Of a DNA stretch of 64,000 nucleotides, positions 1 through 64,000 are shown one piece after another. How positions within the stretch are numbered: position 1 is the first letter of the stretch; every line of letters begins with the position of its first letter. The position numbers were made by a program, and so were the translations under genes. Under the pieces are notes generated by a model. The model saw only the letters and a list, made by a program, of their open reading frames with translations. It was not told the DNA's origin and ran no database searches. The DNA comes from Laspinema sp. D2d (GTDB taxonomy: Bacteria > Cyanobacteriota > Cyanobacteriia > Cyanobacteriales > Laspinemataceae): positions 186,001 through 250,000 of the forward strand of contig NZ_JAMXFC010000005.1 in NCBI RefSeq assembly GCF_025370755.1, given 5' to 3'.

Positions 1-3000
1 ATCAAAAATCGCACCTTGACTCAGGCGGAATTTTTAACCCTTGCCATTCAAATTGCCGAAGCCCTGGGTTCCATACATAGTGCCAACATCATCCACAAAG
101 ATATCAATCCCGAGCATATCCTCTTCAACCCCGAAACCGAAGAAGTCAAGCTGATTGGATTTAGCATTGCCACCATTGTTTCCCAAGAAAATCCCCCCTT
201 AAAAAATCCTAACCTCTTAGAAGGTACACTGGCCTATATGTCCCCGGAACAAACCGGCAGGATGAACCGCACCCTGGATTATCGGACCGATTTTTATTCC
301 CTCGGCGTCACCCTCTACGAACTCCTGGTCAACCAACTTCCCTTTACCAGTCCCGAACCGATGGAACTGGTCCATTCCCATCTGGCAAAACAGGCAATTC
401 CCCCCCATCAAATTGACCCCTCCATTCCAAAAGTTATTTCCGACCTCGTAATGAAATTGCTGTCTAAAACCGCAGAAGACCGCTATCAAAGTGCGTGGGG
501 ACTCCAAGCCGATTTGGTCGTCTGCTTGATGCAATTAGAGGCAACTGGAGAAATCGAAGAGTTTATCTTAGGGGAAAATGATATTTGCCGAAAATTTAAT
601 ATTTCTCCTAAATTTTATGGACGACTAACTCAAATTAAAACCTTATGGAATGCTTTTGAGCGCACCTTGAACTCCCAACGAGAAGTGATGGTAGTCATCG
701 GGGAAAGCGGCATCGGGAAAACTGCCTTGGTGCAGCAACTCGAATCCCCGATTGCTAAAAAAAATGGCTATTTTCTTTCTGGAAAGTTTGACAAAAATAA
801 GCAGGATATTCCCTATCTAGGCTGGATTAAAGCCTTTGATGAATTAGTGGCTAACCTGCTCATGGAACCCGACGATCGCCTCAAATGCTGGCAAGAGCAA
901 CTGAAGATAGCATTGGGAAACAATGGACAAGTCATTGTGGAAGTAATTCCCGAAATGGAGCTAATTTTGGGCAAGCAACCACCCATCACAAGTTTATGCC
1001 CAGCCGAAGCCGAAAATCGCTTTCATCTGACGTTTCAAAATTTCCTCAAAGTCGTCGCCACTCCCCACCATCCCTTAACCCTATTTTTAGATGATATTCA
1101 ATGGGCAGATGCCGGGTCTTTGCAATTAATTGAACGGCTGATGACGGTAGCCGATCCGGGACTCTTTTTAATTTTATCCTATCGGGAGATAGAAGCGCCC
1201 CTCCCCGGCAGAGATACGGTTCCCCTAGTTTTAGAAAGGTTGGCCCACATCGAGCAAACCGGAGGAATTGTCAATCGTATTGAGTTAGAACCGTTAAACT
1301 TAGCGAGTATCAATCAGCTATTAGCCGATACCTTTCAATGCTCTTTACGACAAGCCGGACCTTTGGCGGGATTAGTGGTAGATAAAACCGGAGGAAATCC
1401 CTTTTTTATTCAAGAGTTTTTGAGAGCGTTGTATGAGGATGGGTTAATTGAATTTGATAATAAAAGTTTAGCATGGCAGTGGTCCATTGAGAAAATAAAA
1501 AGACGAGGGATTACAGATAATGTCGTGCAACTGCTGGCGGCGAAAATCCGCAAGCTGGGGGAACGAGAGCAATCCGTACTCAAGTTGGCGGCTTGTATTG
1601 GTAAACGCTTCGATCTGCAAACTTTGGCGGCTATTTCCAAGCAGTCTGTGAAAGAAACGGCGGCGAATTTGCGAGCAGGAGTCACCCAAGGGTTTGTGTT
1701 ACCGGCAACGGAAAGTGCCGACTGGTCCGTGACGATCGCGGAATGGAAAGCCAACACTCATGAAGAAGCCAATTTGGATTGCTTGATCGCACACTACAAA
1801 TTTGTACACGATCGCATTCATGCCGCTGCTTACTCTCTGATTTCCGATACCGCCAAGTCGGCGGTGCATTTGAGCATCGGACAATACTGGCTCAACCAGA
1901 CTCAGAGCGATCGCCGGGAGGAGATTCTATTTGATATCATCAATCAACTCAATAAAGGTATCTCACTAAGTGCTTCTCCCGGGGAGCGAACACAAATTGC
2001 TGAATTAAACCTACAAGCCGGACAAAAAGCCAAGCGATCGTCCGCCTACCAAACGGCGCTCAACTATCTCAATCAAGGCATTCAACTCTTAGGGAGCGAT
2101 CGCTGGCAAACCCACTATGACTTAACCTTTACCCTGTATCAAGAAGCCACCGAAGCGGCTTATTTATGCGCGGATTTCCAGCAAATGACGACCTTAGCTC
2201 ATCCCGTCATTGAAGCCAGCAAAACCCTGCTAGATGCCGTCAAAATTTATGAATTCAAAATTCAAGCTTGTATGGCCCAGGCTCAACCCTTGGAAGCTGT
2301 ACAAATTGGCGTACAAATTGCCCAACAACTGGGGATTAATTTAATATCTAATCCCACCCGAGCAGATATCCAAAGGCAACGAGAAAAAAACCAAGCGGCA
2401 ATGGGGGACAAAGAGCCAACTGACTTACTGGCATTACCTGTCATGATGGAACCCCAGAAACTCGCCGCCATGAGAATTCTCTCTAGCTTGATATCCGCAG
2501 CCTATCAAGCCGCCCCTTCCTTACTGCCGCTGATTGTATTTGAACAGGTCAACTTATCCATTGCATCGGGAAATTCACCCTGGTCCGCCTTTGCTTATGC
2601 CACTTATGGGGTGCTTTTATCGGGCTTATTTTGGGAAATTGAACTCGGGTATAAATTTGGACAATTAGCCTTAAACCTGTTATCCCAGTTCGGTGCAGGT
2701 CAAGCCAATGCTAAAATTTTAACGATGGTAGAAGGGCTAATCAATCCTTGGGCCGTACATCTCAAAGACACCTTAATTCCATTACAAAATGCCGAACGGA
2801 GTGGGGTTGAAAATGGAGATTTAGAATGGGCTTCTTATGCAGCCAAAAACCGTTGTCAAAATTTATACTTTATTGGAAAAGACCTCAATGAAGTAGAACG
2901 GGAAATGTTGTCTTTGAGGCATTCCCTCACCGACTGGCAACAGATGAACGTCGTGCAATGGAATGAAATCTATCGGCAAGCAGTGCTGAATTTGTTGGGA

Positions 3001-5301
3001 AGAAGTGAGAGTTCATATCAGTTAGTGGGAGAAGCCTATAATCGAGAACAAGCGCTTTCGTTGATGCTCACTGCCAATGATCGGAACGGACTGCATGATT
3101 ACTTTGTGAATCAATTAATGCTGTGTTATTGGTTTGAAAATTACGACGAAGCGCTGATGAATGCCGAAGAAGCTCAGAACTATTTAGATGGAGCGATCGC
3201 CTTGCCGGTGGTGGGGCTGTTTTATTGGTATGATTCTCTGACGAGAATGGCTCTATGCGATCGCGCACCGGAAGAAGACCGAAAACTTCTCCTCAAAAAA
3301 GTCGCCACGAATCAAAAAAGGCTGAAAAAATGGGCCGATCATGCCCCGATGAATTATTTGCATAAATCTTATCTCGTTCAGGCCGAAAGAGACCGGGTTC
3401 TGGGTCACAAATTGCAGGCAATGGAGGGATATGATCTGGCTATTCAACTCGCCACCGAACAGGAGTATGTGCAAGAAGCAGCCCTCGCCAACGAATTGGC
3501 CGGGAAATTTTATTTAGGATTAGGAAAAATCACCCATGCGAAAGCCTATATGCAGGAAGCGCGGGAGGGATATAAAAAATGGGGAGCAACCGCAAAAGTG
3601 CAGCAGTTGGAGTCTACCTATTCCCACTTGTTACCCGTCACTCCGGAGCAATTTCCTCCCACGAATGCACAGAAACTAACCCCGAGGGGAGTCTCCGTTT
3701 CTCGGGAGAGTAGCGATCGCCTGGATTTGACTACAGTTTTGAAAGCTTCACAAGCGATCGCCAGTGAAATTGTCCTCGATAAATTGCTGGCAACCCTGAT
3801 GAAAACTGCCATTGAAAATGCCGGAGCCGAAAAAGCATTTTTAATTTTAGATGTTGAGGGCAAACTGTTGATATCAGCTTCCGCTTCTACGGCGGCTGAG
3901 GCAGTAACGGTCGAACAATCTCTGGATCTGGAAACTTGCGCCGATTTACCCGTGGCGATCGTCAAATATGTGGCGCGAACTGGCTCTAATTTAGTTTTAA
4001 GTGATGCCGCTTATGAAGGAGCATTTACCAAGGAGCCTTATGTGGTGGCTCATCAGTTAAAATCCTTGTTATGTACCCCAATTGTGAACGGGGGAAAAAC
4101 ATTAGGAATCTTATATTTAGAAAATAATTTAACCCGGGGAGCTTTTACCCGGGACCGCCTAGAAATTTTGAAAATTCTCTCCTCCCAAGCAGCGATCGCG
4201 TTGGAAAATGCTCTGCTTTATGCCAACTTGGAAGCCAAAGTACAAGAGCGTACTCAGGCTTTAAATCAGGCCAATGATGCCTTAAATGAAAAAAATCTGC
4301 GCTTATCCCAAACCTTAGAAACCCTCAAACAGACCCAAACTCAACTCATTCAAACGGAAAAAATGTCCAGTCTGGGGCAAATGGTGGCGGGAATTGCTCA
4401 TGAAATTAATAATCCCGTGAGTTTTATCTATGGAAATCTTAATCATGCCGAAGAGTATCTGGATGACTTGTTTAATTTAGTTTATCTTTATCAACAGCAT
4501 TATCCGGATTCAAAACCTGAAATTCAAGCAGCGATCAAGGAGATGGATCTGGAGTTTTTATTGGAAGATTTACCTCGGTTGCTCTCTTCCATGAAAACCG
4601 GGGCCGATCGCATTCGCCAGATTGTTCTAGGATTGCGAAATTTCTCTCGTCTGGATGAATCAGCGATGAAAGAGGTTGATCTTCATGAAGGGATTGATTC
4701 TACCCTGTTAATTTTGCAGTCTCGTCTTACAAATAATGATCGACATTCGGGAATTGAAGTGATCAAAGAATATGGCAACCTCCCGAAAATTACCTGCTAT
4801 GCCTCCCAAGTGAATCAGGTGGTGATGAATATTTTAAATAATGCGATCGATGCAATGGATGAGTGTGAGGGATTCTGGGTTCAGAACAACGAAGAAGGAC
4901 CCGGTTATTCTAGATCCTCCGTAACTTCTGCGGCAACTTCTAGTCAAATGATTCCAGCGGATTTATACCCAGAGAAAACCCGCGTACCGAGAATTATCCT
5001 GCGCACCGAAGTGAGCGATCGCGATTGGGTTCAGGTGCGGATTGCGGATAATGGTCCGGGGATCAGTGAACAGGTCCGGTTGAAAATTTTCGACCCCTTT
5101 TTTACAACAAAACCCGTCGGCAAAGGGACGGGTTTAGGACTCTCAATTGCTTACTCCATTGTGGTGGAAAAACATGGGGGAAAACTACGCTGTATTTCCA
5201 CCCCGGGAGAGGGGACAGAGTTTATCATCAGTTTACCCATTACGCCGCGATCGCCCGGTGAAATCGAGGGAAAAAAACCGTGCGATCGCGTCAGAGAATA
5301 G
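1..5301 (+). CDS. Trifunctional Ser/Thr kinase-like / AAA ATPase / sensor histidine kinase (5' partial)
   Basis: The frame is open from base 1, so the N-lobe of the kinase domain lies outside the window. In order (residue 1 = codon at base 16): kinase C-lobe with HKD at 27-29 and the P+1 segment [13 protein letters not shown]-type ATPase with Walker A GESGIGKT near 229-236 and Walker [10 protein letters not shown] near 355; a long helical, TPR-like middle; a GAF domain from about 1236; a coiled coil; HisKA with AHEINNP near 1458; HATPase_c with N box near 1600 and glycine boxes DNGPGI and GTGLGL near 1675-1705. There is no transmembrane segment, so it is probably a cytosolic sensor. This fusion is common in filamentous cyanobacteria. 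Oddity: the metal-binding Asn of the catalytic loop is His34 and the DFG Asp is Gly48, so the first domain is probably a pseudokinase. No receiver domain is present; the response partner is unknown. Confidence 0.93.
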
Positions 5302-5397
5302 ACCGCTTGCAAAAAAAGGATTAATCCCCCCAAACCCCCTTAAAAACGCCAATCGGCTTTAAAGAATTTTGTAAGAGATCTAATAAGCAGCGCCATT

Positions 5398-5431
5398 ACC
5401 GCGAGGGAATACGCAAGTACCCCCTCGCAGC
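5398..5431. terminator. Inverted repeat downstream of the small minus-strand gene
   Basis: GCGAGGG and CCCTCGC face each other across about 16 bases between the convergent ends of the fused kinase gene and the 78-codon minus-strand gene. No T-run follows on either strand, so it may be only a weak terminator. The rest of the 179-base spacer holds a fragment shared with the 55.7-kb desert (GCTTTAAAGAATTTTG near 5355). Confidence 0.3.
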
Positions 5432-5480
5432 CGTTCATCTGAGGACTCTCGTCCCTAGCGCCTATAGGGTCATTTCTGCG

Positions 5481-5717
5481 TTATCCTGCTGACGATGACA
5501 CGGTTGGTGCAGAAGCCCGATAGTTCGGATCGAGCCAGCAGATGGGTAGGGTTTCCCCCGAGGGGAATTTCAAATCTTCTTTCGCAAAAGCCTCCACCTC
5601 TTGCATTTCTTCTCCTGCATGAGAGCGGCCCTCAACTTCACCGCAACTGGGGTCAGACAAATCCTCTGTTTTGACAATTTCAATCAAATTGCCCGTGGAT
5701 TTTTGTTCTAAAAACAT
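5481..5717 (-). CDS. Conserved cyanobacterial small protein, function unknown
   Basis: 78 residues, acidic, with no signal peptide or membrane segment. The motifs EGRSHAGEEMQ, F-x-K-x-D-L-x-FPSGE-x-LP and CWLDPNYR give it the look of a conserved family, and I recall similar short cyanobacterial proteins without a proven function. The ATG start is supported by GGAG eight bases upstream. It stands alone: convergent with the kinase fusion and divergent from the gene at 6151 across 430 bases. The Ser/Ala-rich tail after the last motif (about 11 residues) looks disordered. I do not assign a function. Confidence 0.72.
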   Translation of the reverse strand: MFLEQKSTGNLIEIVKTEDLSDPSCGEVEGRSHAGEEMQEVEAFAKEDLKFPSGETLPICWLDPNYRASAPTVSSSAG

Positions 5718-6150
5718 ATCAATTTCTCCGGTTTAGATCTAGGGAATTGTGATTTTTTATGCTTTGATTGTGAGTGCTTGTGCAAGGCGCTTGGATTACG
5801 CTGCTTTGGTTTTAGCTGCCGACTTGATGTTATAGATTGAGAAATAAAAATTTTGGACAGCTTTTCTAGTTTAAATTATACCGAATTTTAGGGGGGTTAG
5901 ACAGGTTCGTGATCATTCTGAAAAAGGGGTAATTTAGAAAAACCCTTAGCCGGTTCGGGGTGGAAGTGCTCCAGAGCAAGCCCAGGGGAGAAGGGTTAAC
6001 CTGAAAAGAGGGCGTTGGGAAACGGGGGGATAACAGGCGATCGCTCACGGGACTCACAGAAGAGTCAAAGATAAAGGGATCTGGAGAAGTCTCTGCATCC
6101 AGGGGTGGTGTAAGGTAACGTAAAAAGGTAAAGAACATTACAGAGGAATC
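5718..6150. other. 433-bp divergent spacer
   Basis: Lies between the divergently transcribed genes ending at 5717 and starting at 6151, so it must hold both promoters. The part near 5718-5890 is AT-rich and is the likely promoter zone of the minus-strand gene. A reading frame of 90 codons on the minus strand (5866-6138) has unlikely composition and no conserved motif; I treat it as noise. No repeat or RNA gene seen. Confidence 0.4.
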
Positions 6151-6543
6151 ATGGAACCAGATTCTTTACCGACAGAGGTGATATTGACCAAACCCTCGCA
6201 ATCCTTGGGGAAAGTGCATTTAGATTGGAATCCGCAACCGGGGCACTATCTGGATCTTGAAGGAAAAACTTATGCCGTTTTAGAACGCCGTCATCGATAT
6301 CAACTGAAATCGGGTCGTTATCGGTTGCAAAATATTGCTCTGTACGTTCAGTCAGCGCAGCGACCGATTGAAAAAAGCCTTGTAGAGGGGCGCTGGGTGA
6401 TTGGAGAGGCCAACTGCCGCTTCAATGCTAAATCTGAACTGATTCGCTGTGCCGTGAATCCCGAGGGACCCTGTGCAGGATGTCGTTTTTTTGAACCCTT
6501 AACCGAATCCGAATCTCCAGAGACGCGATCGCTTCCGACTTAG
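6151..6543 (+). CDS. Conserved cyanobacterial protein with C-terminal Cys motif, function unknown
   Basis: 130 residues. The middle reads as a small beta-rich domain (GHYLDLEGKTYAVLERRHRY, then LQNIALYVQ) and the end has three cysteines (RCAVNPEGPCAGCRFFEP) that could bind a metal or redox partner. ATG start with AGAGGA a few bases upstream. No signal peptide or membrane helix. It resembles an uncharacterised cyanobacterial DUF family, possibly DUF6464, but I cannot confirm that. It converges on fmt, whose stop lies 25 bases away, so the two transcripts may share a termination zone. Confidence 0.7.
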   Translation: MEPDSLPTEVILTKPSQSLGKVHLDWNPQPGHYLDLEGKTYAVLERRHRYQLKSGRYRLQNIALYVQSAQRPIEKSLVEGRWVIGEANCRFNAKSELIRCAVNPEGPCAGCRFFEPLTESESPETRSLPT

Positions 6544-6568
6544 GCATCGATCGCGTTTCTATTGGCAC

Positions 6569-7576
6569 TTAGGCATTCCCGTTACCCAACATTTCCCCCG
6601 CGAGTAGATGCATCCCATTGGCAAAATCCCAACCTGATTGAGCGCGTTTACCCGAAAGCTGGACTTGTTGTAAGAGTAAAAAACCGTCGCCGGTTTGAAT
6701 AATAGGCCCGATATGTTTGGCAATACTGACAATTTCACCAGGTTTGCCCTCTCCCGGATAGAGGGCAGGCCAATTATGTTCAAGAACGGTAAAAGACGGG
6801 GGAAGCTGGTCCCAGTAGCGATCGCCCACCGGCGCAGTCGCGATAATTTTGAGGTCTTGGCCGCGAAATTGCGCCATGCAGTTGGGAAAAAAGCCGCGAA
6901 TTTGGTTATGGAGGGCGATCGCACTGCGGGACCAGTCCAGCACATAATCCTCCTTCTGAATTAACGGCGCATAAGTCGATTCCGCATCATTTTGGGGGAC
7001 CGCTTGAATTTGCTGACGCCCTAACTTCACCACGGTTTTCAGCAACAACTCCGCCCCTACTGTCGAGAGCGTACGCGCCAAGCGATCGGCATTGTCTAAC
7101 AGTTCGATGGGCACTTCCGCCTTGAGCAACATCGGTCCGGTATCTAATCCGGCCTCCATTTGCATCGTCGTGACGCCGGTAACCGCGTCCCCATTGTACA
7201 GAGACCATTGAATCGGAGCAGCCCCCCGATATTGAGGTAAGAGAGAGGCATGGACATTCACACAGCCGAGGGCAGGCATATCCAAAATTTCCTGAGATAA
7301 AATCTGTCCATAAGCCACCACCACGAATAAATCTGCCTGAGCTTGTCTCAAAAACGCCAGGGTATCAGCATCTTTTTTGACTCGTTCGGGCTGCCAGATG
7401 GGCAGATTATGAGCTAAAGCTAAACTTTTGACCGGGGACGGGTCCAATTGACTGCCGCGACTGCGACGTTTATCGGGCTGAGTGACCACTGCTAATACGT
7501 CAACCTCGGGAGTGGCTAACAGAATTTGCAAGGTGGGAACAGCAAAATGGGGAGTACCGAAGAAGACAACTTTCAT
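6569..7576 (-). CDS. fmt: Methionyl-tRNA formyltransferase
   Basis: 335 residues, normal for the family. It transfers a formyl group from 10-formyltetrahydrofolate to initiator Met-tRNA in the cytosol. The N-terminal Rossmann-like domain opens with [14 protein letters not shown], has the catalytic-region motif [18 protein letters not shown] near 110-127, then GLDTGPML; the C-terminal OB-like tRNA-binding domain starts near 210. The ATG at 7574-7576 is the natural start because MKVVFFGTP is the conserved N-terminus. It is transcribed alone; def, its common partner elsewhere, is not adjacent. Confidence 0.97.
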
Positions 7577-8020
7577 GGTGCGTCAGCGCTCAGTGGTAGG
7601 TGGTTAAGGGGGGACTGATCAGAATGGAAGGCTCCGGAGTGGATAAGAATGGACTATTGCCAATCAACAGATTACATTTAGCAGCGATCGCCCTCCCTTG
7701 GCAATTGGGAGTTTCCCCTTGCTGGAGTCAGTCTGACCCCACCCACCTAAACCCCTGGGTTGTTTCCCCTCAGTCTGGGTCGAAATCAAAAGCTCACGTT
7801 CGCTTTGATCATCAGCAAGCAGCCCAAGTCCTATCCCAGTCTGTTTTTGTTGGCGATTCGGACTAACTCCAAGGCGGGATCACTCAGGGGACCCCGGGGC
7901 AAAATTCCCGATTGTATGGAAGGAGCGAACCGGGTTAGGGAACGGTGTGAGGACTGGACTGAAGCACCCTATCCGTGAGGGAGTATCAAGGAAGGGCGGG
8001 GCGCTTGCCCCAGATTCCGC
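7577..8020. other. 444-bp spacer without a supported gene
   Basis: Lies between fmt and the DUF4335 gene, both on the minus strand. Plus-strand frames here (7600-7978) have no homology I recognise and no good ribosome binding site. It should contain the fmt promoter near 7580-7700. Nothing else recognised. Confidence 0.4.
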
Positions 8021-9484
8021 CTACCGAAAACCTTTCCAAGGGCTAACCTGCAAAATGCCCCCGGAGGTAAAAACCACTCGGAATTCAGCCAAAGAGGAAT
8101 TACTGCCGGTGGTGTTGCGGACATAATCGGCGGAGGGTTGATGCAACTCCGTTAGGGGAGTTTGATCTAGGCTCGTCGTGGCGAGTGCATCTGTTGCTTC
8201 GTAGTCCACGATCGCCCCTTCTGCATTCACCCAAATCCGATAGATCAGGTCCCGCTCAAAGTCGGGATTTTGGGTCCAGGCTCGGTCAATCGTCTCGTAA
8301 ACCTGCTGTTGTAACGATTCCAGAACGACGGGATCTTGAATATCTGCCACGGGAGTGACTTCCGGGACCTCAGAGCGATCGCTTTCCTCTTCTTCAGAGC
8401 GATCGCTTTCCTCTTCTTCCTCAGAGCGATCGCTTTCCCAAGGGCTTACCTGAAGCGTGTTTGGGGGTTCAAACACTACTTTAAATACAGCTACTTCTTC
8501 CGCTGTTGCCGTCCCCCCATCCACAGGAATATAGACCAAATCCAAGAGGGGGGTTTCATCTTGATAATCTTGTGCCGCTTGGTTTTCCGGTTTATAGCCC
8601 AGAATCGCCCCATCACTCCCAGCGGTGACTTGATAGATTAACGCCTCGCTAAAAGTTGGAGTGGTTCTCCAGGCCCCCTCAATTTGGTTATAAACCTCCT
8701 GTTTCAGACGCTGCAATTCCGCGACATCAGTAATCTGTTGATTGCTCATCGGGGTGATGCCGAACCCGGCAGCACCAGGGGGGGAACCTGCTGGACTGCT
8801 GCCGGGACCATTGCCACTGGCGATCGCCGCTGTTCCCTGGCTCGACTCCTCGGAACTCTCTTCTGGGACGGGTTCGAGGGGACGTTGATATTCCGGAATG
8901 GGCATAAAGAAAAAGGCCAGGGCCGCGATCGCTAAACTCGATAGGCCCACCGTTGCCGGTAATGCGCGTTTGGCGACGGGTTCATGAACCTTCGCTTCTT
9001 GTCGGCTCAGGGGTCTTAAATTACCGTGGATCTGGGGTAATGTCTGGGTATCCGCACAAAATTGATCCACTGCCTCCACCAAGTCAAACAATTGCACTGC
9101 GCTCAAATCAATCTCAATCGGCGCACTGTTATAAGACTCCTGGGGTTGGACAATCAAGCGGTGCAAATTGGGATTAATTTTGTGCAACTGTACCGGCGTG
9201 GGGGCCCCATCTGGGCGTTCCACCGGAATCGTATAGAACGAGAAGCGCTTGACCCCACTCAAAAATTCTTGGGCATAGTGGCTGACTACGGTCACTAAAC
9301 TTTGAAAGAACTCCTGTCCCCCAGCAATGGGTTCTTTACGGGGGGGTAAATAGCACTCAGCACTGACCAAAATCGACATCAGAGGTCGGGCACCATCCTG
9401 GCGATCGCCCGAGGGATTCTCGTCGGTTAATCCCTCTAACACCAGCTTGCAAGTCGGTAAACTATATTGACGTTGAATGCTCAT
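8021..9484 (-). CDS. DUF4335 domain protein
   Basis: 487 residues. The N-terminal part (about 1-150; MSIQRQYSLPTCKLVLEG) is typical of the cyanobacterial DUF4335 family. A single hydrophobic segment near 180-195 (LPATVGLSSLAIAALAFFFMP) probably spans the membrane. The C-terminal half carries two similar modules (about 260-345 and 385-485), each ending in a variant of F-x-V-V-F ... LQVSPW. Between them is an acidic linker with three copies of S-D-R-S-E encoded by HIP1 octamers. Its start overlaps the stop of the upstream DUF3038 gene by four bases (ATGA), so the two are translationally coupled. Function unknown; the constant pairing suggests a membrane-associated complex. Confidence 0.88.
   Translation of the reverse strand: MSIQRQYSLPTCKLVLEGLTDENPSGDRQDGARPLMSILVSAECYLPPRKEPIAGGQEFFQSLVTVVSHYAQEFLSGVKRFSFYTIPVERPDGAPTPVQLHKINPNLHRLIVQPQESYNSAPIEIDLSAVQLFDLVEAVDQFCADTQTLPQIHGNLRPLSRQEAKVHEPVAKRALPATVGLSSLAIAALAFFFMPIPEYQRPLEPVPEESSEESSQGTAAIASGNGPGSSPAGSPPGAAGFGITPMSNQQITDVAELQRLKQEVYNQIEGAWRTTPTFSEALIYQVTAGSDGAILGYKPENQAAQDYQDETPLLDLVYIPVDGGTATAEEVAVFKVVFEPPNTLQVSPWESDRSEEEEESDRSEEEESDRSEVPEVTPVADIQDPVVLESLQQQVYETIDRAWTQNPDFERDLIYRIWVNAEGAIVDYEATDALATTSLDQTPLTELHQPSADYVRNTTGSNSSLAEFRVVFTSGGILQVSPWKGFR
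8370..8437 (-). repeat. HIP1-containing coding minisatellite
   Basis: Three copies of TCAGAGCGATCGCTTTC at 8370, 8394 and 8421, each containing the HIP1 octamer, inside the DUF4335 gene. They encode repeated S-D-R-S-E followed by Glu runs. Both spacings (24 and 27 bases) are multiples of three, so copy number can change without breaking the frame. Confidence 0.9.
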
Positions 9485-10110
9485 TCAACCTCTCCATCAA
9501 ACAAACTGAACCACAACCGTTGCATCCCTGCTGTCCCGGTACAAAACAGCAATTCCCCGAGCAGTTCCATTGCCAGGTCATTTAACTTTTCATTGGTATT
9601 ATAAATCGCCACCCCCGCACGGCGCGGATTCATCCGACTCCGGAAATGCGCCCGGAAACGCTCTAGGTAATGAGATAATCGCAAATGATGCTCCAGGGGA
9701 ATTTGTTTGTGTTGCAATTGCTGATAGTCCGTGAGTAACTGCCGAATTGTGACGGTCATCCTTCGAGCTAATTTACAAGCGATCGCGACCAACGCCTTGG
9801 CTTCCTCTAAACTCAGGGGGCGACGTTGACTATAGCGCCGCAGGGGATTAGTGCTTCGCAGCATCCAGAGGAAGACCCGATTTTTAATGATATCTTGCAG
9901 TTGTTCTTCTTTGGCGACGGCTAAGATCGATTGAGCTGCATTCAGATCCAAGGCTTCGATCGCCAACAGCAGCAAGTCAATTTGCAACCGGGCGCGTCTG
10001 GGGCATCCCCGCCCGGAAAACCCTGGGGGTTCCGGCAGATGCCCTAAAATGATGGGAGTGGTTGTTTCGGGTGGATGGGTTGTTTGCATTACGCTTACCG
10101 GAGCATTCAT
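9481..10110 (-). CDS. DUF3038 domain protein
   Basis: 209 residues, helical and basic, without a signal peptide or membrane segment. The core from about residue 38 (ARLQIDLLLLAIEALDL) to 200 matches the DUF3038 family as I know it. It is the first gene of a two-gene operon with the DUF4335 gene, which begins inside its stop codon (ATGA overlap), a pairing seen in many cyanobacteria. The 5' end is uncertain: an ATG at 10088 (residue 8) is a possible alternative. Function unknown. Confidence 0.88.
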   Translation of the reverse strand: MNAPVSVMQTTHPPETTTPIILGHLPEPPGFSGRGCPRRARLQIDLLLLAIEALDLNAAQSILAVAKEEQLQDIIKNRVFLWMLRSTNPLRRYSQRRPLSLEEAKALVAIACKLARRMTVTIRQLLTDYQQLQHKQIPLEHHLRLSHYLERFRAHFRSRMNPRRAGVAIYNTNEKLNDLAMELLGELLFCTGTAGMQRLWFSLFDGEVE

Positions 10111-10635
10111 TGTAGTAATTAGCCTTGATGGATGACTGACTTGAGTGCAATTGACCGCAAGGTTTCCTTCTCTAACTTTGATTTTAGTATTGACCTAAAG
10201 CGTTGATCTTTGATCTAGCGATCCAAACGATCCTGTTGCCTCACCTTTCTGGTCAGAGCAACTGCCACCAGGGAACGCCCAAATGTTTTATTCTACCAAT
10301 CCAGCGCCTTACCCCAAAAAAGATCCCAGGTTTTACCGGATTTGGGGAGGGATGTCGCTTGAAGAGGGCGACGGGGATGAGGAACCTCCGGGCTGAGTCC
10401 TCCTGGGTAATGGTAGGATTTAAAGCGCGATCGCACCCTTGCCGGTTTTATTCTAGCGACCGCCTCGGTCGGCGATCGGTACAGTAGAGGGCAGACCCTT
10501 GGATTGCGGTGCAAATTCTGTCCCCATTCGTCATCAATCCGGTCCCAAAAACCCAAGTCTGGGCCCGTGATTTACCCCTGATTGAAGACTGAACCCACCT
10601 CCTAGGCACTCTTTCATCTTCTAAACTTTACTTCT
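10111..10635. other. 525-bp divergent spacer
   Basis: Lies between the DUF3038 gene (minus) and apt (plus) and must hold both promoters. Frames of 87-94 codons on both strands overlap each other here and lack ribosome binding sites or conserved motifs, so I leave them out. No repeat or RNA gene recognised. Confidence 0.4.
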
Positions 10636-11148
10636 ATGGATATAAAATCTCTAGTTCGTGACATTTCCGACTTTCCCAAACCGGGCATTCTGTTTCGGGA
10701 TATTACCACCCTCCTGCGAGACCCCCAGGGTTTACGGTATGCGGTGGATACCATGACAGAAAAATGTGCCCCTCTCCAACCCGATTGTATCGTCGGCATG
10801 GAGTCTCGGGGGTTCCTGTTTGGGGTCCCCCTCGCGTATCAACTCGGCATCGGGTTTATCCCCGTCCGCAAACCCGGTAAATTACCCGCCCCTTGTCACG
10901 AAATTGAGTACGAGTTGGAATATGGTAGCGATCGCCTTTCCATGCACCAGGACGCCATCCAACCGGGGACTCGGGTCTTAATTGTAGATGACTTGATTGC
11001 CACTGGAGGAACTGCCGTTGCCACCGTCCAACTTTTAGAACTCGCCCAAGCTGAATTGGTTGGCTTTTGCTTTTTAATTGAATTGCAGAATTTGAAGGGA
11101 CGACAAAGACTCCCCAATGTCCCCATTCTAACTTTGATAGAGTATTAG
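10636..11148 (+). CDS. apt: Adenine phosphoribosyltransferase
   Basis: 170 residues, normal length. Salvages adenine with PRPP to AMP in the cytosol. Motifs: [21 protein letters not shown] at the N-terminus, the substrate-site segment [10 protein letters not shown] near 52-61, and the PRPP-binding loop [14 protein letters not shown] near 114-127, all as in Apt. ATG start fits the conserved N-terminus. It is followed after 123 bases by the permease gene on the same strand, but nothing links the two functionally. Confidence 0.97.
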
Positions 11149-11271
11149 AACTAACGGGGCTGGATTCTCCCACCCTCTCTCCCCGGCTTTGTGACTGCCT
11201 AAAAGCGCCAACCTTTACCACCTAATTCACCCAACAATCATAGAGGTTGTTACCCAATACAAATAAAACCT

Positions 11272-12333
11272 ATGGCTATTACTAAAGACCCCTCGGGTCC
11301 CCAACCCCTAGATCCGGCAAAAGACCGCTTAACTAACGCCTTCCGTAGCGAAACCTTTTTATATGTGGTTAAGCGCTTATTACAAGCCTTATTAACCCTA
11401 TTACTAGCCTCTGCTTTGAGTTTTGCCATTATTCAACTTGCCCCGGGAGATTACTTAGATACCTGGCGGCAAAATCCCCAAATTGCCCCAGAAACCTTAG
11501 ATGCTTTGACCAAAAGATTTGGTCTGGATCTCCCTCCCATTGAACAGTATTTCCGCTGGCTAATTCAAATTATCACTCGTGGGGATTTTGGGTATAGTTT
11601 CAAATATCTTCGCCCCGTGACTGAATTACTATGGGAACGGATTCCCAATACCCTGCTCTTGTCTTTTTCTTCTTTAATCCTAACTTGGGCGATCGCCATT
11701 CCTTTGGGGATTATCAGTGCCGTTCAACAAAATACCACCCTTGACAAATTCTTACGCACCCTCAGTTACATGGGACAAGGATTTCCCAGCTTTATTACTG
11801 CCTTGTTATTCCTGTTTTTAGCCCAAAGACTCTCTCCCCTCTTTCCCGTTGGCGGCATGACCAGTATTTACTACAATGAACTGACTCCCTTCGGCAAAGT
11901 TGTGGATATTGCATGGCACATGATTTTACCCACCCTCGCTCTCTCGATTACCAGTTTTGCTGGGTTGCAACGGATTACTCGGGGGGAATTATTAGATGTT
12001 CTTCGTCAAGACTACATTCAAACTGCCCGTGCTAAAGGATTGCCGGAAAATCGCGTCGTTTACGTTCATGCCCTCAGAAATGCTATCAATCCCTTAATTA
12101 CCATTTTAGGCTTTGAATTTGCTAGTTTACTAAGTGGGGCATTTATTGCCGAATTTTTCTTTAATTGGCCCGGTTTGGGACGGTTGATTTTAGATGCAGT
12201 CCGAAGTCAAGATATTTATCTAGTCATGGTCAGTTTGATGATGGGAGCAGTCATGTTAATTGTCGGCAACTTATTAGCTGACTTACTCCTCAAATCCATT
12301 GACCCGCGCATTAAGTTAGCGAATCTCAAATAG
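11272..12333 (+). CDS. DppB-type ABC transporter permease (peptide/nickel/oligopeptide class)
   Basis: 353 residues with six predicted transmembrane helices. Matches the DppB/OppB branch: a first helix near 37-55 followed by QLAPGDYLDTW, the periplasmic segment FGLDLPPIEQYFRWL, and the EAA loop that contacts the ATPase (QDYIQTARAKGLPENRVV, about 243-260). A hydrophilic N-terminal extension of about 30 residues precedes helix 1. It is an orphan here: no solute-binding protein, DppC-type partner or ATPase is adjacent, so the remaining subunits must be elsewhere. A strong hairpin follows directly after the stop. Substrate cannot be told from the sequence. Confidence 0.93.
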   Translation: MAITKDPSGPQPLDPAKDRLTNAFRSETFLYVVKRLLQALLTLLLASALSFAIIQLAPGDYLDTWRQNPQIAPETLDALTKRFGLDLPPIEQYFRWLIQIITRGDFGYSFKYLRPVTELLWERIPNTLLLSFSSLILTWAIAIPLGIISAVQQNTTLDKFLRTLSYMGQGFPSFITALLFLFLAQRLSPLFPVGGMTSIYYNELTPFGKVVDIAWHMILPTLALSITSFAGLQRITRGELLDVLRQDYIQTARAKGLPENRVVYVHALRNAINPLITILGFEFASLLSGAFIAEFFFNWPGLGRLILDAVRSQDIYLVMVSLMMGAVMLIVGNLLADLLLKSIDPRIKLANLK

Positions 12334-12335
12334 TC

Positions 12336-12387
12336 GAAAATCAGGGGAAATTCCGATAAAATTTTATCCGAACTTCCCCTGATTTTC
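12336..12387 (+). terminator. Strong hairpin terminator after the permease gene
   Basis: GAAAATCAGGGGAA and TTCCCCTGATTTTC form a nearly perfect 14-bp stem, with a further short stem (GATAAAA/TTTTATC) inside. The outer arm supplies A and T tracts on both sides. It starts three bases after the permease stop. Confidence 0.85.
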
Positions 12388-12449
12388 AATTGTTCTCAAC
12401 AATATTTCGGGCTGTTTTATCACCCTTAATCGAAACCTTTTAGATAATT

Positions 12450-12752
12450 ATGTACTCCCAAATTCATTATTTAATTCGGTCCAACATTGATGGCAGCTAT
12501 ATTGTAGCCCATCCCGATCGCAGAAATAACCCAGACAAACCCACAGACTCCGGCTATTTGCTGCTCTTTCGCGAACATTTTGATGCCTTAACCTATATGA
12601 ATAAATATGCCCCGGACTTGAAAGATCGAGTGGCGATCGAATCCCTACCAGGTTCTCAGCTCGGTGCTATACTAAATCGGTGGGGGTTTATAGGAGTGGG
12701 TCTCGTTCAAGACCCCCTGCTACCCCGGGTAGAATTTTTAACAAAAAGTTAA
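12450..12752 (+). CDS. Conserved cyanobacterial protein, function unknown
   Basis: 100 residues, no signal peptide, membrane helix or cysteine. The start MYSQIHYLIRSNIDGSYIVAHP and the middle GYLLLFREHFDALTYMNKYAPD look like a compact mixed alpha/beta fold. The ATG is preceded only by weak purines. It lies 46 bases upstream of the methyltransferase gene on the same strand, which suggests co-transcription. I do not recognise a function. Confidence 0.7.
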   Translation: MYSQIHYLIRSNIDGSYIVAHPDRRNNPDKPTDSGYLLLFREHFDALTYMNKYAPDLKDRVAIESLPGSQLGAILNRWGFIGVGLVQDPLLPRVEFLTKS

Positions 12753-12798
12753 GGGATTTTAACCCCTTGTTGGCATCAAAAATCAGGAAGTTAATATC

Positions 12799-13575
12799 AT
12801 GACAACTGTCCCTTTAAATTTTAAAACAGCCCCAGGACATCAAATTTTAGCCGCTGCGGGGAAAACCGTTCTCAGACCCGGAGGACGGGCGGCAACTGAG
12901 CAGTTATTGGAATGGGCTAATTTTCAAGGGGGAGAAACGGTATTGGAGTTAGCCTCCAGTTTTGGTGAGAGTGCGATCGCCATTGCCAAACGGTTTGGAG
13001 TGCGAGTAGTGGGAGTAGAAAAAAATCCCCAAAGTGTTGAGCGATCGCGCCAAAATATTCGCGATGCCGGATTAGAATCTCAAATCGAAATTATCGAAGG
13101 AGATATTTTTCATTTAGAGGAGATTCCCGGAGAATTTGATTATGTTTTAGCCGAGGCAATTTTAACCCTGCAATCCCTCCCGGGAAAAACTAAATTGGTC
13201 AAATCCATTCGCCAAAAACTCAAACCGGGCGGCAAATTTCTCTCCCAAGAAATGCTCATTCGGGACAAAGAAGCAGAAATTCATAAAGTCTTAGCTCAAG
13301 TGATTCGGGTCAATTCCTCTCCCCTTTCCCTCACCCATTGGCAAGCACTTTATGCAGAAGCTGGGTTACAAGTGCAGCAAACCGATAGCGGAGGCATGGA
13401 ATTATTAAGCTTGAAACAACTGATTCGCGATGAAGGATTGGGGGGAACTATCCGCATTGCCAAAAATATCTTAACCAATCCGCCCTTACGAGAACGGGTG
13501 TTAGAAATGCGCCAGACTTATCTTAACTATCAAAAAGAATTAGGCTACGTCACCTTTTGCGCGATCGCTCAATAA
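12799..13575 (+). CDS. Class I SAM-dependent methyltransferase
   Basis: 258 residues. Rossmann-fold methyltransferase: motif I is a variant (VLELASSFGESAIAIAK, near 48-64, where a Gly-rich E-x-G-x-G is expected), motif II acid in VVGVEKNP near 75, and the acidic EGDIF near 103 of motif III. The C-terminal half (about 140-258) is longer than the minimal fold and probably holds the acceptor site. The acceptor is unknown. It lies in a plus-strand row with the 100-residue protein upstream and a cupin gene 178 bases downstream. Confidence 0.88.
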   Translation: MTTVPLNFKTAPGHQILAAAGKTVLRPGGRAATEQLLEWANFQGGETVLELASSFGESAIAIAKRFGVRVVGVEKNPQSVERSRQNIRDAGLESQIEIIEGDIFHLEEIPGEFDYVLAEAILTLQSLPGKTKLVKSIRQKLKPGGKFLSQEMLIRDKEAEIHKVLAQVIRVNSSPLSLTHWQALYAEAGLQVQQTDSGGMELLSLKQLIRDEGLGGTIRIAKNILTNPPLRERVLEMRQTYLNYQKELGYVTFCAIAQ

Positions 13576-13616
13576 AAATTGAGGTCTAATTTAACTTAAA
13601 AACCCTGATTCTTTCA

Positions 13617-13652
13617 GTCCTAGGCGGGGGAATATTCCCGCCAAACTAGGAC
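13617..13652. repeat. Long inverted repeat after the methyltransferase gene
   Basis: GTCCTAG ... CTAGGAC enclose GGCGGGGGAATATTCCCGCC, giving a stem of about 15 bp with one internal bulge. It lies 42 bases after the methyltransferase stop and may act as a terminator, though no T-run follows. The core GGCGGGGGAATATTC recurs at 15643-15657. Confidence 0.7.
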
Positions 13653-13706
13653 AATTCAAGGAAACCGCCCCAAGTTTATAGATTGCTTGGTAAAATTTAG
13701 GGACAA

Positions 13707-13724
13707 CCCCTTGAATTCAAGGGG
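13707..13724. promoter_or_regulatory. 18-bp perfect palindrome upstream of the cupin gene
   Basis: CCCCTTGAATTCAAGGGG ends 29 bases before the cupin ATG. The position and perfect symmetry suit a dimeric regulator site or a 5' UTR hairpin; no regulator is identified. AGGAG at 13739-13743 is the ribosome binding site. Confidence 0.5.
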
Positions 13725-13753
13725 CTGCAAGAATAATAGGAGTAAAGATAACC

Positions 13754-14098
13754 ATGACTGCGATCGCCCCTAATAACGCATCGTTTACAACCCAATTAAA
13801 AACCCTGATTGAATATCCCACCGCTGGGGTTTTAAGCAAAGTCGTCTTGCAAGATAAAGCCTGTCAATATACCTTATTTTGCCTAGCTGCCGATACGGAT
13901 ATTTCTGAACATACTGCCCCTCGTAATGCCACAGTCCATGTGATTGAAGGGCGAGGCATCCTCACCTTAGAGGGGAAAGAAATCATCCTAGAACCCGGTG
14001 TTTTTGTATTCATGCCCGGTAGTGCCCCTCATGCTTTAAAAGCCCAAGAAAATTTAGCCTTTTTGCTGACTTTTTCTGAAAATCCTAAAGCCAACTAA
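13754..14098 (+). CDS. Single-domain cupin protein
   Basis: 114 residues, one beta-barrel cupin domain. Cupin motif 1 is partial (EHTAPRNATVHVIEGRG, near 56-72) and motif 2 is PGVFVFMPGSAPHAL (near 82-96). Possible metal ligands are the histidines in EHTAP, TVHV and PHAL, so a metal site is likely but not certain. AGGAG lies 11 bases before the ATG. It is 144 bases upstream of ccmK3. Such small cupins have varied roles, so the substrate is unknown. Confidence 0.85.
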   Translation: MTAIAPNNASFTTQLKTLIEYPTAGVLSKVVLQDKACQYTLFCLAADTDISEHTAPRNATVHVIEGRGILTLEGKEIILEPGVFVFMPGSAPHALKAQENLAFLLTFSENPKAN

Positions 14099-14242
14099 AA
14101 CCCGAGGGAGAGTAGGCGAGGCAGTCCCCGCAACCCTGAGCTTAATTCTCCCATCGGGCGATCGGTACTTAGCGGTAAAAACGGGCGAAAAACCCCATAC
14201 AATTAAGGGATATCTTTTATCGTTCGAGGAGACAGAGCGAGA

Positions 14243-14548
14243 ATGCCTGCTGCTGTTGGAGTAATTCAAACATTAGGGTTTCCGGCTGTGCTTGCCGCTG
14301 CTGATGCGATGGTTAAAGCCGCCCGAGTCACCCTCGTGCATTATGATTTAGCGGAACGAGCCGAGTTTATGGTGGTGATTCGCGGACCTGTTTCTGAGGT
14401 GGAAACAGCGATGGCGGCAGGAATTGCCGCCGGAGAGAACACCCCTGGGGGTGTAGTCGTGACCCATTATATTATTGCCAATCCCACCGAAAATGTGGTC
14501 GATGTCATGTCGATCGGCTACACCGATGCAGTGGAACAGTGGCGATGA
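14243..14548 (+). CDS. ccmK3: Carboxysome shell protein CcmK3 (BMC-H)
   Basis: 101 residues, one bacterial microcompartment domain. BMC-H proteins form cyclic hexamers that tile the carboxysome facets around Rubisco and carbonic anhydrase. The N-terminus (AVGVIQTLGFPAVLAAADAM) and central RVTLVHYDLAERAEF match CcmK3; the segment replaces the usual K-x-G-S-G pore loop of CcmK2/K4, the family mark of CcmK3, which is thought to need CcmK4 to assemble. GAGGAG precedes the ATG. ccmK4 follows 121 bases downstream, the standard satellite ccmK3-ccmK4 pair. Confidence 0.95.
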   Translation: MPAAVGVIQTLGFPAVLAAADAMVKAARVTLVHYDLAERAEFMVVIRGPVSEVETAMAAGIAAGENTPGGVVVTHYIIANPTENVVDVMSIGYTDAVEQWR

Positions 14549-14669
14549 TTCCTGCCCCTACCCAGAACCCAGCAATTCTAAAATAATCCGCATCTGAAGA
14601 CTAAATGTGTCAACAAGCTGCGTAAAATTGGGTTTGGGAGTTTTACCGTTTTGATTGAGGAAATAGAGG

Positions 14670-15032
14670 ATGCCATCACAGCAAGCAGTTGGAGCACTTG
14701 AAACCAAGGGGTTTCCAGGAATTTTAGCAGCAGCAGACGCGATGGTGAAAGCAGGTCGCGTCACCTTAGTGGGATATATTAGAGCCGGAAGCGCACGCTT
14801 CACCGTGATGATTCGGGGGGATGTCTCGGAAGTCAAAACGGCAATGGCGGCTGGAATCGATGCCGTAGAGCATACATTTGGGGCGACCTTAGAAACGTGG
14901 GTGATTATTCCGCGTCCCCATGAAAACGTGGCATCGGTGCTACCGATTGACTACTCCGATAGTGTGGAAGAATACCGGCAAGCAACAGAAGGGATGAGAC
15001 TGCCTCGGGGAAATGGTGCACCGCCGCTCTAA
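14670..15032 (+). CDS. ccmK4: Carboxysome shell protein CcmK4 (BMC-H)
   Basis: 120 residues, one BMC domain with the pore-region segment RAGSARFTVMIRGDV (about 39-53) and the conserved TWVIIPRPHENV. Forms hexamers, probably also heterohexamers with CcmK3. A C-terminal tail of about 20 residues (VEEYRQATEGMR then Pro/Gly-rich) extends beyond the fold. A GAGG lies very close to the ATG at 14670 and another GAGG nine bases further up. Paired with ccmK3; converges with the kaiB paralog. Confidence 0.96.
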   Translation: MPSQQAVGALETKGFPGILAAADAMVKAGRVTLVGYIRAGSARFTVMIRGDVSEVKTAMAAGIDAVEHTFGATLETWVIIPRPHENVASVLPIDYSDSVEEYRQATEGMRLPRGNGAPPL

Positions 15033-15061
15033 GCACAGATGAGGGAGGAGTCCCCAGAATT

Positions 15062-15086
15062 GGGGCGCACACCATCGTGCGCTCCT
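15062..15086. terminator. Hairpin between ccmK4 and the kaiB paralog
   Basis: GCGCAC and GTGCGC around a six-base loop, flanked by GG/CC pairs, with pyrimidine-rich DNA (CTCCTTCTCTTG) following on the plus strand. Probably ends the ccmK3-ccmK4 transcript. Confidence 0.45.
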
Positions 15087-15160
15087 TCTCTTGCATCGGC
15101 TGGATCACAGGAGTGCTGTGAAGCCTCAAACCGCCTTGAACTCTCCATCATTTGCCCCGA

Positions 15161-15517
15161 TTAATTGGAGCGATAATAGTTAATATCTAACCCCAGCAAG
15201 ACCTTTTCCGTATTCGCCAAATCCCCAATAAACTTCTGTAGCGGGGGCGGCAGTTTCTTGACTAAAGTGGGAATGGCAATAATTTGTTCTTGCTCCATCA
15301 TTTCTGGCTGTTCATAAATATCAATAACTTCTAATTCATATCGTCCCGGTAAATATTCTTCACAAATATTTTTAATTTTGTTGAAAGCCCGATTAGAATT
15401 GGGCGTATTTCCAGCAATAAATAATCTAAGTAAGTATTTTTCCTGCGGGGGTCGCGACAAAAACTCTTCAAATACATCGACCTCGGGTTTAGAGATTTTT
15501 TCTGAATTGTTTTCCAT
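15161..15517 (-). CDS. kaiB: KaiB-family clock protein paralog
   Basis: 118 residues. The thioredoxin-like KaiB core runs from about 28 to 115: KYLLRLFIAGNTPNSNRAF, then YELEVIDIYEQP, AIPTLVKKLPPP and FIGDLANTEKVLLGLD, all aligned with canonical KaiB. It differs from canonical KaiB (about 102 residues) by an N-terminal extension of some 25 residues and lacks the acidic C-terminal tail, so it is a paralog rather than the core oscillator KaiB. It is downstream of the kaiC paralog on the same strand after 242 bases. KaiB binds the CI ring of KaiC; a matching role with this KaiC is inferred. No kaiA is nearby. Confidence 0.9.
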   Translation of the reverse strand: MENNSEKISKPEVDVFEEFLSRPPQEKYLLRLFIAGNTPNSNRAFNKIKNICEEYLPGRYELEVIDIYEQPEMMEQEQIIAIPTLVKKLPPPLQKFIGDLANTEKVLLGLDINYYRSN

Positions 15518-15759
15518 GTTTTTTTCCTTGAATGAGTCACTGATAGCATGGGCTACTCCTAACAGAGAAATAGCAAAAGTTTCAACATTGATACGAATTT
15601 TGGTAAGTCCGGGGAAGAGGGTTCGTTAGTCCTTCCAGACTTGGCGGGGGAATATTCAAATTGGAGGCTGTAGACCAGTTTTTACGAGGGATAATCTCTT
15701 CTGACCCACAACAGAAGGGTGACTCGCTCTTTCACCCATCACGGAATAATTTAAACCCA
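15518..15759. other. kaiC-kaiB intergenic region
   Basis: 242 bases between the two minus-strand kai genes. It holds GGCGGGGGAATATTC (15643-15657), the core of the hairpin seen at 13623, preceded in both places by AGTCCT. The length leaves room for a separate kaiB promoter. Confidence 0.5.
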
Positions 15760-17484
15760 CTATAAGCCAGCATTCCCCTCAACCCGTCGCATTTCCCCCA
15801 TTTTGATTTCTGTTTCTCGGTGAATTTTTTCCTCCAACTCTTCTTTATGGATCATCCGTTCTATTTCCGCTTTTTCTAATTCAAAATCAGCTTGTAGGGC
15901 CTGGATTTTGGCTTCAATCACCGCTCGTTTTCGTTCGATGTTTCGTTGTTTGGTTTCAATTTCTTTTTGCCGCAGTAATGTATCTGCTTGTTCGCGAGAT
16001 TCCTGGACGGCGCGCGCTGAACCCGTCAGGACCCCTCCGGGTCCAAGATACGCTTTGATTAATTCTACCCCGGATGAACTGAGCCGAAATTCCCGGACTT
16101 GATTGGAGTGTTCCATGCCACGAGATTTGAGCAGGTAAAGTAATCGATTCCGTTCACCATTGGTTTCCATATCTCGCAGCATCAGCCAGGTATCCATTAA
16201 TGAAGAAACACCGATATCAGTGCGTTCTAAGGAGGTACTGCTGCTGATGGTGAGACTCGTCATCAAACTGGTGATAATGTGGGTTTTCAGAAAGTCTATG
16301 AGGCGCATCAGAAAAGATTTGACCTCGATATCATTGCCGACATAATGCAGGTTAGAAATCGGATCGACAATCACCACCTGGGGTTTTAAGGTCTCGATCG
16401 CATGATAAAATTTAACCAGGTGCATTTCTAACCCATACAGGGTCGGGCGGACCGATTGGAAGACCAGCAGACCATCTTGAACGCAACTTTCTAAGTCTAA
16501 CCCAATTGATCGCATATTCCGAATAATTTGGTTAGGAGATTCTTCAAATGCAATGTACAAACATCGTTCTCCCCGGCTACAAGTGGCGTGAGCAAAATGT
16601 GCCGCTACTGTGCTTTTTCCTGTACCGGCAGTGCCACTAATTAAAACGCTACTGCCGCGATAATATCCCTGACCTCCCAACATGGCATCCAGGCGGTCAA
16701 TTCCCGTAGAAATTCGTTCCGTAGAAACTTTATGATTCAGTCCAATCGAGGTAATGGGGACAACAGAAATTCCGTCCTTTTCAATTAAAAAGGGATACTC
16801 ATTACTGCCATGTTTGGACCCCCGATATTTGACGATGTGTAAAGTCCGAGTGGCAATGCGATCGCTAACTTGCTGTTGCAAACGGATGACACAATCGGAA
16901 ACATATTCCTCTAATCCTTGGCGGGTGAGGGAATTTTCCCCACTTTCAGCAGTAATAATCGCCGTAACCCCTTTCTCTTTCAGCCACCGAAACAACCGCC
17001 GCAGTTCGGATCGCACGATCGCCTCATTGTCCAATCCGCCAAAGAGCACTTCTAGGGTATCCAAGGCAACGCGCTTGGCTTGGACGCGATCAATGGCGAT
17101 CGCCAATCGCAGAAATAATCCTTCTAAATTATATTCTCCCGTTTCTTGAAACTCGCTGCGATCGATATGCACATAATCAATCCCTAATTTTTTTTGGTCT
17201 TGTAAGGCTTTAACATCCCACCCTAGGGAAATGACATTTTGTCTTAATTCTTCGGCGGTTTCTTCAAAAGACAGAAATACCCCCGGTTCATCATAGTCCT
17301 CAACTCCTTTGATTAAAAACTGCATCGCCATCAAAGTTTTCCCACAACCGGCTGTTCCACAGACTAACGTCGGTCGTCCTTGGGGTAATCCACCGCCGGT
17401 TATTTCATCCAAACCTCGAATACCCGAGGGACATTTTGTTAACTCCTGGGGTTCATTTTTTCCCTTAAAATTTTGTTGAATCAT
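15760..17484 (-). CDS. kaiC: KaiC-family ATPase/kinase paralog (KaiC2-like)
   Basis: 574 residues, tandem RecA-like domains. CI: Walker A GTAGCGKT at 43-50 and catalytic Glu pair EE at 74-75. CII: Walker A GTAGTGKS at 284-291 and EE at 314-315. The place of the canonical Ser431/Thr432 phosphorylation pair is Ser427-Ser428, as described for the KaiC2 class. The C-terminus lacks the canonical KaiA-binding tail and instead has a highly charged coiled coil from about 492 to 568. KaiC paralogs form hexamers; this one may work in stress or output signalling rather than the core clock. It lies 182 bases downstream of tex, with the kaiB paralog after it. Confidence 0.93.
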   Translation of the reverse strand: MIQQNFKGKNEPQELTKCPSGIRGLDEITGGGLPQGRPTLVCGTAGCGKTLMAMQFLIKGVEDYDEPGVFLSFEETAEELRQNVISLGWDVKALQDQKKLGIDYVHIDRSEFQETGEYNLEGLFLRLAIAIDRVQAKRVALDTLEVLFGGLDNEAIVRSELRRLFRWLKEKGVTAIITAESGENSLTRQGLEEYVSDCVIRLQQQVSDRIATRTLHIVKYRGSKHGSNEYPFLIEKDGISVVPITSIGLNHKVSTERISTGIDRLDAMLGGQGYYRGSSVLISGTAGTGKSTVAAHFAHATCSRGERCLYIAFEESPNQIIRNMRSIGLDLESCVQDGLLVFQSVRPTLYGLEMHLVKFYHAIETLKPQVVIVDPISNLHYVGNDIEVKSFLMRLIDFLKTHIITSLMTSLTISSSTSLERTDIGVSSLMDTWLMLRDMETNGERNRLLYLLKSRGMEHSNQVREFRLSSSGVELIKAYLGPGGVLTGSARAVQESREQADTLLRQKEIETKQRNIERKRAVIEAKIQALQADFELEKAEIERMIHKEELEEKIHRETEIKMGEMRRVEGNAGL

Positions 17485-17580
17485 AATTTTACAACTGTAT
17501 TTTTGAAAGATTAGACAATGATTACACTGTCATTATTATATCGCGCCCTCGGTTCTCTCTCAGTCTGCATCAACCCAGAT

Positions 17581-17650
17581 AACGACTGAAGTCGTTACTA
17601 CAAACGGGGTGATTTAGTCATTTCCCCAGTTCGTAGTAACGACTTCAGTG
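17581..17650. repeat. Inverted pair of a dispersed palindromic repeat, next to the tex stop
   Basis: Copy A (17581-17605) and inverted copy B (17629-17650) share the core GTCGTTACTACRAAC and would pair in a stem of about 20 bp. Copy B ends 17 bases beyond the tex stop codon. Further copies lie at 20684-20709 and 22553-22577. On the minus strand a T-run precedes rather than follows the hairpin, so it is not a classical terminator. Confidence 0.85.
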
Positions 17651-17666
17651 GTTTTTTTCTCCCTGT

Positions 17667-19862
17667 TTAACGAGGTCTACGGTTGACTCCGCTGCTGGGA
17701 TTGGGTTTTTCCTGCTGCGATCGCATGGTGAGACTAATCCGCTTTAATTTTTCATCCACGGAAAGGACACGCACTTTCACCACTTGTCCTACTTTAACCA
17801 CTTGATTCGGATTATCCACAAAGCGATCGGCGAGTTGAGAAATATGCACCAATCCATCCTGATGCACCCCAATATCCACAAATGCGCCAAAGTTGGCAAC
17901 ATTGGTGACTACTCCTTCTAATTCCATTCCTGGTTGCAAATCCGTCAGTTCATTCACTCCTTCTTTAAAGGTAGCGGATTTAAACTGAGCACGAGGGTCT
18001 CGTCCCGGTTTTTCTAACTCGGCAATGATATCCCTTAAGGTGGGAATTCCCACTAAATCAGTGACATATTTATCCAGTTTCACCGATTTGAGTTGGTCCG
18101 ATGCTTTGGCAATCTCTGTTAACGGGACATTCAAATCAGCGGCGATTGCCTTCACCACCGGATAACTCTCCGGATGCACTGCGGTATTATCTAAGGGATT
18201 CTCTCCCCCGCGAATTCGTAAAAATCCCGCCGCTTGTTCGTATGTTTTCGGTCCTAATTTTGCCACTTTCAGCAATTGACGGCGATTTTTAAACGCCCCA
18301 TTTTCATTGCGATAGGCGACAATATTTTTAGCAATTGTGGGGGTTAATCCGGAAACAAACGTCAGTAATTCCTTAGAGGCAGTATTCAAATCTACGCCAA
18401 CATAGTTGACGCAACTTTCTACGGTTTCCTCTAATTTTTTCCGCAATAACTTTTGGTCTACATCATGTTGATATTGACCCACTCCAATGGATTTTGGGTC
18501 AATTTTCACCAATTCTGCTAACGGATCTTGCAACCGTCTCCCAATACTAATCGCACCCCGAACCGTTAAATCTAAATCGGGAAACTCCTCCCGCGCCACA
18601 TCACTGGCAGAATAGATAGAAGCACCGGATTCATTCACCATCACCTTAATTGGTGGGGGAGTACAGGTTTTAATCACGTCTCCAATAAAGGCATCAGTTT
18701 CTCGTCCCGCAGTTCCATTACCAATGGCAATCAATTCGATTTGATACTTAGCAATTAGGGTTTTAATGGTTTTTGCTGCTTCTGGGCGCTGCCGATCGCC
18801 AGTGTGGGGGAAAATGGTGTGATATTCTAAAAACTGCCCAGTGCCATCAAGAACCGTGACTTTGCATCCGGTTCTAAATCCGGGGTCAATGGCGATCGTG
18901 GGTTTCATCCCCGCAGGTGCAGAAAGTAATAACTCCCGTAAATTAGATTCAAAGGTGCTAATAGAAGCGAGATCCGCCTCTAGTTTTTTGAGCGATCGCA
19001 CCTCAGTCGTTAGAGAATTCTTCATCAACCGATTAAACGCATCTTTTATCATCTCTCGATAAAAGTTTTTAATCTCTGGAACCTTGGTTTTAATCTCCTG
19101 CGACTCCAAATATCCCAACACCTGAGATTCATCAAAATCTAAATCTAGGGTGAGAATTTCCTCCTTTTCTCCCCGGAACAAAGCTAACAAATTGTGCGGT
19201 GCAATATCCTTGACTTTGGCCTGATAATCCCGGTACATTTCATATTTGGTACTTCCTTCGGGATGCTCATCTTTAATCTGGGAGACAAATCGCCCTTCCT
19301 GTAAAAAATAATCCCGCAAATAGGCGCGAGATTCTGCTCGTTCCGAGACCGCTTCTGCTAAAATATCCGAAGCACCTTGGAGAGCCTCTTCTACTGTATT
19401 AATTCCCTGTTCTGGGGAGAGATATTTCGCTGCTTCTGCTGCTAAACTGGCGGTTGCTTTGCTCAAATTGAGGGCAGCAATCCACTCTGATAAGGGTTCT
19501 AAACCTTTTTCTCGGGCAACAGTGGCGCGAGTTCTGCGCTTGGCGCGATAGGGAAGATAGAGGTCTTCCAGTTCAGTTTTTTGCTGACAAGATTCAATTT
19601 TTTGCTTCAGTTCATCGGTGAGTTTTCCCGCTTGAGAAATTGCTTCTAAAATTACTTTTTTACGGTCTTCAATTTCCGTAATATAAGCAAACCGTTCCGC
19701 AATATCGCGTAACTGAACCTCGTCTAAAGACCCGGTACGTTCTTTCCGATACCGGGCAATAAAGGGAATCGTTGCCCCTTCCTGTAACAATTCTAAGGCA
19801 TTTTCTACTTGCCACAGATTCACAGAAAGTTCTTGACTGATAAGATGGGGAATGTTGAGCAT
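17667..19862 (-). CDS. tex: Tex-family RNA-binding transcriptional accessory protein
   Basis: 731 residues from the ATG at 19862. A TTG nine codons upstream (19889) is possible, but MLNIPHLISQEL is the usual Tex start and has GGA at a fair distance. Domains: N-terminal helical part with IPFIARYRKERTG near 30-45; YqgF/RuvX-like nuclease fold (TIAIDPGFRTGCKVTVLD, near 320-340); helix-hairpin-helix repeats near 490-560 (VGVDLNTASKELLTFVSGL); C-terminal S1 RNA-binding domain near 635-710 (GMELEGVVTNVANFGAFVDIG). Tex binds nucleic acid and is tied to transcription and ribosome function. Upstream of kaiC on the same strand, but separated by the palindromic repeat. Confidence 0.96.
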   Translation of the reverse strand: MLNIPHLISQELSVNLWQVENALELLQEGATIPFIARYRKERTGSLDEVQLRDIAERFAYITEIEDRKKVILEAISQAGKLTDELKQKIESCQQKTELEDLYLPYRAKRRTRATVAREKGLEPLSEWIAALNLSKATASLAAEAAKYLSPEQGINTVEEALQGASDILAEAVSERAESRAYLRDYFLQEGRFVSQIKDEHPEGSTKYEMYRDYQAKVKDIAPHNLLALFRGEKEEILTLDLDFDESQVLGYLESQEIKTKVPEIKNFYREMIKDAFNRLMKNSLTTEVRSLKKLEADLASISTFESNLRELLLSAPAGMKPTIAIDPGFRTGCKVTVLDGTGQFLEYHTIFPHTGDRQRPEAAKTIKTLIAKYQIELIAIGNGTAGRETDAFIGDVIKTCTPPPIKVMVNESGASIYSASDVAREEFPDLDLTVRGAISIGRRLQDPLAELVKIDPKSIGVGQYQHDVDQKLLRKKLEETVESCVNYVGVDLNTASKELLTFVSGLTPTIAKNIVAYRNENGAFKNRRQLLKVAKLGPKTYEQAAGFLRIRGGENPLDNTAVHPESYPVVKAIAADLNVPLTEIAKASDQLKSVKLDKYVTDLVGIPTLRDIIAELEKPGRDPRAQFKSATFKEGVNELTDLQPGMELEGVVTNVANFGAFVDIGVHQDGLVHISQLADRFVDNPNQVVKVGQVVKVRVLSVDEKLKRISLTMRSQQEKPNPSSGVNRRPR

Positions 19863-19974
19863 GGCTTTTTTATCCAGTAAGGCGTTCAATCCCTACTTAA
19901 TCGCTAAACTCGCTAAAAATTTAAAAGGATTGAGGGGGTAAATTACCCCCGGTTACAAGGCATAGTTGCGATCG

Positions 19975-20568
19975 CTATTTCCAGGCGAGATAAGGCAATT
20001 GAGCAGCGGTATCCCGGATGGAATCGCGATTACCGACTAATTGTCCACAAGTATCCCAGGTGCCCGTAGTGAGCATTTGGTGGGGACCTGCTGCCATATT
20101 AACCGATGCACTAAATCCTGGAAACTGTACTTGTTTCGCCTCTACATCTAAGGTGATTTCCAGGTTAGGATTATCGGCGATCGCCTCTTGCAAAGTTTTC
20201 ACTGTGGCAGGGTCAGCGGTGACACAGGCAACCCCCATCGCTACACAATTGCCAAAGAAAATCTCAGCAAAACTTTCCCCAATAATGCCATCTATTCCCC
20301 AGCGGGCGATCGCTTGGGGTGCGTGTTCCCGACTGGAACCACAGCCAAAATTCGCATTCACCACTAACAATTTCGCCTCTTGATATTGGGATTGGTCAAA
20401 GGGATGAGTGCCATTAGATTGGGCGCGATCGTCCTTAAAAACTTCTTCCCCCAACCCATCAAACGTCACACAGCGCAAAAACCGCGCCGGAATAATGCGA
20501 TCGGTATCAATATCATTCCCTACCAGGGGAATTCCCCGGCCCTGAATGATTTTTACTTCACTACTCAT
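19975..20568 (-). CDS. leuD: 3-isopropylmalate dehydratase small subunit
   Basis: 197 residues, within the family range. With LeuC it isomerises 2-isopropylmalate to 3-isopropylmalate in leucine synthesis. The swivel-domain motifs are clear: [16 protein letters not shown] near 17-32 and [14 protein letters not shown] near 73-86, plus [15 protein letters not shown] start. The gene lies 145 bases after leuC on the same strand. That spacer carries a 20-bp perfect palindrome and a copy of the dispersed repeat, so coupling between the two subunits is looser than in typical leuCD operons. Confidence 0.97.
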
Positions 20569-20609
20569 CGATATTTTTCTCCTTGATTTGCTCTTAATAG
20601 CGACAATTG

Positions 20610-20629
20610 CTGGGGGTTTAAACCCCCAG
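20610..20629. repeat. 20-bp perfect palindrome in the leuC-leuD spacer
   Basis: CTGGGGGTTTAAACCCCCAG, 42 bases upstream of the leuD start. It could form a transcript hairpin or a cruciform. No T-run follows on the minus strand. Confidence 0.8.
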
Positions 20630-20683
20630 GTAATAGCTAAAGTCTGTTAAAACCGACTGCCATAATTTCGTGATTTCTCCGAC

Positions 20684-20709
20684 GTTCGTAGTAATGACTT
20701 CAGTCGTTA
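20684..20709. repeat. Dispersed palindromic repeat, next to the leuC stop
   Basis: A single copy of the element seen at 17581-17650, with core GTAGTAATGACTTCAGTCGT. It ends four bases from the leuC stop codon at 20714. Confidence 0.85.
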
Positions 20710-20713
20710 ATTC

Positions 20714-22117
20714 TTACAACAAATCCCGAACATCAGAAACCGCGCCCTTAATAGCAGCCGCAACAACCATTGCCGGACTCATTAATAACGTGCGACCCTC
20801 CGAAGATCCTTGACGACCTTTAAAATTCCGATTAGAAGAAGAGGCACTAATTTGACTGCCTTGCAACTTATCGGGATTCATTGCCAAACACATAGAACAG
20901 CCCGACTCACGCCATTCAAAGCCCGCTTCTAGGAAAACTTTATCTAATCCTTCCGCTTCTGCTTGCTTTTTCACATCTTCAGAACCGGGGACAATAAAGG
21001 CTTTAATTCCTGGTGCAACGTGATGACCTTTGGCGAATTTTGCTGCTTCTCGCAAGTCACTAATTCGCCCATTGGTGCAGCTTCCAACAAAGCAAACATC
21101 TACTTTTGTTCCCGCAATGCGATCGCCTGGATTTAGTTTCATATAGCGATACGCTTCTTGCGCGATCGCCCGATCGCTCTCCGATAATTCCTCGGGAGTG
21201 GGAATCGTTTCATTGATGCCAATTCCTTGTCCCGGTGTAATTCCCCAAGTCACCGTCGGCGCAATGTCTGCCGCATCAAAAACGACCACATCATCATATT
21301 CCGCATCCGCATCACTGCGGATACTCGTCCACCACTCTACCGCCTTATCCCACTCTTCCCCTTTCGGTGCAAATTCTCTCCCTTTGAGATAGTCAAACGT
21401 CACCTGATCTGGATTAATATATCCACATCGCGCACCGCCTTCAATCGCCATGTTACAAACGGTCATCCGTTCTTCCATCGACATTTGCTCAAAGGTGGTT
21501 CCGGCATATTCGTAAGCATATCCCACGCCGCCATTCACCCCTAATTTACGGATTAGGTGCAGGACAACATCTTTAGCATAAACCCCGGGATTCAGAGTGC
21601 CATTAACCTCAATTTTCCTAACTTTGAGCTTAGATAAAGCTAATGTTTGGGAGGCAAGAACATCACGCACTTGACTGGTACCAATTCCAAAGGCGATCGC
21701 CCCAAATGCGCCATGAGTTGAGGTGTGTGAATCCCCACAGGCGATCGTCATTCCCGGCTGGGTGAGTCCCTGTTCCGGTGCAATCACATGGACAATTCCC
21801 TGCCGTCCTGACCCCACATTATAAAAGCGAATATTATGCGCCTTACAATTGTCCTCTAACGCAACAATCATCTCTTCTGCCAGGACATCGGCAAAGGGAC
21901 GCGCTTGATTTTCCGTGGGTACAATATGGTCTACCGTTGCCACCGTCCGTTCTGGAAACAACACCTTCAGTTCCCGTTCGCGCAACATGGCGAAGGCTTG
22001 GGGACTGGTGACTTCGTGGATGAGGTGCAGTCCAATAAACAACTGGGTTTGTCCGGAGGTTAGAGTACCGACGGTATGTAAATTCCAAACCTTATCGAAA
22101 AGTGTCCCCTTACTCAT
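20714..22117 (-). CDS. leuC: 3-isopropylmalate dehydratase large subunit
   Basis: 467 residues from the ATG at 22117 ([19 protein letters not shown]), the conserved LeuC N-terminus; a TTG ten codons upstream is in frame but unlikely. An aconitase-family protein with a [4Fe-4S] cluster: [20 protein letters not shown] is the substrate region, and the cluster cysteines are in [13 protein letters not shown] near 340 and in [12 protein letters not shown] near 400 (C-x2-C). Acts with LeuD in the leucine branch. On the minus strand between glyA and leuD, with its own long leader. Confidence 0.97.
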
Positions 22118-22210
22118 AACTTGATCGGGCTTCGTTGATGGGTGCAATCTTTTATCTTAGAGCGAATCGTCGGCAAGGTGTTGGAATTTGCAGGTTTTGT
22201 TAAAGATTGA

Positions 22211-22238
22211 GGTCATTGGTCATTGGTCATTGGTCATT
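22211..22238. repeat. Four tandem copies of a heptamer
   Basis: GGTCATT repeated four times exactly, in the spacer upstream of leuC. Heptanucleotide tandem repeats (STRR type) are well known in filamentous cyanobacteria. Confidence 0.95.
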
Positions 22239-22256
22239 ATTCTGAAGTGCACCTCG

Positions 22257-22485
22257 GGTCCCCTCCCCTTGGCAAGGGGAGGGTTAGGGTGGGGTCCCTC
22301 TTGGGCGATCGCACCTCACGCACTCTTTGCAGCGATCGCGCCTGGAGACTAAGGAAACCTCTTTCTTCATGACATGGCGTAAGCGCGTCACCGCCGACAC
22401 CCTCCAACGAACCATTCCTCTTGACCTGCTTACGCAGGTCAAGAGGACCCCACCCTAGCCCTCCCCTTGCCAAGGGGAGGGGACC
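22257..22485. mobile_element. MITE-like element with 41-bp terminal inverted repeats
   Basis: The left arm (22257-22297) and the reverse complement of the right arm (22445-22485) match at 40 of 41 positions. Each arm is itself partly palindromic around CTCCCCTTGGCAAGGGGAG. The 147-bp interior holds two more hairpins, including a perfect 13-bp stem at 22417-22446 with a TTAC loop. There is no coding potential. The structure suits a non-autonomous mobile element between leuC and glyA; no target-site duplication was identified with confidence. Confidence 0.65.
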
Positions 22486-22521
22486 GGAAGTACCGTTAGC
22501 GGAGATTGAGGAGATGGATCT

Positions 22522-22549
22522 GCGTGACTTGGCGTCAGCCAAGTCACGC
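22522..22549. repeat. Perfect 12-bp stem-loop
   Basis: GCGTGACTTGGC and its exact complement enclose a GTCA loop. It sits between the MITE-like element and the repeat copy beside the glyA stop, so it could help end glyA transcription, though no T-run is present. Confidence 0.75.
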
Positions 22550-22552
22550 GGC

Positions 22553-22577
22553 AACGACTGAAGTTGTTACTACAAAC
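22553..22577. repeat. Dispersed palindromic repeat, next to the glyA stop
   Basis: Reads AACGACTGAAGTTGTTACTA plus CAAAC, one mismatch from copy A at 17581. It lies 12 bases beyond the glyA stop codon (22589). Confidence 0.85.
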
Positions 22578-22588
22578 TGAGCTATCTT

Positions 22589-23872
22589 CTACGCTAAGGC
22601 AGGAACGGGAATAGTCAAGTGGGGATAGAGGGGGAAGCGATCGCATAGACTGGCGACTCGTTGGCGACAGTCGGCTGCTACGGAATCATCCTCGGGGTTT
22701 AACAGGCGATCGCTGATGATGTTGGCAATTTCGGTAAATTCCTTCGTTCCCATGCCGCGTGTGGTCATGGCAGGGGACCCTAGGCGCAGTCCACTGGTGA
22801 CGAACGGCGATTGGGGATCAAACGGAACCGTGTTTTTGTTCGCGGTGATATGCACTTCGCTAACCAGTTTATCGGCTAGTTTACCCGTCATATCAACCGA
22901 TCGCAGGTCCAGCAGCATCAAATGATTATCTGTCCCATCGCTCACCAATTTCAGTCCTCGGCTTTGCAATTGCGCTGCCATTGCTTGAGCATTAGCAATC
23001 ACTTGGCCCGAATAGGCTTTAAACTCAGGTTTGAGGGCTTCTCCGAAGGCGACGGCTTTTCCGGCGATGACGTGCTCTAAGGGACCGCCTTGAGTACCCG
23101 GGAAGACGGCTTTATCGAATTTTTTACCCAGTTCCTCGTCGTTGGTGAGGATTAACCCACCCCGAGGACCGCGTAGGGTTTTGTGGGTGGTGGTGGTGAC
23201 AACGTGGCAGTGGGAGAGGGGATTGGGATGATGTCCCGTAGCGACTAATCCGGCGATGTGGGCAATATCCGCCATGAGATAGGCCCCAACTTCATCGGCG
23301 ATCGCCCGGAATTTCTCGAAATCAATGATTCTGGGATAGGCAGAATAGCCGCAAATTATCATTTTCGGCTGATGTTGCTTCGCCAAGTCCCGAATTTGGT
23401 CATAATCGAGGCGTTCGGTTTCGCGACTGACGCCGTAATGTTCGACTTTAAACCATTTGCCGGAGACGTTCACCGGCGACCCGTGGGTTAAATGTCCTCC
23501 ATGCGAGAGGTCCATCCCCATGATGGTATCCCCCGGTTGCAACAGGGCTAGAAATACGGCAAAATTGGCCTGTGCGCCGGAATGGGGTTGCACATTGGCA
23601 TGGGCGGCACCGAATAACTGTTTGGCGCGATCGATGGCGAGTTGTTCAATTTTATCAACAAATTCGCACCCGCCATAATAGCGCTTACCGGGCAATCCTT
23701 CGGCATATTTGTTGGTCAGAACTGACCCTTGGGCGGCTAAAACTGCGGCAGAGGTAAAGTTTTCGCTGGCAATCAGTTCGATGCCATCCCGTTGGCGCTG
23801 TAATTCTTGCTGGATGTAACCTGTAAGCTCTGGATCGGTGGTTGCTAGAAAGTCTAAGTTGGTCTGAGTCAC
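22589..23872 (-). CDS. glyA: Serine hydroxymethyltransferase
   Basis: 427 residues from a GTG start at 23872. GAGG lies eight bases upstream and the length and N-terminus ([15 protein letters not shown]) then match the family; longer readings add a non-homologous N-terminus. PLP enzyme that converts serine and tetrahydrofolate to glycine and 5,10-methylene-THF; important for one-carbon supply and photorespiration. Visible motifs: LIASENF near 33, [13 protein letters not shown] near 52-64, and the PLP-lysine segment [14 protein letters not shown] near 225-238. Monocistronic, minus strand, followed by the palindromic repeats. Confidence 0.97.
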
Positions 23873-24159
23873 GGCTGAACCTCTATCAGAAGAAAACAAA
23901 ACTATCACAAATCTTGGGGAACTGGCTAGATCAACTGGGCTGTTTTGATGCGCGAGTCCAGAAGCCAGAATCACAGGGGCCACCAGAGGGCGATCGGGAA
24001 AATTCCAGGATTTGAGACTATTGATTATAGTACAGTATTCATGATTGTTTTTCCAAACTTGATAGGCCCACTCTAAATTTGAGGGTCAGACTGATTTAGA
24101 CGGGTTATTTGGGTTTAGGGAAATCAAGGGTTCAATTTTTAAGTTTTTTACAGAAATTT

Positions 24160-25065
24160 ATGAGCTTTCTAAATCTTGGCAAAGTAGTTTCCACCCTGCT
24201 AGTTAGCTCGGTTGTAGCCGGATTAACCCTCCCTGTGGGAAGCAATTATGCCCAAGGCAACCCAGCCGCTACTCTCCAGAATTATGTAGGAACTTGGATT
24301 ACATTGCCCCAGAGTCGCGATGATCAAACCGAGTTTATTTCAGGGTCTATTCAGTTAGAGCGTCTTTATAATCAACTCACGGGTTCTGCCCGTTTATCTG
24401 GACCCTTTGGAGGGTTTTTGGAAATCATCCCTAACCGGCAAAATGGAAACAAGCTGGAAGGAAATCTCTATATCATGGGATTGACCAATAATGTAATTAT
24501 AATTCCTGTAAAGGTGGAATTAATTGACAATAATCAAAATTTGAAATTAGTGTTACTAATGACTGAGGTTGAGGAATATTCGCTTCCCCAGGAGTTTACT
24601 CAAAGTTTTCCGGGAGAAATAACCGCCGAAGATATAACGGTATTATTCCGCCGGTGGACGGATAATGAGGTTCGGGAGCGATCGCTTGAAACGATTGAAG
24701 TCGAGACCGCAAAAAATATCTATTCGATGATTCGATCGCAACAAGCCTATTTTAGAGGAAACAACCGATTTACCCTGAATTTATCAGAATTGGGGGTGGG
24801 TATTCCCTCAGAAACTGAAAGTTTTTCTTACCAGATCAACTCCATTGGTGATAGAGGAGTTCAAATTCTGGCAATCCCCAAACAAAATCAATTGAACAGT
24901 TATACCGGAGGTGTCTTTCGTCTTGATAATGCGGACGAAAGTGGAAATCTAACTGTTGCGATTGTGTGTGAAAGTGAACAGCCTTCTACAAATCCGCCGA
25001 GTCCGCCTCAATTGATCGAGCAAACCCCTCAGTGTCCTAGAGGTTTTTGGGAAGTACCTCGCTAA
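24160..25065 (+). CDS. Secreted protein with type IV pilin-like G/H domain
   Basis: 301 residues from the ATG at 24160; a TTG 17 codons upstream is in frame but gives a poorer signal peptide. A signal peptide (hydrophobic 9-25, cleavage likely after NYA) is followed by a beta-rich domain with WITLPQS. The C-terminal part from about 200 has the pattern TAKNIYSMIRSQQAYFRGN ... F-T-L-N-L-S-E-L-G-V-G-I-P, typical of the cyanobacterial pilin-like G/H family. Unlike a true pilin, it has no prepilin peptidase site at the N-terminus. It ends with a proline-rich stretch and two cysteines. Likely periplasmic or extracellular; role unknown. Confidence 0.82.
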   Translation: MSFLNLGKVVSTLLVSSVVAGLTLPVGSNYAQGNPAATLQNYVGTWITLPQSRDDQTEFISGSIQLERLYNQLTGSARLSGPFGGFLEIIPNRQNGNKLEGNLYIMGLTNNVIIIPVKVELIDNNQNLKLVLLMTEVEEYSLPQEFTQSFPGEITAEDITVLFRRWTDNEVRERSLETIEVETAKNIYSMIRSQQAYFRGNNRFTLNLSELGVGIPSETESFSYQINSIGDRGVQILAIPKQNQLNSYTGGVFRLDNADESGNLTVAIVCESEQPSTNPPSPPQLIEQTPQCPRGFWEVPR

Positions 25066-25250
25066 TCATTAGAATTGCTGACATTTTTGGACTTTCTTGC
25101 TGATCCGGGTCCAAAAATTTAGAAAAATGCAACCCAAGATACGGTTTCCAATATCAAGAAACGTTAAGCTTTAGCCCAAATTTCCCTGGATTTCAAAAGT
25201 GTTGACTTAAGATAGATGCAGTGGCATCGGCGATCGCCAGGAGGTGTCGA

Positions 25251-25448
25251 ATGCTGGTTATTGTAATGGAAAATCAAGTGCTTGCTCCCCGGCAAGTCTG
25301 TCAAAGCTGTTTACTTGCGGATGCTAGTGGTCAACCCCGGTGGCGGGGGGGTCAACTCAGTTGTGGATACGTGAAGACAAAATGCTCGGAGGCTCAACCC
25401 GAACGCTATCAGTGCCAGATGGGATTCACGATCGCCAATATTGATTAG
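25251..25448 (+). CDS. Small cysteine-rich conserved protein
   Basis: 65 residues. The ATG at 25251 has a very strong ribosome binding site, AGGAGGT at 25239-25245, which decides it over the longer frame that opens at 25221. Five cysteines, in C-x2-C, then single Cys in LSCGYV, TKCSEA and YQCQMG, suggest a zinc- or cluster-binding fold. RWRGGQLSCGY is the most conserved-looking stretch. No signal peptide. I do not recognise a function. Confidence 0.75.
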   Translation: MLVIVMENQVLAPRQVCQSCLLADASGQPRWRGGQLSCGYVKTKCSEAQPERYQCQMGFTIANID

Positions 25449-25560
25449 ATTAGGGGATTCCATTGATTCCCTCCCCGATCGCTGGGGTAGGGACTTTCAT
25501 CCCCGAGGTTGTTGTTTCTTCTAGGGATCCGGTTGAGTTGAGGATTGCGGATGCTTTATC

Positions 25561-25881
25561 ATGAAGGGTGCAAATCCGCGAGGCAGTTTTTATCGTGACC
25601 CCAAGATGAAAGTCAATCAGGATATTCTCACGCGCTATTTACATCGGCTCCGCAATCAACCCGAATGGTTAAGTCTCAACGAGGTGGCAGAGTCCCTAGG
25701 AATCGATCGCGCGGCGTCTCGGCGCTATACGAAAATGGCGATGGATTGGGGACTGCTAGAACGTCAACAATTGGAAAATCAACCCACCCAAGTGCGCGCC
25801 ACAGAAAAACTCGTGGCACTCTCTCCCAGTGAAGTGCGATCGGTGGTTCAGGACAATACGTCCCCAGAATTTTCCCCCTGA
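25561..25881 (+). CDS. Small helix-turn-helix protein
   Basis: 106 residues, or 91 from the internal ATG at 25606 (MKVNQDILTRYLHRLRNQ); neither start has a clear ribosome binding site. Residues about 35-70 (LSLNEVAESLGIDRAASRRYTKMAMDWGLLE) read as a winged-helix DNA-binding unit. There is no effector domain, so it may be an adaptor or small regulator. It lies 112 bases after the Cys-rich gene and about 215 bases before ccmP on the same strand; a link to ccmP is only a guess. Confidence 0.68.
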   Translation: MKGANPRGSFYRDPKMKVNQDILTRYLHRLRNQPEWLSLNEVAESLGIDRAASRRYTKMAMDWGLLERQQLENQPTQVRATEKLVALSPSEVRSVVQDNTSPEFSP

Positions 25882-26095
25882 GCGATCGCCCTTACAGAAT
25901 TGGAACAATTCAAGACCCGCTCAGATTCAGCCATCGCGAGAAAGAGAACTCCATCCGGTGGCCTTTTTCCCGAGTGGGTGACCCCCCTGCTCTTGAGGTT
26001 TCCCCTCCTCTGTGTGCCAACGGTTCCCGAAAATAAGATACACTCAAAGGTTGCAGCACAGTGGGCTGTTTGCCCGAACACAGGAGACTTAAACC

Positions 26096-26737
26096 TTGGG
26101 GATAGAACTACGAAGTTATGTATTTTTAGACAACTTGCAATCCCAACACGCCGCCTATATCGGGACTGTGGCCCTGGGGTTCTTACCCCTACCCGGAGAT
26201 GCCTCCCTGTGGATTGAAATTTCTCCCGGCATTGAAATTAACCGGATTACCGACATCGCGCTGAAATCGACATCGGTGCGTCCGGGGGTGCAATTTGTAG
26301 AAAGATTGTATGGATTACTGGAAATTCATTCCAGTTCCCAAGGGGAAACGCGGGCGGCAGGAGGAGCGATTTTGGAGGCCCTGGGGGTGAAGGAACGCGA
26401 TCGCCTCAAACCGCGCATTGTGTCGAGTCAAATTATCCGCAACGTTGATCCCCATCAAACTCAACTGATCAACCGCAACCGACGCGGCCAAATGCTGCTA
26501 GCAGGTCAAACCTTGTACGTTTTAGAAGTGGAACCCGCTGCCTATGCTGCGTTAGCGGCAAATGAGGCCGAAAAAGCGGCCTTGATTAATATCTTACAAG
26601 TTCAAGCGGTGGGCAGTTTTGGTCGCCTCTACCTCGGCGGAGAAGAACGGGATATTTTAGCGGGTTCGGCGGCGGCGGTTGCAGCGATTGAAAATATTGT
26701 GGGACGTGAACACCCGATGGAAAAACGAAAGGAATGA
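26096..26737 (+). CDS. ccmP: Carboxysome shell protein CcmP (BMC-tandem)
   Basis: 213 residues, as CcmP in Synechococcus elongatus. The start is TTG at 26096, with AGGAG at 26082-26086, and the first residues [15 protein letters not shown] equal the known N-terminus. Two fused BMC domains (about 1-105 and 106-213) form pseudohexameric trimers that stack face to face and have a large gated pore thought to pass bigger metabolites such as RuBP or 3-PGA. Strong motifs: [38 protein letters not shown] and [15 protein letters not shown]. Monocistronic; it lies about 11 kb from ccmK3-ccmK4. Confidence 0.97.
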
Positions 26738-26773
26738 TCATCGGGATGAACTTCGCCGCCTACCTAACCGCCT

Positions 26774-27112
26774 TTAGGATTCGGAGGTGTCGATCGCCCC
26801 GGCTTTGAGGGACTGTTCTAACACTTGTCGCTGTTCGGCATTATGTAAAAAGTAACCACTCATCATCGCTGAAGCTAACATCCGACCCAAATTTTCCCGA
26901 CTGGTGGTGATAGTGACGCCGAAATGTTCCGCAGGCAGAGCACCTAACATTCCTTTGAGGTTCCGTTCCATGATTTCTGCCGCTGCGCTGGAGGGTTGCG
27001 ACAGTTTTGCGATCGTCTCGGGATGCAGTTCTTGCATATATTCCCAGAGGCTATTTTCGTCTTCTGAATCGTTTTTAAAGAAGGAATGCCCGCGATTCGA
27101 TAAATTGTTCAT
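26774..27112 (-). CDS. DUF760 domain protein
   Basis: 112 residues, helical. The core LWEYMQELHPETIAKLSQPSS ... EIMERNLKGMLGALP ... VTITTSRENLGRMLASAMMSGYFLHNAEQRQ is the DUF760 pattern found in cyanobacteria and in plant chloroplast proteins. ATG start with AAGGGA about ten bases upstream. Convergent with ccmP (36 bases between stops). Molecular function unknown. Confidence 0.88.
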   Translation of the reverse strand: MNNLSNRGHSFFKNDSEDENSLWEYMQELHPETIAKLSQPSSAAAEIMERNLKGMLGALPAEHFGVTITTSRENLGRMLASAMMSGYFLHNAEQRQVLEQSLKAGAIDTSES

Positions 27113-27521
27113 GGCTTTATTTCCCTTGGATAGTCCATCTTTACGGTTTCTATAGTTCTAAGATAGCAAGCTTAAACCTAGAGTTATAGTGAGCAAAACC
27201 GAACTACAGTGACGGATTCTGCGACTCAAACTCAAACTTTTCCCTGGCCGATCAACTTCTATCCGGCATTGACAAGAGACGAGGAATTGAAACAAACCTC
27301 ATAAGTGTGGGGAGCTTTTATCATAGATAAGCTAAACTGCATGACTCTGATAAGTCGAACTTACCGAACTTGACATCGGGCGGTTTTCCGTACTGACGGG
27401 CAATTGACGAATTCATCGCACTTTATTTAAAGTGCTGTTAAAGAATAATTTGTGCTGGTTTTAATTTCTTGACCAGCTTTTTGAACATTAATTTTTTTTC
27501 CCTAAAACAGGAGAGATTTAT
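27113..27521. promoter_or_regulatory. 409-bp divergent spacer with an 18-bp palindrome
   Basis: Must hold promoters for the DUF760 gene and the GT4 gene. GCACTTTATTTAAAGTGC (27418-27435) is a perfect inverted repeat about 85 bases before the GT4 start, a possible operator. A second weaker repeat, GCTGGT/ACCAGC, lies at 27454-27477. GAGGAATTGAAAC at 27281 resembles the end of a CRISPR repeat but is single. Confidence 0.5.
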
Positions 27522-28598
27522 ATGCGGATCGCCCAAGTCGCACCATTATGGGAACGCGTCCCCCCTCCCGCTTATGGTGGTATAGAATTGGTCGTGGGTT
27601 TACTTACGGACGAATTAGTTCGGCGAGGACATGAGGTCACATTGTTTGCCAGCGGGGATTCCGTGACTTTAGCCCAACTCGAATCCGTACATCCCAGAGC
27701 CATTCGCACAGACCCAACAGTGAAGGAGTATGGGATTTATGAAATGCTCCAACTGAGTCAGGTGTACGAGCGAGCCGATGAATTTGATATTATTCACTCA
27801 CACATGGGCGCAAGTGCACTCCCTTACGCTAATTTAGTGAAAACCCCGACGGTGCATACGCTACATGGGATTTTCACTCCGGATAATGAAAAGCTGTTTA
27901 CCTATGCTCGGAATCAACATTATGTGAGCATTTCTCAGGCACAAAGAGAGCCACGATTGGGACTCAATTGTGTGGACACGGTTTATAATGGCATTGATCC
28001 CGCGATTTATGAGTTTCGATCGCAACCGGAAACTCCCCCCTACCTGGCGTTTTTAGGCAGATTGTCCCCAGAAAAAGGTCCTCATTTGGCGATCGAAATT
28101 GCCAAGCGTTCAGGTTGGCGCTTAAAGATGGCGGGGAAAGTGGATCAGGTCGATCGCGAGTTTTTTGAGCGGGAGATTGCACCCCAAATTGACGGCGATC
28201 AGATCCAATATTTAGGGGAAGCTAACCACGCTCAGAAATGTGAGTTAATGGGAGGGGCGATCGCAACGTTATTCCCGATTACCTGGCGCGAACCGTTTGG
28301 ATTGGTGATGATTGAATCAATGGCAACGGGAACCCCTGTGATTGCAATGGAAATGGGGTCAACCCCGGAAGTGATCGCCGAAGGGAAAACGGGCTTTTTA
28401 TGCCAAACGGTGGAAGAGTGCATTGCGGCTATTGATAAAGCGGTAGACTTGAACCGTTACGACTGCCGAGATCGCGTCCTGTCCCACTTCAGCGTAACCC
28501 GCATGACAGAAGGCTATGAAGCGGTATATCAGCAAATCCTGGCGGAACGCTTCACCAAAAATGGCAAGGTTTTCAATAATCGTCTGAGTGTGGCCTAA
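27522..28598 (+). CDS. GT4-family glycosyltransferase
   Basis: 358 residues, GT-B fold, retaining family 4. The N-terminal domain has PAYGGIELVVGLLTDELVRRGHEVTLF (acceptor side); the C-terminal nucleotide-sugar domain has YLAFLGRLSPEKGPHLAIEIAKR and the E-x7-E signature in EPFGLVMIESMATGTPVIAM. AGGAGAG lies just upstream of the ATG. No membrane helix. It precedes the glucosidase gene at 28902 by 303 bases, with repeats between. The pair suggests glucoside or glucan metabolism; donor and acceptor are not known. Confidence 0.9.
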   Translation: MRIAQVAPLWERVPPPAYGGIELVVGLLTDELVRRGHEVTLFASGDSVTLAQLESVHPRAIRTDPTVKEYGIYEMLQLSQVYERADEFDIIHSHMGASALPYANLVKTPTVHTLHGIFTPDNEKLFTYARNQHYVSISQAQREPRLGLNCVDTVYNGIDPAIYEFRSQPETPPYLAFLGRLSPEKGPHLAIEIAKRSGWRLKMAGKVDQVDREFFEREIAPQIDGDQIQYLGEANHAQKCELMGGAIATLFPITWREPFGLVMIESMATGTPVIAMEMGSTPEVIAEGKTGFLCQTVEECIAAIDKAVDLNRYDCRDRVLSHFSVTRMTEGYEAVYQQILAERFTKNGKVFNNRLSVA

Positions 28599-28672
28599 GT
28601 TAGCAAGGGTATAATATCTACCCAAAGATATAAGACAAAAATCAGAATTTCTGCACTCCAGCGGAAATAACT

Positions 28673-28780
28673 CCAGATTGTCTCAAGAAACCCGGTTTCT
28701 AATCCCCCGGACAAGAAACCGGGTTTCTCGCTTAAATTTAGGGAAAATGACCCCAGATGGTCTCCAGAAACCCGGTTTAC
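28673..28780. repeat. Three copies of the AGAAACCCGGTTTCT palindrome
   Basis: Copies at 28686-28700, 28713-28728 (in opposite reading) and 28766-28778. The first and third share a longer 26-base direct repeat that begins CCAGATKGTCTC. The cluster lies between the GT4 and glucosidase genes. A degenerate AACCAGGTTTCTTG occurs at 37676. Typical of small dispersed repeats in filamentous cyanobacteria. Confidence 0.8.
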
Positions 28781-28901
28781 AACCCAACTTTTGTCATCCT
28801 AAAATAGAAAGCTATAATAAAACAGGCGGTCGTCAAACATTGGGCTTTGTCCTAACTTTCTGCGACTGCCTTTTTAATGTGTACGTGCAAGTCTGAGGAT
28901 T

Positions 28902-31211
28902 ATGTCAGATACCGTAGAAATCGAAGGGAAATTATTCGTTCCCGCCGAAGCAGGAGCGATCGCTCAATGGCCGAGTGTGGTGAGTGAACATCCCCAACCG
29001 ACCCTCACTCTCAAAGATGACGATCTATTTTTAATTACCGATACCATTGGCAATATTGCGGGTTTGCTGACGGATGAACGTCAAGGCAGCATGGGTTTGT
29101 TCTGTCACGATACCCGCTTTTTAAGTCGGTTAGAACTGCAAATCGAGGGTCATGCCCCCATTTTGCTCAGTAGTAATGCTCGCAAGGGATTCGCAATGTC
29201 GGTATTGTGTGCGAATCCCCGAATTGGCGATCGCATTCGGGCGGAAACGATCGGCATTCAACGAGATATTATCTTGAATGGCGGATTGTTTGAAGAACTC
29301 AAAGCAACAAACTATAACACTCACCCGGTTAAATTTCAACTCACCCTCAGTTTTGGGGCGGATTTTTTAGACTTGTTTGAAATTCGGGGATTTAATCGGG
29401 AAGCACGCGGCCAGCTTTTGCGACCGGATCAACCGGAGAATGGGTCGCACAATGGGAATGGTTCAGGGGAATTCGGGGAGAGTCCTGAACTGATCAAAGA
29501 AGAAGATACCCCTGGGCGATCGCTGAGTTTCTCGGGCATAAACCCGCCCCCGGAACTCATGTTAGCCTACCAAGGACTCGATGGTTCGCTGATGGAATCC
29601 CGGATCAATTTTGTCCATCGCCCCCCGGATTATCTGGACGGATATACTGCGGTTTGGAACTTAGAGTTAGACTCTCACGAAACCCAAGTTTTCGGGTATC
29701 GTTTGCAACTGCTCACAGACAACCGGCCTACAACGGCTGGAAATACCCCAGGAAGCCTGATGCAGGCGAAAGCCTCCATTTTGATGGAGGAGCAAGAATG
29801 GCGGAATTCGGCGACGCGGATTCGCACAAATAATAAAGCGATCAACCAGGCGATCGAGCAAGCGGAACAAGATATCTATTTGCTGCGACAAAGTTGGGGG
29901 AAAGGCAAAGCGCTATCCGCAGGAATTCCCTGGTTTTCCACCTTGTTTGGACGAGACTCAATTATTGCGGCATCTCAAACCCTGATTTTAGATCCAGCGA
30001 TCGCGCGATCGACCTTGGAAATTTTGGCGGACTATCAAGGCAAAACCTGGGATGAATGGCGGGATGAACAACCGGGCAAGATTTTGCATGAAATCCGCTT
30101 AGGGGAAATGGCACGATGTAATGAAGTTCCCCATACCCCCTATTACGGAACCGTCGATGCAACTCCCCTCTGGTTGATGCTGTATGCGGAATATTATGCT
30201 TGGACTCACGATCGCGATACCCTTGATCGCCTCTGGTCCAATGCGATCGCGGCGATGGAATGGATTGACCGCGAAATGGAAGCGACGGGCTATCTCACTT
30301 ATTCCTGTAAATCCAATCGCGGTTTGGCGAACCAAGGCTGGAAAGACTCCAATGATTGCATCGTCGATCGCGAGGGCAAATTAGCCAACCCCCCGATCGC
30401 CTTATGTGAAGTGCAAGGGTATGTCTATGCCGCCAAACAGCGTCTTAGCGAACTCGCCCGCTTGAAAAAACGCCTGGATTTAGCCGAACGCTGGGAAGAA
30501 GAAGCCCGCAACCTGAGAACCCGCTTCAACCGGGATTTTTGGGTCTCCGACCTGGATTTTTGCGCCTTAGCCTTGGATGGAGAAGGCAAACCCATCGATG
30601 GGATTTCCTCCAATCCCGGCCATTGTTTAAACTTGGGCATTTTCACCCCAGAAAAGGCCCAAAGTGTGGCGGAACGACTCTTAGCACCGGATCTGTTTAG
30701 TGGCTGGGGAATTCGCACCCTGAGCCGCTTATCTCCGGCCTATAATCCAATGGGATATCATACGGGGTCGGTATGGCCTCATGATAATGCTTTGATTGCT
30801 TTGGGATTGCGATCGCAAGGGTACATTGATCAAGCCCTGGAAGTGACTGAAAGTATCCTGGATATGACGATTACCCAGCCTTATCAACGACCGCCGGAAC
30901 TGTTCTGCGGGTACGATCGCAGTGAGGGGAATGAACCTGTCCAGTATCCCGTCGCCTGTTCTCCCCAAGCTTGGGCCAGTGGCAGTATTTTCCAATTCAT
31001 TCATACAATGGCGAATCTCGTCCCTGATGCGCCGGGAAATTATCTACGGATTATTGACCCCGCCCTACCGGAGGCGATCGAAAGTCTGTCCATGCAGAAT
31101 CTGCGCGTGGGTTCCACCCTCCTGGATTTAGAATTTGAGCGGTCCGGAACGACCACCGCCTGCCGAGTTACTAAAAAACGCGGTAATCTCCGGGTCGTAA
31201 TTGAAGCGTAA
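28902..31211 (+). CDS. Amylo-alpha-1,6-glucosidase / glycogen-debranching-type glycoside hydrolase
   Basis: 769 residues. The N-terminal beta-sandwich (about 35-275; DDLFLITDTIGNIAG, then GLFCHDTRFLSRLELQIEG) is the 'GDE N-terminal bis' type domain. The C-terminal (alpha/alpha)6-barrel catalytic domain (about 310-765) has IPWFSTLFGRDSIIAA, DATPLWLMLYAEYY, LANQGWKDS, GYHTGSVWPHDNALIA and RPPELFCGYDR. Candidate general acids are the Asp of GRDS and the Glu of PPELF. No signal peptide, so it acts on cytosolic glucan or oligoglucoside. It follows the GT4 gene on the same strand. Exact substrate is unknown: some relatives act on glucosylglycerate or sucrose-like compounds. Confidence 0.9.
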   Translation: MSDTVEIEGKLFVPAEAGAIAQWPSVVSEHPQPTLTLKDDDLFLITDTIGNIAGLLTDERQGSMGLFCHDTRFLSRLELQIEGHAPILLSSNARKGFAMSVLCANPRIGDRIRAETIGIQRDIILNGGLFEELKATNYNTHPVKFQLTLSFGADFLDLFEIRGFNREARGQLLRPDQPENGSHNGNGSGEFGESPELIKEEDTPGRSLSFSGINPPPELMLAYQGLDGSLMESRINFVHRPPDYLDGYTAVWNLELDSHETQVFGYRLQLLTDNRPTTAGNTPGSLMQAKASILMEEQEWRNSATRIRTNNKAINQAIEQAEQDIYLLRQSWGKGKALSAGIPWFSTLFGRDSIIAASQTLILDPAIARSTLEILADYQGKTWDEWRDEQPGKILHEIRLGEMARCNEVPHTPYYGTVDATPLWLMLYAEYYAWTHDRDTLDRLWSNAIAAMEWIDREMEATGYLTYSCKSNRGLANQGWKDSNDCIVDREGKLANPPIALCEVQGYVYAAKQRLSELARLKKRLDLAERWEEEARNLRTRFNRDFWVSDLDFCALALDGEGKPIDGISSNPGHCLNLGIFTPEKAQSVAERLLAPDLFSGWGIRTLSRLSPAYNPMGYHTGSVWPHDNALIALGLRSQGYIDQALEVTESILDMTITQPYQRPPELFCGYDRSEGNEPVQYPVACSPQAWASGSIFQFIHTMANLVPDAPGNYLRIIDPALPEAIESLSMQNLRVGSTLLDLEFERSGTTTACRVTKKRGNLRVVIEA

Positions 31212-31221
31212 TCACGGGCGC

Positions 31222-31253
31222 GATGTAGCGGGAGTATAAAGCCCGTCTACATC
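31222..31253 (+). terminator. Hairpin after the glucosidase gene
   Basis: GATGTAG and CTACATC with inner GGG/CCC pairs, starting 11 bases after the stop. No T-run follows, so termination is only suggested. Confidence 0.4.
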
Positions 31254-31478
31254 CCCCTGATCCGACCCGGAATCTGTGGGAACACCTGGGGACCGACTAT
31301 ATATAGGAAGCCAGCCCCTCCCACGGATTTAGGGATTGTCCCCATCCTAGTCGGGGAGGAAGCATCATCTTTTGGCAGAGGTAGATTTATATCTTAAAGC
31401 AGAGGGGAAAGCACAGGAGTAAGAGATAAAGTGAAAGAGTGAACATTTAACCCTCTTACTTTAAAGGAAAATATAACA

Positions 31479-31838
31479 ATGCAACTCGTAGATATTTTGA
31501 TTGCCTGGTTAGTTACATTTAGTAGCTTGCTGTTGATTTCTCAATTGCCCTTGGGGATTCAGATTGATAGTCCACCAAAAGCGCTGATGGCGGCGGCAGC
31601 CTTGGGGGGATTAAATGTGCTAATTTTACCCCTGCTCAAAGCCGTATTTTTCATCCCCAATGTGCTGACTTTGGGCTTGTTATCCGGGGTATTCGCCTTT
31701 GTGATGAACGTGGCGATCTTTGCGATCGCTGCCCGTGTGGTTCCCGGTTTTCGGTTGGAGAAAGGTCTCACCACGGCTATTTTCGGGGCGCTGGCTTTAG
31801 CGTTAGTGAGTAGCTCGATTGAAACCATTTTACTCTAA
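31479..31838 (+). CDS. Phage-holin-family (PF04020-type) small membrane protein
   Basis: 119 residues with four hydrophobic segments (about 4-24, 31-51, 56-78, 92-117). Matches the '4 TMS holin' family: PPKALMAAAALGGLNVLILPLLK then LTLGLLSGVFAFVMNVAIF and VPGFRLEKGLTTAIFGAL. Despite the name, bacterial members are chromosomal inner-membrane proteins of unknown role. No phage genes are nearby. ATG start after an AAAGGAAA element. Convergent with the InrS-like gene. Confidence 0.88.
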   Translation: MQLVDILIAWLVTFSSLLLISQLPLGIQIDSPPKALMAAAALGGLNVLILPLLKAVFFIPNVLTLGLLSGVFAFVMNVAIFAIAARVVPGFRLEKGLTTAIFGALALALVSSSIETILL

Positions 31839-31863
31839 AAGCTACACTAACGCTCGGTGGTGG

Positions 31864-32256
31864 CTAGGGCAGAAAGCGATCAAGGGCGGCCTTGAGTTCT
31901 TCGATTTCGTCTTCGATATGGCCCTCTTTGGCGGCGCGGGCGAGGCATTCGGTAAGGTGTTCATCTAAAACGATTCGGGCAACGCGATCAAGGGCACCGC
32001 GAACCGCAGCCACTTGTAATAAAACTTCCGGACAGGGACGGCTTTCCTGAACCATTGTTTTAATGCCTCGGATATGGCCTTCAATGCGAGACAGGCGATT
32101 GACGAGGCGACGGAGGGATTCTTCGCTGTGAACATGAACATGGGAGTGCTTGTCTGAGTCATGATCGTGACTGGGGTGGGTGTGGAACCCGCCGGAATCG
32201 TGATCGTGATCTGGGTCCGGCCCGGGATGAGCAGTGGAGAGGTCAGATAGAACCAT
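31864..32256 (-). CDS. CsoR/RcnR-family metal-sensing repressor, InrS-like (nickel)
   Basis: 130 residues. The all-helical CsoR-family core begins near 47 (SLRRLVNRLSRIEGHIRGIKTMV). The metal ligands Cys75, His100 and Cys104 keep the exact spacing of Cys53, His78 and Cys82 in InrS, the cyanobacterial Ni(II) sensor that de-represses nickel export. The N-terminal 45 residues hold 11 His (HDHD, HTHPSHDHD, HSHVHVH), a likely metal-binding tail longer than usual. No nrsD-type exporter is adjacent; the targets must be elsewhere or include its own promoter. Copper or cobalt cannot be ruled out from sequence alone. Confidence 0.88.
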   Translation of the reverse strand: MVLSDLSTAHPGPDPDHDHDSGGFHTHPSHDHDSDKHSHVHVHSEESLRRLVNRLSRIEGHIRGIKTMVQESRPCPEVLLQVAAVRGALDRVARIVLDEHLTECLARAAKEGHIEDEIEELKAALDRFLP

Positions 32257-32473
32257 GAGGGATTGTCCAAGGCGGCAGTAACACTCAGTATTTTATCCTA
32301 GTTCGGGTGCGATCGCCACTTTTCTAGCTGTCCACTGTTTCAAAGGGGTGGGGAGACTTGAAACCGTTACACCGGAAAAATGAAACAACCACTTTAAAGA
32401 GTGCCACAAGCTCTCGTCAGTAGTTTCTCGGATGGGTCATAGTGAATTCATCGAACTAAAAAAGGCATCTATC

Positions 32474-32596
32474 ATGGAAATTATTACCTACTTCTTTCAA
32501 AAATCTACTGACTCGAATTCCATTCCTTCGGAACCCTCTCCCCCGCCTCAGCCTACGGTAGAAAGTGACCTCGTGCTCTTGATGCGCGTTGCCTAA
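32474..32596 (+). CDS. Possible 40-residue small protein
   Basis: ATG to TAA reading MEIITYFFQKSTDSNS, then a Pro/Ser-rich stretch and a hydrophobic end (LVLLMRVA). A weak AAAAAGG lies upstream. No homology recognised. The next 250 bases lack a terminator, so this is only a candidate. Confidence 0.3.
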   Translation: MEIITYFFQKSTDSNSIPSEPSPPPQPTVESDLVLLMRVA

Positions 32597-32849
32597 ACCC
32601 CTTGAACCTGTGACCGCGATCGCCAAGGATCAGCGAAAGTATCACCCAGTTCTACCCTAAATCATCACCGGCTATTTTGTAAAAAAATGGGACAATTTAA
32701 TTGTTGAGCTGAAATCCTATCCTGTTTCCCATTTTCAGGTAGTTATCAATTCTTTGTTCATAAATGGTCTAGGGTGATGTAAGCTAGAACTAGGATGGTT
32801 AGAACTCGACAACTCTGCCAACCCCTATCCAGAAAAAGAGGATCAAGTC

Positions 32850-33005
32850 ATGAAAAATGACACTCAAACGACAACGACATCTCGACCCCTGTCGAACTCC
32901 ATCAAAGAATTGGCCGAACAGTTCCTGCGTGCACTGAGCTACTCCAGCCACATCCGGGCCAGTTTTCGGAAGCATCGCCTCCACGAAGCAAGTTGGACGC
33001 TTTAA
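32850..33005 (+). CDS. 51-residue small protein with its own terminator
   Basis: MKNDTQTTTTSRPLSNSIKE opens the frame, followed by an amphipathic helix (LAEQFLRALSYSSHIRASFR) and a basic end. AGAGG lies about eight bases before the ATG and a strong intrinsic terminator starts 78 bases after the stop, so a short transcript is well supported. No transmembrane segment. I do not recognise the family. Confidence 0.6.
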   Translation: MKNDTQTTTTSRPLSNSIKELAEQFLRALSYSSHIRASFRKHRLHEASWTL

Positions 33006-33082
33006 ACTTTAAACTCTGTTCCCCTGGCAGTCCCAGGGCGTTAATTCTTTGAATTTACTGATATTTAATCCTTTCAAAGTTG

Positions 33083-33113
33083 AAAAAGCCCCCATCGATG
33101 GGGGCTTTTGTTT
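33083..33113 (+). terminator. Strong intrinsic terminator
   Basis: AAAAGCCCCC ATCGAT GGGGGCTTTT, followed by GTTT. Ten-base-pair stem, classic rho-independent form, ending the small-gene transcript at 32850-33005. Confidence 0.92.
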
Positions 33114-33605
33114 GGGTTTCTACAGTGCACCTTTAATCTCCGGTGCGTTAGCGCCTTTGGGGATCCCCTGGGGCATAGTTTCTCGCAAGGCGGTACAGTA
33201 GATTTCTGGCTTTCAGGGGATCAGAGATCCCCCCAACCCGTAAGAAGTCGAGAGCGTTTCCCCCAGGTATTCCTGTGTATTTTGGGAGGGGTAGTCTCTT
33301 GCTCTCGATTACAGCCAACTGGCAAGATGCTCTAAAGGATTAATTTTAGGGTCAGAATGATTGAGACTGGCGATCGCGCAAATCTGTATGAATAATTCAG
33401 GAATTACTCCTACCCTCTACAACAAGTGATGGGTTATATCATGTTGGTTCGATCGCCCCTACTAACCTAACCCCCTAACCCCCTTCCCTACAAGGGAAGG
33501 GGGAGAAGAGGAAGAACTATTTTTTTACGTTAATCCAACGGACTTGATATGAGTCTGGTTTTGATGTATCGCAGGCTGCTACTATGAGGGACTAGAGTAG
33601 GTGAG
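33114..33605. other. 492-bp spacer with a GC-rich palindrome
   Basis: No gene supported. At 33479-33503 CCCCCTTCCCT and AGGGAAGGGGG form a perfect 11-bp stem with an ACA loop, preceded by CCTAACCCCCTAACC-like text. Its composition recalls the arms of the element at 22257-22485, so it may be a relic of the same repeat class. Confidence 0.5.
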
Positions 33606-33761
33606 TTACCGATCAAGTAAACCGGCAGATTTCCAGGCTAAGTACACGACTAAAGCCCGACCGAAGTCCTGGGCTGCTTTTTCTAATTCGGTCTGGGGAG
33701 GCGGAGTTTGCGGAGGATTGAGAGATGGGGATTGGGCATTCATAATCGGGGTTTTGTCCAT
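33606..33761 (-). CDS. 51-residue conserved-looking small protein
   Basis: Reads MDKTPIMNAQSPSLNPPQTP, then a helical end ELEKAAQDFGRALVVYLAWK and SAGLLDR. The Pro-rich N-terminus and amphipathic C-terminus look protein-like, and codon use fits the neighbours. A second ATG at 33743 (residue 7) is an alternative start; neither has a clear ribosome binding site. It is divergent from the L,D-transpeptidase gene. No function recognised. Confidence 0.5.
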   Translation of the reverse strand: MDKTPIMNAQSPSLNPPQTPPPQTELEKAAQDFGRALVVYLAWKSAGLLDR

Positions 33762-33998
33762 CGGGGTTCTAGTCTGAGTATCCGGACTATTTGTGAGTTT
33801 TAGCAGAGAGATTCAGACAGTTTTTGAGCTGTCCCGGGAGAACTTGAACCAGTTGGGTTACTGTCTCCTCCCAGTTGGGGTATGGATTGGGCGATCGCCA
33901 AACTCATAACATCCACTCGCAATAGTGGAACAGTGCTATCCCTAGGCGGAACAACAGCTTCAGTAAACTGCAATTACTACTCGAAGTTAGGGATTGCT

Positions 33999-34547
33999 AT
34001 GTTCCTCCGTCATGTTTCTGTCTTAGTTACTTTAATACTGACTTTAGGTAATGCCCCCGCTCACGCTACGCTTAATGATTTCGTGAGTTCCCCTAGAGTT
34101 CCTGAACCCCAGAGGATAGATCCCCATGAGACTGCCTATCGGACTCCGACAGCGACTCAGACTCATTTAATCTTATCTTTGAGCGATCGCCGGGTGTATG
34201 TTTATCATAATCGGGTCTTGCAGTCCTCTTATCCTGTTGCTGTGGGTAAACCCGGTTCTGAAACGCCTCTGGGGACATTTCAAGTCTTTCAAATGGTCAA
34301 AGATCCGGTGTGGGAAAGTCCATTTACCGGGGAAGTTATTCCCGCTGGTGTGCCTCAAAATCCATTAGGACCCAGATGGATTGCATTTTGGTCCGACGGC
34401 AATAATGCGATCGGGTTTCATGGGACACACTCTCCGGAGTCCATTGGACGGGCGGCATCCTGGGGATGTGCCCGAATGTTAGATGCCGATGCGATCGCCT
34501 TGTATGATCAAGTGCAAATTGGCACAACAGTCACCGTGATTCCTTGA
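33999..34547 (+). CDS. L,D-transpeptidase (YkuD domain), exported
   Basis: 182 residues from the ATG at 33999, where a signal peptide begins (FLRHVSVLVTLILTLGNAPAHA); a frame opening 39 codons earlier adds non-homologous residues. The YkuD domain has HLILSLSDRRVYVY, KPGSETPLGTFQV and the active-site block GFHGTHSPESIGRAASWGCA, with His in HGTH and nucleophilic Cys in WGCA. These enzymes make 3-3 peptidoglycan cross-links or attach proteins to peptidoglycan in the periplasm. A bidirectional hairpin follows at 34720. Confidence 0.93.
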   Translation: MFLRHVSVLVTLILTLGNAPAHATLNDFVSSPRVPEPQRIDPHETAYRTPTATQTHLILSLSDRRVYVYHNRVLQSSYPVAVGKPGSETPLGTFQVFQMVKDPVWESPFTGEVIPAGVPQNPLGPRWIAFWSDGNNAIGFHGTHSPESIGRAASWGCARMLDADAIALYDQVQIGTTVTVIP

Positions 34548-34719
34548 TATTCCTGAACTGTCAAAACGTCTTGTCATACGAAATCCGGTTTTCAAAGGTC
34601 TATAAAACCCCACACCTGTCACGGGTGGGGAATTTGCGGACAAAGCCAGCGGGCGCGGGCTCAAGAGAAAATCGACTTTTTCTAACCGGATTTGGTATCA
34701 AAATCTCGCCGAATCAGAA

Positions 34720-34766
34720 AAAATAGCCGTTGCCTCCCCTGCTTCACCGGAGACAGCGGCTATTTT
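34720..34766. terminator. Bidirectional hairpin with A and T tracts
   Basis: AAAATAGCCG and CGGCTATTTT, continued by a second stem section (TGCCTCC/GGAGACA, one mismatch). It lies between the L,D-transpeptidase and GH31 genes. The shorter repeat CCCCACAC/GGGTGGGG at 34607-34628 lies before it. Confidence 0.8.
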
Positions 34767-34947
34767 GGCAAGACGCTTGGGGAGAAAATAGGGCCGGACT
34801 GTTCACCCGATCGCCTTGCCGCTTCGCTGCAAAATCCTTCTGAGGGTTGATCGCGATCGCCATTTCAGTTGCCAAGATAGAACCATCAAAGGAGCGATCG
34901 CTTGTTGCTCCCCATCGAAGCAAGCCCTGGTCACTACTGGCAAATTT

Positions 34948-37377
34948 ATGACACTGTTCAAACAACTTTATCTCAAATTCCGATATTATATCATCGGTCT
35001 GTTCTACTTTCAATATACCATTCCCGCGATCCTTTACTCTTGGGAACGCGATCGCGTAGAACGAGCAGAACCCAAGCTGGGTACGGCAGAACCCTTTGAT
35101 AGTCCGGGAAAATTATTGAATGCCGAAGCAACTCCGAGAGGCGCAACTTTCTATTTTGAACAAGTTGAACTACATATTTCCTTTTTAACCCGGGATTTAG
35201 TGCGAGTCGATTGGAAACCAGGACTTGAACCCATTCCTTATGCGATCGCCCGTCAGGATTGGCCCGAGGTAAACACCACTTTGGCAGAAACCCGGGACGG
35301 ATGGACCCTAGACAGTGGCGAGTTACAGATGGCAGTCGCCTGGGATGGCTCGCTACAATGGCGCGATCGCACAGGCACCCTCTTTCGCCAAGAACGACCC
35401 CCACAACGCAAACCGGAAGGGTGGATTCATCGCGCCCCCCTGGAACAGGAAGAACGGATTTATGGATTGGGAGAACGTGCCTCTTCCCTGAATTTGCGCC
35501 AAGCTGAAGATCAAGAGGGCAACCCCAAAACCTTTAGAATTTGGAACTTTGATGCTGCCGGAAAATATACCCCGGGTTCTGACCCCATGTATATTTCTAT
35601 TCCCATTTATATGGGCTTGCACAACAACGGCAGTTACCTAATTTTCTACGAAAACTCTTATGAGGGTCATTTTACCTTTGCCGAGGTAGCCACCGCTGAT
35701 TTTGAGGGCGGTCCTCTGCGTTACTACCTGACCTCCGGTCCACCGGCGCAGTTACTAGAGCGTTATACAGAACTAACCGGAGTCTCCCCCTTACCCCCTC
35801 GGTGGGCGCTGGGGTATCATCAATCCCGGTGGGGATATCGCACGGAAAAAGTTATACAAGATGTCGTCGATGAATTTCAAGCGCGGGATCTGCCCTTGAG
35901 CGCCATCCATCTCGATATTGATTGTCAGGTAGGGTTTCGCGCCTTCACCATTGACCCCCGGCGCTTTCCCAATCTTCCTAAATTTACCGAAGACTTGCTA
36001 GAAAAAGGGGTGCGATTTATTGCCATTCTTAACCCCGGAATTAAGTATAGTCGGGCGAGTAACCTGTTTCTGGAAGGAGAGACCCTTGGACTCTTTTGTA
36101 CCCGGTCCGATGGCACGTTAGTCTCGGCTCCAGTTTGGCCCGGTTGGTCAGTCTTTCCGGATTTTACAAGCTCTAAGGTGCGCCACTGGTGGAGTCGCCA
36201 GTATCGCTATTTACTAGATGCGGGAGTCACCGGATTTTGGCATGATATGAATGAACCGGCCTGTTTTGTCGCCTGGGGTGATGGCACTTTACCCCCGCGA
36301 TCGACCAAGCATTTTATGGAAGGTCGAGGCGGAGACCATCGAGAAGCTCACAATTTGTATGGATTGCTACAAGCTCAAGCAGGATATGAGAGTTTGTGCA
36401 ATCATCACCCCGATCTCCGTCCCTTTATCGTGTCCCGGTCCGGTTGGGCGGGATTACAACGGTATGCCTGGACTTGGACTGGGGATATCGAATCGAGTTG
36501 GGGTGCACTCCATCAAACCATCGCTACTGTAGTCGGGTTAGGCTTGTCCGGAATTCCCTACAGCGGGCCGGATATTGGCGGATTTCAGGGAAATCCCTCC
36601 CCAGAATTATACTTGCGCTGGTTCCAAATGGCAACCTTTTTACCCTTTTATCGCACCCATTCCTCCAATAATGTGGAAGCACGTCCGCCCTGGGTCTATG
36701 GCGAACCGACGTTTAGTATAGTCAAAGCGTTTTTAGAGTTGCGATATCGGTTGATGCCCTATCTTTATACCTTAGCCCAGGAAACCAGTCAGAAGGGATA
36801 TCCCCTAGTGCGTCCGCTGTTTTGGGCCGACCCCCAAGACTCGCACCTGTGGGACATTGAGGATGGCTTTTTACTCGGGGATGCGCTGCTGATTTGGGCC
36901 GTTGCGGAAAAAGGGATGCGATCGCGCTCAGTGCGATTACCCCAGGGAACTTGGTATGATTTCTGGCAGGAACGGCAGTTCTCAGGCGGACAATCGATAA
37001 CCGTGGAAACTCCCCTAGAACAGATTCCAGTGTTTGTCAAGGCGGGGAGCATTCTACCGATGGAGGAAGGAAATAGTCTAATCCTCCACCTCTATCCCCC
37101 CGTGCAAGGGTCTGGAGAAGGCTGGATGTACAGTGATGCAGGAGACGGCTATGACCCAGGGCGAAGCGATCGCTTTTATATGGTCCGAGATGACCAAGGA
37201 TTAGAAGTGAGATGGGAGGAAGACGGAACCTATCCGTTCCCCTATACTCAGGTGCAAGTTCAGGTTCACGGATTCCAGCCCCAGCAAGCCTGGATGGACG
37301 ATCGCGAGGTCGAGATTCAGGGGAGGATGATTCAGGGCGAACAATTTAGCCGATTGTATGTGAAAGGGTTATGCTGA
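34948..37377 (+). CDS. GH31 alpha-glucosidase
   Basis: 809 residues from the ATG at 34948 (MTLFKQLYLKFRYYIIGLFY); frames starting earlier add residues without homology. N-terminal beta-sandwich (about 60-270), then the (beta/alpha)8 barrel with PPRWALGYHQSRWGY and HLDIDCQVGFRAFTID. The catalytic nucleophile Asp is in FWHDMNEPACF near 435 and the acid/base Asp in WTWTGDIESSW near 510; C-terminal beta domains follow from about 640. The first 30 residues are hydrophobic/aromatic and could associate with a membrane, but no clear signal peptide is seen. It hydrolyses terminal alpha-glucosidic links, perhaps maltodextrins, in parallel with the debranching-type enzyme at 28902. Confidence 0.93.
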   Translation: MTLFKQLYLKFRYYIIGLFYFQYTIPAILYSWERDRVERAEPKLGTAEPFDSPGKLLNAEATPRGATFYFEQVELHISFLTRDLVRVDWKPGLEPIPYAIARQDWPEVNTTLAETRDGWTLDSGELQMAVAWDGSLQWRDRTGTLFRQERPPQRKPEGWIHRAPLEQEERIYGLGERASSLNLRQAEDQEGNPKTFRIWNFDAAGKYTPGSDPMYISIPIYMGLHNNGSYLIFYENSYEGHFTFAEVATADFEGGPLRYYLTSGPPAQLLERYTELTGVSPLPPRWALGYHQSRWGYRTEKVIQDVVDEFQARDLPLSAIHLDIDCQVGFRAFTIDPRRFPNLPKFTEDLLEKGVRFIAILNPGIKYSRASNLFLEGETLGLFCTRSDGTLVSAPVWPGWSVFPDFTSSKVRHWWSRQYRYLLDAGVTGFWHDMNEPACFVAWGDGTLPPRSTKHFMEGRGGDHREAHNLYGLLQAQAGYESLCNHHPDLRPFIVSRSGWAGLQRYAWTWTGDIESSWGALHQTIATVVGLGLSGIPYSGPDIGGFQGNPSPELYLRWFQMATFLPFYRTHSSNNVEARPPWVYGEPTFSIVKAFLELRYRLMPYLYTLAQETSQKGYPLVRPLFWADPQDSHLWDIEDGFLLGDALLIWAVAEKGMRSRSVRLPQGTWYDFWQERQFSGGQSITVETPLEQIPVFVKAGSILPMEEGNSLILHLYPPVQGSGEGWMYSDAGDGYDPGRSDRFYMVRDDQGLEVRWEEDGTYPFPYTQVQVQVHGFQPQQAWMDDREVEIQGRMIQGEQFSRLYVKGLC

Positions 37378-37438
37378 ATGCTGAAAAGAGGAAAGTTGCG
37401 ATAGGCCAAAACTTCCGCAATCTATAACATTAACCCCT

Positions 37439-37500
37439 AAAAAATGGAGAGGCTATTCGCGAATTGTCTCTCCATTTTTGGAGGGTTTGCTCTCCAAAAA
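37439..37500 (+). terminator. Two overlapping hairpins after the GH31 gene
   Basis: AAAAATGGAGAG pairs with CTCTCCATTTTT (37439-37479), and TTTTTGGAG pairs with CTCCAAAAA (37475-37500). The two stems share the central T-run, so they are mutually exclusive in part. Both look like intrinsic terminators. Confidence 0.85.
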
Positions 37501-37603
37501 TTCGGAAATTCAAAAGAATAACTGGACGATTATTCTTGATAATTCTGTCCAATTGAGGAATGGGAGTGAAAACAATCTCAGATTTCTGCATAGTCAGGAT
37601 TGG

Positions 37604-37837
37604 CTATTTTAAAGCATCCCCCGGGTATTTATCTTCGTCACTGTAGGCATTATTCAGGTGATGACTGGATAGAGAAAACCAGGTTTCTTGTTCTGATATT
37701 TGTTTGGAAACGAGGGTAACAATCAGTTTTGTATTGGGTTCAATTGGGTAGGGTTCATCGAGTTGAATAGACTGTCCATCAAAATGCACGGATAAGGAAA
37801 CAATTTTCAGGGATGAGATTAAGTTCAAAAGGAGCAC
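37604..37837 (-). CDS. Antitoxin-like small protein, apparently orphan
   Basis: 77 residues from a GTG at 37837; the family-like core starts near KIVSLSVHFDGQSIQLDEPY (residue 11 on), so the true start may be internal. The pattern (short beta-hairpin region, P-x-T-K-L-I-V-T-L, then WFSLSSHHLNNAY) resembles short cyanobacterial proteins that are often encoded beside small toxin genes. I see no partner gene here: the next minus-strand gene downstream ends far away, and the kinase gene is convergent-side neighbour only by spacing. It may be a relic of a toxin-antitoxin locus. Confidence 0.5.
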   Translation of the reverse strand: MLLLNLISSLKIVSLSVHFDGQSIQLDEPYPIEPNTKLIVTLVSKQISEQETWFSLSSHHLNNAYSDEDKYPGDALK

Positions 37838-37922
37838 TTTTAGGGTACTCTATTTTAAAATGTATTGCATTGCACTGTCTCGCACTCCTCGAAAGCTTTA
37901 TACTCCATGAGTTGGGGAATTG

Positions 37923-40900
37923 CTAGAGTTGGACAGATCGCGGCAGCAACTGAGCGATCGCCTGGGCTAATTCCAAGGGTTCGACGGGTTTGGGAATGTG
38001 AGTATCAAATCCAGCAGCGAGAATGGCTTGGCGATCGCTCTCTCCGGCGTAGGCGGTGACGGCGATGGCGGGTAGGGTTCCCCCTTCCTCCGGTGGGCGC
38101 GATCGCAGGGTGTGAATTAGGGCGTAGCCGTCGAGTTCGGGCATTCCAATGTCACTGACCAAAATATCCGGTTGCCAGTCGTTAATCATCGAAATCGCTT
38201 TCTCTGCTGACTCGACTGCCTGTACCCTTGCACCTTCCATTTCTAGCAGAAAAACTAAAAACTCCCGGGTATCTAGTATATCATCGACCACCAGTATTTT
38301 TATGCCCTGTAAGTTCGGCAACTCTGGGGCGATGGACTCCAGGGGAGAGGGTTCTCCAGACCCCGGTAACAAAGGGAGACTCACGGTAAAAGTGGCTCCC
38401 TGTCCAACTCCGGGACTGTCCGCCCAAATTCTGCCGCCATGTAATTCTACTAAGTGACGGGCGATCGCTAGTCCTAACCCAAGTCCGCCAAAAGTGCGAG
38501 TGGTGGTACTATCCGCTTGTCGGAAGCTTTCAAAAACATGAGGCAAAAAGTCTGGGTCAATTCCTGATCCGGTATCTTGTACCTGAATTTGAGCGCAGTC
38601 TTCCGCTTGAGTGAGTGAGACGGTGACCTGTCCTCCCAGGGGGGTAAACTTGACGGCATTGGACAAAAGATTCCAAACCGCTTGCTGTAAGCGGTTGGCG
38701 TCTCCTAAGACTTGTCCAATTTGCGCATAAAATTCGGTGTGAATTTGTATAAACTTGGCCTGGGCCGCTAGGCGAACGGTTTCGATCGCGGCGTCAATAA
38801 CATCAGCCAGTTTCACAGGAGTTTCAGTGAGAATCAGCTTACCGCGCAGAATCCGAGAAACATCGAGTAAGTCTTCGATTAGTTCGGTTTGTAATTTGGC
38901 ATTTCGTTCGATGCTGTGTAAGGCTTGTTGGGTTTTTTCCGGGGAAAGTGTACCTTTTTTGAGGAGTTGGGTCCAGCCCAAAATGGGGTTAAGAGGCGAT
39001 CGCAACTCGTGGGATAAAATAGCGAGAAATTCATCTTTAATCCGGTTAGCAACTTCCGCTTGTGATCGCGCTTCTCGTTCCAGTTCCAGCAGGTGCAATC
39101 GTTCTTGTTCCTGTAGTTTGCGATCGGTGATGTTACTAAACGAAATCGCTATCCCATCCTCTAATTTAACCGCCATATTCCGGAACCAGCCGTGAATCCC
39201 TTCGGCGTGATATTCTACTTCAATATCATGGGGTATCCCGGTTTCTATTACCTGGACGTAGCGTTTAAATAGGTAACTATTGGTTGGGTTTCCGGGCAGG
39301 CGCTCGCTTAAACGGTGACCGATTAATTCATCAAGGGAACAGCCTAATATTTCCGCAGCTTTGGGGTTAGCATAATCCCAATAAAAATCAATAATTTCTC
39401 CTGTAGAATTGCGGATGGCGTGAAAAATGGTGAAGGCGTCCAGGGAGATCTCTTGGGCAACGCGAAAGCGCTTTTCACTCTCGCGCAAGGCTTCTTCTGC
39501 TAACTTGCGATCGGTCACATCCATGTTAACGCCAATCACCCTTACAGGCTTGCCAGTTTCATCCTGAAATGCTCTAGCTTTGGCGACAATCCAACGAGTT
39601 TGACCTTGGGGGCATTGAATGCGAAATTCGCTATCAAAATCGACTCCATCCTGACTACAACATCGAATTTGATGTTCTATCCGGGCCCGGTCACTGGGAT
39701 GAATCCGTGCAATTACGGTTTGTAAGGTCCCATCAAAGCTACCCGGTAGCAGTCCATAAATCGCCTGCATTTCTTCAGTGAAGAGAATTTTTCCGGTTTC
39801 TAAATTCCAATCACATATCCCAATTTTGCCGATGTTTTGGGCTAAGGTTAACCATTTTTGGTTACTTTCTAAGGTTTCCTCAGCCCGTTTGCGATCGCTA
39901 ATATCAACGGTAATTCCATCAAACCGGATGGGTTCTCCTGTTTCGCTGTAAAAGGCTCGTCCGATCGCACGAATCCAGCGGATTTTGCCGGTAGGATCAA
40001 CGGTACGATAGTCAATTTGATAGGACGTACCCTCGGCGATCGCCCGAGTAATGGCTTCCTGAGTGCGATCGCGGTCTTCCGGATGTAGGCTGTTATAAAA
40101 GACGTCGATGGTGACTTGGATCTCTGGAGAGAGTCCAAAATGTTCTTTACACTTGGCATTCCACTCTAGTTTATCAAAAGGGAGATCACAATACCATAAG
40201 CCCAACTCCGACGAGTCCAAGACTAAATCCAGGCGTTGCCGTCCAATCTGGACCGCTTCCTCCATCCGCTTCTGATTGGTGATATCTACACAAGCGCCCG
40301 TTATATACAAGGGAGTTCCTGCCTCATCGGTAAAGGTCTTTCCTTTATCAAAAATCCATCGGATGCTGCCATCGGGACAGAGAATTCGGAACTCCATCTC
40401 GAAATCCTTACTCACCTTGCCACACTTTTCTACCTCACTTTTCACGGCTTCTTGGTCGTCGGGATGGATCAGGGAGAAAAACTCCTGCAATGTTGTGAGG
40501 CAATGGTCTTCTGATAAGCAAAACAGCCGATTCATGGTCTCATCCCACTCGACGGAATCCGTTTGGATATTCCAGCGATAGGTTCCGGTTTCGGAGGCCA
40601 ATAATGCCGCCTGCAAACGCTCTTGGCGATCGCGTAGTTGGCGTTCTACCTGCTTTTGACGGCTGATATCCAGGTTGATTCCCGCCCAGCAGATCGTCTC
40701 TCCTTGCTCATTTTTGACCGGAACGCCTCGGGATAACATGGGATGCCACTTCCCATCGACACCGCGAAAGTGATGCTCTCGATCCCAAATTCCATCGGTT
40801 CGTAAGCACTCTGCCCATAAAGCCAGGGTCTCCTCACGTTCTTCCGGATGCATCGCTTGGGTCCATCCCATCCCCGCACATTCAGCGAGGGTCAGTCCGA

Positions 40901-42092
40901 CTAGGTTCTGGAAGGATTCACTCACATAAACTGCCCGACCTTCGCGATCGCAAATCCACATTCCATATTGTAGCGTTTCCCCGATCACCTGGTAGAGGCG
41001 TTCGCTGTGCTTCAAGGCTTCTTCAGACTGCTTGCGATCGCTGATATCCCGCAAATAAATAAATAATCCTAGATTAGAAGGACAAGCCTGAATCTCTAAC
41101 TGCATTTTTAACGGTTCATATAGCACTTCCAAATGGACCGGGACTTGTTCCTCCATCGCCCGTCTATATTCCCGTTCCACTTCCGTTCCCACAGACCAAG
41201 GCCATACTTCCCAAGGGGTTTTACCGATTAATTCTTCCGGCTGTTTTTGATTAATTCCCGAAGTTTCTCCCTTGATTTCAAGGATTCGCCATTCCCGATC
41301 TAAGGAGATAAAGGCATCGGTCATGCTTTCTAACATTTCGATCGCCTGATCTAGCTGAGTGATCTCAATCCGTTTCCCGACAACCCGTTCTGACGGTTGC
41401 TTTTCGGGGGCGGTCTCTGTAAATGTAAATACCCGATATAGCAAGATTCCTGCGGCATCTTTGATAGAATTTACCTCAGTGACTCCAGTAATTTTCCGAC
41501 CCTTTCTCCCTAACTGTACAGAGTCAAATGTATGAAATCCTCCGCTATCGGCTAACTGAATAGTGTTAATCAGTTGGCTGTGACACTCGCTGGAAAATAA
41601 CTCAAAAATTGAGCGTCCTATCAGGTCTTTCACCTCGTACCCTTGGATTCTAGCCCAGGTGGAATTTACCTGTTCTAAGCGGTGCGTGTTAGCGGAGGCG
41701 ATCGCTACCCCAGATCCGCCGCTTTCTCCCCCTATTTTCTCACCGTCTTGGGTTTTTTGAATATTAGAAGAATGGGGGATATTCTGATAATAAATCACGA
41801 AGCCAGTTGCGGAAGGAATGCCCTGGACTTTGATCCCGCGATTCAGGTGGGGGTAAAAGTGTTCCATTTCCACGGAAATGCCTTGGGCGATCGCCCGATC
41901 AAATTCGGGCTTCCAGGATGAGGCGATCGCCCTGGGAAAACTCTCCCACAAGATTGTACCGATCAATTGCTCTTGACTCCTTCCCACGATTTGAGCACCC
42001 CTTTGATTGATATAGGTGATGCACCCTTGGCGATCGCAGGCGGCCAAACCATCGGTTATGCCCTCAAGAATCGTGAGAAATTGGTCTTGCAT
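37923..42092 (-). CDS. Hybrid sensor histidine kinase with eight PAS domains
   Basis: 1389 residues, cytosolic (no membrane segment). About eight PAS/PAC units occupy 1-985, starting MQDQFLTILEGITDGLAACD and each ending in a D-I-S-D-R-K-like connector. HisKA follows with the phospho-accepting His in SHELRSPLNPILGW near 1027, HATPase_c near 1115-1230 (VWNLLSNAVKF; GLGLGLA) and a C-terminal receiver domain near 1260-1380 with Asp in DILVSDIGMPELDGY near 1311. ATG start at the first PAS domain. Some PAS units may bind flavin or haem, but no diagnostic residue is visible. Its kinase-receiver half closely resembles that of the protein at 52352. No output regulator is adjacent. Confidence 0.95.
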   Translation of the reverse strand: MQDQFLTILEGITDGLAACDRQGCITYINQRGAQIVGRSQEQLIGTILWESFPRAIASSWKPEFDRAIAQGISVEMEHFYPHLNRGIKVQGIPSATGFVIYYQNIPHSSNIQKTQDGEKIGGESGGSGVAIASANTHRLEQVNSTWARIQGYEVKDLIGRSIFELFSSECHSQLINTIQLADSGGFHTFDSVQLGRKGRKITGVTEVNSIKDAAGILLYRVFTFTETAPEKQPSERVVGKRIEITQLDQAIEMLESMTDAFISLDREWRILEIKGETSGINQKQPEELIGKTPWEVWPWSVGTEVEREYRRAMEEQVPVHLEVLYEPLKMQLEIQACPSNLGLFIYLRDISDRKQSEEALKHSERLYQVIGETLQYGMWICDREGRAVYVSESFQNLVGLTLAECAGMGWTQAMHPEEREETLALWAECLRTDGIWDREHHFRGVDGKWHPMLSRGVPVKNEQGETICWAGINLDISRQKQVERQLRDRQERLQAALLASETGTYRWNIQTDSVEWDETMNRLFCLSEDHCLTTLQEFFSLIHPDDQEAVKSEVEKCGKVSKDFEMEFRILCPDGSIRWIFDKGKTFTDEAGTPLYITGACVDITNQKRMEEAVQIGRQRLDLVLDSSELGLWYCDLPFDKLEWNAKCKEHFGLSPEIQVTIDVFYNSLHPEDRDRTQEAITRAIAEGTSYQIDYRTVDPTGKIRWIRAIGRAFYSETGEPIRFDGITVDISDRKRAEETLESNQKWLTLAQNIGKIGICDWNLETGKILFTEEMQAIYGLLPGSFDGTLQTVIARIHPSDRARIEHQIRCCSQDGVDFDSEFRIQCPQGQTRWIVAKARAFQDETGKPVRVIGVNMDVTDRKLAEEALRESEKRFRVAQEISLDAFTIFHAIRNSTGEIIDFYWDYANPKAAEILGCSLDELIGHRLSERLPGNPTNSYLFKRYVQVIETGIPHDIEVEYHAEGIHGWFRNMAVKLEDGIAISFSNITDRKLQEQERLHLLELEREARSQAEVANRIKDEFLAILSHELRSPLNPILGWTQLLKKGTLSPEKTQQALHSIERNAKLQTELIEDLLDVSRILRGKLILTETPVKLADVIDAAIETVRLAAQAKFIQIHTEFYAQIGQVLGDANRLQQAVWNLLSNAVKFTPLGGQVTVSLTQAEDCAQIQVQDTGSGIDPDFLPHVFESFRQADSTTTRTFGGLGLGLAIARHLVELHGGRIWADSPGVGQGATFTVSLPLLPGSGEPSPLESIAPELPNLQGIKILVVDDILDTREFLVFLLEMEGARVQAVESAEKAISMINDWQPDILVSDIGMPELDGYALIHTLRSRPPEEGGTLPAIAVTAYAGESDRQAILAAGFDTHIPKPVEPLELAQAIAQLLPRSVQL

Positions 42093-42501
42093 AATCTTTT
42101 AATGGACAGTACAGGTTTGATGAGTCAAATTGTTGTAATAACGGTTAATCAGCTTTTCATCTCTCTGACCCCTCTCCCTTTCAATTCCGGGGTAAACAGA
42201 ATTCGCTTTGATCATCCCTGTTACCTAGTTCTGTAGCGCCCGGGTTAAAGTCCGGGTGAGGTAGTATCCGCTGCTGGATAACGGAATGAAAACAGTAAAT
42301 TTTATCCTTGAATACTACTAGAGCCGTCGGAAAATGTCAAGCGGAAAGACCGGGAACGGGAGGATGAGATTCTACGGTCGGTTGAATCCAGAAGATTCCT
42401 GTGATCCCAGCCGATTGACGGGTAAGAGGGCGGAATTGCTCAACGGAAACCCCTTGATTTTTATAACCGTTGGGGGTTGCTCGTTCAGGATAAATGAGTT
42501 C
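42093..42501. other. 409-bp spacer upstream of the PAS kinase
   Basis: Expected to hold the kinase promoter near 42100-42200. GCCCGGGTTAAAGTCCGGGT at 42239 is a short inverted repeat. A plus-strand frame across 42334-42576 lacks support and overlaps the small minus-strand gene at 42502-42615. Confidence 0.4.
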
Positions 42502-42615
42502 TCAAATTTGACTGAAAGCTACATGAAATATTCCCCCTATAATAAACAGCATAAACACAAAACCAATGGCAAATAAAACATTGAAAATTGAGTGACTAGG
42601 CCGGGTATTTTTCAT
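42502..42615 (-). CDS. 37-residue single-pass membrane protein
   Basis: MKNTRPSHSIFNVLFAIGFV, then FMLFIIGGIFHVAFSQI: a short basic N-terminus, one hydrophobic helix of about 22 residues and a short tail. This is the form of many small cyanobacterial photosynthetic or respiratory subunits and membrane regulators. Only a weak AAAGA lies before the ATG. The long AT-rich stretch upstream (42616-42760) could hold a promoter. I do not recognise the family. Confidence 0.5.
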   Translation of the reverse strand: MKNTRPSHSIFNVLFAIGFVFMLFIIGGIFHVAFSQI

Positions 42616-43108
42616 AATTATCTTTAATAAATAGTTTAGGATTAATTAACAGCATAATTCCAAAGCATCAGTCCCAACCGCATCATCCCTTAGAGGTGAT
42701 CTAGCGATTGGGAATATTTGCCCCAAGATTTATGTTTCTTAACCTTTAGCATAAGTGGTGATCCCCAAATTTTGGATCTATCGCCGGGAAGAATTCACGT
42801 AAAAACTCACTCAATTCCTCGGGAATTATTGCACAGATTTTCTCTCCTCTAGGAGCATTTCCTTCTTTAGACAGAGGTGAGACTCTCTTTCTTTCTTTTA
42901 AGGTGGGACGTTAGAGCAGCTATGACCACCGAACGCCCCCAACCGGGGAAAAACGGTCTTCCAGAGCAAGCCTTCACCCGGTTGCTTTCACTCAAAAGGC
43001 AAGCGGAAAAAGCTAAATCGTGGCTCAAACTACCCTGGGGGAACGGTGTCCCTATGGCAACGTTCCTCAGTCCTCACGACCCGCATAGAAGGAGAAATCC
43101 GTTTGATC
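42616..43108. other. 493-bp divergent spacer
   Basis: AT-rich at 42600-42800, GC-richer after. It lies between the small membrane gene and the lipoprotein gene. A plus-strand frame from 42877 runs into the lipoprotein gene in another frame and has poor composition; I do not call it. GGAG at 43090-43093 serves the lipoprotein. Confidence 0.4.
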
Positions 43109-43933
43109 ATGTTCAATTTACAGAGTCGCGATCGCCTACTCCATTGCGGAACCATCCGGCGCACCCCCCTCGCCTTGGGGTTGATGGCAATGTTCCTCGT
43201 CGCTTGTCAAAGGGACAAACCCATGAAGACTGAGATAGAAAAGCCGGACCTTGTTGCTGCATCCGAAGCCATAGAAAGCACGGAACATCTGATTGGGAAC
43301 TTGATCACCCTCCGGGCTAAACCTGTGGCTCAAATCAGTCCCCACAGCTTCATAATCCAGGATGACGGGGTATTCGGCAGCGACCCGATTTTAACGATTA
43401 ATGCCTCGGGAGTGCCGGTGATTGTCCCCCTCAACCCTCAAACCCCACTGCATATTACGGGGACGGTAGTCCGGTTGATCGCCATGGATATCGAACGAGC
43501 GTATGGCATTGAACTTGATCCCACCCTCTATGCTGAATATGAAGGCAAACCGGCGATGATCGCTCAGTCGATTACCTTCTCGCCGGAACCGGCTGAAGTG
43601 ACCCATGATCCGACGCGCTACTATAATCATGTGTTGGCCGTCCCCGGAGAAGTAGCCACTAAAGTAGCTACGAATTCGTTTACTTTGGAGGCATCCGGTG
43701 GGATGGGAAGGAACAATTTGCTGGCGATCGCCCCAAACTCACCGCAATCCCTGCAACCGGGTCAAACTATTCTCGCCACGGGAGTTTTACGTCCTTTTGT
43801 CCTCTCAGAAATTGAGCGAGAGCATTCTTTAACTTGGGATGGACAGGTTAGAAACCAGTTGGCTGACGAATATATAGACAAACCCGTATTAATCGTCGAT
43901 CATATATATTCTTCTGAGGCGATCGCTCCGTAA
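43109..43933 (+). CDS. Secreted lipoprotein, function unknown
   Basis: 274 residues from the ATG at 43109, with GGAG upstream. A lipoprotein signal ends in the lipobox LVAC, with lipidation at Cys33. The mature part contains two similar beta-rich halves: about 55-155 (LIGNLITLRAKPVAQISPHSF, then PLHITGTVVRLI) and about 170-265 (VLAVPGEVATKVATNSFTLE, then GQTILATGVLRPF). Both resemble small OB-like barrels, which suggests an internal duplication. Each half ends in a matching Y-x2-K-P-x-x-I segment (YEGKPAMIA and YIDKPVLIV). Probably anchored on the periplasmic face of a membrane. Stand-alone gene. Confidence 0.8.
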   Translation: MFNLQSRDRLLHCGTIRRTPLALGLMAMFLVACQRDKPMKTEIEKPDLVAASEAIESTEHLIGNLITLRAKPVAQISPHSFIIQDDGVFGSDPILTINASGVPVIVPLNPQTPLHITGTVVRLIAMDIERAYGIELDPTLYAEYEGKPAMIAQSITFSPEPAEVTHDPTRYYNHVLAVPGEVATKVATNSFTLEASGGMGRNNLLAIAPNSPQSLQPGQTILATGVLRPFVLSEIEREHSLTWDGQVRNQLADEYIDKPVLIVDHIYSSEAIAP

Positions 43934-44092
43934 CTGGGGGTGCATTGAATTCAGGTTTCCAGAGGATTGAGCCGGGTGAGGATTAATTTAACCCTTTCTG
44001 TATCCAATATGAATGGGGTACAGATCATCGGCGATCACGCCAGGGAAAGAGAGCTTTCAATCCGCTGTATTTAAAGCATTTACATCAAGAAC

Positions 44093-45205
44093 ATGGATCA
44101 CAAAGGGGGTAGTAACTTGAATTTTGGTAACCTGATTGGGGCAATTGCTTTAATTGTTTCCTTGATTATTATCTGGGAAATTAGAACCGTATTGTTGCTG
44201 ATTTTTGCCGCCGTTGCCTTTGCTACAGTCCTCAATCGGATGGTGCGTCGCTTGCAGCGATCGCGGCTTAATCGCGGGTTTGCCATTGCCCTGACGATTG
44301 GCCTTCTTTTCGCCATCATGGGTTTATTTTTTCTGTTAATTTTTCCCACGGTTGTTGCTCAATTTCAAGAGTTGCTAGAGCTACTCCCTAAAGCTCTAGC
44401 TCAGTTAAGGGAGTGGTATCGATGGTTGGAAAAATTTATTCCTAATCAGCTTATGGAAGATATTCAAAATGTTGAATTTCTATCCGAACGAATTTCTAAA
44501 ATCAGTTTAAGTTGGTTTGGCGGGTTCTTTAGTATTTTCTCCAACTCGTTAGATTTTGTATTAAACCTCCTCCTCGTCCTCGTGCTGATTGTCATGCTTT
44601 TAGCCAATCCAACCCTCTATCGACAGAGTTTTATGCTGATATTTCCAGCATTTTATCGGAGACGGGTGGATGAAATTCTCCAAGGATGCGAAAAAAACTT
44701 GGTGGGTTGGGCCATTGGCCGAATTTTTAACATGGTTTTTATTGCGATCGTCAGTGGATTAGGCTTATGGGCAATAGGCGTCCCTTTAGTCTTAGTCAAC
44801 GCCATCATTTCGGCTTTACTCAGCTACATTCCCAATCTTGGCCCAATTCTGGGTTCCATTCCACCCATCGCCCTCGCATTCCTAGATTCCCCAGTTAAAG
44901 GAGTGATCGTCATTATCTTTTACCTCTGTATTGAGCAGCTAGAAGGGCTAGTTTTAACCCCCATGATCATGGAAAATGAAATTTCTTTACCTCCAGCGGT
45001 TACCTTAAGCTCTATGTTGATTTTTTCTCAATTTTTTGGTCTGCTGGGTTTATTTTTGGCTATTCCTATCGTGGCCGTGTTACAAGTTTGGTTGAGGGAA
45101 GTCTTAGTTAAAGATGTGATGAATAATTGGACCCAAAAAGGAGCCTATGGTGCTCAAGTAAAAGACTCCTTACCCGGTGAACCTTTAACGGATTATGAAC
45201 CCTAA
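44093..45205 (+). CDS. AI-2E family transporter (PF01594 type)
   Basis: 370 residues with about eight hydrophobic segments: three at the N-terminus (LIGAIALIVSLIIIWEIRTV; LLIFAAVAF; GFAIALTIGLLFAIMGLFF), an amphipathic region at 85-150, and five in the C-terminal half. The family motif region is near 230-275 (GVPLVLVNAIISALLSYIPNLGPILGSIPP). Family members are membrane exporters or exchangers of varied substrates, including autoinducer-2 and Na+/H+; substrate is unknown here. No ribosome binding site is visible. A hairpin after the stop is shared with the convergent secreted cluster. Confidence 0.92.
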   Translation: MDHKGGSNLNFGNLIGAIALIVSLIIIWEIRTVLLLIFAAVAFATVLNRMVRRLQRSRLNRGFAIALTIGLLFAIMGLFFLLIFPTVVAQFQELLELLPKALAQLREWYRWLEKFIPNQLMEDIQNVEFLSERISKISLSWFGGFFSIFSNSLDFVLNLLLVLVLIVMLLANPTLYRQSFMLIFPAFYRRRVDEILQGCEKNLVGWAIGRIFNMVFIAIVSGLGLWAIGVPLVLVNAIISALLSYIPNLGPILGSIPPIALAFLDSPVKGVIVIIFYLCIEQLEGLVLTPMIMENEISLPPAVTLSSMLIFSQFFGLLGLFLAIPIVAVLQVWLREVLVKDVMNNWTQKGAYGAQVKDSLPGEPLTDYEP

Positions 45206-45216
45206 ATCTAAATTAA

Positions 45217-45242
45217 AACCCGCACTTTTTAGGGTGCGGGTT
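45217..45242. terminator. Bidirectional terminator between the AI-2E transporter and the secreted cluster
   Basis: AACCCGCAC and GTGCGGGTT with an eight-base loop. On the minus strand TTTTAATTT follows, so it best serves the four-gene secreted cluster; on the plus strand the T-run is only two bases plus the stem. Confidence 0.8.
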
Positions 45243-45270
45243 GGGGCGATGAGAAGTTTGCTATAACAAA

Positions 45271-45906
45271 TCAAGGCTGGTTAAGAATCAGAGTTTGATT
45301 GAGGTGGCCTGTCCCACGAGTTTCGTGAGTGACGAGATTGCGATCGCCAGTTAACTCCACATAAATGCTGGAATTAGCGGGCGTATAATTGCCGATGATT
45401 TCAATTTCATGGGTGCCTGGATTGAGATAAGAGGAGAGGTCGATCGCGGTATAGTTGCCGCGAATGGTTTCCACCACTTTCCCATCGATCACAATTTCGG
45501 CGTTGATGTAAGTGCCGCGATCGCCCCAAACTTCCAGGGCTAATTGGTCGGAATCCACCGTAATTCCAGTTTCTTGGGTTTGAGATAGGGTACTCCCCCG
45601 TGACTGCCGGGAATACCCGGACTGAGACACCAGATTGGGGCGCTCAAATGGGAAAACAATCCACCCCAGTTGCGATCGCTCGAAGTGAGTGGGTTGTCCG
45701 AGGCGACTGCGACTGCGAACGGATTCAATCTTCAATCCCCCCTCGGATTCCACTCGAATCCCCTGTTCATCCACCTGAATTGACATCTGGGATTGGGCCT
45801 GAGTTGCCCCAAGCATCAAGGCCGCTAAGGAGGTGAACAGGGCAACCCATCTCACACTGTGGGGCGGCATGATTAAATACCCCACCCGTTTTATAGTTCT
45901 ATACAT
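45271..45906 (-). CDS. Secreted beta-rich protein (last gene of the secreted cluster)
   Basis: 211 residues. GAGGA lies eight bases before the ATG at 45906. A signal peptide (basic YRTIKR, hydrophobic WVALFTSLAALMLGATQAQS) precedes a mature part with repeated short strands: SIQVDEQGIRVESEGGLKIESV, then a C-terminal domain ALEVWGDRGTYINAEIVIDGKVVETIRGN ... LNPGTHEIEIIGNYTPANSSIYVEL that looks like a beta-sandwich. No cysteine in the mature part. It lies 62 bases after the 139-residue secreted protein on the same strand. Function unknown. Confidence 0.8.
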   Translation of the reverse strand: MYRTIKRVGYLIMPPHSVRWVALFTSLAALMLGATQAQSQMSIQVDEQGIRVESEGGLKIESVRSRSRLGQPTHFERSQLGWIVFPFERPNLVSQSGYSRQSRGSTLSQTQETGITVDSDQLALEVWGDRGTYINAEIVIDGKVVETIRGNYTAIDLSSYLNPGTHEIEIIGNYTPANSSIYVELTGDRNLVTHETRGTGHLNQTLILNQP

Positions 45907-45968
45907 TATTTAGGTCCTCAATAGAAAAAACAGCAGCAAATCTAACTCATTCATTCAATCCGGTTCAA

Positions 45969-46388
45969 TTACTCAATTAACCGCAATTGTTCTCGATAGC
46001 GAAGGGCTGGATTATTAATAGAGTTCAGGCGATCGACCGGATTATCTACATGGATTTGAGGATTGACCTGAATCTGCACAGGGTAGCTAGTTGATCTGAG
46101 CGATCGCTCTCCTTCTCGGATGGATTGACGAACAGAACGGTTTTGAACTGCCCGATTCGGTCCGACATGAATTTGAGTTCCCGTAGTCACAGTGGCATTG
46201 CGACCACAACTGCCAGGGTTTCCCATATCTACCGTATTGGTTTGCTGGGCCGGTCCTCCGCCACTGATGGAAATTTGTACGCCGGTATCAATTTGCACAC
46301 ATTGGGCAGCCGCTAAATCCGTAGTAACGGGGGCAATGCTGAATAAAGTGATAATCGATAAACAGCTTAGAAATGAAGAGGTTTTCAT
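45969..46388 (-). CDS. Secreted protein of the same cluster, with two cysteines
   Basis: 139 residues. Signal peptide KTSSFLSCLSIITLFSIAPVTTDLAAA; the mature protein starts with CVQIDTGVQISISGGGPAQQTN and has a second Cys in NPGSCGRNATV, so one disulphide is possible. Alternating V-x-I/T patterns (VQISISG; ATVTTGTQIHV; VQIQVNPQIHVDN) suggest beta strands, and Q/N content is high. It has no enzymatic motif. Its gene lies between the G-N-x-N protein at 46524 and the 211-residue protein. Start ATG 46388; weak ribosome binding site. Confidence 0.75.
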   Translation of the reverse strand: MKTSSFLSCLSIITLFSIAPVTTDLAAAQCVQIDTGVQISISGGGPAQQTNTVDMGNPGSCGRNATVTTGTQIHVGPNRAVQNRSVRQSIREGERSLRSTSYPVQIQVNPQIHVDNPVDRLNSINNPALRYREQLRLIE

Positions 46389-46523
46389 GAACTTTACCGC
46401 TGAAGATGACTCAAGAAAGGAGAAAAAAACAATCTTTTCTTCCGTATTTCAGGATAGAAAATAAAGGGGATGCACCGAGATTGAGTCTGATAGCGCTTTC
46501 ACGAAATTATCAAAATTAGGCGA

Positions 46524-46850
46524 TTAGTACCGCAGGAAATTTTGAGAATTTCGTGAAGCAGGGTTGGGAAGATTAGCCGGAGTGCGGATGAGACTGGGGC
46601 TAACCGATTGGTATAGGCGATTCGAGGATGGCATTGACGAATTTGGAAAGGTCCGACCCCGGGGGTCAACATAATATAGATTGACGTTTTGATTAACGGT
46701 GTTACCGTTGCCAGTAATCGCCGTTTGTTGATCAATCGAGGGAATCGGAGGGCGATTGTTACCCGGGGAGAGTTGTGCGGCTAAGGGAGTGGCGATCGCC
46801 ACGGTGGACAGGGTAGCGGCTAGACCGACTCGGATCAAATGTGTGAACAT
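46524..46850 (-). CDS. Secreted Asn/Gln-rich protein with a G-N-x-N motif
   Basis: 108 residues from the ATG at 46850; a GTG three codons upstream (46859) is also possible. Signal peptide (HLIRVGLAATLSTVAIATPLAAQ), then AITGNGNTVNQNVNLYYVD near 63-81, which repeats the motif of the neighbouring protein at 46934, and a Ser/Asn/Pro-rich tail (PNSSMPSSNRLYQSVSPS). No cysteine. The composition and motif recall amyloid-forming curlin-type repeats, but the motif occurs once here. Likely extracellular; function unknown. Confidence 0.75.
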   Translation of the reverse strand: MFTHLIRVGLAATLSTVAIATPLAAQLSPGNNRPPIPSIDQQTAITGNGNTVNQNVNLYYVDPRGRTFPNSSMPSSNRLYQSVSPSLIRTPANLPNPASRNSQNFLRY

Positions 46851-46933
46851 AATGGGCACCGTGAGTAAAGGGAATGACGTCGGGTGAGATGTATCCCGAC
46901 GTCAAGATCGGGAGTCGTTCACAGGCGATCGCC

Positions 46934-47341
46934 TTAATGTTTCTTTTGATAGGGAGGACGAGGGCGAGGTGAGAACCGAGTGCTATCTGCTTCCACAGTC
47001 GTTTGACGGTTGCTTTGACGCACTTGATTGTGATGTCCGTAAACATCTGCATTCTGCAATTGGTCCTGAACAACCCCTTGATTGCCCAATCCACCACCCC
47101 GGCGATCGATATTGGTTTGGGTGGAATTTTGGTCAACATAGTTGCCATTGCCAGTCACTACCGCACTTTGTTCACTGGTTTGGACTACGGCACTATCCCC
47201 ACTGACGCGGTATCCCCCAGCTTGTGCAGGAAGGGGGGCAATGCCTAAAGTGGCGAGGGTGAGTAAACCCAAGACTGCACTGAGTTTCGGCATTTTGACA
47301 GATTGAGCAACGGTTTGATAAGCCTTGAGAGAGATAATCAT
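46934..47341 (-). CDS. Secreted Asn/Gln-rich protein with two curlin-like repeats (first gene of the cluster)
   Basis: 135 residues (or 119 from the ATG at 47293). Signal peptide PKLSAVLGLLTLATLGIAPLPAQA. The mature part has two imperfect repeats of the form V-x-G-x-x-N-x-V-x-Q-x(3)-Q-T: VTGNGNYVDQNSTQTN near 61 and VYGHHNQVRQSNRQTT near 99, with a Gly-rich segment between. The spacing of Gly, Asn and Gln recalls curlin repeats of bacterial amyloid. The tail is basic (FSPRPRPPYQKKH). It lies 83 bases upstream of the related gene at 46524. No csg secretion genes are seen in the window. Confidence 0.78.
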   Translation of the reverse strand: MIISLKAYQTVAQSVKMPKLSAVLGLLTLATLGIAPLPAQAGGYRVSGDSAVVQTSEQSAVVTGNGNYVDQNSTQTNIDRRGGGLGNQGVVQDQLQNADVYGHHNQVRQSNRQTTVEADSTRFSPRPRPPYQKKH

Positions 47342-47847
47342 TGGTTTTGTCTCGTTTGAAGTGAGTAAGGGTTAAGGAGTGAAGCGTTGGCGCAACCCTC
47401 TTTAATCCTCTGAACTTCTCCATTAAAGAGCCTCTGTTTTCTCTTGTCAAGGGATTTTTCAGTTTTTTTTAAGAGCCTCTCCGGGGGATTTTAGAGGAGT
47501 AGTCCGAGATTTTTTAGGGTGATTCTGCAAAATTTAGGGAGTTTAAATCTTAACTTAGCTTTGAACTTTGAGGTCTAATTATATTGCAATCTCACCATAA
47601 AAGTTGTGGTTAGGTTTGCCTCTGAAACGGGGTGAAACCGTCCGGGAGAAAACAGGTAAACTTTTGTAAAAAAAAGAGGGGAATTTCCCCTCTGAGTGTT
47701 ATCGTGAATGCAGACGATATCCCTTGAATGACTTCCCGCCCGATTAGAGCGGGGCTTGTTATTTGATCGCAGAGTAGGCGTTGCCCAGGTGCTTCCGGGG
47801 AGTTCAACGGTCAGCGGTTGCGATCGCCATCTGACCTTCTCCCCCTC
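47342..47847. other. 506-bp spacer holding a promoter zone and a terminator
   Basis: Between msrB (stop 47848) and the secreted cluster (start 47341), both minus strand. The part at 47440-47620 is AT-rich and the likely promoter region of the cluster. The terminator at 47667-47693 closes the upstream operon. No gene is supported. Confidence 0.5.
47667..47693 (-). terminator. Intrinsic terminator (minus strand)
   Basis: AGAGGGG AATTT CCCCTCT read on the plus strand; on the minus strand the stem is followed by at least eight T. It terminates the fibrillin-msrB transcript about 155 bases after the msrB stop. Confidence 0.88.
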
Positions 47848-48249
47848 TTAATCTTCCCCTTTCTCAAAGTTCAGGGATGCTGAATTAATGCAGTAGCGCA
47901 ATCCCGTCGGTTTCGGTCCATCGGGAAAAACGTGACCGAGATGGGCGTCACAGTTGGCGCAGAGAACTTCTGTGCGACGCATAAACAGGGCGCGGTCCTC
48001 TTCTTCGGCAATATGACCCTCTTGAATCGGTGCCCAAAAGGAGGGCCAACCAGTACCGGAGTCAAACTTAGTCTGTGAACTGAATAACTCAGTCCCGCAA
48101 CAGACACATTTATAAACTCCCTTCTCTTTATTATCGTGGTAGGCTCCCGTAAATGCTCTTTCAGTTCCCTTCTTGCGGGTGACTTTAAACTGTTCCGGGG
48201 TGAGTTGCGCTTTCCACTCGCTTTCCGATTTTTGAATTTTCTGAACCAT
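47848..48249 (-). CDS. msrB: Peptide-methionine (R)-S-oxide reductase
   Basis: 133 residues, full-length MsrB. It reduces methionine-R-sulfoxide in oxidised proteins. The structural zinc site is Cys48, Cys51, Cys97 and Cys100 (YKCVCCG and LCANCD); the catalytic Cys120 sits in [11 protein letters not shown], and GTGWPSFW and [10 protein letters not shown] are also typical. ATG start. It begins three bases after the stop of the fibrillin gene, so the two are one operon; the pairing suits protection of photosynthetic membranes from oxidation. Confidence 0.97.
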
Positions 48250-48252
48250 TGT

Positions 48253-48840
48253 TCATTCCTCTGCTGGGGTATGTGAAAGTATTATTCTATCGTTATCCTT
48301 GCAGAGGGTTGGGGTTGAAGTCCCTACTCGGCGGTAGAGGGAAATCCCACCTCGATCGCCCCGTTCTAAATGGAGGTCCTCATCTAGGTAGGTGGTTTGC
48401 AACCATCCCGAGGCCCACTTGCCTAGGGGCAGTTTGAGGGGTCCCAACGGGCCGATTTGAAACCCCAGGCGCTCAAATCGGAACTGAATGCGGTGCTGTT
48501 TGTACTCAAAAGGACCGCCCACAATTAGGGAACTCCCAGCAAGGGTAATCTGATTTTCAAACCACAGGCGCTGGCAATCTAGGCGCTGGATGACGGAGGC
48601 GATCGCCTTGCGGTTCATGCCTTTCCCCCGGTGGTTCAATTTCTGCGCATTGCGGGTTCCCGAGGTCCAGAGTAAGCGCCATTCCCCCTCTAGCAACTGG
48701 CGATCGCCTCGAATTTGCGCTTTTTCCAAAATGGCGACTGCCTCTTGCAGACTTTCCGAGTTCAGAGTGCCTTCTTCCGAGTCCTTCAACAGTTGCGATC
48801 GCGCCCCTTGGACTGCTTCATCCCTGGTTGGGTTGGTCAT
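48253..48840 (-). CDS. PAP/fibrillin (plastid-lipid-associated) family protein
   Basis: 195 residues from the ATG at 48840 (MTNPTRDEAV), which has GGGAGA upstream. A lipocalin-like beta barrel: LEGEWRLLWTSGTRNAQ near 64-80 is the family's N-terminal signature, followed by QRLWFENQITLAGSSLIVGGPFEYK and the C-terminal WLQTTYLDEDLHLERGDRGGISLYRR. Plant relatives coat plastoglobules and help in stress tolerance; cyanobacterial members are linked to thylakoid lipid and high-light stress. It is the first gene of an operon with msrB. Confidence 0.9.
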   Translation of the reverse strand: MTNPTRDEAVQGARSQLLKDSEEGTLNSESLQEAVAILEKAQIRGDRQLLEGEWRLLWTSGTRNAQKLNHRGKGMNRKAIASVIQRLDCQRLWFENQITLAGSSLIVGGPFEYKQHRIQFRFERLGFQIGPLGPLKLPLGKWASGWLQTTYLDEDLHLERGDRGGISLYRRVGTSTPTLCKDNDRIILSHTPAEE

Positions 48841-48980
48841 GTTCTCTTTTCTCCCCAATTTCCTTCCTAATTTATCCAACTTCTGCTCAGAAGTTCAATT
48901 CGCCCCGAATTTTCCCTAATTTTCACTGAATTGCTAAATTTTTGTCTGGGGTATTAGCACCTTTGCTCTCTGAGAAAGCA

Positions 48981-49013
48981 AAAAAAAACCCCTGAATCAG
49001 AGTCCAAGGGGAT
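48981..49013 (-). terminator. Probable terminator of the small gene at 49045-49185
   Basis: On the minus strand a five-base-pair GC stem (CCCCT/AGGGG, 13-base loop) is followed by eight T. It lies 32 bases after the stop of the 46-residue gene. Confidence 0.6.
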
Positions 49014-49044
49014 CAACGCGGAATAATATCACTGTGATGGGGTG

Positions 49045-49185
49045 TTACCGTTCTGAAGTCAAGATCGAGTTAACCGGGTTTTGAGACAGAGTAGAACGGG
49101 ACTGATGGGAACCGTTGAAGGGACTGGTTAAAAAAAATTGTAAAGACGATACGATTGCCAGGGTTAAAAAAATTCGATTTAACAT
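49045..49185 (-). CDS. 46-residue exported or membrane-tethered small protein
   Basis: MLNRIFLTLAIVSSLQFFLT is a good signal-anchor or signal peptide, followed by a short polar part (SPFNGSHQSRSTLSQNPVNS). A probable terminator lies 32 bases after the stop. No ribosome binding site is obvious. Unknown family; the 25-residue polar part could be a secreted peptide. Confidence 0.5.
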   Translation of the reverse strand: MLNRIFLTLAIVSSLQFFLTSPFNGSHQSRSTLSQNPVNSILTSER

Positions 49186-49812
49186 AGTTGTCAGCGTTGA
49201 TTTTTGATAAATCAACTGTAGTCGGGTTTGTTTTCCCGTCCGGATGGGAGGGTGTCGCTATTTGATCCGATCGCCAATGATTCCCTGAAACCCTGATTTC
49301 GACTCAAACTTGACTCCGGCAAAGGATGGACAGTTGAAAATCTGGCAAGGTGATCGATAGTTCTTGTCCCCCTTTTAGGGGTATTCTCGTTAATTTTGGC
49401 AAAAATCAAAACAGAGCGATCGCCTGAAAACAAGCGATCGCTCTCTCGTTTGGGTGGGCGGAAAATGACCCCTCCAACTGACGCCAATCCTAGGATTTTA
49501 TTAATCTTTGTACCCGAAAAATTTGTTTCAGGCGATCGCCACCCTAAAAATACAGCTTATGGCAACTCAGCAACTGGAACAATCCGGCCTTAAACCTTAA
49601 AAATCGCGCTACTTTTTCAGATTTTTTCGCTGAAAGGAACCGGGAAAAAAGATTGAATCAGTCAGGGTTTCCAGCTTTTTTCAGGGAGTGAACCGCGCTA
49701 CTGCTGACTTGGGGAAGGTCTCCTATTTTTAGGAAAAAGGTTCGAGTTTTGGAGGTTTAAAGTTATCAAGGACTAGGCCAAAATTGAGGTAATCCGATGG
49801 GTTCCCTTTCAG
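49186..49812. other. 627-bp spacer with a HIP1-built hairpin
   Basis: AGAGCGATCGC (49413-49423) and GCGATCGCTCT (49434-49444) form an 11-bp stem from two HIP1 octamers around a ten-base loop. CCCCCTTTTAGGGG lies at 49368. Two frames of 65-91 codons on opposite strands overlap this hairpin and have no support. No RNA gene recognised. Confidence 0.45.
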
Positions 49813-49941
49813 CTAGGCAGCTCTTTGAGACGAATTTGAGTTTGATGTCTCAGATGGTTTAACGACAATCCATTGACCTGTAACGGGGTCGCGATAGGTC
49901 TCAAATGGATTCTGACGTAGTGGGGGATTGATTTGCTCCAT
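49813..49941 (-). CDS. 42-residue conserved-looking small protein
   Basis: MEQINPPLRQNPFETYRDPV, then TGQWIVVKPSETSNSNSSQR. The middle, N-P-F-E-T-Y-R-D-P-V-T-G-Q-W-x-V-V-K, looks strongly protein-like and resembles short cyanobacterial proteins I have seen, though I cannot name a family. AAGGG lies about eight bases before the ATG. No hydrophobic segment; the Ser/Asn tail looks disordered. Isolated gene in a long spacer. Confidence 0.6.
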   Translation of the reverse strand: MEQINPPLRQNPFETYRDPVTGQWIVVKPSETSNSNSSQRAA

Positions 49942-50421
49942 CGTTTTACCCTTGCTTCGTGCAACAAAAGCATTCACCTTTATCACTTATCCTAGATGGC
50001 TTTTCACTAGGCTTGGGCGATCGGTCTCAAGGGTCGATGCGATCGTTATCACATCGGTGAATAAAGGGGCCTCTGATTTGAACGTTTAATCTCTCCACCA
50101 TTTCAGACCCTACAAAGGGCTATTTTGATGTTTTTGGCTCTATAATTCTGATTCAACGGTGTGAAAACTGCTGTTTTGGAGTGGGGATGCGCCGGTGTTG
50201 TTTAAACTACAAATTTTCCTCAATTGAAGGTAAATTCCCCATTAAGTTCAGAGGATAGGGGGTTTATTTCCGACCCAGAACTTAATGGGGAGTTGAAATC
50301 AATAAAGATTCGATTCAGGTGAACCCATCCTCTTATCAAAAGGTCAATTGAAGTCTTGACAGTTCACCCTCTGTAAGGGCGAAATGAGTCTAAGGAAGGA
50401 ATAAAATTCCTAGGGATTCAG
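49942..50421. other. 480-bp spacer with a long inverted repeat
   Basis: TCCCCATTAAGTTC (50236-50249) and GAACTTAATGGGGA (50278-50291) are a perfect 14-bp inverted pair around a 28-base loop. No adjacent T-run, so it may be a structured RNA or small element. The rest is AT-rich with no gene seen. Confidence 0.55.
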
Positions 50422-50622
50422 TTAGAGGGTCCGGCGAAAAAAATCAAAAACTTTCGTCAAAACTTGGGCAATGCGGAAGTAGGATTGATAGGGAAACGGC
50501 AGGGGTAAGGGAAGAGAGTAGCCATAGGTTCGATTTTTTAAGTGTTCTAGGCGCACTGGAAGGGTTACACCCAGGGGTAGGTGAAATGGTGTTTCTAACT
50601 TTTTCCACAGGCGATCGAGCAT
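50422..50622 (-). CDS. Hypothetical 66-residue protein
   Basis: MLDRLWKKLETPFHLPLGVT, then a Pro/Leu-rich middle (YSLPLPLPFPYQSY) and an amphipathic end (VLTKVFDFFRRTL). The even composition and lack of a competing frame make it plausible, but there is no clear ribosome binding site and I do not recognise it. The following 559 bases up to the KGK gene hold no supported gene. Confidence 0.4.
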   Translation of the reverse strand: MLDRLWKKLETPFHLPLGVTLPVRLEHLKNRTYGYSLPLPLPFPYQSYFRIAQVLTKVFDFFRRTL

Positions 50623-51181
50623 GGGACGCTATTAATCCAGATTTTTTTAAGAGTTGCCTTCACATTAAGCATGGCGCAAAACCTATTTCCGTGTCAAATG
50701 ATACGAGATTGTCTAGGCCAATGCTAGGGTCCAGGAGGTCCGATCCTCGGTTTGCCGGTGAAATTCCCCGGGAAACAAGCTCTCAGGAACGCGCCCGATC
50801 GCCTGCTGCCAGGGAGACTTTTGATGCCCTGTTCCCGCGAATACTCCGGATGAAACAGTCAGACTCAAAGGCATCCCTAACTTGAATGGGGATACTCGGG
50901 AGCAATTATACAAGGCATCTATTGTATCTACAGTGTGACCCGGACTGAAGGCTGTGAAAAGTGCAGGAAATGTGACCCAGTGCGATCGCTTTGCGGAATT
51001 GGAATTTCACCCTTGACATTAAATCGACAACTCTTTCAACCCCAAACTACACCGGATTTAGGCTGGAATATGACCTCAAAAGCAGTGGCGACAACTGGAG
51101 GGATGGAGGGGAACAATACGGGTGAAGCGGTACCTTGCTTGTATGATATCGGCAAAGACGTCGTTGGAATATTTTATGGTT
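50623..51181. other. 559-bp spacer before the KGK gene
   Basis: Overlapping weak frames on both strands (50586-50885, 50713-50913) with no motif. GGAGGG at 51105-51110 is followed by a GTG at 51122 that is in frame with the KGK gene and is an alternative start. Confidence 0.4.
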
Positions 51182-51616
51182 ATGGAAGAAAATAACATTT
51201 TACCGGAATGCTCCGATGATGATGTGGTGTCATTTCGCGGCAAGCTGTTTAAAGTCAGTCAATTGCGGACCATGATGGGCCATGCCATGACTGAGCAGAA
51301 CCAACTTAATCATACCCTTTCTAATGCGTTAAAACAAACGGGATTAGAATTGGGGCTGACCGATACCAAAGAATTTTTAAATCAAGGGGTGAAGGGGGAA
51401 CTGCTAAAAATTACGGGAAAAGGGTGGGAAAAAGGCAAAATTAAAATGAAAATTAGTCTGGAATTTATCCCGGATGTTCCCGAGGATGGGCTGTTGTCCT
51501 CTGGAGAACAGCAACCGATGCAGACCAGTGGCGATCGCCCCTTAAAAGAGACGGACTGGAATAGAGGAATGCCACAGTCGGAAAAGAACGGACACCGACA
51601 GCGCTACCCCCGCTAA
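51182..51616 (+). CDS. KGK-family protein
   Basis: 144 residues from the ATG at 51182; a GTG 20 codons upstream (51122) has a better ribosome binding site (GGAGGG) but non-homologous residues. The core fits the cyanobacterial KGK family: acidic start ECSDDDVVSF, helix KVSQLRTMMGHAMTEQ, then the signature GKGWEKGKIKMKISLEFIPD near 78-97. The C-terminal 45 residues are polar and probably disordered. No membrane segment. KGK proteins are cyanobacterial and functionally undescribed. A KGK-like gene follows 56 bases downstream. Confidence 0.82.
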   Translation: MEENNILPECSDDDVVSFRGKLFKVSQLRTMMGHAMTEQNQLNHTLSNALKQTGLELGLTDTKEFLNQGVKGELLKITGKGWEKGKIKMKISLEFIPDVPEDGLLSSGEQQPMQTSGDRPLKETDWNRGMPQSEKNGHRQRYPR

Positions 51617-51672
51617 CCAAAAACCGTTACAATAGCATCGCGTTCTTTTGCCCAACGCCTACCCTTGGTGCT

Positions 51673-52296
51673 ATGACCCATTCTCAAACCCCGATCCAAA
51701 CGGCCATTTTTTCCAACGACACCTTAATTAAGCTGCCTACCCACAAATTTTATCGACAGACGTTCCTATTCCCTGAACTGCTGTCTATCCTCCTGTGGGC
51801 TGTTACCCGCGTTTCTTACGACGTCAAATGTTTAATTGATGGGTCGAAAGGAACGGCGATTCAACCGAGTGGGGGATGGGATCGCGGGACGATTCGCTTG
51901 TTGGCGATCGCCGGATTCAAGCTGCGTGGCGAAGAGAGTCTACATCACATCGATTGTCTGACTAGACAAAGCCCCAAGTTGATTTTGCCGGATACTGCGG
52001 TTATTCAAGCTGATACCAATCTGATTTGTCGCGAACCCCGTCAAGTCAGCGAAATTATCAAAGAACTCAAAGAAGAAGTGCAAATCGCCTGTGCGGAAAC
52101 GACCGATTTTGTCAAACCCACTCGGTTAGGGTTTCCTACCATTGAATTTCTGGAACCAGGTAAGGAATGGAGACACGCCGAGATGCGCCTCAATATGGAA
52201 TTATCTTTTATCAGCGATCGCAGCAAGGGCGATGACAACGGACAACCGAGAGATCGGGCAATTTCTCAAAGCATTTCTCCCCTCGGTGAGATTTAG
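51673..52296 (+). CDS. KGK-like protein with two degenerate KGK signatures
   Basis: 207 residues. Two segments echo the KGK signature of the gene before it: PSGGWDRGTIRLLAIAGFKL near 65-84 and EPGKEWRHAEMRLNMELSFI near 160-179. Each follows a helical stretch, so the protein probably arose by duplication and divergence of a KGK unit. No catalytic motif, signal peptide or membrane helix. Same strand, 56 bases after the KGK gene, hence likely co-transcribed. Convergent with the hybrid kinase, 55 bases between stops. Family assignment is by eye only. Confidence 0.7.
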   Translation: MTHSQTPIQTAIFSNDTLIKLPTHKFYRQTFLFPELLSILLWAVTRVSYDVKCLIDGSKGTAIQPSGGWDRGTIRLLAIAGFKLRGEESLHHIDCLTRQSPKLILPDTAVIQADTNLICREPRQVSEIIKELKEEVQIACAETTDFVKPTRLGFPTIEFLEPGKEWRHAEMRLNMELSFISDRSKGDDNGQPRDRAISQSISPLGEI

Positions 52297-52351
52297 GGTC
52301 CCTCCAGTGCCCCCTCATTTGAGAGAACCCGACGGGGAAAATTAACCCCAT

Positions 52352-55336
52352 TCAGTCGGAATGCGGATATTGCTCAACCCAGAAGGCGATCGCCTGGACT
52401 AACTCTGCCGGTTGAATCGGTTTAGAAAGATGTTGTTGAAACCCAGCTTCCAGGATTTGCTGACGGTTCGTCTCTCCAGCATAGGCAGTCAGGGCGATCG
52501 CGGGGATTGCCCCCCCTCGTGGCGCTTCCCGTTGTCGAAGTTCCCGAATCAGCATATACCCATCCATTTGGGGCATTCCGATATCGCTCAAGAGTAAATC
52601 AGGAATAGAGGTTTCAATCGCGGCGATCGCCTGTTGGGCCGAATTCACCGCCCGGACATTGGCCCCATAATCCTGTAACACAAATTCCAAAAACTCTAAA
52701 GTATCCGGGTCATCATCCACCACCACCAGGGCAATCCCCGCTAAACTAGGCTCACTCTCCGGTAAAACCGACTCCTCTTGAACCGGAACACCCAAGGATC
52801 TCAAGGGGAGAGTCACTGTAAACGTTGCGCCTTGACCCTCTCCAGCACTGTGGGCCTGCACTGAACCCCCATGCAGTTCTACCAAATTATGCACGATCGC
52901 CAAACCCAGACCCAACCCCCCAAAAGACCGGGTGGTTTTACTATCCGCTTGCCGGAAATACTCAAAAACATAAGGGAGAAACTCCCGCGCAATTCCTCGA
53001 CCCGTATCCGATACTTCAATCTGGGCTAGGTTGCCGATGGATTGGAGACGAAGGGTCACCTGTCCCCCTTCTGGGGTAAACTTCACCGCATTCGAGAGCA
53101 AATTCCACACCACCTGCTGTAAGCGGTTCGGGTCTCCCAACACCTCAACCGCCTCCATTGGCAGGAATTTGGTGATCTGAATTTTCTTCGCCTCGGCGAC
53201 TAACCGCACCGTTTCCAAAGCCGATTCCATAATTTTTTCTAAATGAACGGGCAGCATTTCTAGGGTCAGTTTTCCGCGCAAAATCCGGGAAATATCCAAC
53301 AAATCATCGATCAGTCGCGATTGCAACTTGGCATTCCGTTCGATAATTTCTAAAGCTTGTAAGGTTTTGGCTTCATCAAATTTCCGCATTTGCAGCAGTT
53401 TGGTCCAGCCTAGAATCGGATTGAGGGGCGATCGCAACTCGTGAGATAACACGGCGATAAACTCATCCCGGATCCGATTAGCCGTTTCCGCTTGTGCTCG
53501 GGCACTTTGTTCGGCTTCATATAATTGCGCACGGGCGATCGCTTGGGCGCACTGTTGGCCTAAGGCCACCATAAACGCTCGGTCTTCTGTAGAAAACTCT
53601 CGCGCCTGGGCAAAACTTAACCCCATCGCCCCAATGGGTTCTCCCTGTAAAATTAAGGGAATTGATACTAAAGCTTGATTATTTGTCTTTCTGGGAAGTT
53701 GGGACAAGGTAGGATATCGCTCACTTAAATCCGTTAAATTTTCTTGAAAAATCGGTTGCCCGAGACGCACACATTCTGCTAAAGGGACGGGGGCCTGGAT
53801 GGGGATATTCTGCCATTGGTCGAGGAGATCTTGGGGATAGCCGATCGCCCCGACAATCTTTAAAGTCTTGTCATTATCCGTCAGCAGGACCAGGGTACCG
53901 GCTTTCGCATCCAGGGCGGCAATCCCTTGATTAACCACCACTTCCGCCACTTGGGCGGGGGTGAGTGCCTCGGACAAGGCCGCAGTGACCCCTTGTAAGC
54001 GTGCAGTGCGCATGGCCGCTTGTTCTGCCATCTGCCTTGCTTGTTGCGCTTGTTCGTAGAGTCGGGCATTATCCACGGCGAGGGCGGCACGACGGGCCAG
54101 TTCTTCGGCCATATTCAGATCCGAGCGATCGTACCGGCGACCTGATTCAGCCGCCACGAACGAAATGGTTCCCAAGGACCTCCCCCGGGCGATCATCGGG
54201 ACGATCATCACGGAACTAAACCCAACTTCTCTAAGAATCTCCAAATGTTCTTCATCCAGGGCCGCCTCTAACAGCAAGTCTTCCGGAATGTGGGGATAGA
54301 ACTCCGAGACTCCGGTCCGCAGGACTTGGGGCGAACCCCGTGGGGCTTCGGGATCAACGGGATATTTTTGGTTAAGTTCTTTAGCCCATGCCACTTTTTC
54401 GGGATTAACATGGGCCGTGATGGGCGGTTGGAGTCTCCCGTTTTCTTCCACCACCAAGACGGTACACCAGTCGGCGAGGTGAGGTACCGTCAGGTCCGCT
54501 ACAGTGGCTAAGGTGGTTTGATAGTCCAGGGAACTGGAAAGGATGGTACTCGCCTCGGACAGGTACTGTTGGGCGTTTTCCGTGCGCTTGCGATCGCTCT
54601 GGTCGATCGCAAAAAATACCCCCTCGTCGGTGGTATCGTCAAACAGCGCTCCCCCACTAATAGTAGGGACCCGACTCCCATCTTGGCGAATGAATTCCTT
54701 TTCGTAGGGGGTGCAAAATCCTTGAGCTAAGGCTTCTGACCTCGCCTCGAAATCTGCCTGATGATACTCTTGTGGGGTGATTTCCTTCCAAGAGAGCCCT
54801 TGGCTTTTAAATTCTTCTCGGGTATAGCCTAACATCTCCAGCAGGGCATCATTGGCTTCGGTAATCTGGCCTTGGCCCTCCCAAAAACCCATACCAATCA
54901 TGTTGGACTCAAAGACGCGACGAAACCGGGATTCAGTTTTCTGAAAGGCTTGCTCGACTCGTTTATACTCCGTTATGTCCCGCGAAATACTGAGGACAAA
55001 CTCTACCGACCCTTCGGGTGTTAATTCCGGAAAGACCTTCGTTTGAAAAAACCGCATTCCATCCGACCCGAGAACCTGGTATTCAAACAAGCATTGGCAT
55101 CCGGTGGCAAAGGTTTGGGTTAACTGCTGTTGATACAGGCAGGCAATCGCTTCGGGAATCCCTAATTCTTGATGGGTTTTGCCGAGAATGACTTCAGCAG
55201 GGATCCCTATGGCTTTTTCCATAGCCTGGTTAATGTAAACATGGCGAAGGTGGCGATCAAAACGGGCAATTCCATCGGGGGCATGGTCTGCCAGGGATTT
55301 GAACTGTTGCTCTTGACGGTGGAGTTCTTCTTCCAT
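52352..55336 (-). CDS. PAS-PAS-GAF-GAF hybrid sensor histidine kinase, probably 5'-truncated
   Basis: 994 residues: two PAS units (about 8-130 and 130-255), GAF domains near 265-425 and 440-600, HisKA with SHELRSPLNPILGW near 630, HATPase_c near 735-850 (VWNLLSNAVKF; GLGLGLA) and a receiver domain near 870-985 with Asp in DLLLSDIGMPQMDGY near 915. Cytosolic. GAF domains here lack an obvious bilin-binding Cys. The ATG at 55336 follows coding-like sequence: 21 further codons in frame (FTSLYHAISVQDLSDRK) continue the end of another PAS domain to a stop at 55400-55402. The original protein was therefore probably longer. Kinase and receiver parts resemble the protein at 37923. Confidence 0.93.
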   Translation of the reverse strand: MEEELHRQEQQFKSLADHAPDGIARFDRHLRHVYINQAMEKAIGIPAEVILGKTHQELGIPEAIACLYQQQLTQTFATGCQCLFEYQVLGSDGMRFFQTKVFPELTPEGSVEFVLSISRDITEYKRVEQAFQKTESRFRRVFESNMIGMGFWEGQGQITEANDALLEMLGYTREEFKSQGLSWKEITPQEYHQADFEARSEALAQGFCTPYEKEFIRQDGSRVPTISGGALFDDTTDEGVFFAIDQSDRKRTENAQQYLSEASTILSSSLDYQTTLATVADLTVPHLADWCTVLVVEENGRLQPPITAHVNPEKVAWAKELNQKYPVDPEAPRGSPQVLRTGVSEFYPHIPEDLLLEAALDEEHLEILREVGFSSVMIVPMIARGRSLGTISFVAAESGRRYDRSDLNMAEELARRAALAVDNARLYEQAQQARQMAEQAAMRTARLQGVTAALSEALTPAQVAEVVVNQGIAALDAKAGTLVLLTDNDKTLKIVGAIGYPQDLLDQWQNIPIQAPVPLAECVRLGQPIFQENLTDLSERYPTLSQLPRKTNNQALVSIPLILQGEPIGAMGLSFAQAREFSTEDRAFMVALGQQCAQAIARAQLYEAEQSARAQAETANRIRDEFIAVLSHELRSPLNPILGWTKLLQMRKFDEAKTLQALEIIERNAKLQSRLIDDLLDISRILRGKLTLEMLPVHLEKIMESALETVRLVAEAKKIQITKFLPMEAVEVLGDPNRLQQVVWNLLSNAVKFTPEGGQVTLRLQSIGNLAQIEVSDTGRGIAREFLPYVFEYFRQADSKTTRSFGGLGLGLAIVHNLVELHGGSVQAHSAGEGQGATFTVTLPLRSLGVPVQEESVLPESEPSLAGIALVVVDDDPDTLEFLEFVLQDYGANVRAVNSAQQAIAAIETSIPDLLLSDIGMPQMDGYMLIRELRQREAPRGGAIPAIALTAYAGETNRQQILEAGFQQHLSKPIQPAELVQAIAFWVEQYPHSD

Positions 55337-55465
55337 AGTTTTGCGATCGCTGAGGTCTTGAACGCTAATAGCGTGATATAAGGAGGTGAACTGCTGGGTC
55401 TATGCTCGCAGTTGCGGTGATCACAACGGGCAAAATTGTATCATCTTTCCGAATTACGCCGGAAC
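55337..55465 (-). pseudogene. Frame-broken PAS/PAC remnant upstream of the hybrid kinase
   Basis: In the kinase frame, 55399-55337 encodes FTSLYHAISVQDLSDRKT. In a second frame just before it, about 55460-55397, the minus strand encodes RKDDTILPVVITATASID. Joined, these read as the second half of a normal PAS/PAC domain, so one frameshift near 55395-55402 separates them. Earlier sequence has stops in all frames. It is either gene decay or a sequencing error. Confidence 0.6.
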
Positions 55466-55739
55466 TACAAGGCTTGCATCTAGGCGATCGCTACTCCTGG
55501 GAATCCCTTCGGCTAAATCGGACCTATTGTCTAAGAATAATACATCTATAATCAGTTTGACGGCTAAGGTTTGGAGGTTCTCGCCCAACCTCTAGTCTCC
55601 GGCGATCGAATCCGTCAATCCTATGGAGTTCTTGATGCAGTTGGACTATTCCCCACCCCAATTGTTTAACCCGTTCTCTCCATTTGTGATCTCTCTCCTC
55701 TAAATAGACTGGTTGCAGAATTGTCTTGAACCCCTCATG
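55466..55739. other. Spacer, no supported gene
   Basis: Upstream of the PAS remnant. Any older 5' coding sequence of the kinase has decayed beyond recognition here. A 73-codon minus-strand frame (55524-55745) has no recognisable motif. Confidence 0.35.
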
Positions 55740-55752
55740 AATCAAACATTAG

Positions 55753-56125
55753 ACTTCTTGCAAAATTCTTTAAAGCCCCCGGTGAATAAACATTTATTTC
55801 TCTAGCTTCTCCCAATAAATAACCATTTATTTCTCTAGCTTCCCCCGATAAATAAACATTTATTCCTCTGGCTTCCCCCTTCTTAAGGGGGACTGGAGGG
55901 GGATCTAACGGGGACGGGAGGGGGATCTAACAAGGGATTGGGGGAGAAGCAATCCTGAATGAAAGCAAGAGGTCTATTCATTCCTCTAAGTTCCGCCTGA
56001 ATTCAGGGGAGAGAAAGGGGATCAAACATTCATTCCTCTAAGTTCCGCCTTAATCCGGGGGACGGAAGGGGGATCTGATCGTGAGTTGGGGGGATCTATT
56101 CAGCCGTTTGCAAGAAATCTAATGC
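55753..56125. repeat. Cluster of degenerate direct repeats in a gene desert
   Basis: Three tandem units of about 38 bp begin at 55784 with AATAAACATTTATTTCTCTA and its variants; a second family contains CATTCCTCTAAGTTCCGCCT at 55980 and again at 56030; and AGGGGGATCTAAC occurs twice near 55895-55930. CTTGCAAAATTCTTTAAAGC at 55753 matches, in reverse complement, DNA at 5355-5374. GCAAGAAATCTAATG ends the cluster. Probably remnants of small mobile repeats. Confidence 0.75.
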
Positions 56126-57072
56126 GTTCTCTGTAGTTTGATCAGTGAGGATGGCTCGTCTTCCTAACCCCCCCTGTGCGATCGCTATTCCCCCGATTTC
56201 AACGTAACTACAGCAACACCTTATGGAGTTCCATTCCGGGATATCTCGCGTTCCCTCTGGCTCATCCCAAGTGGCACTACTGCTACAGATGGAACCATAG
56301 AAATACGAGGGCGAGCCGAACTAGCGATCGGATGTTAACGGAACTCCTAAAAATAAAATCTTATAGGTTCTATTAGAGATCTCCGCATCCTCCTAATCAA
56401 AGGCCAATCGGCTTTGGCAAGTCACCAATCACCGCTAACGTACCCCTTTTTTTAGGGAAATCTTTAAAAAGGGGACTTAATTTTAATGGGTTTAATCTAC
56501 AAGAGTTGAGAGGTTTTGTCAACTATTTTCCAAAAAATTCATGGCGGTAGCTGATTTTGCCCTGAGTCTGATTGAAAACGTAGAGTCACTATCAATTATT
56601 TTTATACCCATCAGCAGCGCAAATGGATGGAAAAGCCCCTCTCGAAATTCTGGGACGGATTGAGAGGGTTACTCGGTGTAAGCCGTTCAAGTCACACGGA
56701 CTAAATGCGCCATTACATACCATATTCTTAGTTTAATATCTGCATCAGATGAAACGAAAAATTGATAAGGGGATGAAACCCCCCATATTTGAGGGGAATA
56801 TCTGGGGAGGATCCGGTACAGTTGAAAACTCAAGATCGGGAGCAAAAATCCCCAGTTTGAGGCGAACCTATTTGGAGTCAGTCTCAATTCCGAGGGAACA
56901 GAAACTCCAGGATCTGCGGGTTTAACTGACCCTAATTTGGAACGGGGAACGGCAGCGATCGCCCTTAACCTAAGCCCCCAAGTGGGTACTAGGGGGTAAA
57001 ACCCCCTGACTACGGCCAAAATAGCCTCACCGTCCCCCACTCCTCATCCTTCCCACCGTGGCATTCTTAAAC
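56126..57072. other. 947-bp gene desert
   Basis: No reading frame shows conserved motifs. GCCAATCGGCTTT at 56403 also occurs at 5349, so repeat fragments continue here. ACCCCTTTTT and AAAAAGGGG (56442-56474) are an inverted pair. In one frame 56200-56335 reads as beta-rich polar text (DGTIEIRGRAEL), possibly a relic of a surface protein, but it is too short to call. The pepP terminator was not clearly seen. Confidence 0.4.
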
Positions 57073-58365
57073 TTATTTAGGTACACCTTCGGTTAAGACT
57101 TCATGTCCATCTGGGGTCACCAATACATCGTCCTCAATTCTTACCCCAATTCCCCGCCAGCAGTCTGGGATTTCCGGTTGTCCTTCCACAGGTTTGGTTT
57201 CCCACCCGATATATAGTCCAGGTTCTACCGTTAATACATTACCCGGTTGCAAATTCTGCGGGTCTTCTCCATTTTGATAGACTCCCACATCATGCACATC
57301 TAAACCCAACCAATGCCCGGTTCTGTGCATATAGAAGGGTTTATATTTTTCCTCTTTAATGATTTCCTCAATATCTCCTATCAGCAGTCCAAGTTCCATT
57401 AATCCTTCCACTAGAACTCGCACTGCTGTTTCATGAATTTTGCTGTAAGGATTCCCTGGTTGCACTTGGGCTGTTGCCTGTTTTTGGGCCTCCAAAACAA
57501 TATCATAAATCGTCTGTTGTTCCGGTGTAAATGTGCCATTTACGGGAAAAGTTCGGGTGATATCTGCATTGTAATACCCATAAGCACAACCGGCATCAAT
57601 CAGTAATACATCGTTTTCTTGCAGTTGGCGATCGTTTTCGATATAGTGCAAAATACAGCTATTCGCACCGGAGGCAATAATAGACGGATAGGCAAACCCA
57701 TTTCCCCCCTGCAACCGAAACAAATGTTCCATTTCTGCTTGAATTTCATACTCATATCGCCCGGGTTGTGCGAACTCTTGCGCATGAATGTGCGCTTTAA
57801 CTGAAATTTCCGCAGCTTTCCGCATCAGTTGTAATTCTGCCGGACTTTTCACCAAGCGCAAGGGATGCAAAATCGTCCCGGAATCCTGAATAGCAATGGG
57901 TCCGGTTCCCCGCTTTGGATAGGTTCTCATCAACCGCTGCCAATGGGTGAGAACCGTTTCATTAAACCGGCGATCGCGTCCAAAGTGATAGTATAGGCGA
58001 TCGGCTTTGATTAAATATTGGGGTAACTTTTCTTCTAGTTCACTAATCGGATAGGCTTCATCGGCACCATACCGTTCTTTTGCACCTTCCACTCCCATCC
58101 GGTATCCCGTCCACACCTCTTTTTCTGGGTCCTTGGGTTGAACAAATAGCACAAATTGATGTTCTTCATGATGGGGTGCAAACACCGCCACCGCATTGGG
58201 TTCATTGAAGCCGGTTAAATAGTAAAAATCACTATCTTGCCGAAATGTATATTCCACATCATTGTGCATCACCGCCATCGGCGCACTTCTAAAAATCGCG
58301 GTCCCACTGCCGATTTTTTCCATCAGTGCCTGCCGTCGTTGCTGATATTCTGCTGCTTCGATCAT
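57073..58365 (-). CDS. pepP: Xaa-Pro aminopeptidase (aminopeptidase P)
   Basis: 430 residues, M24B metallopeptidase. Removes N-terminal residues that precede proline, in the cytosol. The N-terminal creatinase-like domain (1-165) has NDVEYTFRQDSDFYYLTGF; the pita-bread catalytic domain follows. The five metal ligands are all present: Asp256, Asp267, His350, Glu380 and Glu410, in LIDAGCAYGYYNADITRTFP, HRTGHWLGLDVHD, VEPGLY and VRIEDDV. Two Mn2+ ions are expected. ATG start fits the family. Divergent from the 68-residue gene at 58528. Confidence 0.97.
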   Translation of the reverse strand: MIEAAEYQQRRQALMEKIGSGTAIFRSAPMAVMHNDVEYTFRQDSDFYYLTGFNEPNAVAVFAPHHEEHQFVLFVQPKDPEKEVWTGYRMGVEGAKERYGADEAYPISELEEKLPQYLIKADRLYYHFGRDRRFNETVLTHWQRLMRTYPKRGTGPIAIQDSGTILHPLRLVKSPAELQLMRKAAEISVKAHIHAQEFAQPGRYEYEIQAEMEHLFRLQGGNGFAYPSIIASGANSCILHYIENDRQLQENDVLLIDAGCAYGYYNADITRTFPVNGTFTPEQQTIYDIVLEAQKQATAQVQPGNPYSKIHETAVRVLVEGLMELGLLIGDIEEIIKEEKYKPFYMHRTGHWLGLDVHDVGVYQNGEDPQNLQPGNVLTVEPGLYIGWETKPVEGQPEIPDCWRGIGVRIEDDVLVTPDGHEVLTEGVPK

Positions 58366-58527
58366 GGTTATTTTTGAATCAAACGAGGTTTTCAGTGATT
58401 GCTGTCACAGAGTCTAGGTGTTTATTATCACAGATTTTCCCGATCGCGATCGGCCTGGTTTCCTGCAAAATAGCAGAAAGTAACATAAGGGAATCTACAA
58501 TTTTTTTTAGAGGATGCAGTAGTTGTT

Positions 58528-58734
58528 ATGATTGAGTTTCTGGTAGAATCTGCATTTAAGACCGGATGCCTCAGTGTTGAGTCCGAAGCATTAATTCGCC
58601 AAGTCCTCGCTACCAAAGGGTGTAAATCAGCGGATCTCGACTCCCTGGAAAAACTATGGGAGGCACTCAACACTGGCTGTATTTGTCGCGAAGCCGGTTC
58701 CAAATTGGCAATGCCTCTACTAGAAAGGCGCTGA
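58528..58734 (+). CDS. Conserved small helical protein, function unknown
   Basis: 68 residues. MIEFLVESAFKTGCLSVESE, then ALIRQVLATKGCKSADLDSLEKLWEAL and NTGCICREAG: helical, with four cysteines of which two form C-x-C. No signal peptide or membrane segment. It looks like a conserved cyanobacterial protein, but I do not know a function. ATG start; GAGG lies about 16 bases upstream, rather far. The next gene, aguA, starts 203 bases later, beyond the C-rich repeat. Confidence 0.68.
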   Translation: MIEFLVESAFKTGCLSVESEALIRQVLATKGCKSADLDSLEKLWEALNTGCICREAGSKLAMPLLERR

Positions 58735-58823
58735 CGCTCTAAAGCTGTGCCATCAATTTTAACTCATTTAAACCCAACTCCCAGCATCCAGGCAGGTTTC
58801 TAACCGGCCTATTTTTATGGGTT

Positions 58824-58896
58824 CTCCCCATCCCCCCCATCCTCCCCATCCCCCCCATCCTCCCCATCCCCCCATCTCCCCCATCCCCCCATCCTC
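58824..58896. repeat. C-rich simple repeat (CCCCATCC type)
   Basis: About 73 bases of irregular repeats of CCCCATCC and CCCCCCATCC, between the 68-residue gene and aguA. A related array lies at 62341-62455. The plus strand is almost pure pyrimidine plus A; the complementary strand is G-rich and might form quadruplexes. Confidence 0.9.
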
Positions 58897-58937
58897 TAAA
58901 ATATTCAATAGAGGAGAAAAAATTTGGAGGAACGCGC

Positions 58938-60014
58938 TTGACTACCCTAACTCCCCCTGTGGTGACGTATCGAATGCCTGCTGAATGGGAACCGCATCAG
59001 GCTTGTTGGTTGGCTTTTCCCAGTCATGAAGATCTCTGGATGGAGAGTTTAGAGGCGGCGCGTCGTGAATTTGTGGACCTCTGTCAGGCGATCGCTGACC
59101 CGGATCCCGTCTCCGGCGAATGTCGGGGTGAACGGTTAGAAATTCTGGTGCTTAATGAAGCAGGAAAAGCTATTGCTGAAGCTGCCTTACAAGGCATTTC
59201 AGCCCGCTTTCATGTTATCCCCTTTGGAGATATTTGGTTGCGAGATATTGGCCCAATTTTTCGAGTTGAACCCGATGGGAATGTCGTCACAGTCCGGTTT
59301 AATTTTAATGGATGGGGTGAGAAGTATATTCTTCCCGGTGATGCTGAAGTGGCAAAAAATATCAGCGATCGCCTCAATTTACCCAGTCACCATTTCCCGG
59401 TTACCCTCGAAGGCGGGGCGATCGAAGTGGATGGGGAAGGCACTTGTTTAACCACGCGGCAATGTTTATTAAATACCAATCGTAATCCCCAACTCACTCA
59501 ATCCGAATTAGAAGAAATTCTGCACGCGGCTTTTGGAGTTTCTAAAGTTCTCTGGTTAAATCAAGGCTTACTCAACGATCACACTGATGGACATATTGAC
59601 ACGATCGCCCGGTTTGTTGCGCCTGGGGTCGTCTTATGTATGGAATCGAGAGACGCCGATGATCCAAATGCCGCAGTTCTCACCGAAATTGCCGAGAATT
59701 TGTCAAAAATGACCGATGCTAAAGGTCGTCCTTTACAAGTCATTCAGATTCCATCGCCGGGTAAAATTGTTGATGACAATGGCGAAATTGTCCCAGCAAG
59801 TTATGCCAACTTTTATATCGGAAATCGCACCGTTGTCGTTCCCACCTACGGCGCAAAGTATGATCAAGAAGCCGTAGAGGCGATCGCGAAACTATTCCCC
59901 ACTCGCCATACCATCGGGCGATCGGCAAAAGCAATTTTATTAGGCGGTGGTGCTTTTCACTGTATTACCCAACAACAACCGACTGGGAGACAGCAACACC
60001 AGGCGGAGGTTTGA
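58938..60014 (+). CDS. aguA: Agmatine deiminase
   Basis: 358 residues, guanidino-group-modifying superfamily. Converts agmatine to N-carbamoylputrescine and ammonia. The start is TTG at 58938, with GGAGG at 58926-58930, followed by the conserved MPAEWEPHQACWLAFP. Other motifs: DIWLRDIGPIF (substrate acids), NGWGEKY, EGGAIEVDGEGTCLTT, NDHTDGHIDTIARF (catalytic His and Asp), and the nucleophile Cys342 in GGGAFHCITQQQP. aguB follows directly, so arginine-derived agmatine can be taken to putrescine in two steps. Confidence 0.97.
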   Translation: MTTLTPPVVTYRMPAEWEPHQACWLAFPSHEDLWMESLEAARREFVDLCQAIADPDPVSGECRGERLEILVLNEAGKAIAEAALQGISARFHVIPFGDIWLRDIGPIFRVEPDGNVVTVRFNFNGWGEKYILPGDAEVAKNISDRLNLPSHHFPVTLEGGAIEVDGEGTCLTTRQCLLNTNRNPQLTQSELEEILHAAFGVSKVLWLNQGLLNDHTDGHIDTIARFVAPGVVLCMESRDADDPNAAVLTEIAENLSKMTDAKGRPLQVIQIPSPGKIVDDNGEIVPASYANFYIGNRTVVVPTYGAKYDQEAVEAIAKLFPTRHTIGRSAKAILLGGGAFHCITQQQPTGRQQHQAEV

Positions 60015-60079
60015 ACCCCCAGCCGTTAAAATCCCCAGCGGTTGTTACCTCTTCACCCTTTATCCATCCCTTAACTCCA

Positions 60080-60940
60080 ATGACTCAAATGGTTACGGTT
60101 GCAGCGCTACAAACCGCCTTCTGTGAAGACAAAGAAACCAATGTTTCTCGAGTTACTGAATTAGTCCGAGAAGCCGCATCAAAAGGCGCACAAATTATCC
60201 TACCTTCTGAATTATTTGAAGGCTATTATTTCTGTCGCGAAGAACGAGATAAGTTTTTTGCTTGGGCCCATCCCGTGGAGGGACATCCAACCCTTACCCA
60301 CTTTCAAAAGATAGCGGCAGAATTAAACGTGGTGATTCCGGTTTCATTTTTTGAAAAAGCCGGACCCGCTTATTATAATAGTGTCGCCATTGTCGATGCC
60401 GATGGGACAGTCTTAGGAATTTATCGCAAAAGTCATATTCCTGATGGTCCTGGTTATGAGGAAAAATTCTATTTTCGTCCAGGAAATACGGGATTTAAAG
60501 TTTGGAAAACGCACTATGGGACAATTGGTGTAGGAATTTGTTGGGATCAATGGTTTCCAGAATGCGCTCGATCGCTGGTATTAATGGGGGCGGATTTGTT
60601 GTTTTATCCCACGGCGATCGGCAGTGAACCTTTGGACCCCGATTTAGATACCAAAGACCCTTGGCAACGGGTCATGATTGGTCATGCCGTGGCGAATATT
60701 GTCCCCGTTGTGGCCGCAAATCGCATCGGGACAGAAGAGGGACAAACCTTTTATGGTCACTCCTTTATTGCCAATCAACGAGGGGATAAAGTAGCGGAAT
60801 TAGACCGCGATCGCCCGGGGGTGATTTGTGCCAGCTTTGACTTGGATGCGATCGCCCGGACTCGCGCTTCTTTTGGCTTTTTCCGCGATCGGCGTCCGGA
60901 ACTGTATGGCGTTCTCTCTACTGCCGACGGAACCCTATAA
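60080..60940 (+). CDS. aguB: N-carbamoylputrescine amidase
   Basis: 286 residues from the ATG at 60080 (MTQMVTVAALQTAF); a TTG that overlaps the aguA stop (60011) would add 23 non-homologous residues and lacks proper spacing. Nitrilase superfamily, with the triad Glu in PSELFEGYYF, Lys in YRKSHIPDGPGY and Cys in GVGICWDQWFPE. It hydrolyses N-carbamoylputrescine to putrescine, CO2 and ammonia. In operon with aguA (65 bases between). Its 3' end overlaps the convergent znuB gene by 23 bases. Confidence 0.97.
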   Translation: MTQMVTVAALQTAFCEDKETNVSRVTELVREAASKGAQIILPSELFEGYYFCREERDKFFAWAHPVEGHPTLTHFQKIAAELNVVIPVSFFEKAGPAYYNSVAIVDADGTVLGIYRKSHIPDGPGYEEKFYFRPGNTGFKVWKTHYGTIGVGICWDQWFPECARSLVLMGADLLFYPTAIGSEPLDPDLDTKDPWQRVMIGHAVANIVPVVAANRIGTEEGQTFYGHSFIANQRGDKVAELDRDRPGVICASFDLDAIARTRASFGFFRDRRPELYGVLSTADGTL

Positions 60941-61820
60941 GGTGGAGAATTTGACTCCCCCCCAATACAGCCAAAAACACTGAAAATTGTACCACTACAA
61001 TGCTAGGGCCAGAGGCAAAATTAAACAATCCTGACCCTAGCATTCCCACCAGAGAACTGGTTGCCCCCAATATGACCGAAAGGGCAATAAATAGGGTAAA
61101 ATGATGAGTCAGTAATTTAGCCGTCGCTGCGGGAATGACGAGAAAAGCATTAATCAATAAAATTCCCACAGCTTTGATAGAAATTGCCACAGTTAGGGAG
61201 AGCAATATTACAAATAAATAGCGATGAATATCAACAGCAATCCCTTGAACGTGGGCCAGTTCTGGATTCAGGGTCAGTAAAATTTGCTGCCGCCAAGTTG
61301 AAAATAAAAATAAGCAACTGATCACCAGTAATCCTATAATTAAGAAAATATCTGTTTGCCCGATCGCCAAGATATCTCCAAACAATACCGCCATTAAATT
61401 CCCTCGATATCCCGGGATAAAACTGGTCAAAATTACTCCAATTGCCAAGGCCCCGGAAACCGCTATACTAAACACACTATCACTGGGTAATTTAGTGCGT
61501 TCGATTAAATACAACGACGAGAGTCCAAATAACAGGGTAAACGGTAACAGCGTCCAATTCGGGTTGACTTGTAACAACACGCCTAACACCACCCCAACTA
61601 ATGCCGAATGTCCTACGGCGTGACTGAAAAATGAGAGTTGGCGCAAAATCACAAAAGTGCCGAGGAACCCCCCAAGAATTCCCATCAAGACCCCACCGGC
61701 GATCGCCCGTTGCATGAAAGGGAAACTCAGCAATTCCATGAAGTTGGCGATCGGTGTATTACCCAGGAGTAAATATCCGTGACAAGGGTTGAAGATTTCC
61801 AATAAATTCGTTATCATCAT
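60918..61820 (-). CDS. znuB: Zinc ABC transporter permease
   Basis: 300 residues, eight to nine hydrophobic segments. ABC-3 family permease: FMQRAIAGGVLMGILGGFLGTFVILR near the N-terminus, then FFSHAVGHSALVGVVLG and GILLINAFLVIPAATAKLLT, the family's conserved blocks. With ZnuA and ZnuC it imports Zn2+ (or Mn2+) across the inner membrane. Unusually, it is not in line with znuA-znuC: the regulator gene lies between, and znuB is transcribed divergently from it. The long N-terminus (MMITNLLEIFNPCHGYLLLG) may include extra residues; an ATG at residue 27 is an alternative start. Confidence 0.93.
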   Translation of the reverse strand: MMITNLLEIFNPCHGYLLLGNTPIANFMELLSFPFMQRAIAGGVLMGILGGFLGTFVILRQLSFFSHAVGHSALVGVVLGVLLQVNPNWTLLPFTLLFGLSSLYLIERTKLPSDSVFSIAVSGALAIGVILTSFIPGYRGNLMAVLFGDILAIGQTDIFLIIGLLVISCLFLFSTWRQQILLTLNPELAHVQGIAVDIHRYLFVILLSLTVAISIKAVGILLINAFLVIPAATAKLLTHHFTLFIALSVILGATSSLVGMLGSGLFNFASGPSIVVVQFSVFLAVLGGSQILHLIGFRRQ

Positions 61821-61883
61821 TAATATCTGAAAGAATAATCAAGTATTCAAGTTTTTTAGTGATATTTTTCCTGAACCCAAACT
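61821..61883. promoter_or_regulatory. Divergent znuB / ArsR promoter with candidate metal-regulator operator
   Basis: The 63-base gap holds GAATAATCAAGTATTC (61833-61848), a perfect 5-6-5 inverted repeat, in an AT-rich setting that also has ATATCTGAA just upstream. SmtB/ArsR-type sensors bind imperfect 12-2-12 repeats containing TGAA/TTCA, which this region resembles. The spacing allows control of both genes from one site. Confidence 0.6.
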
Positions 61884-62291
61884 ATGGCAATTAACTATTC
61901 TACCGATAAAATGGCCCGGGACAACCCCCCAGAATCCGATGAACTCGAATGCACATCAGAACACGCGATCGACCTAGAGAATATCAACAGCATCCAAAAT
62001 CGGCTACTGAATGAAAATAAAGCACAACGAATGGCGGAGTTTTTCAGCTTTCTGGGAGATGCCAATCGCTTGCGAATCATTTCCGCCTTGGCATTAAAAG
62101 AACTCTGCGTTCATGAATTAGCAGAAATTGTCCAAATGACCGAATCTGCTGTTTCCCATCAATTGCGAAATTTAAAAGCAATTCGCCTGGTGAGTTATCG
62201 CAAAGAAGGACGCCGAGTTTATTATCGACTTCAGGATAATCATGTGGTTAGTCTTTATGAGGCAGTCACGGAACATTTGGATGAAGAATAA
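61884..62291 (+). CDS. ArsR/SmtB-family zinc-responsive repressor
   Basis: 135 residues. Winged helix from about 48 to 128: AEFFSFLGDANRLRIISALALKELCVHELAE and the recognition helix ESAVSHQLRNLKAIRLV. The alpha-5 metal site matches SmtB exactly in spacing: Asp118, His120, His131 and Glu134 (D-x-H ... H-x2-E), and Cys75 in ELCVHEL corresponds to SmtB Cys61. The N-terminal extension has an additional Cys23. SmtB-type proteins bind Zn2+ and release DNA. It sits between znuB and znuA-znuC, so it could repress or time zinc uptake, or instead control an unlinked efflux gene. Confidence 0.9.
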   Translation: MAINYSTDKMARDNPPESDELECTSEHAIDLENINSIQNRLLNENKAQRMAEFFSFLGDANRLRIISALALKELCVHELAEIVQMTESAVSHQLRNLKAIRLVSYRKEGRRVYYRLQDNHVVSLYEAVTEHLDEE

Positions 62292-63288
<997 letters not shown>

Positions 63289-63293
63289 AATAA

Positions 63294-64000
63294 TTACCGA
63301 CAAGCCTTTGCAAGAGTTTCTAAATTTCCGCGCATCGCGGTTAAATAATATTGGGGGTCGAGGGGTCCCGATTCTAAAGAGTCAATTTCATACAAAGGTA
63401 AATTCAGGTCCGTGGCGAGGGTTTTCAATACTCCATTTTCCACTTTCGGTTCTGAAAAGAGTGCCTTCGCTTGATACTGCTGAACTGCCTGGACTGTTTT
63501 TTGGATATCCTGGGGAGACAAACTGGCATCCGGTACAGACACCACCGCAACTTGCTCCAAATTGTAGCGATCGGCTATATAAGGATAGGCATCATGAAAG
63601 GTAATAAAGCTACAATTGGGAGATTGAGATAAAGTCTGCTCAAACTCCTGATGTAGTTGTTGTAATTGCTGAAGATAAGCGGCTGCATTGGCTTCATAAA
63701 TCGCTTGATTAGCCGGATCAGCAGCGATTAAACCCTCTCGAATTGTGGTAACTTGTTGTTGAGCGAATACCGGATCAAGCCAAACATGAGGATTCCCTTT
63801 CCCATGCTCATGATCATGACTGCTATCAACCGCGTTCACAACTGGGGTATTATCTTCTAAAGGTTGAATCCCGGCACTGGCATTAATTTCTTGTAAGTTA
63901 GGATTATTAGCATTAGTAATGGTATTTTCGAGAAATTCCTCTAAATCCATGCCATTTTTAACTAAAATATTGGCAGTGGCGATCGCCTGGACATCGGCGG
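63294..64000 (-). CDS. znuA: Zinc ABC transporter substrate-binding protein (5' end outside window)
   Basis: At least 235 residues of a cluster A-I binding protein; the frame stays open to base 64000, so the signal peptide and first metal His are missing. Visible: ANILVKNG, a His-rich loop (SSHDHEHGKGNPHVW) that is typical of zinc-specific ZnuA and is thought to scavenge metal, the ligand His in NPHVWLDP, another in TFHDAYPYIADRY, and the C-terminal ligand region ALFSEPKVENGVL with LYEIDSL. Periplasmic. Co-transcribed with znuC. Confidence 0.93.
   Translation of the reverse strand, partial: ADVQAIATANILVKNGMDLEEFLENTITNANNPNLQEINASAGIQPLEDNTPVVNAVDSSHDHEHGKGNPHVWLDPVFAQQQVTTIREGLIAADPANQAIYEANAAAYLQQLQQLHQEFEQTLSQSPNCSFITFHDAYPYIADRYNLEQVAVVSVPDASLSPQDIQKTVQAVQQYQAKALFSEPKVENGVLKTLATDLNLPLYEIDSLESGPLDPQYYLTAMRGNLETLAKACR

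Follow-up and report, generated by a model that had tools for sequence, protein, structure and literature searches.

A cluster of four genes for small, exported-looking proteins lies on the minus strand of the window, by which we mean the whole 64,000-nucleotide stretch of the 6.6 Mb Laspinema sp. D2d genome that was analysed (Table 1). All four open reading frames marked by an earlier sequence-only reading were found again, as were the motifs it had picked out within them: gene A encodes two V-x-G-x-x-N-x-V-x-Q-x3-Q-T stretches (VTGNGNYVDQNSTQT and VYGHHNQVRQSNRQT), and gene B encodes a single TGNGNTVNQN. That reading also took the proteins to be exported, and by eye the N-termini of A, B, C, and D all resemble Sec signal peptides, which points to export of the four proteins by the Sec route. 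For A, the likely real start is the ATG at 47293, judging from several homologous sequences that begin there. Comparison with five near relatives gave dN/dS values of 0.08–0.21 for A, 0.20–0.36 for B, 0.15–0.20 for C, and 0.18–0.24 for D; with ratios of 0.08–0.36 throughout, A–D are therefore real genes under purifying selection.

Table 1. Genes, repeats, and candidate control elements of the cluster (positions are those of the window)
Feature	Position	Strand	Description
Gene A	46934..47341	−	Two-repeat exported protein, 135 aa from ATG 47341; putative fibre/matrix subunit
Gene B	46524..46859	−	Diverged A relative with a single repeat; start at GTG 46859 or, more likely, ATG 46850
Gene C	45969..46388	−	Mature protein of ~110 residues; invariant Cys pair C30, C61 (alignments)
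Gene D	45271..45906	−	Exported protein: C-terminal beta-sandwich and low-confidence N-terminal half
A repeat 1	47117..47182	−	Residues 54–75, QTSEQSAVVTGNGNYVDQNSTQ; model strands 53–65 and 68–80 (low confidence)
A repeat 2	47003..47068	−	Residues 92–113, QDQLQNADVYGHHNQVRQSNRQ; model strands 91–103 and 106–118 (low confidence)
B repeat GNGNTVNQ	46689–46712	−	
D C-terminal domain, Ig/FnIII-like beta-sandwich	45274..45573	−	Residues 112–211; predicted structure and fold comparison
Promoter-like TTGACA - 17 nt - TTTAAT, upstream of A	47422..47450	−	Alignment read by eye
Terminator-like stem-loop after D, T-rich tail	45217..45242	−	Terminator scan

Candidate control elements bracket the cluster. 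The TTGACA and TTTAAT hexamers upstream of A are identical in all six aligned sequences when read by eye; a consensus promoter scan, which accepts the second hexamer only with A as its second base, picked up no promoter-like site here. The 5′ leader of A (window 47342–47480) is strongly conserved among six relatives and includes two AGAGGCTCTT direct repeats, possibly an operator, that flank the promoter-like TTGACA. A structured leader RNA upstream of A was ruled out (fold stability z −0.34), and the window had no Rfam match at gathering thresholds. At the other end, the terminator that had been claimed corresponds to a terminator-like stem-loop with a T-rich tail, which is weak evidence by itself because the scan returned 4 terminator-like sites vs. 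2.5 in shuffles. The genes further out on both sides (47848–48879 and 44093–45205), which we take to resemble MsrB, a PAP/fibrillin-like protein, and an AI-2E-type permease, were common only to loci L110–L114 when flanking ORFs were clustered, and so probably lie outside the system.

The repeats of protein A follow a sharp motif whose residues fall on one face. Each of the two repeats has the pattern Q-x3-Q-x5-G-x2-N-x3-Q-x3-Q, with a common register of Q-10, Q-6, G0, N+3, Q+7, and Q+11 in a 37-protein alignment. In repeat 1, Q-10, Q-6, G, and N are present in 37/37 sequences and both Q+7 and Q+11 in 35/37, while repeat 2 has all six motif residues in 36/36 (the truncated L129 dropped out of repeat 2, leaving 36 of the 37 there). 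Among 97 distinct A proteins, defined as distinct ORFs shorter than 200 aa with profile E < 1e-10 and including B-like proteins and many close relatives, 68 carry the full six-residue motif, with 121 copies in total vs. 0 in 200 residue shuffles (which excluded residues 1–30 of every protein). When the motif columns are omitted, charged residues (D, E, K, R, H) make up 5/384 positions on the motif face and 225/768 on the other face across 64 distinct repeats, that is 1/192 and 4/192 inside vs. 105/384 and 120/384 outside. Nine repeats of E. coli K-12 CsgA and CsgB follow this parity too, with a charged fraction of 0 inside vs. 0.28–0.36 outside. Alternating faces fit any beta-structure, and they therefore support an arch rather than amyloid as such. 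Judged from its residues, the A repeat has a curli-like layout, namely a strand-turn-strand repeat with a charge-free inner face. Structure prediction, which had been put forward as a check, bears this out in part: the AlphaFold model of A has four predicted strands that form two strand-turn-strand units, with turns at both G-x-x-N sites, and these strands agree with a curli-like layout at low confidence, the model being poor (mean pLDDT 52.4, pTM 0.26).

Membership of a known family, which would have told against the sequence-only reading, was not found as far as Pfam, NCBIfam, and solved-structure sequences reach. None of the four window proteins had a Pfam match above cut-off or an NCBIfam match. 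DUF3060 (PF11259) shows a weak likeness to window A around repeat 1, where A falls under the Pfam cut-off (E 0.072; 13.3 bits, cut-off 23.1), and it appears at E 0.1 or better in 2/33 A members (best 0.018). Pfam matches among the members of the A, C, and D alignments were sporadic, each family hitting one or two members, including FmiP_Thoc5 in 1/27 C members (0.0045) and Big_7 (9.9e-5) and Glyco_hydro_2_N (0.0033), each in 1/22 D members. A profile search against solved structures gave one chance-like match for A (5zvt, 0.47) and no match at E 1 for C or D, and for C neither this search nor Pfam found known relatives. Titles and abstract openings among the literature matches listed, a coverage with preprints and most subscription journals outside it, held no description of this locus.

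The same genes occur together in other cyanobacteria, with a patchy distribution. Single-protein searches of 194 genomes of the order found relatives of A in 41 and of D in 31, and 28 of the 31 D-positive genomes were also A-positive. Profile searches of a 292-genome draw from the phylum found C in 16 genomes, A in 20, and D in 12, so that 16–20 of the 292 carry C or A. The gene-neighbour survey confirmed co-conservation: all 16 C genomes of the phylum draw have an A match near C on the same contig, and 10/12 D genomes have C, with D no more than ~500 bases away from it. A was found without C in four genomes (G025, G374, G266, and G351), the last three being weak cases and G025 having a borderline C (E 0.007); D was found without C in G025 and G335. 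Gene order is also maintained among 28 named loci from a contig search with C, although these locus counts are not independent because loci from separate searches overlap in genomes. A lies upstream of C in 28/28, D downstream of C on the same strand in 20/28 (a count that includes the 69-aa D of the truncated L129 and leaves out L121, where D is on the opposite strand), family E before C in 19/28, and a short B-like protein with a single repeat after C in 10/28; some weak D matches at the loci (~1e-3) are family E and not D. The closest named carriers by C are Laspinema olomoucense, Phormidium pseudopriestleyi, Laspinema palackyanum, and two Oscillatoria records, and carriers overall include Laspinema, Phormidium, Argonema, Crocosphaera, Cyanothece, Hyella, Hydrococcus, Aphanothece, Snowella, and Chroococcus records. 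A search for plasmid carriage of C gave no match.

Clustering of flanking ORFs of at least 90 aa yielded E as the only further family across distant loci. What remained were antisense ORFs, genes flanking the loci of close relatives, and one long protein in L129, L131, and L133, and no outer-membrane channel gene common to distant loci was recognised among these ORFs. A is present in one to five tandem copies per locus. At L088, three tandem A copies with equal scores lie ~370 bases apart, and at L089 identical A copies lie ~10 kb apart in one genome; these copies represent recent duplication of the subunit gene. Locus L129, a contig titled “Candidatus Gracilibacteria”, bears the cluster, whose A and D frames are truncated there; its sequences are close to those of Hydrococcus (L127), and it is probably a misbinned cyanobacterial contig.

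The A repeat also appears in much larger proteins, both beside some loci and elsewhere, which have 3–5 repeats that each retain five or all six of the motif residues. Motif columns aside, the inner face of these repeats is hydrophobic and low in charge, the charged fraction being 0.06 and 0.04 vs. 0.24 and 0.27 outside (30 distinct repeats). In L144 (the same gene as in L077) the repeats run into RTX repeats (PF00353, 7e-8), and an 811-aa protein at L145:1474-3909 combines three repeat copies with a 5′-nucleotidase C-terminal domain (PF02872, 1.9e-19) and DUF4114. RTX, 5′-nucleotidase C-terminal, and DUF4114 domains are usual in secreted proteins. Some other large multi-repeat proteins end in what by eye is a PEP-CTERM-like tail, with no model match. 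One such protein used as a query had matches in 8/194 genomes of the order, and none of these large proteins was found in the six searched genomes of the window's genus.

The resemblance to curli is one of layout. Like curli, the cluster encodes small exported repeat proteins built on strand, G-x-x-N turn, and strand, in which Gln and Asn line the inside and charges lie outside; the major protein is likewise accompanied by a minor relative (B), and small putative helper genes lie nearby. The repeats themselves differ: A has longer arms with Gln at -10, -6, +7, and +11, whereas curli has Gln at -2 and +9, and window A has two repeats 38 residues apart, whereas K-12 CsgA has four strict ones 22–23 apart. 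The minimal curlin repeat X6-Q-X-G-X2-N-X10 (PMC3521004) is absent from window A, where position -2 is V in both repeats. Across the 97 distinct A relatives, Q.G..N occurs in 31 (49 copies vs. a shuffle mean of 10.4) and the strict curlin core Q.G..N.A...Q in none. Curlin_rpt (PF07012) was found in 0/194 genomes of the order at E 0.01, with a positive E. coli control, and the 33 A members, which between them matched 9 families, did not match it. Profiles of the curlin and A repeats align at the turn only (9 columns, probability 19.7%), with a score reached by 1/200 column shuffles. The curlin-like spacing proposed from the sequence thus stands as regards the strand, turn, strand order and the charge-free face; as the profiles align only across the turn, convergence is a safer reading than kinship to curlin.

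The helper proteins likewise set the cluster apart from curli, with C, D, and E having no match to csg proteins. Csg-type export genes had been reported as missing from the window, and a search of the whole genome also gave no match to CsgG, CsgE, or CsgF. CsgG (PF03783) is present in 44/194 genomes of the order and in 0/6 searched genomes of the window's genus, and searches with PF10627 and PF10614 found no CsgE or CsgF in 19 genomes, comprising the window's own and its relatives (E. coli control positive). Five of the 41 A-positive genomes have CsgG (G073, G099, G107, G132, and G145) vs. about nine expected by chance. Four more CsgG genomes show the system in other searches: A and C occur by profile in G029 and G053, and the single-protein search found D in G148 and G161, G148 having A and C as well (L100). 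CsgG therefore accompanies the system in some genomes only and is not tied to it. The D profile scored 4.3 bits against CsgC, as high as which 35/500 shuffled CsgC sequences score, and CsgC is absent among the D fold matches listed by Foldseek and VIA-align, an absence that does not by itself exclude CsgC. Membership of the csg system was rejected on the PF07012, PF03783, PF10627, and PF10614 searches. A true curli system that has diverged very far would share the inner/outer parity of CsgA and CsgB and the aligned G-x-x-N turn with its rarely equalled profile score, yet it would also have to accommodate an order without Curlin_rpt, A proteins without the strict core, a genus without CsgG in the genomes searched, relatives without CsgE or CsgF, and a D–CsgC match no better than that of shuffled CsgC, and we consider it highly improbable.

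B matches A of its own genome weakly (E 0.005; 6.7e-4 by profile), and many of its homologues have a basic tail. Family E comprises small exported proteins with Cys. Among the matches listed, its model reaches D of Laspinema-type loci, in the N-terminal half (1.9e-5 to 0.024), a hint that E may have merged into D there, but also A proteins at ~1e-3, so that the E–D match may be due in part to a common signal peptide. The model of the D C-terminal domain is confident (block mean pLDDT 76–95 from residue 121 on). Foldseek gave no match to D at E < 0.001, and because it aligned the full model poorly we used VIA-align, in which the best structural match is MmpS5 (Z 7.2, 88 residues, 3.0 Å) and the others are Ig/FnIII-like and sugar-binding modules, including CBM60 (Z 6.0); all these matches have Z < 8 and may mean only a common arrangement.

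The fold of D bears on two alternatives to a fibre. One is that the cluster makes a polysaccharide-binding matrix glue, in which A and B would bind acidic sheath polysaccharide through their Arg/Gly-rich linkers and basic tails, and D would be a sugar-binding beta-sandwich. R-rich linkers and tails are seen in the A alignment, and D was matched to PA14 sugar-binding domains by Foldseek and to CBM60 by VIA-align, although at such Z scores the likeness may be one of arrangement only; no sugar-binding residues were identified, and the invariant Gln/Asn register is left unexplained. We regard a glue as unlikely. The other alternative, which we rate as somewhat unlikely, is that these beta-rich proteins stay in the periplasm or at the wall without polymerising and form a small envelope complex, with the Gln/Asn ladders of A closing into a short beta-roll. 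It would suit the Ig-like D with MmpS5 as its best match, the lack of a recognised outer-membrane channel among the genes common to loci, and the absence of CsgG from the six genus genomes searched. Each A, moreover, has two repeats only, which argues for such a complex and against polymerisation. Tandem copies of A are odd for a stoichiometric complex, however, and the joining of the A repeat to RTX and 5′-nucleotidase domains elsewhere also argues against one.

Other bacterial amyloids offer partial parallels. The Fap system of Pseudomonas comprises a secreted amyloid with Asn/Gln-rich repeats and helpers encoded in its operon; its FapC repeats and FapF channel appear to differ from the cluster. 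Closer in lineage, EbfG1–4 of Synechococcus elongatus PCC 7942 are likewise small secreted cyanobacterial proteins from one operon, of which EbfG1–3 were amyloid-like in an export assay and EbfG2 formed fibrils (PMC9981879). Their amyloid hot spot follows A-(F/I)-N-I-(G/S) (PMC9981879), a motif that differs from the Q/G/N/Q register of A.

Together, our results suggest that the cluster may encode an undescribed surface-fibre or matrix system. We give about an even chance to its being an exported structural-protein system that is curli-like, not demonstrably related to curli, and has A as its polymerising subunit. In such a system, A would be a small subunit with two beta-arch repeats, in each of which two strands meet at the G-x-x-N turn; Gln, Asn, Ser, and small residues would form ladders pointing inward, and charged residues would point outward. 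The arches would stack through their Gln/Asn ladders to form cross-beta fibrils or a matrix outside the cell. B may serve as a minor or starting subunit, and C with its Cys pair, D with its Ig-like beta-sandwich, and, in many species, E may be periplasmic or surface helpers in assembly or attachment. A broader proposal, which we advance tentatively and hold to be possible rather than probable, is that many cyanobacteria have an independently evolved functional amyloid in which A forms fibres or a sheath with the aid of non-csg helpers and CsgG-free export, the repeat being reused as a sticky module in fusions with RTX and 5′-nucleotidase domains.

To our knowledge, little is known about the proteins of cyanobacterial sheaths and mats. 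With its sharp repeat motif, this compact, co-conserved locus of four or five families offers filamentous and colonial cyanobacteria a candidate fibre system that can be put to the test. If A does form amyloid, the cluster would represent a second way of building a curlin beta-arch, with helpers and a way out of the cell of its own.
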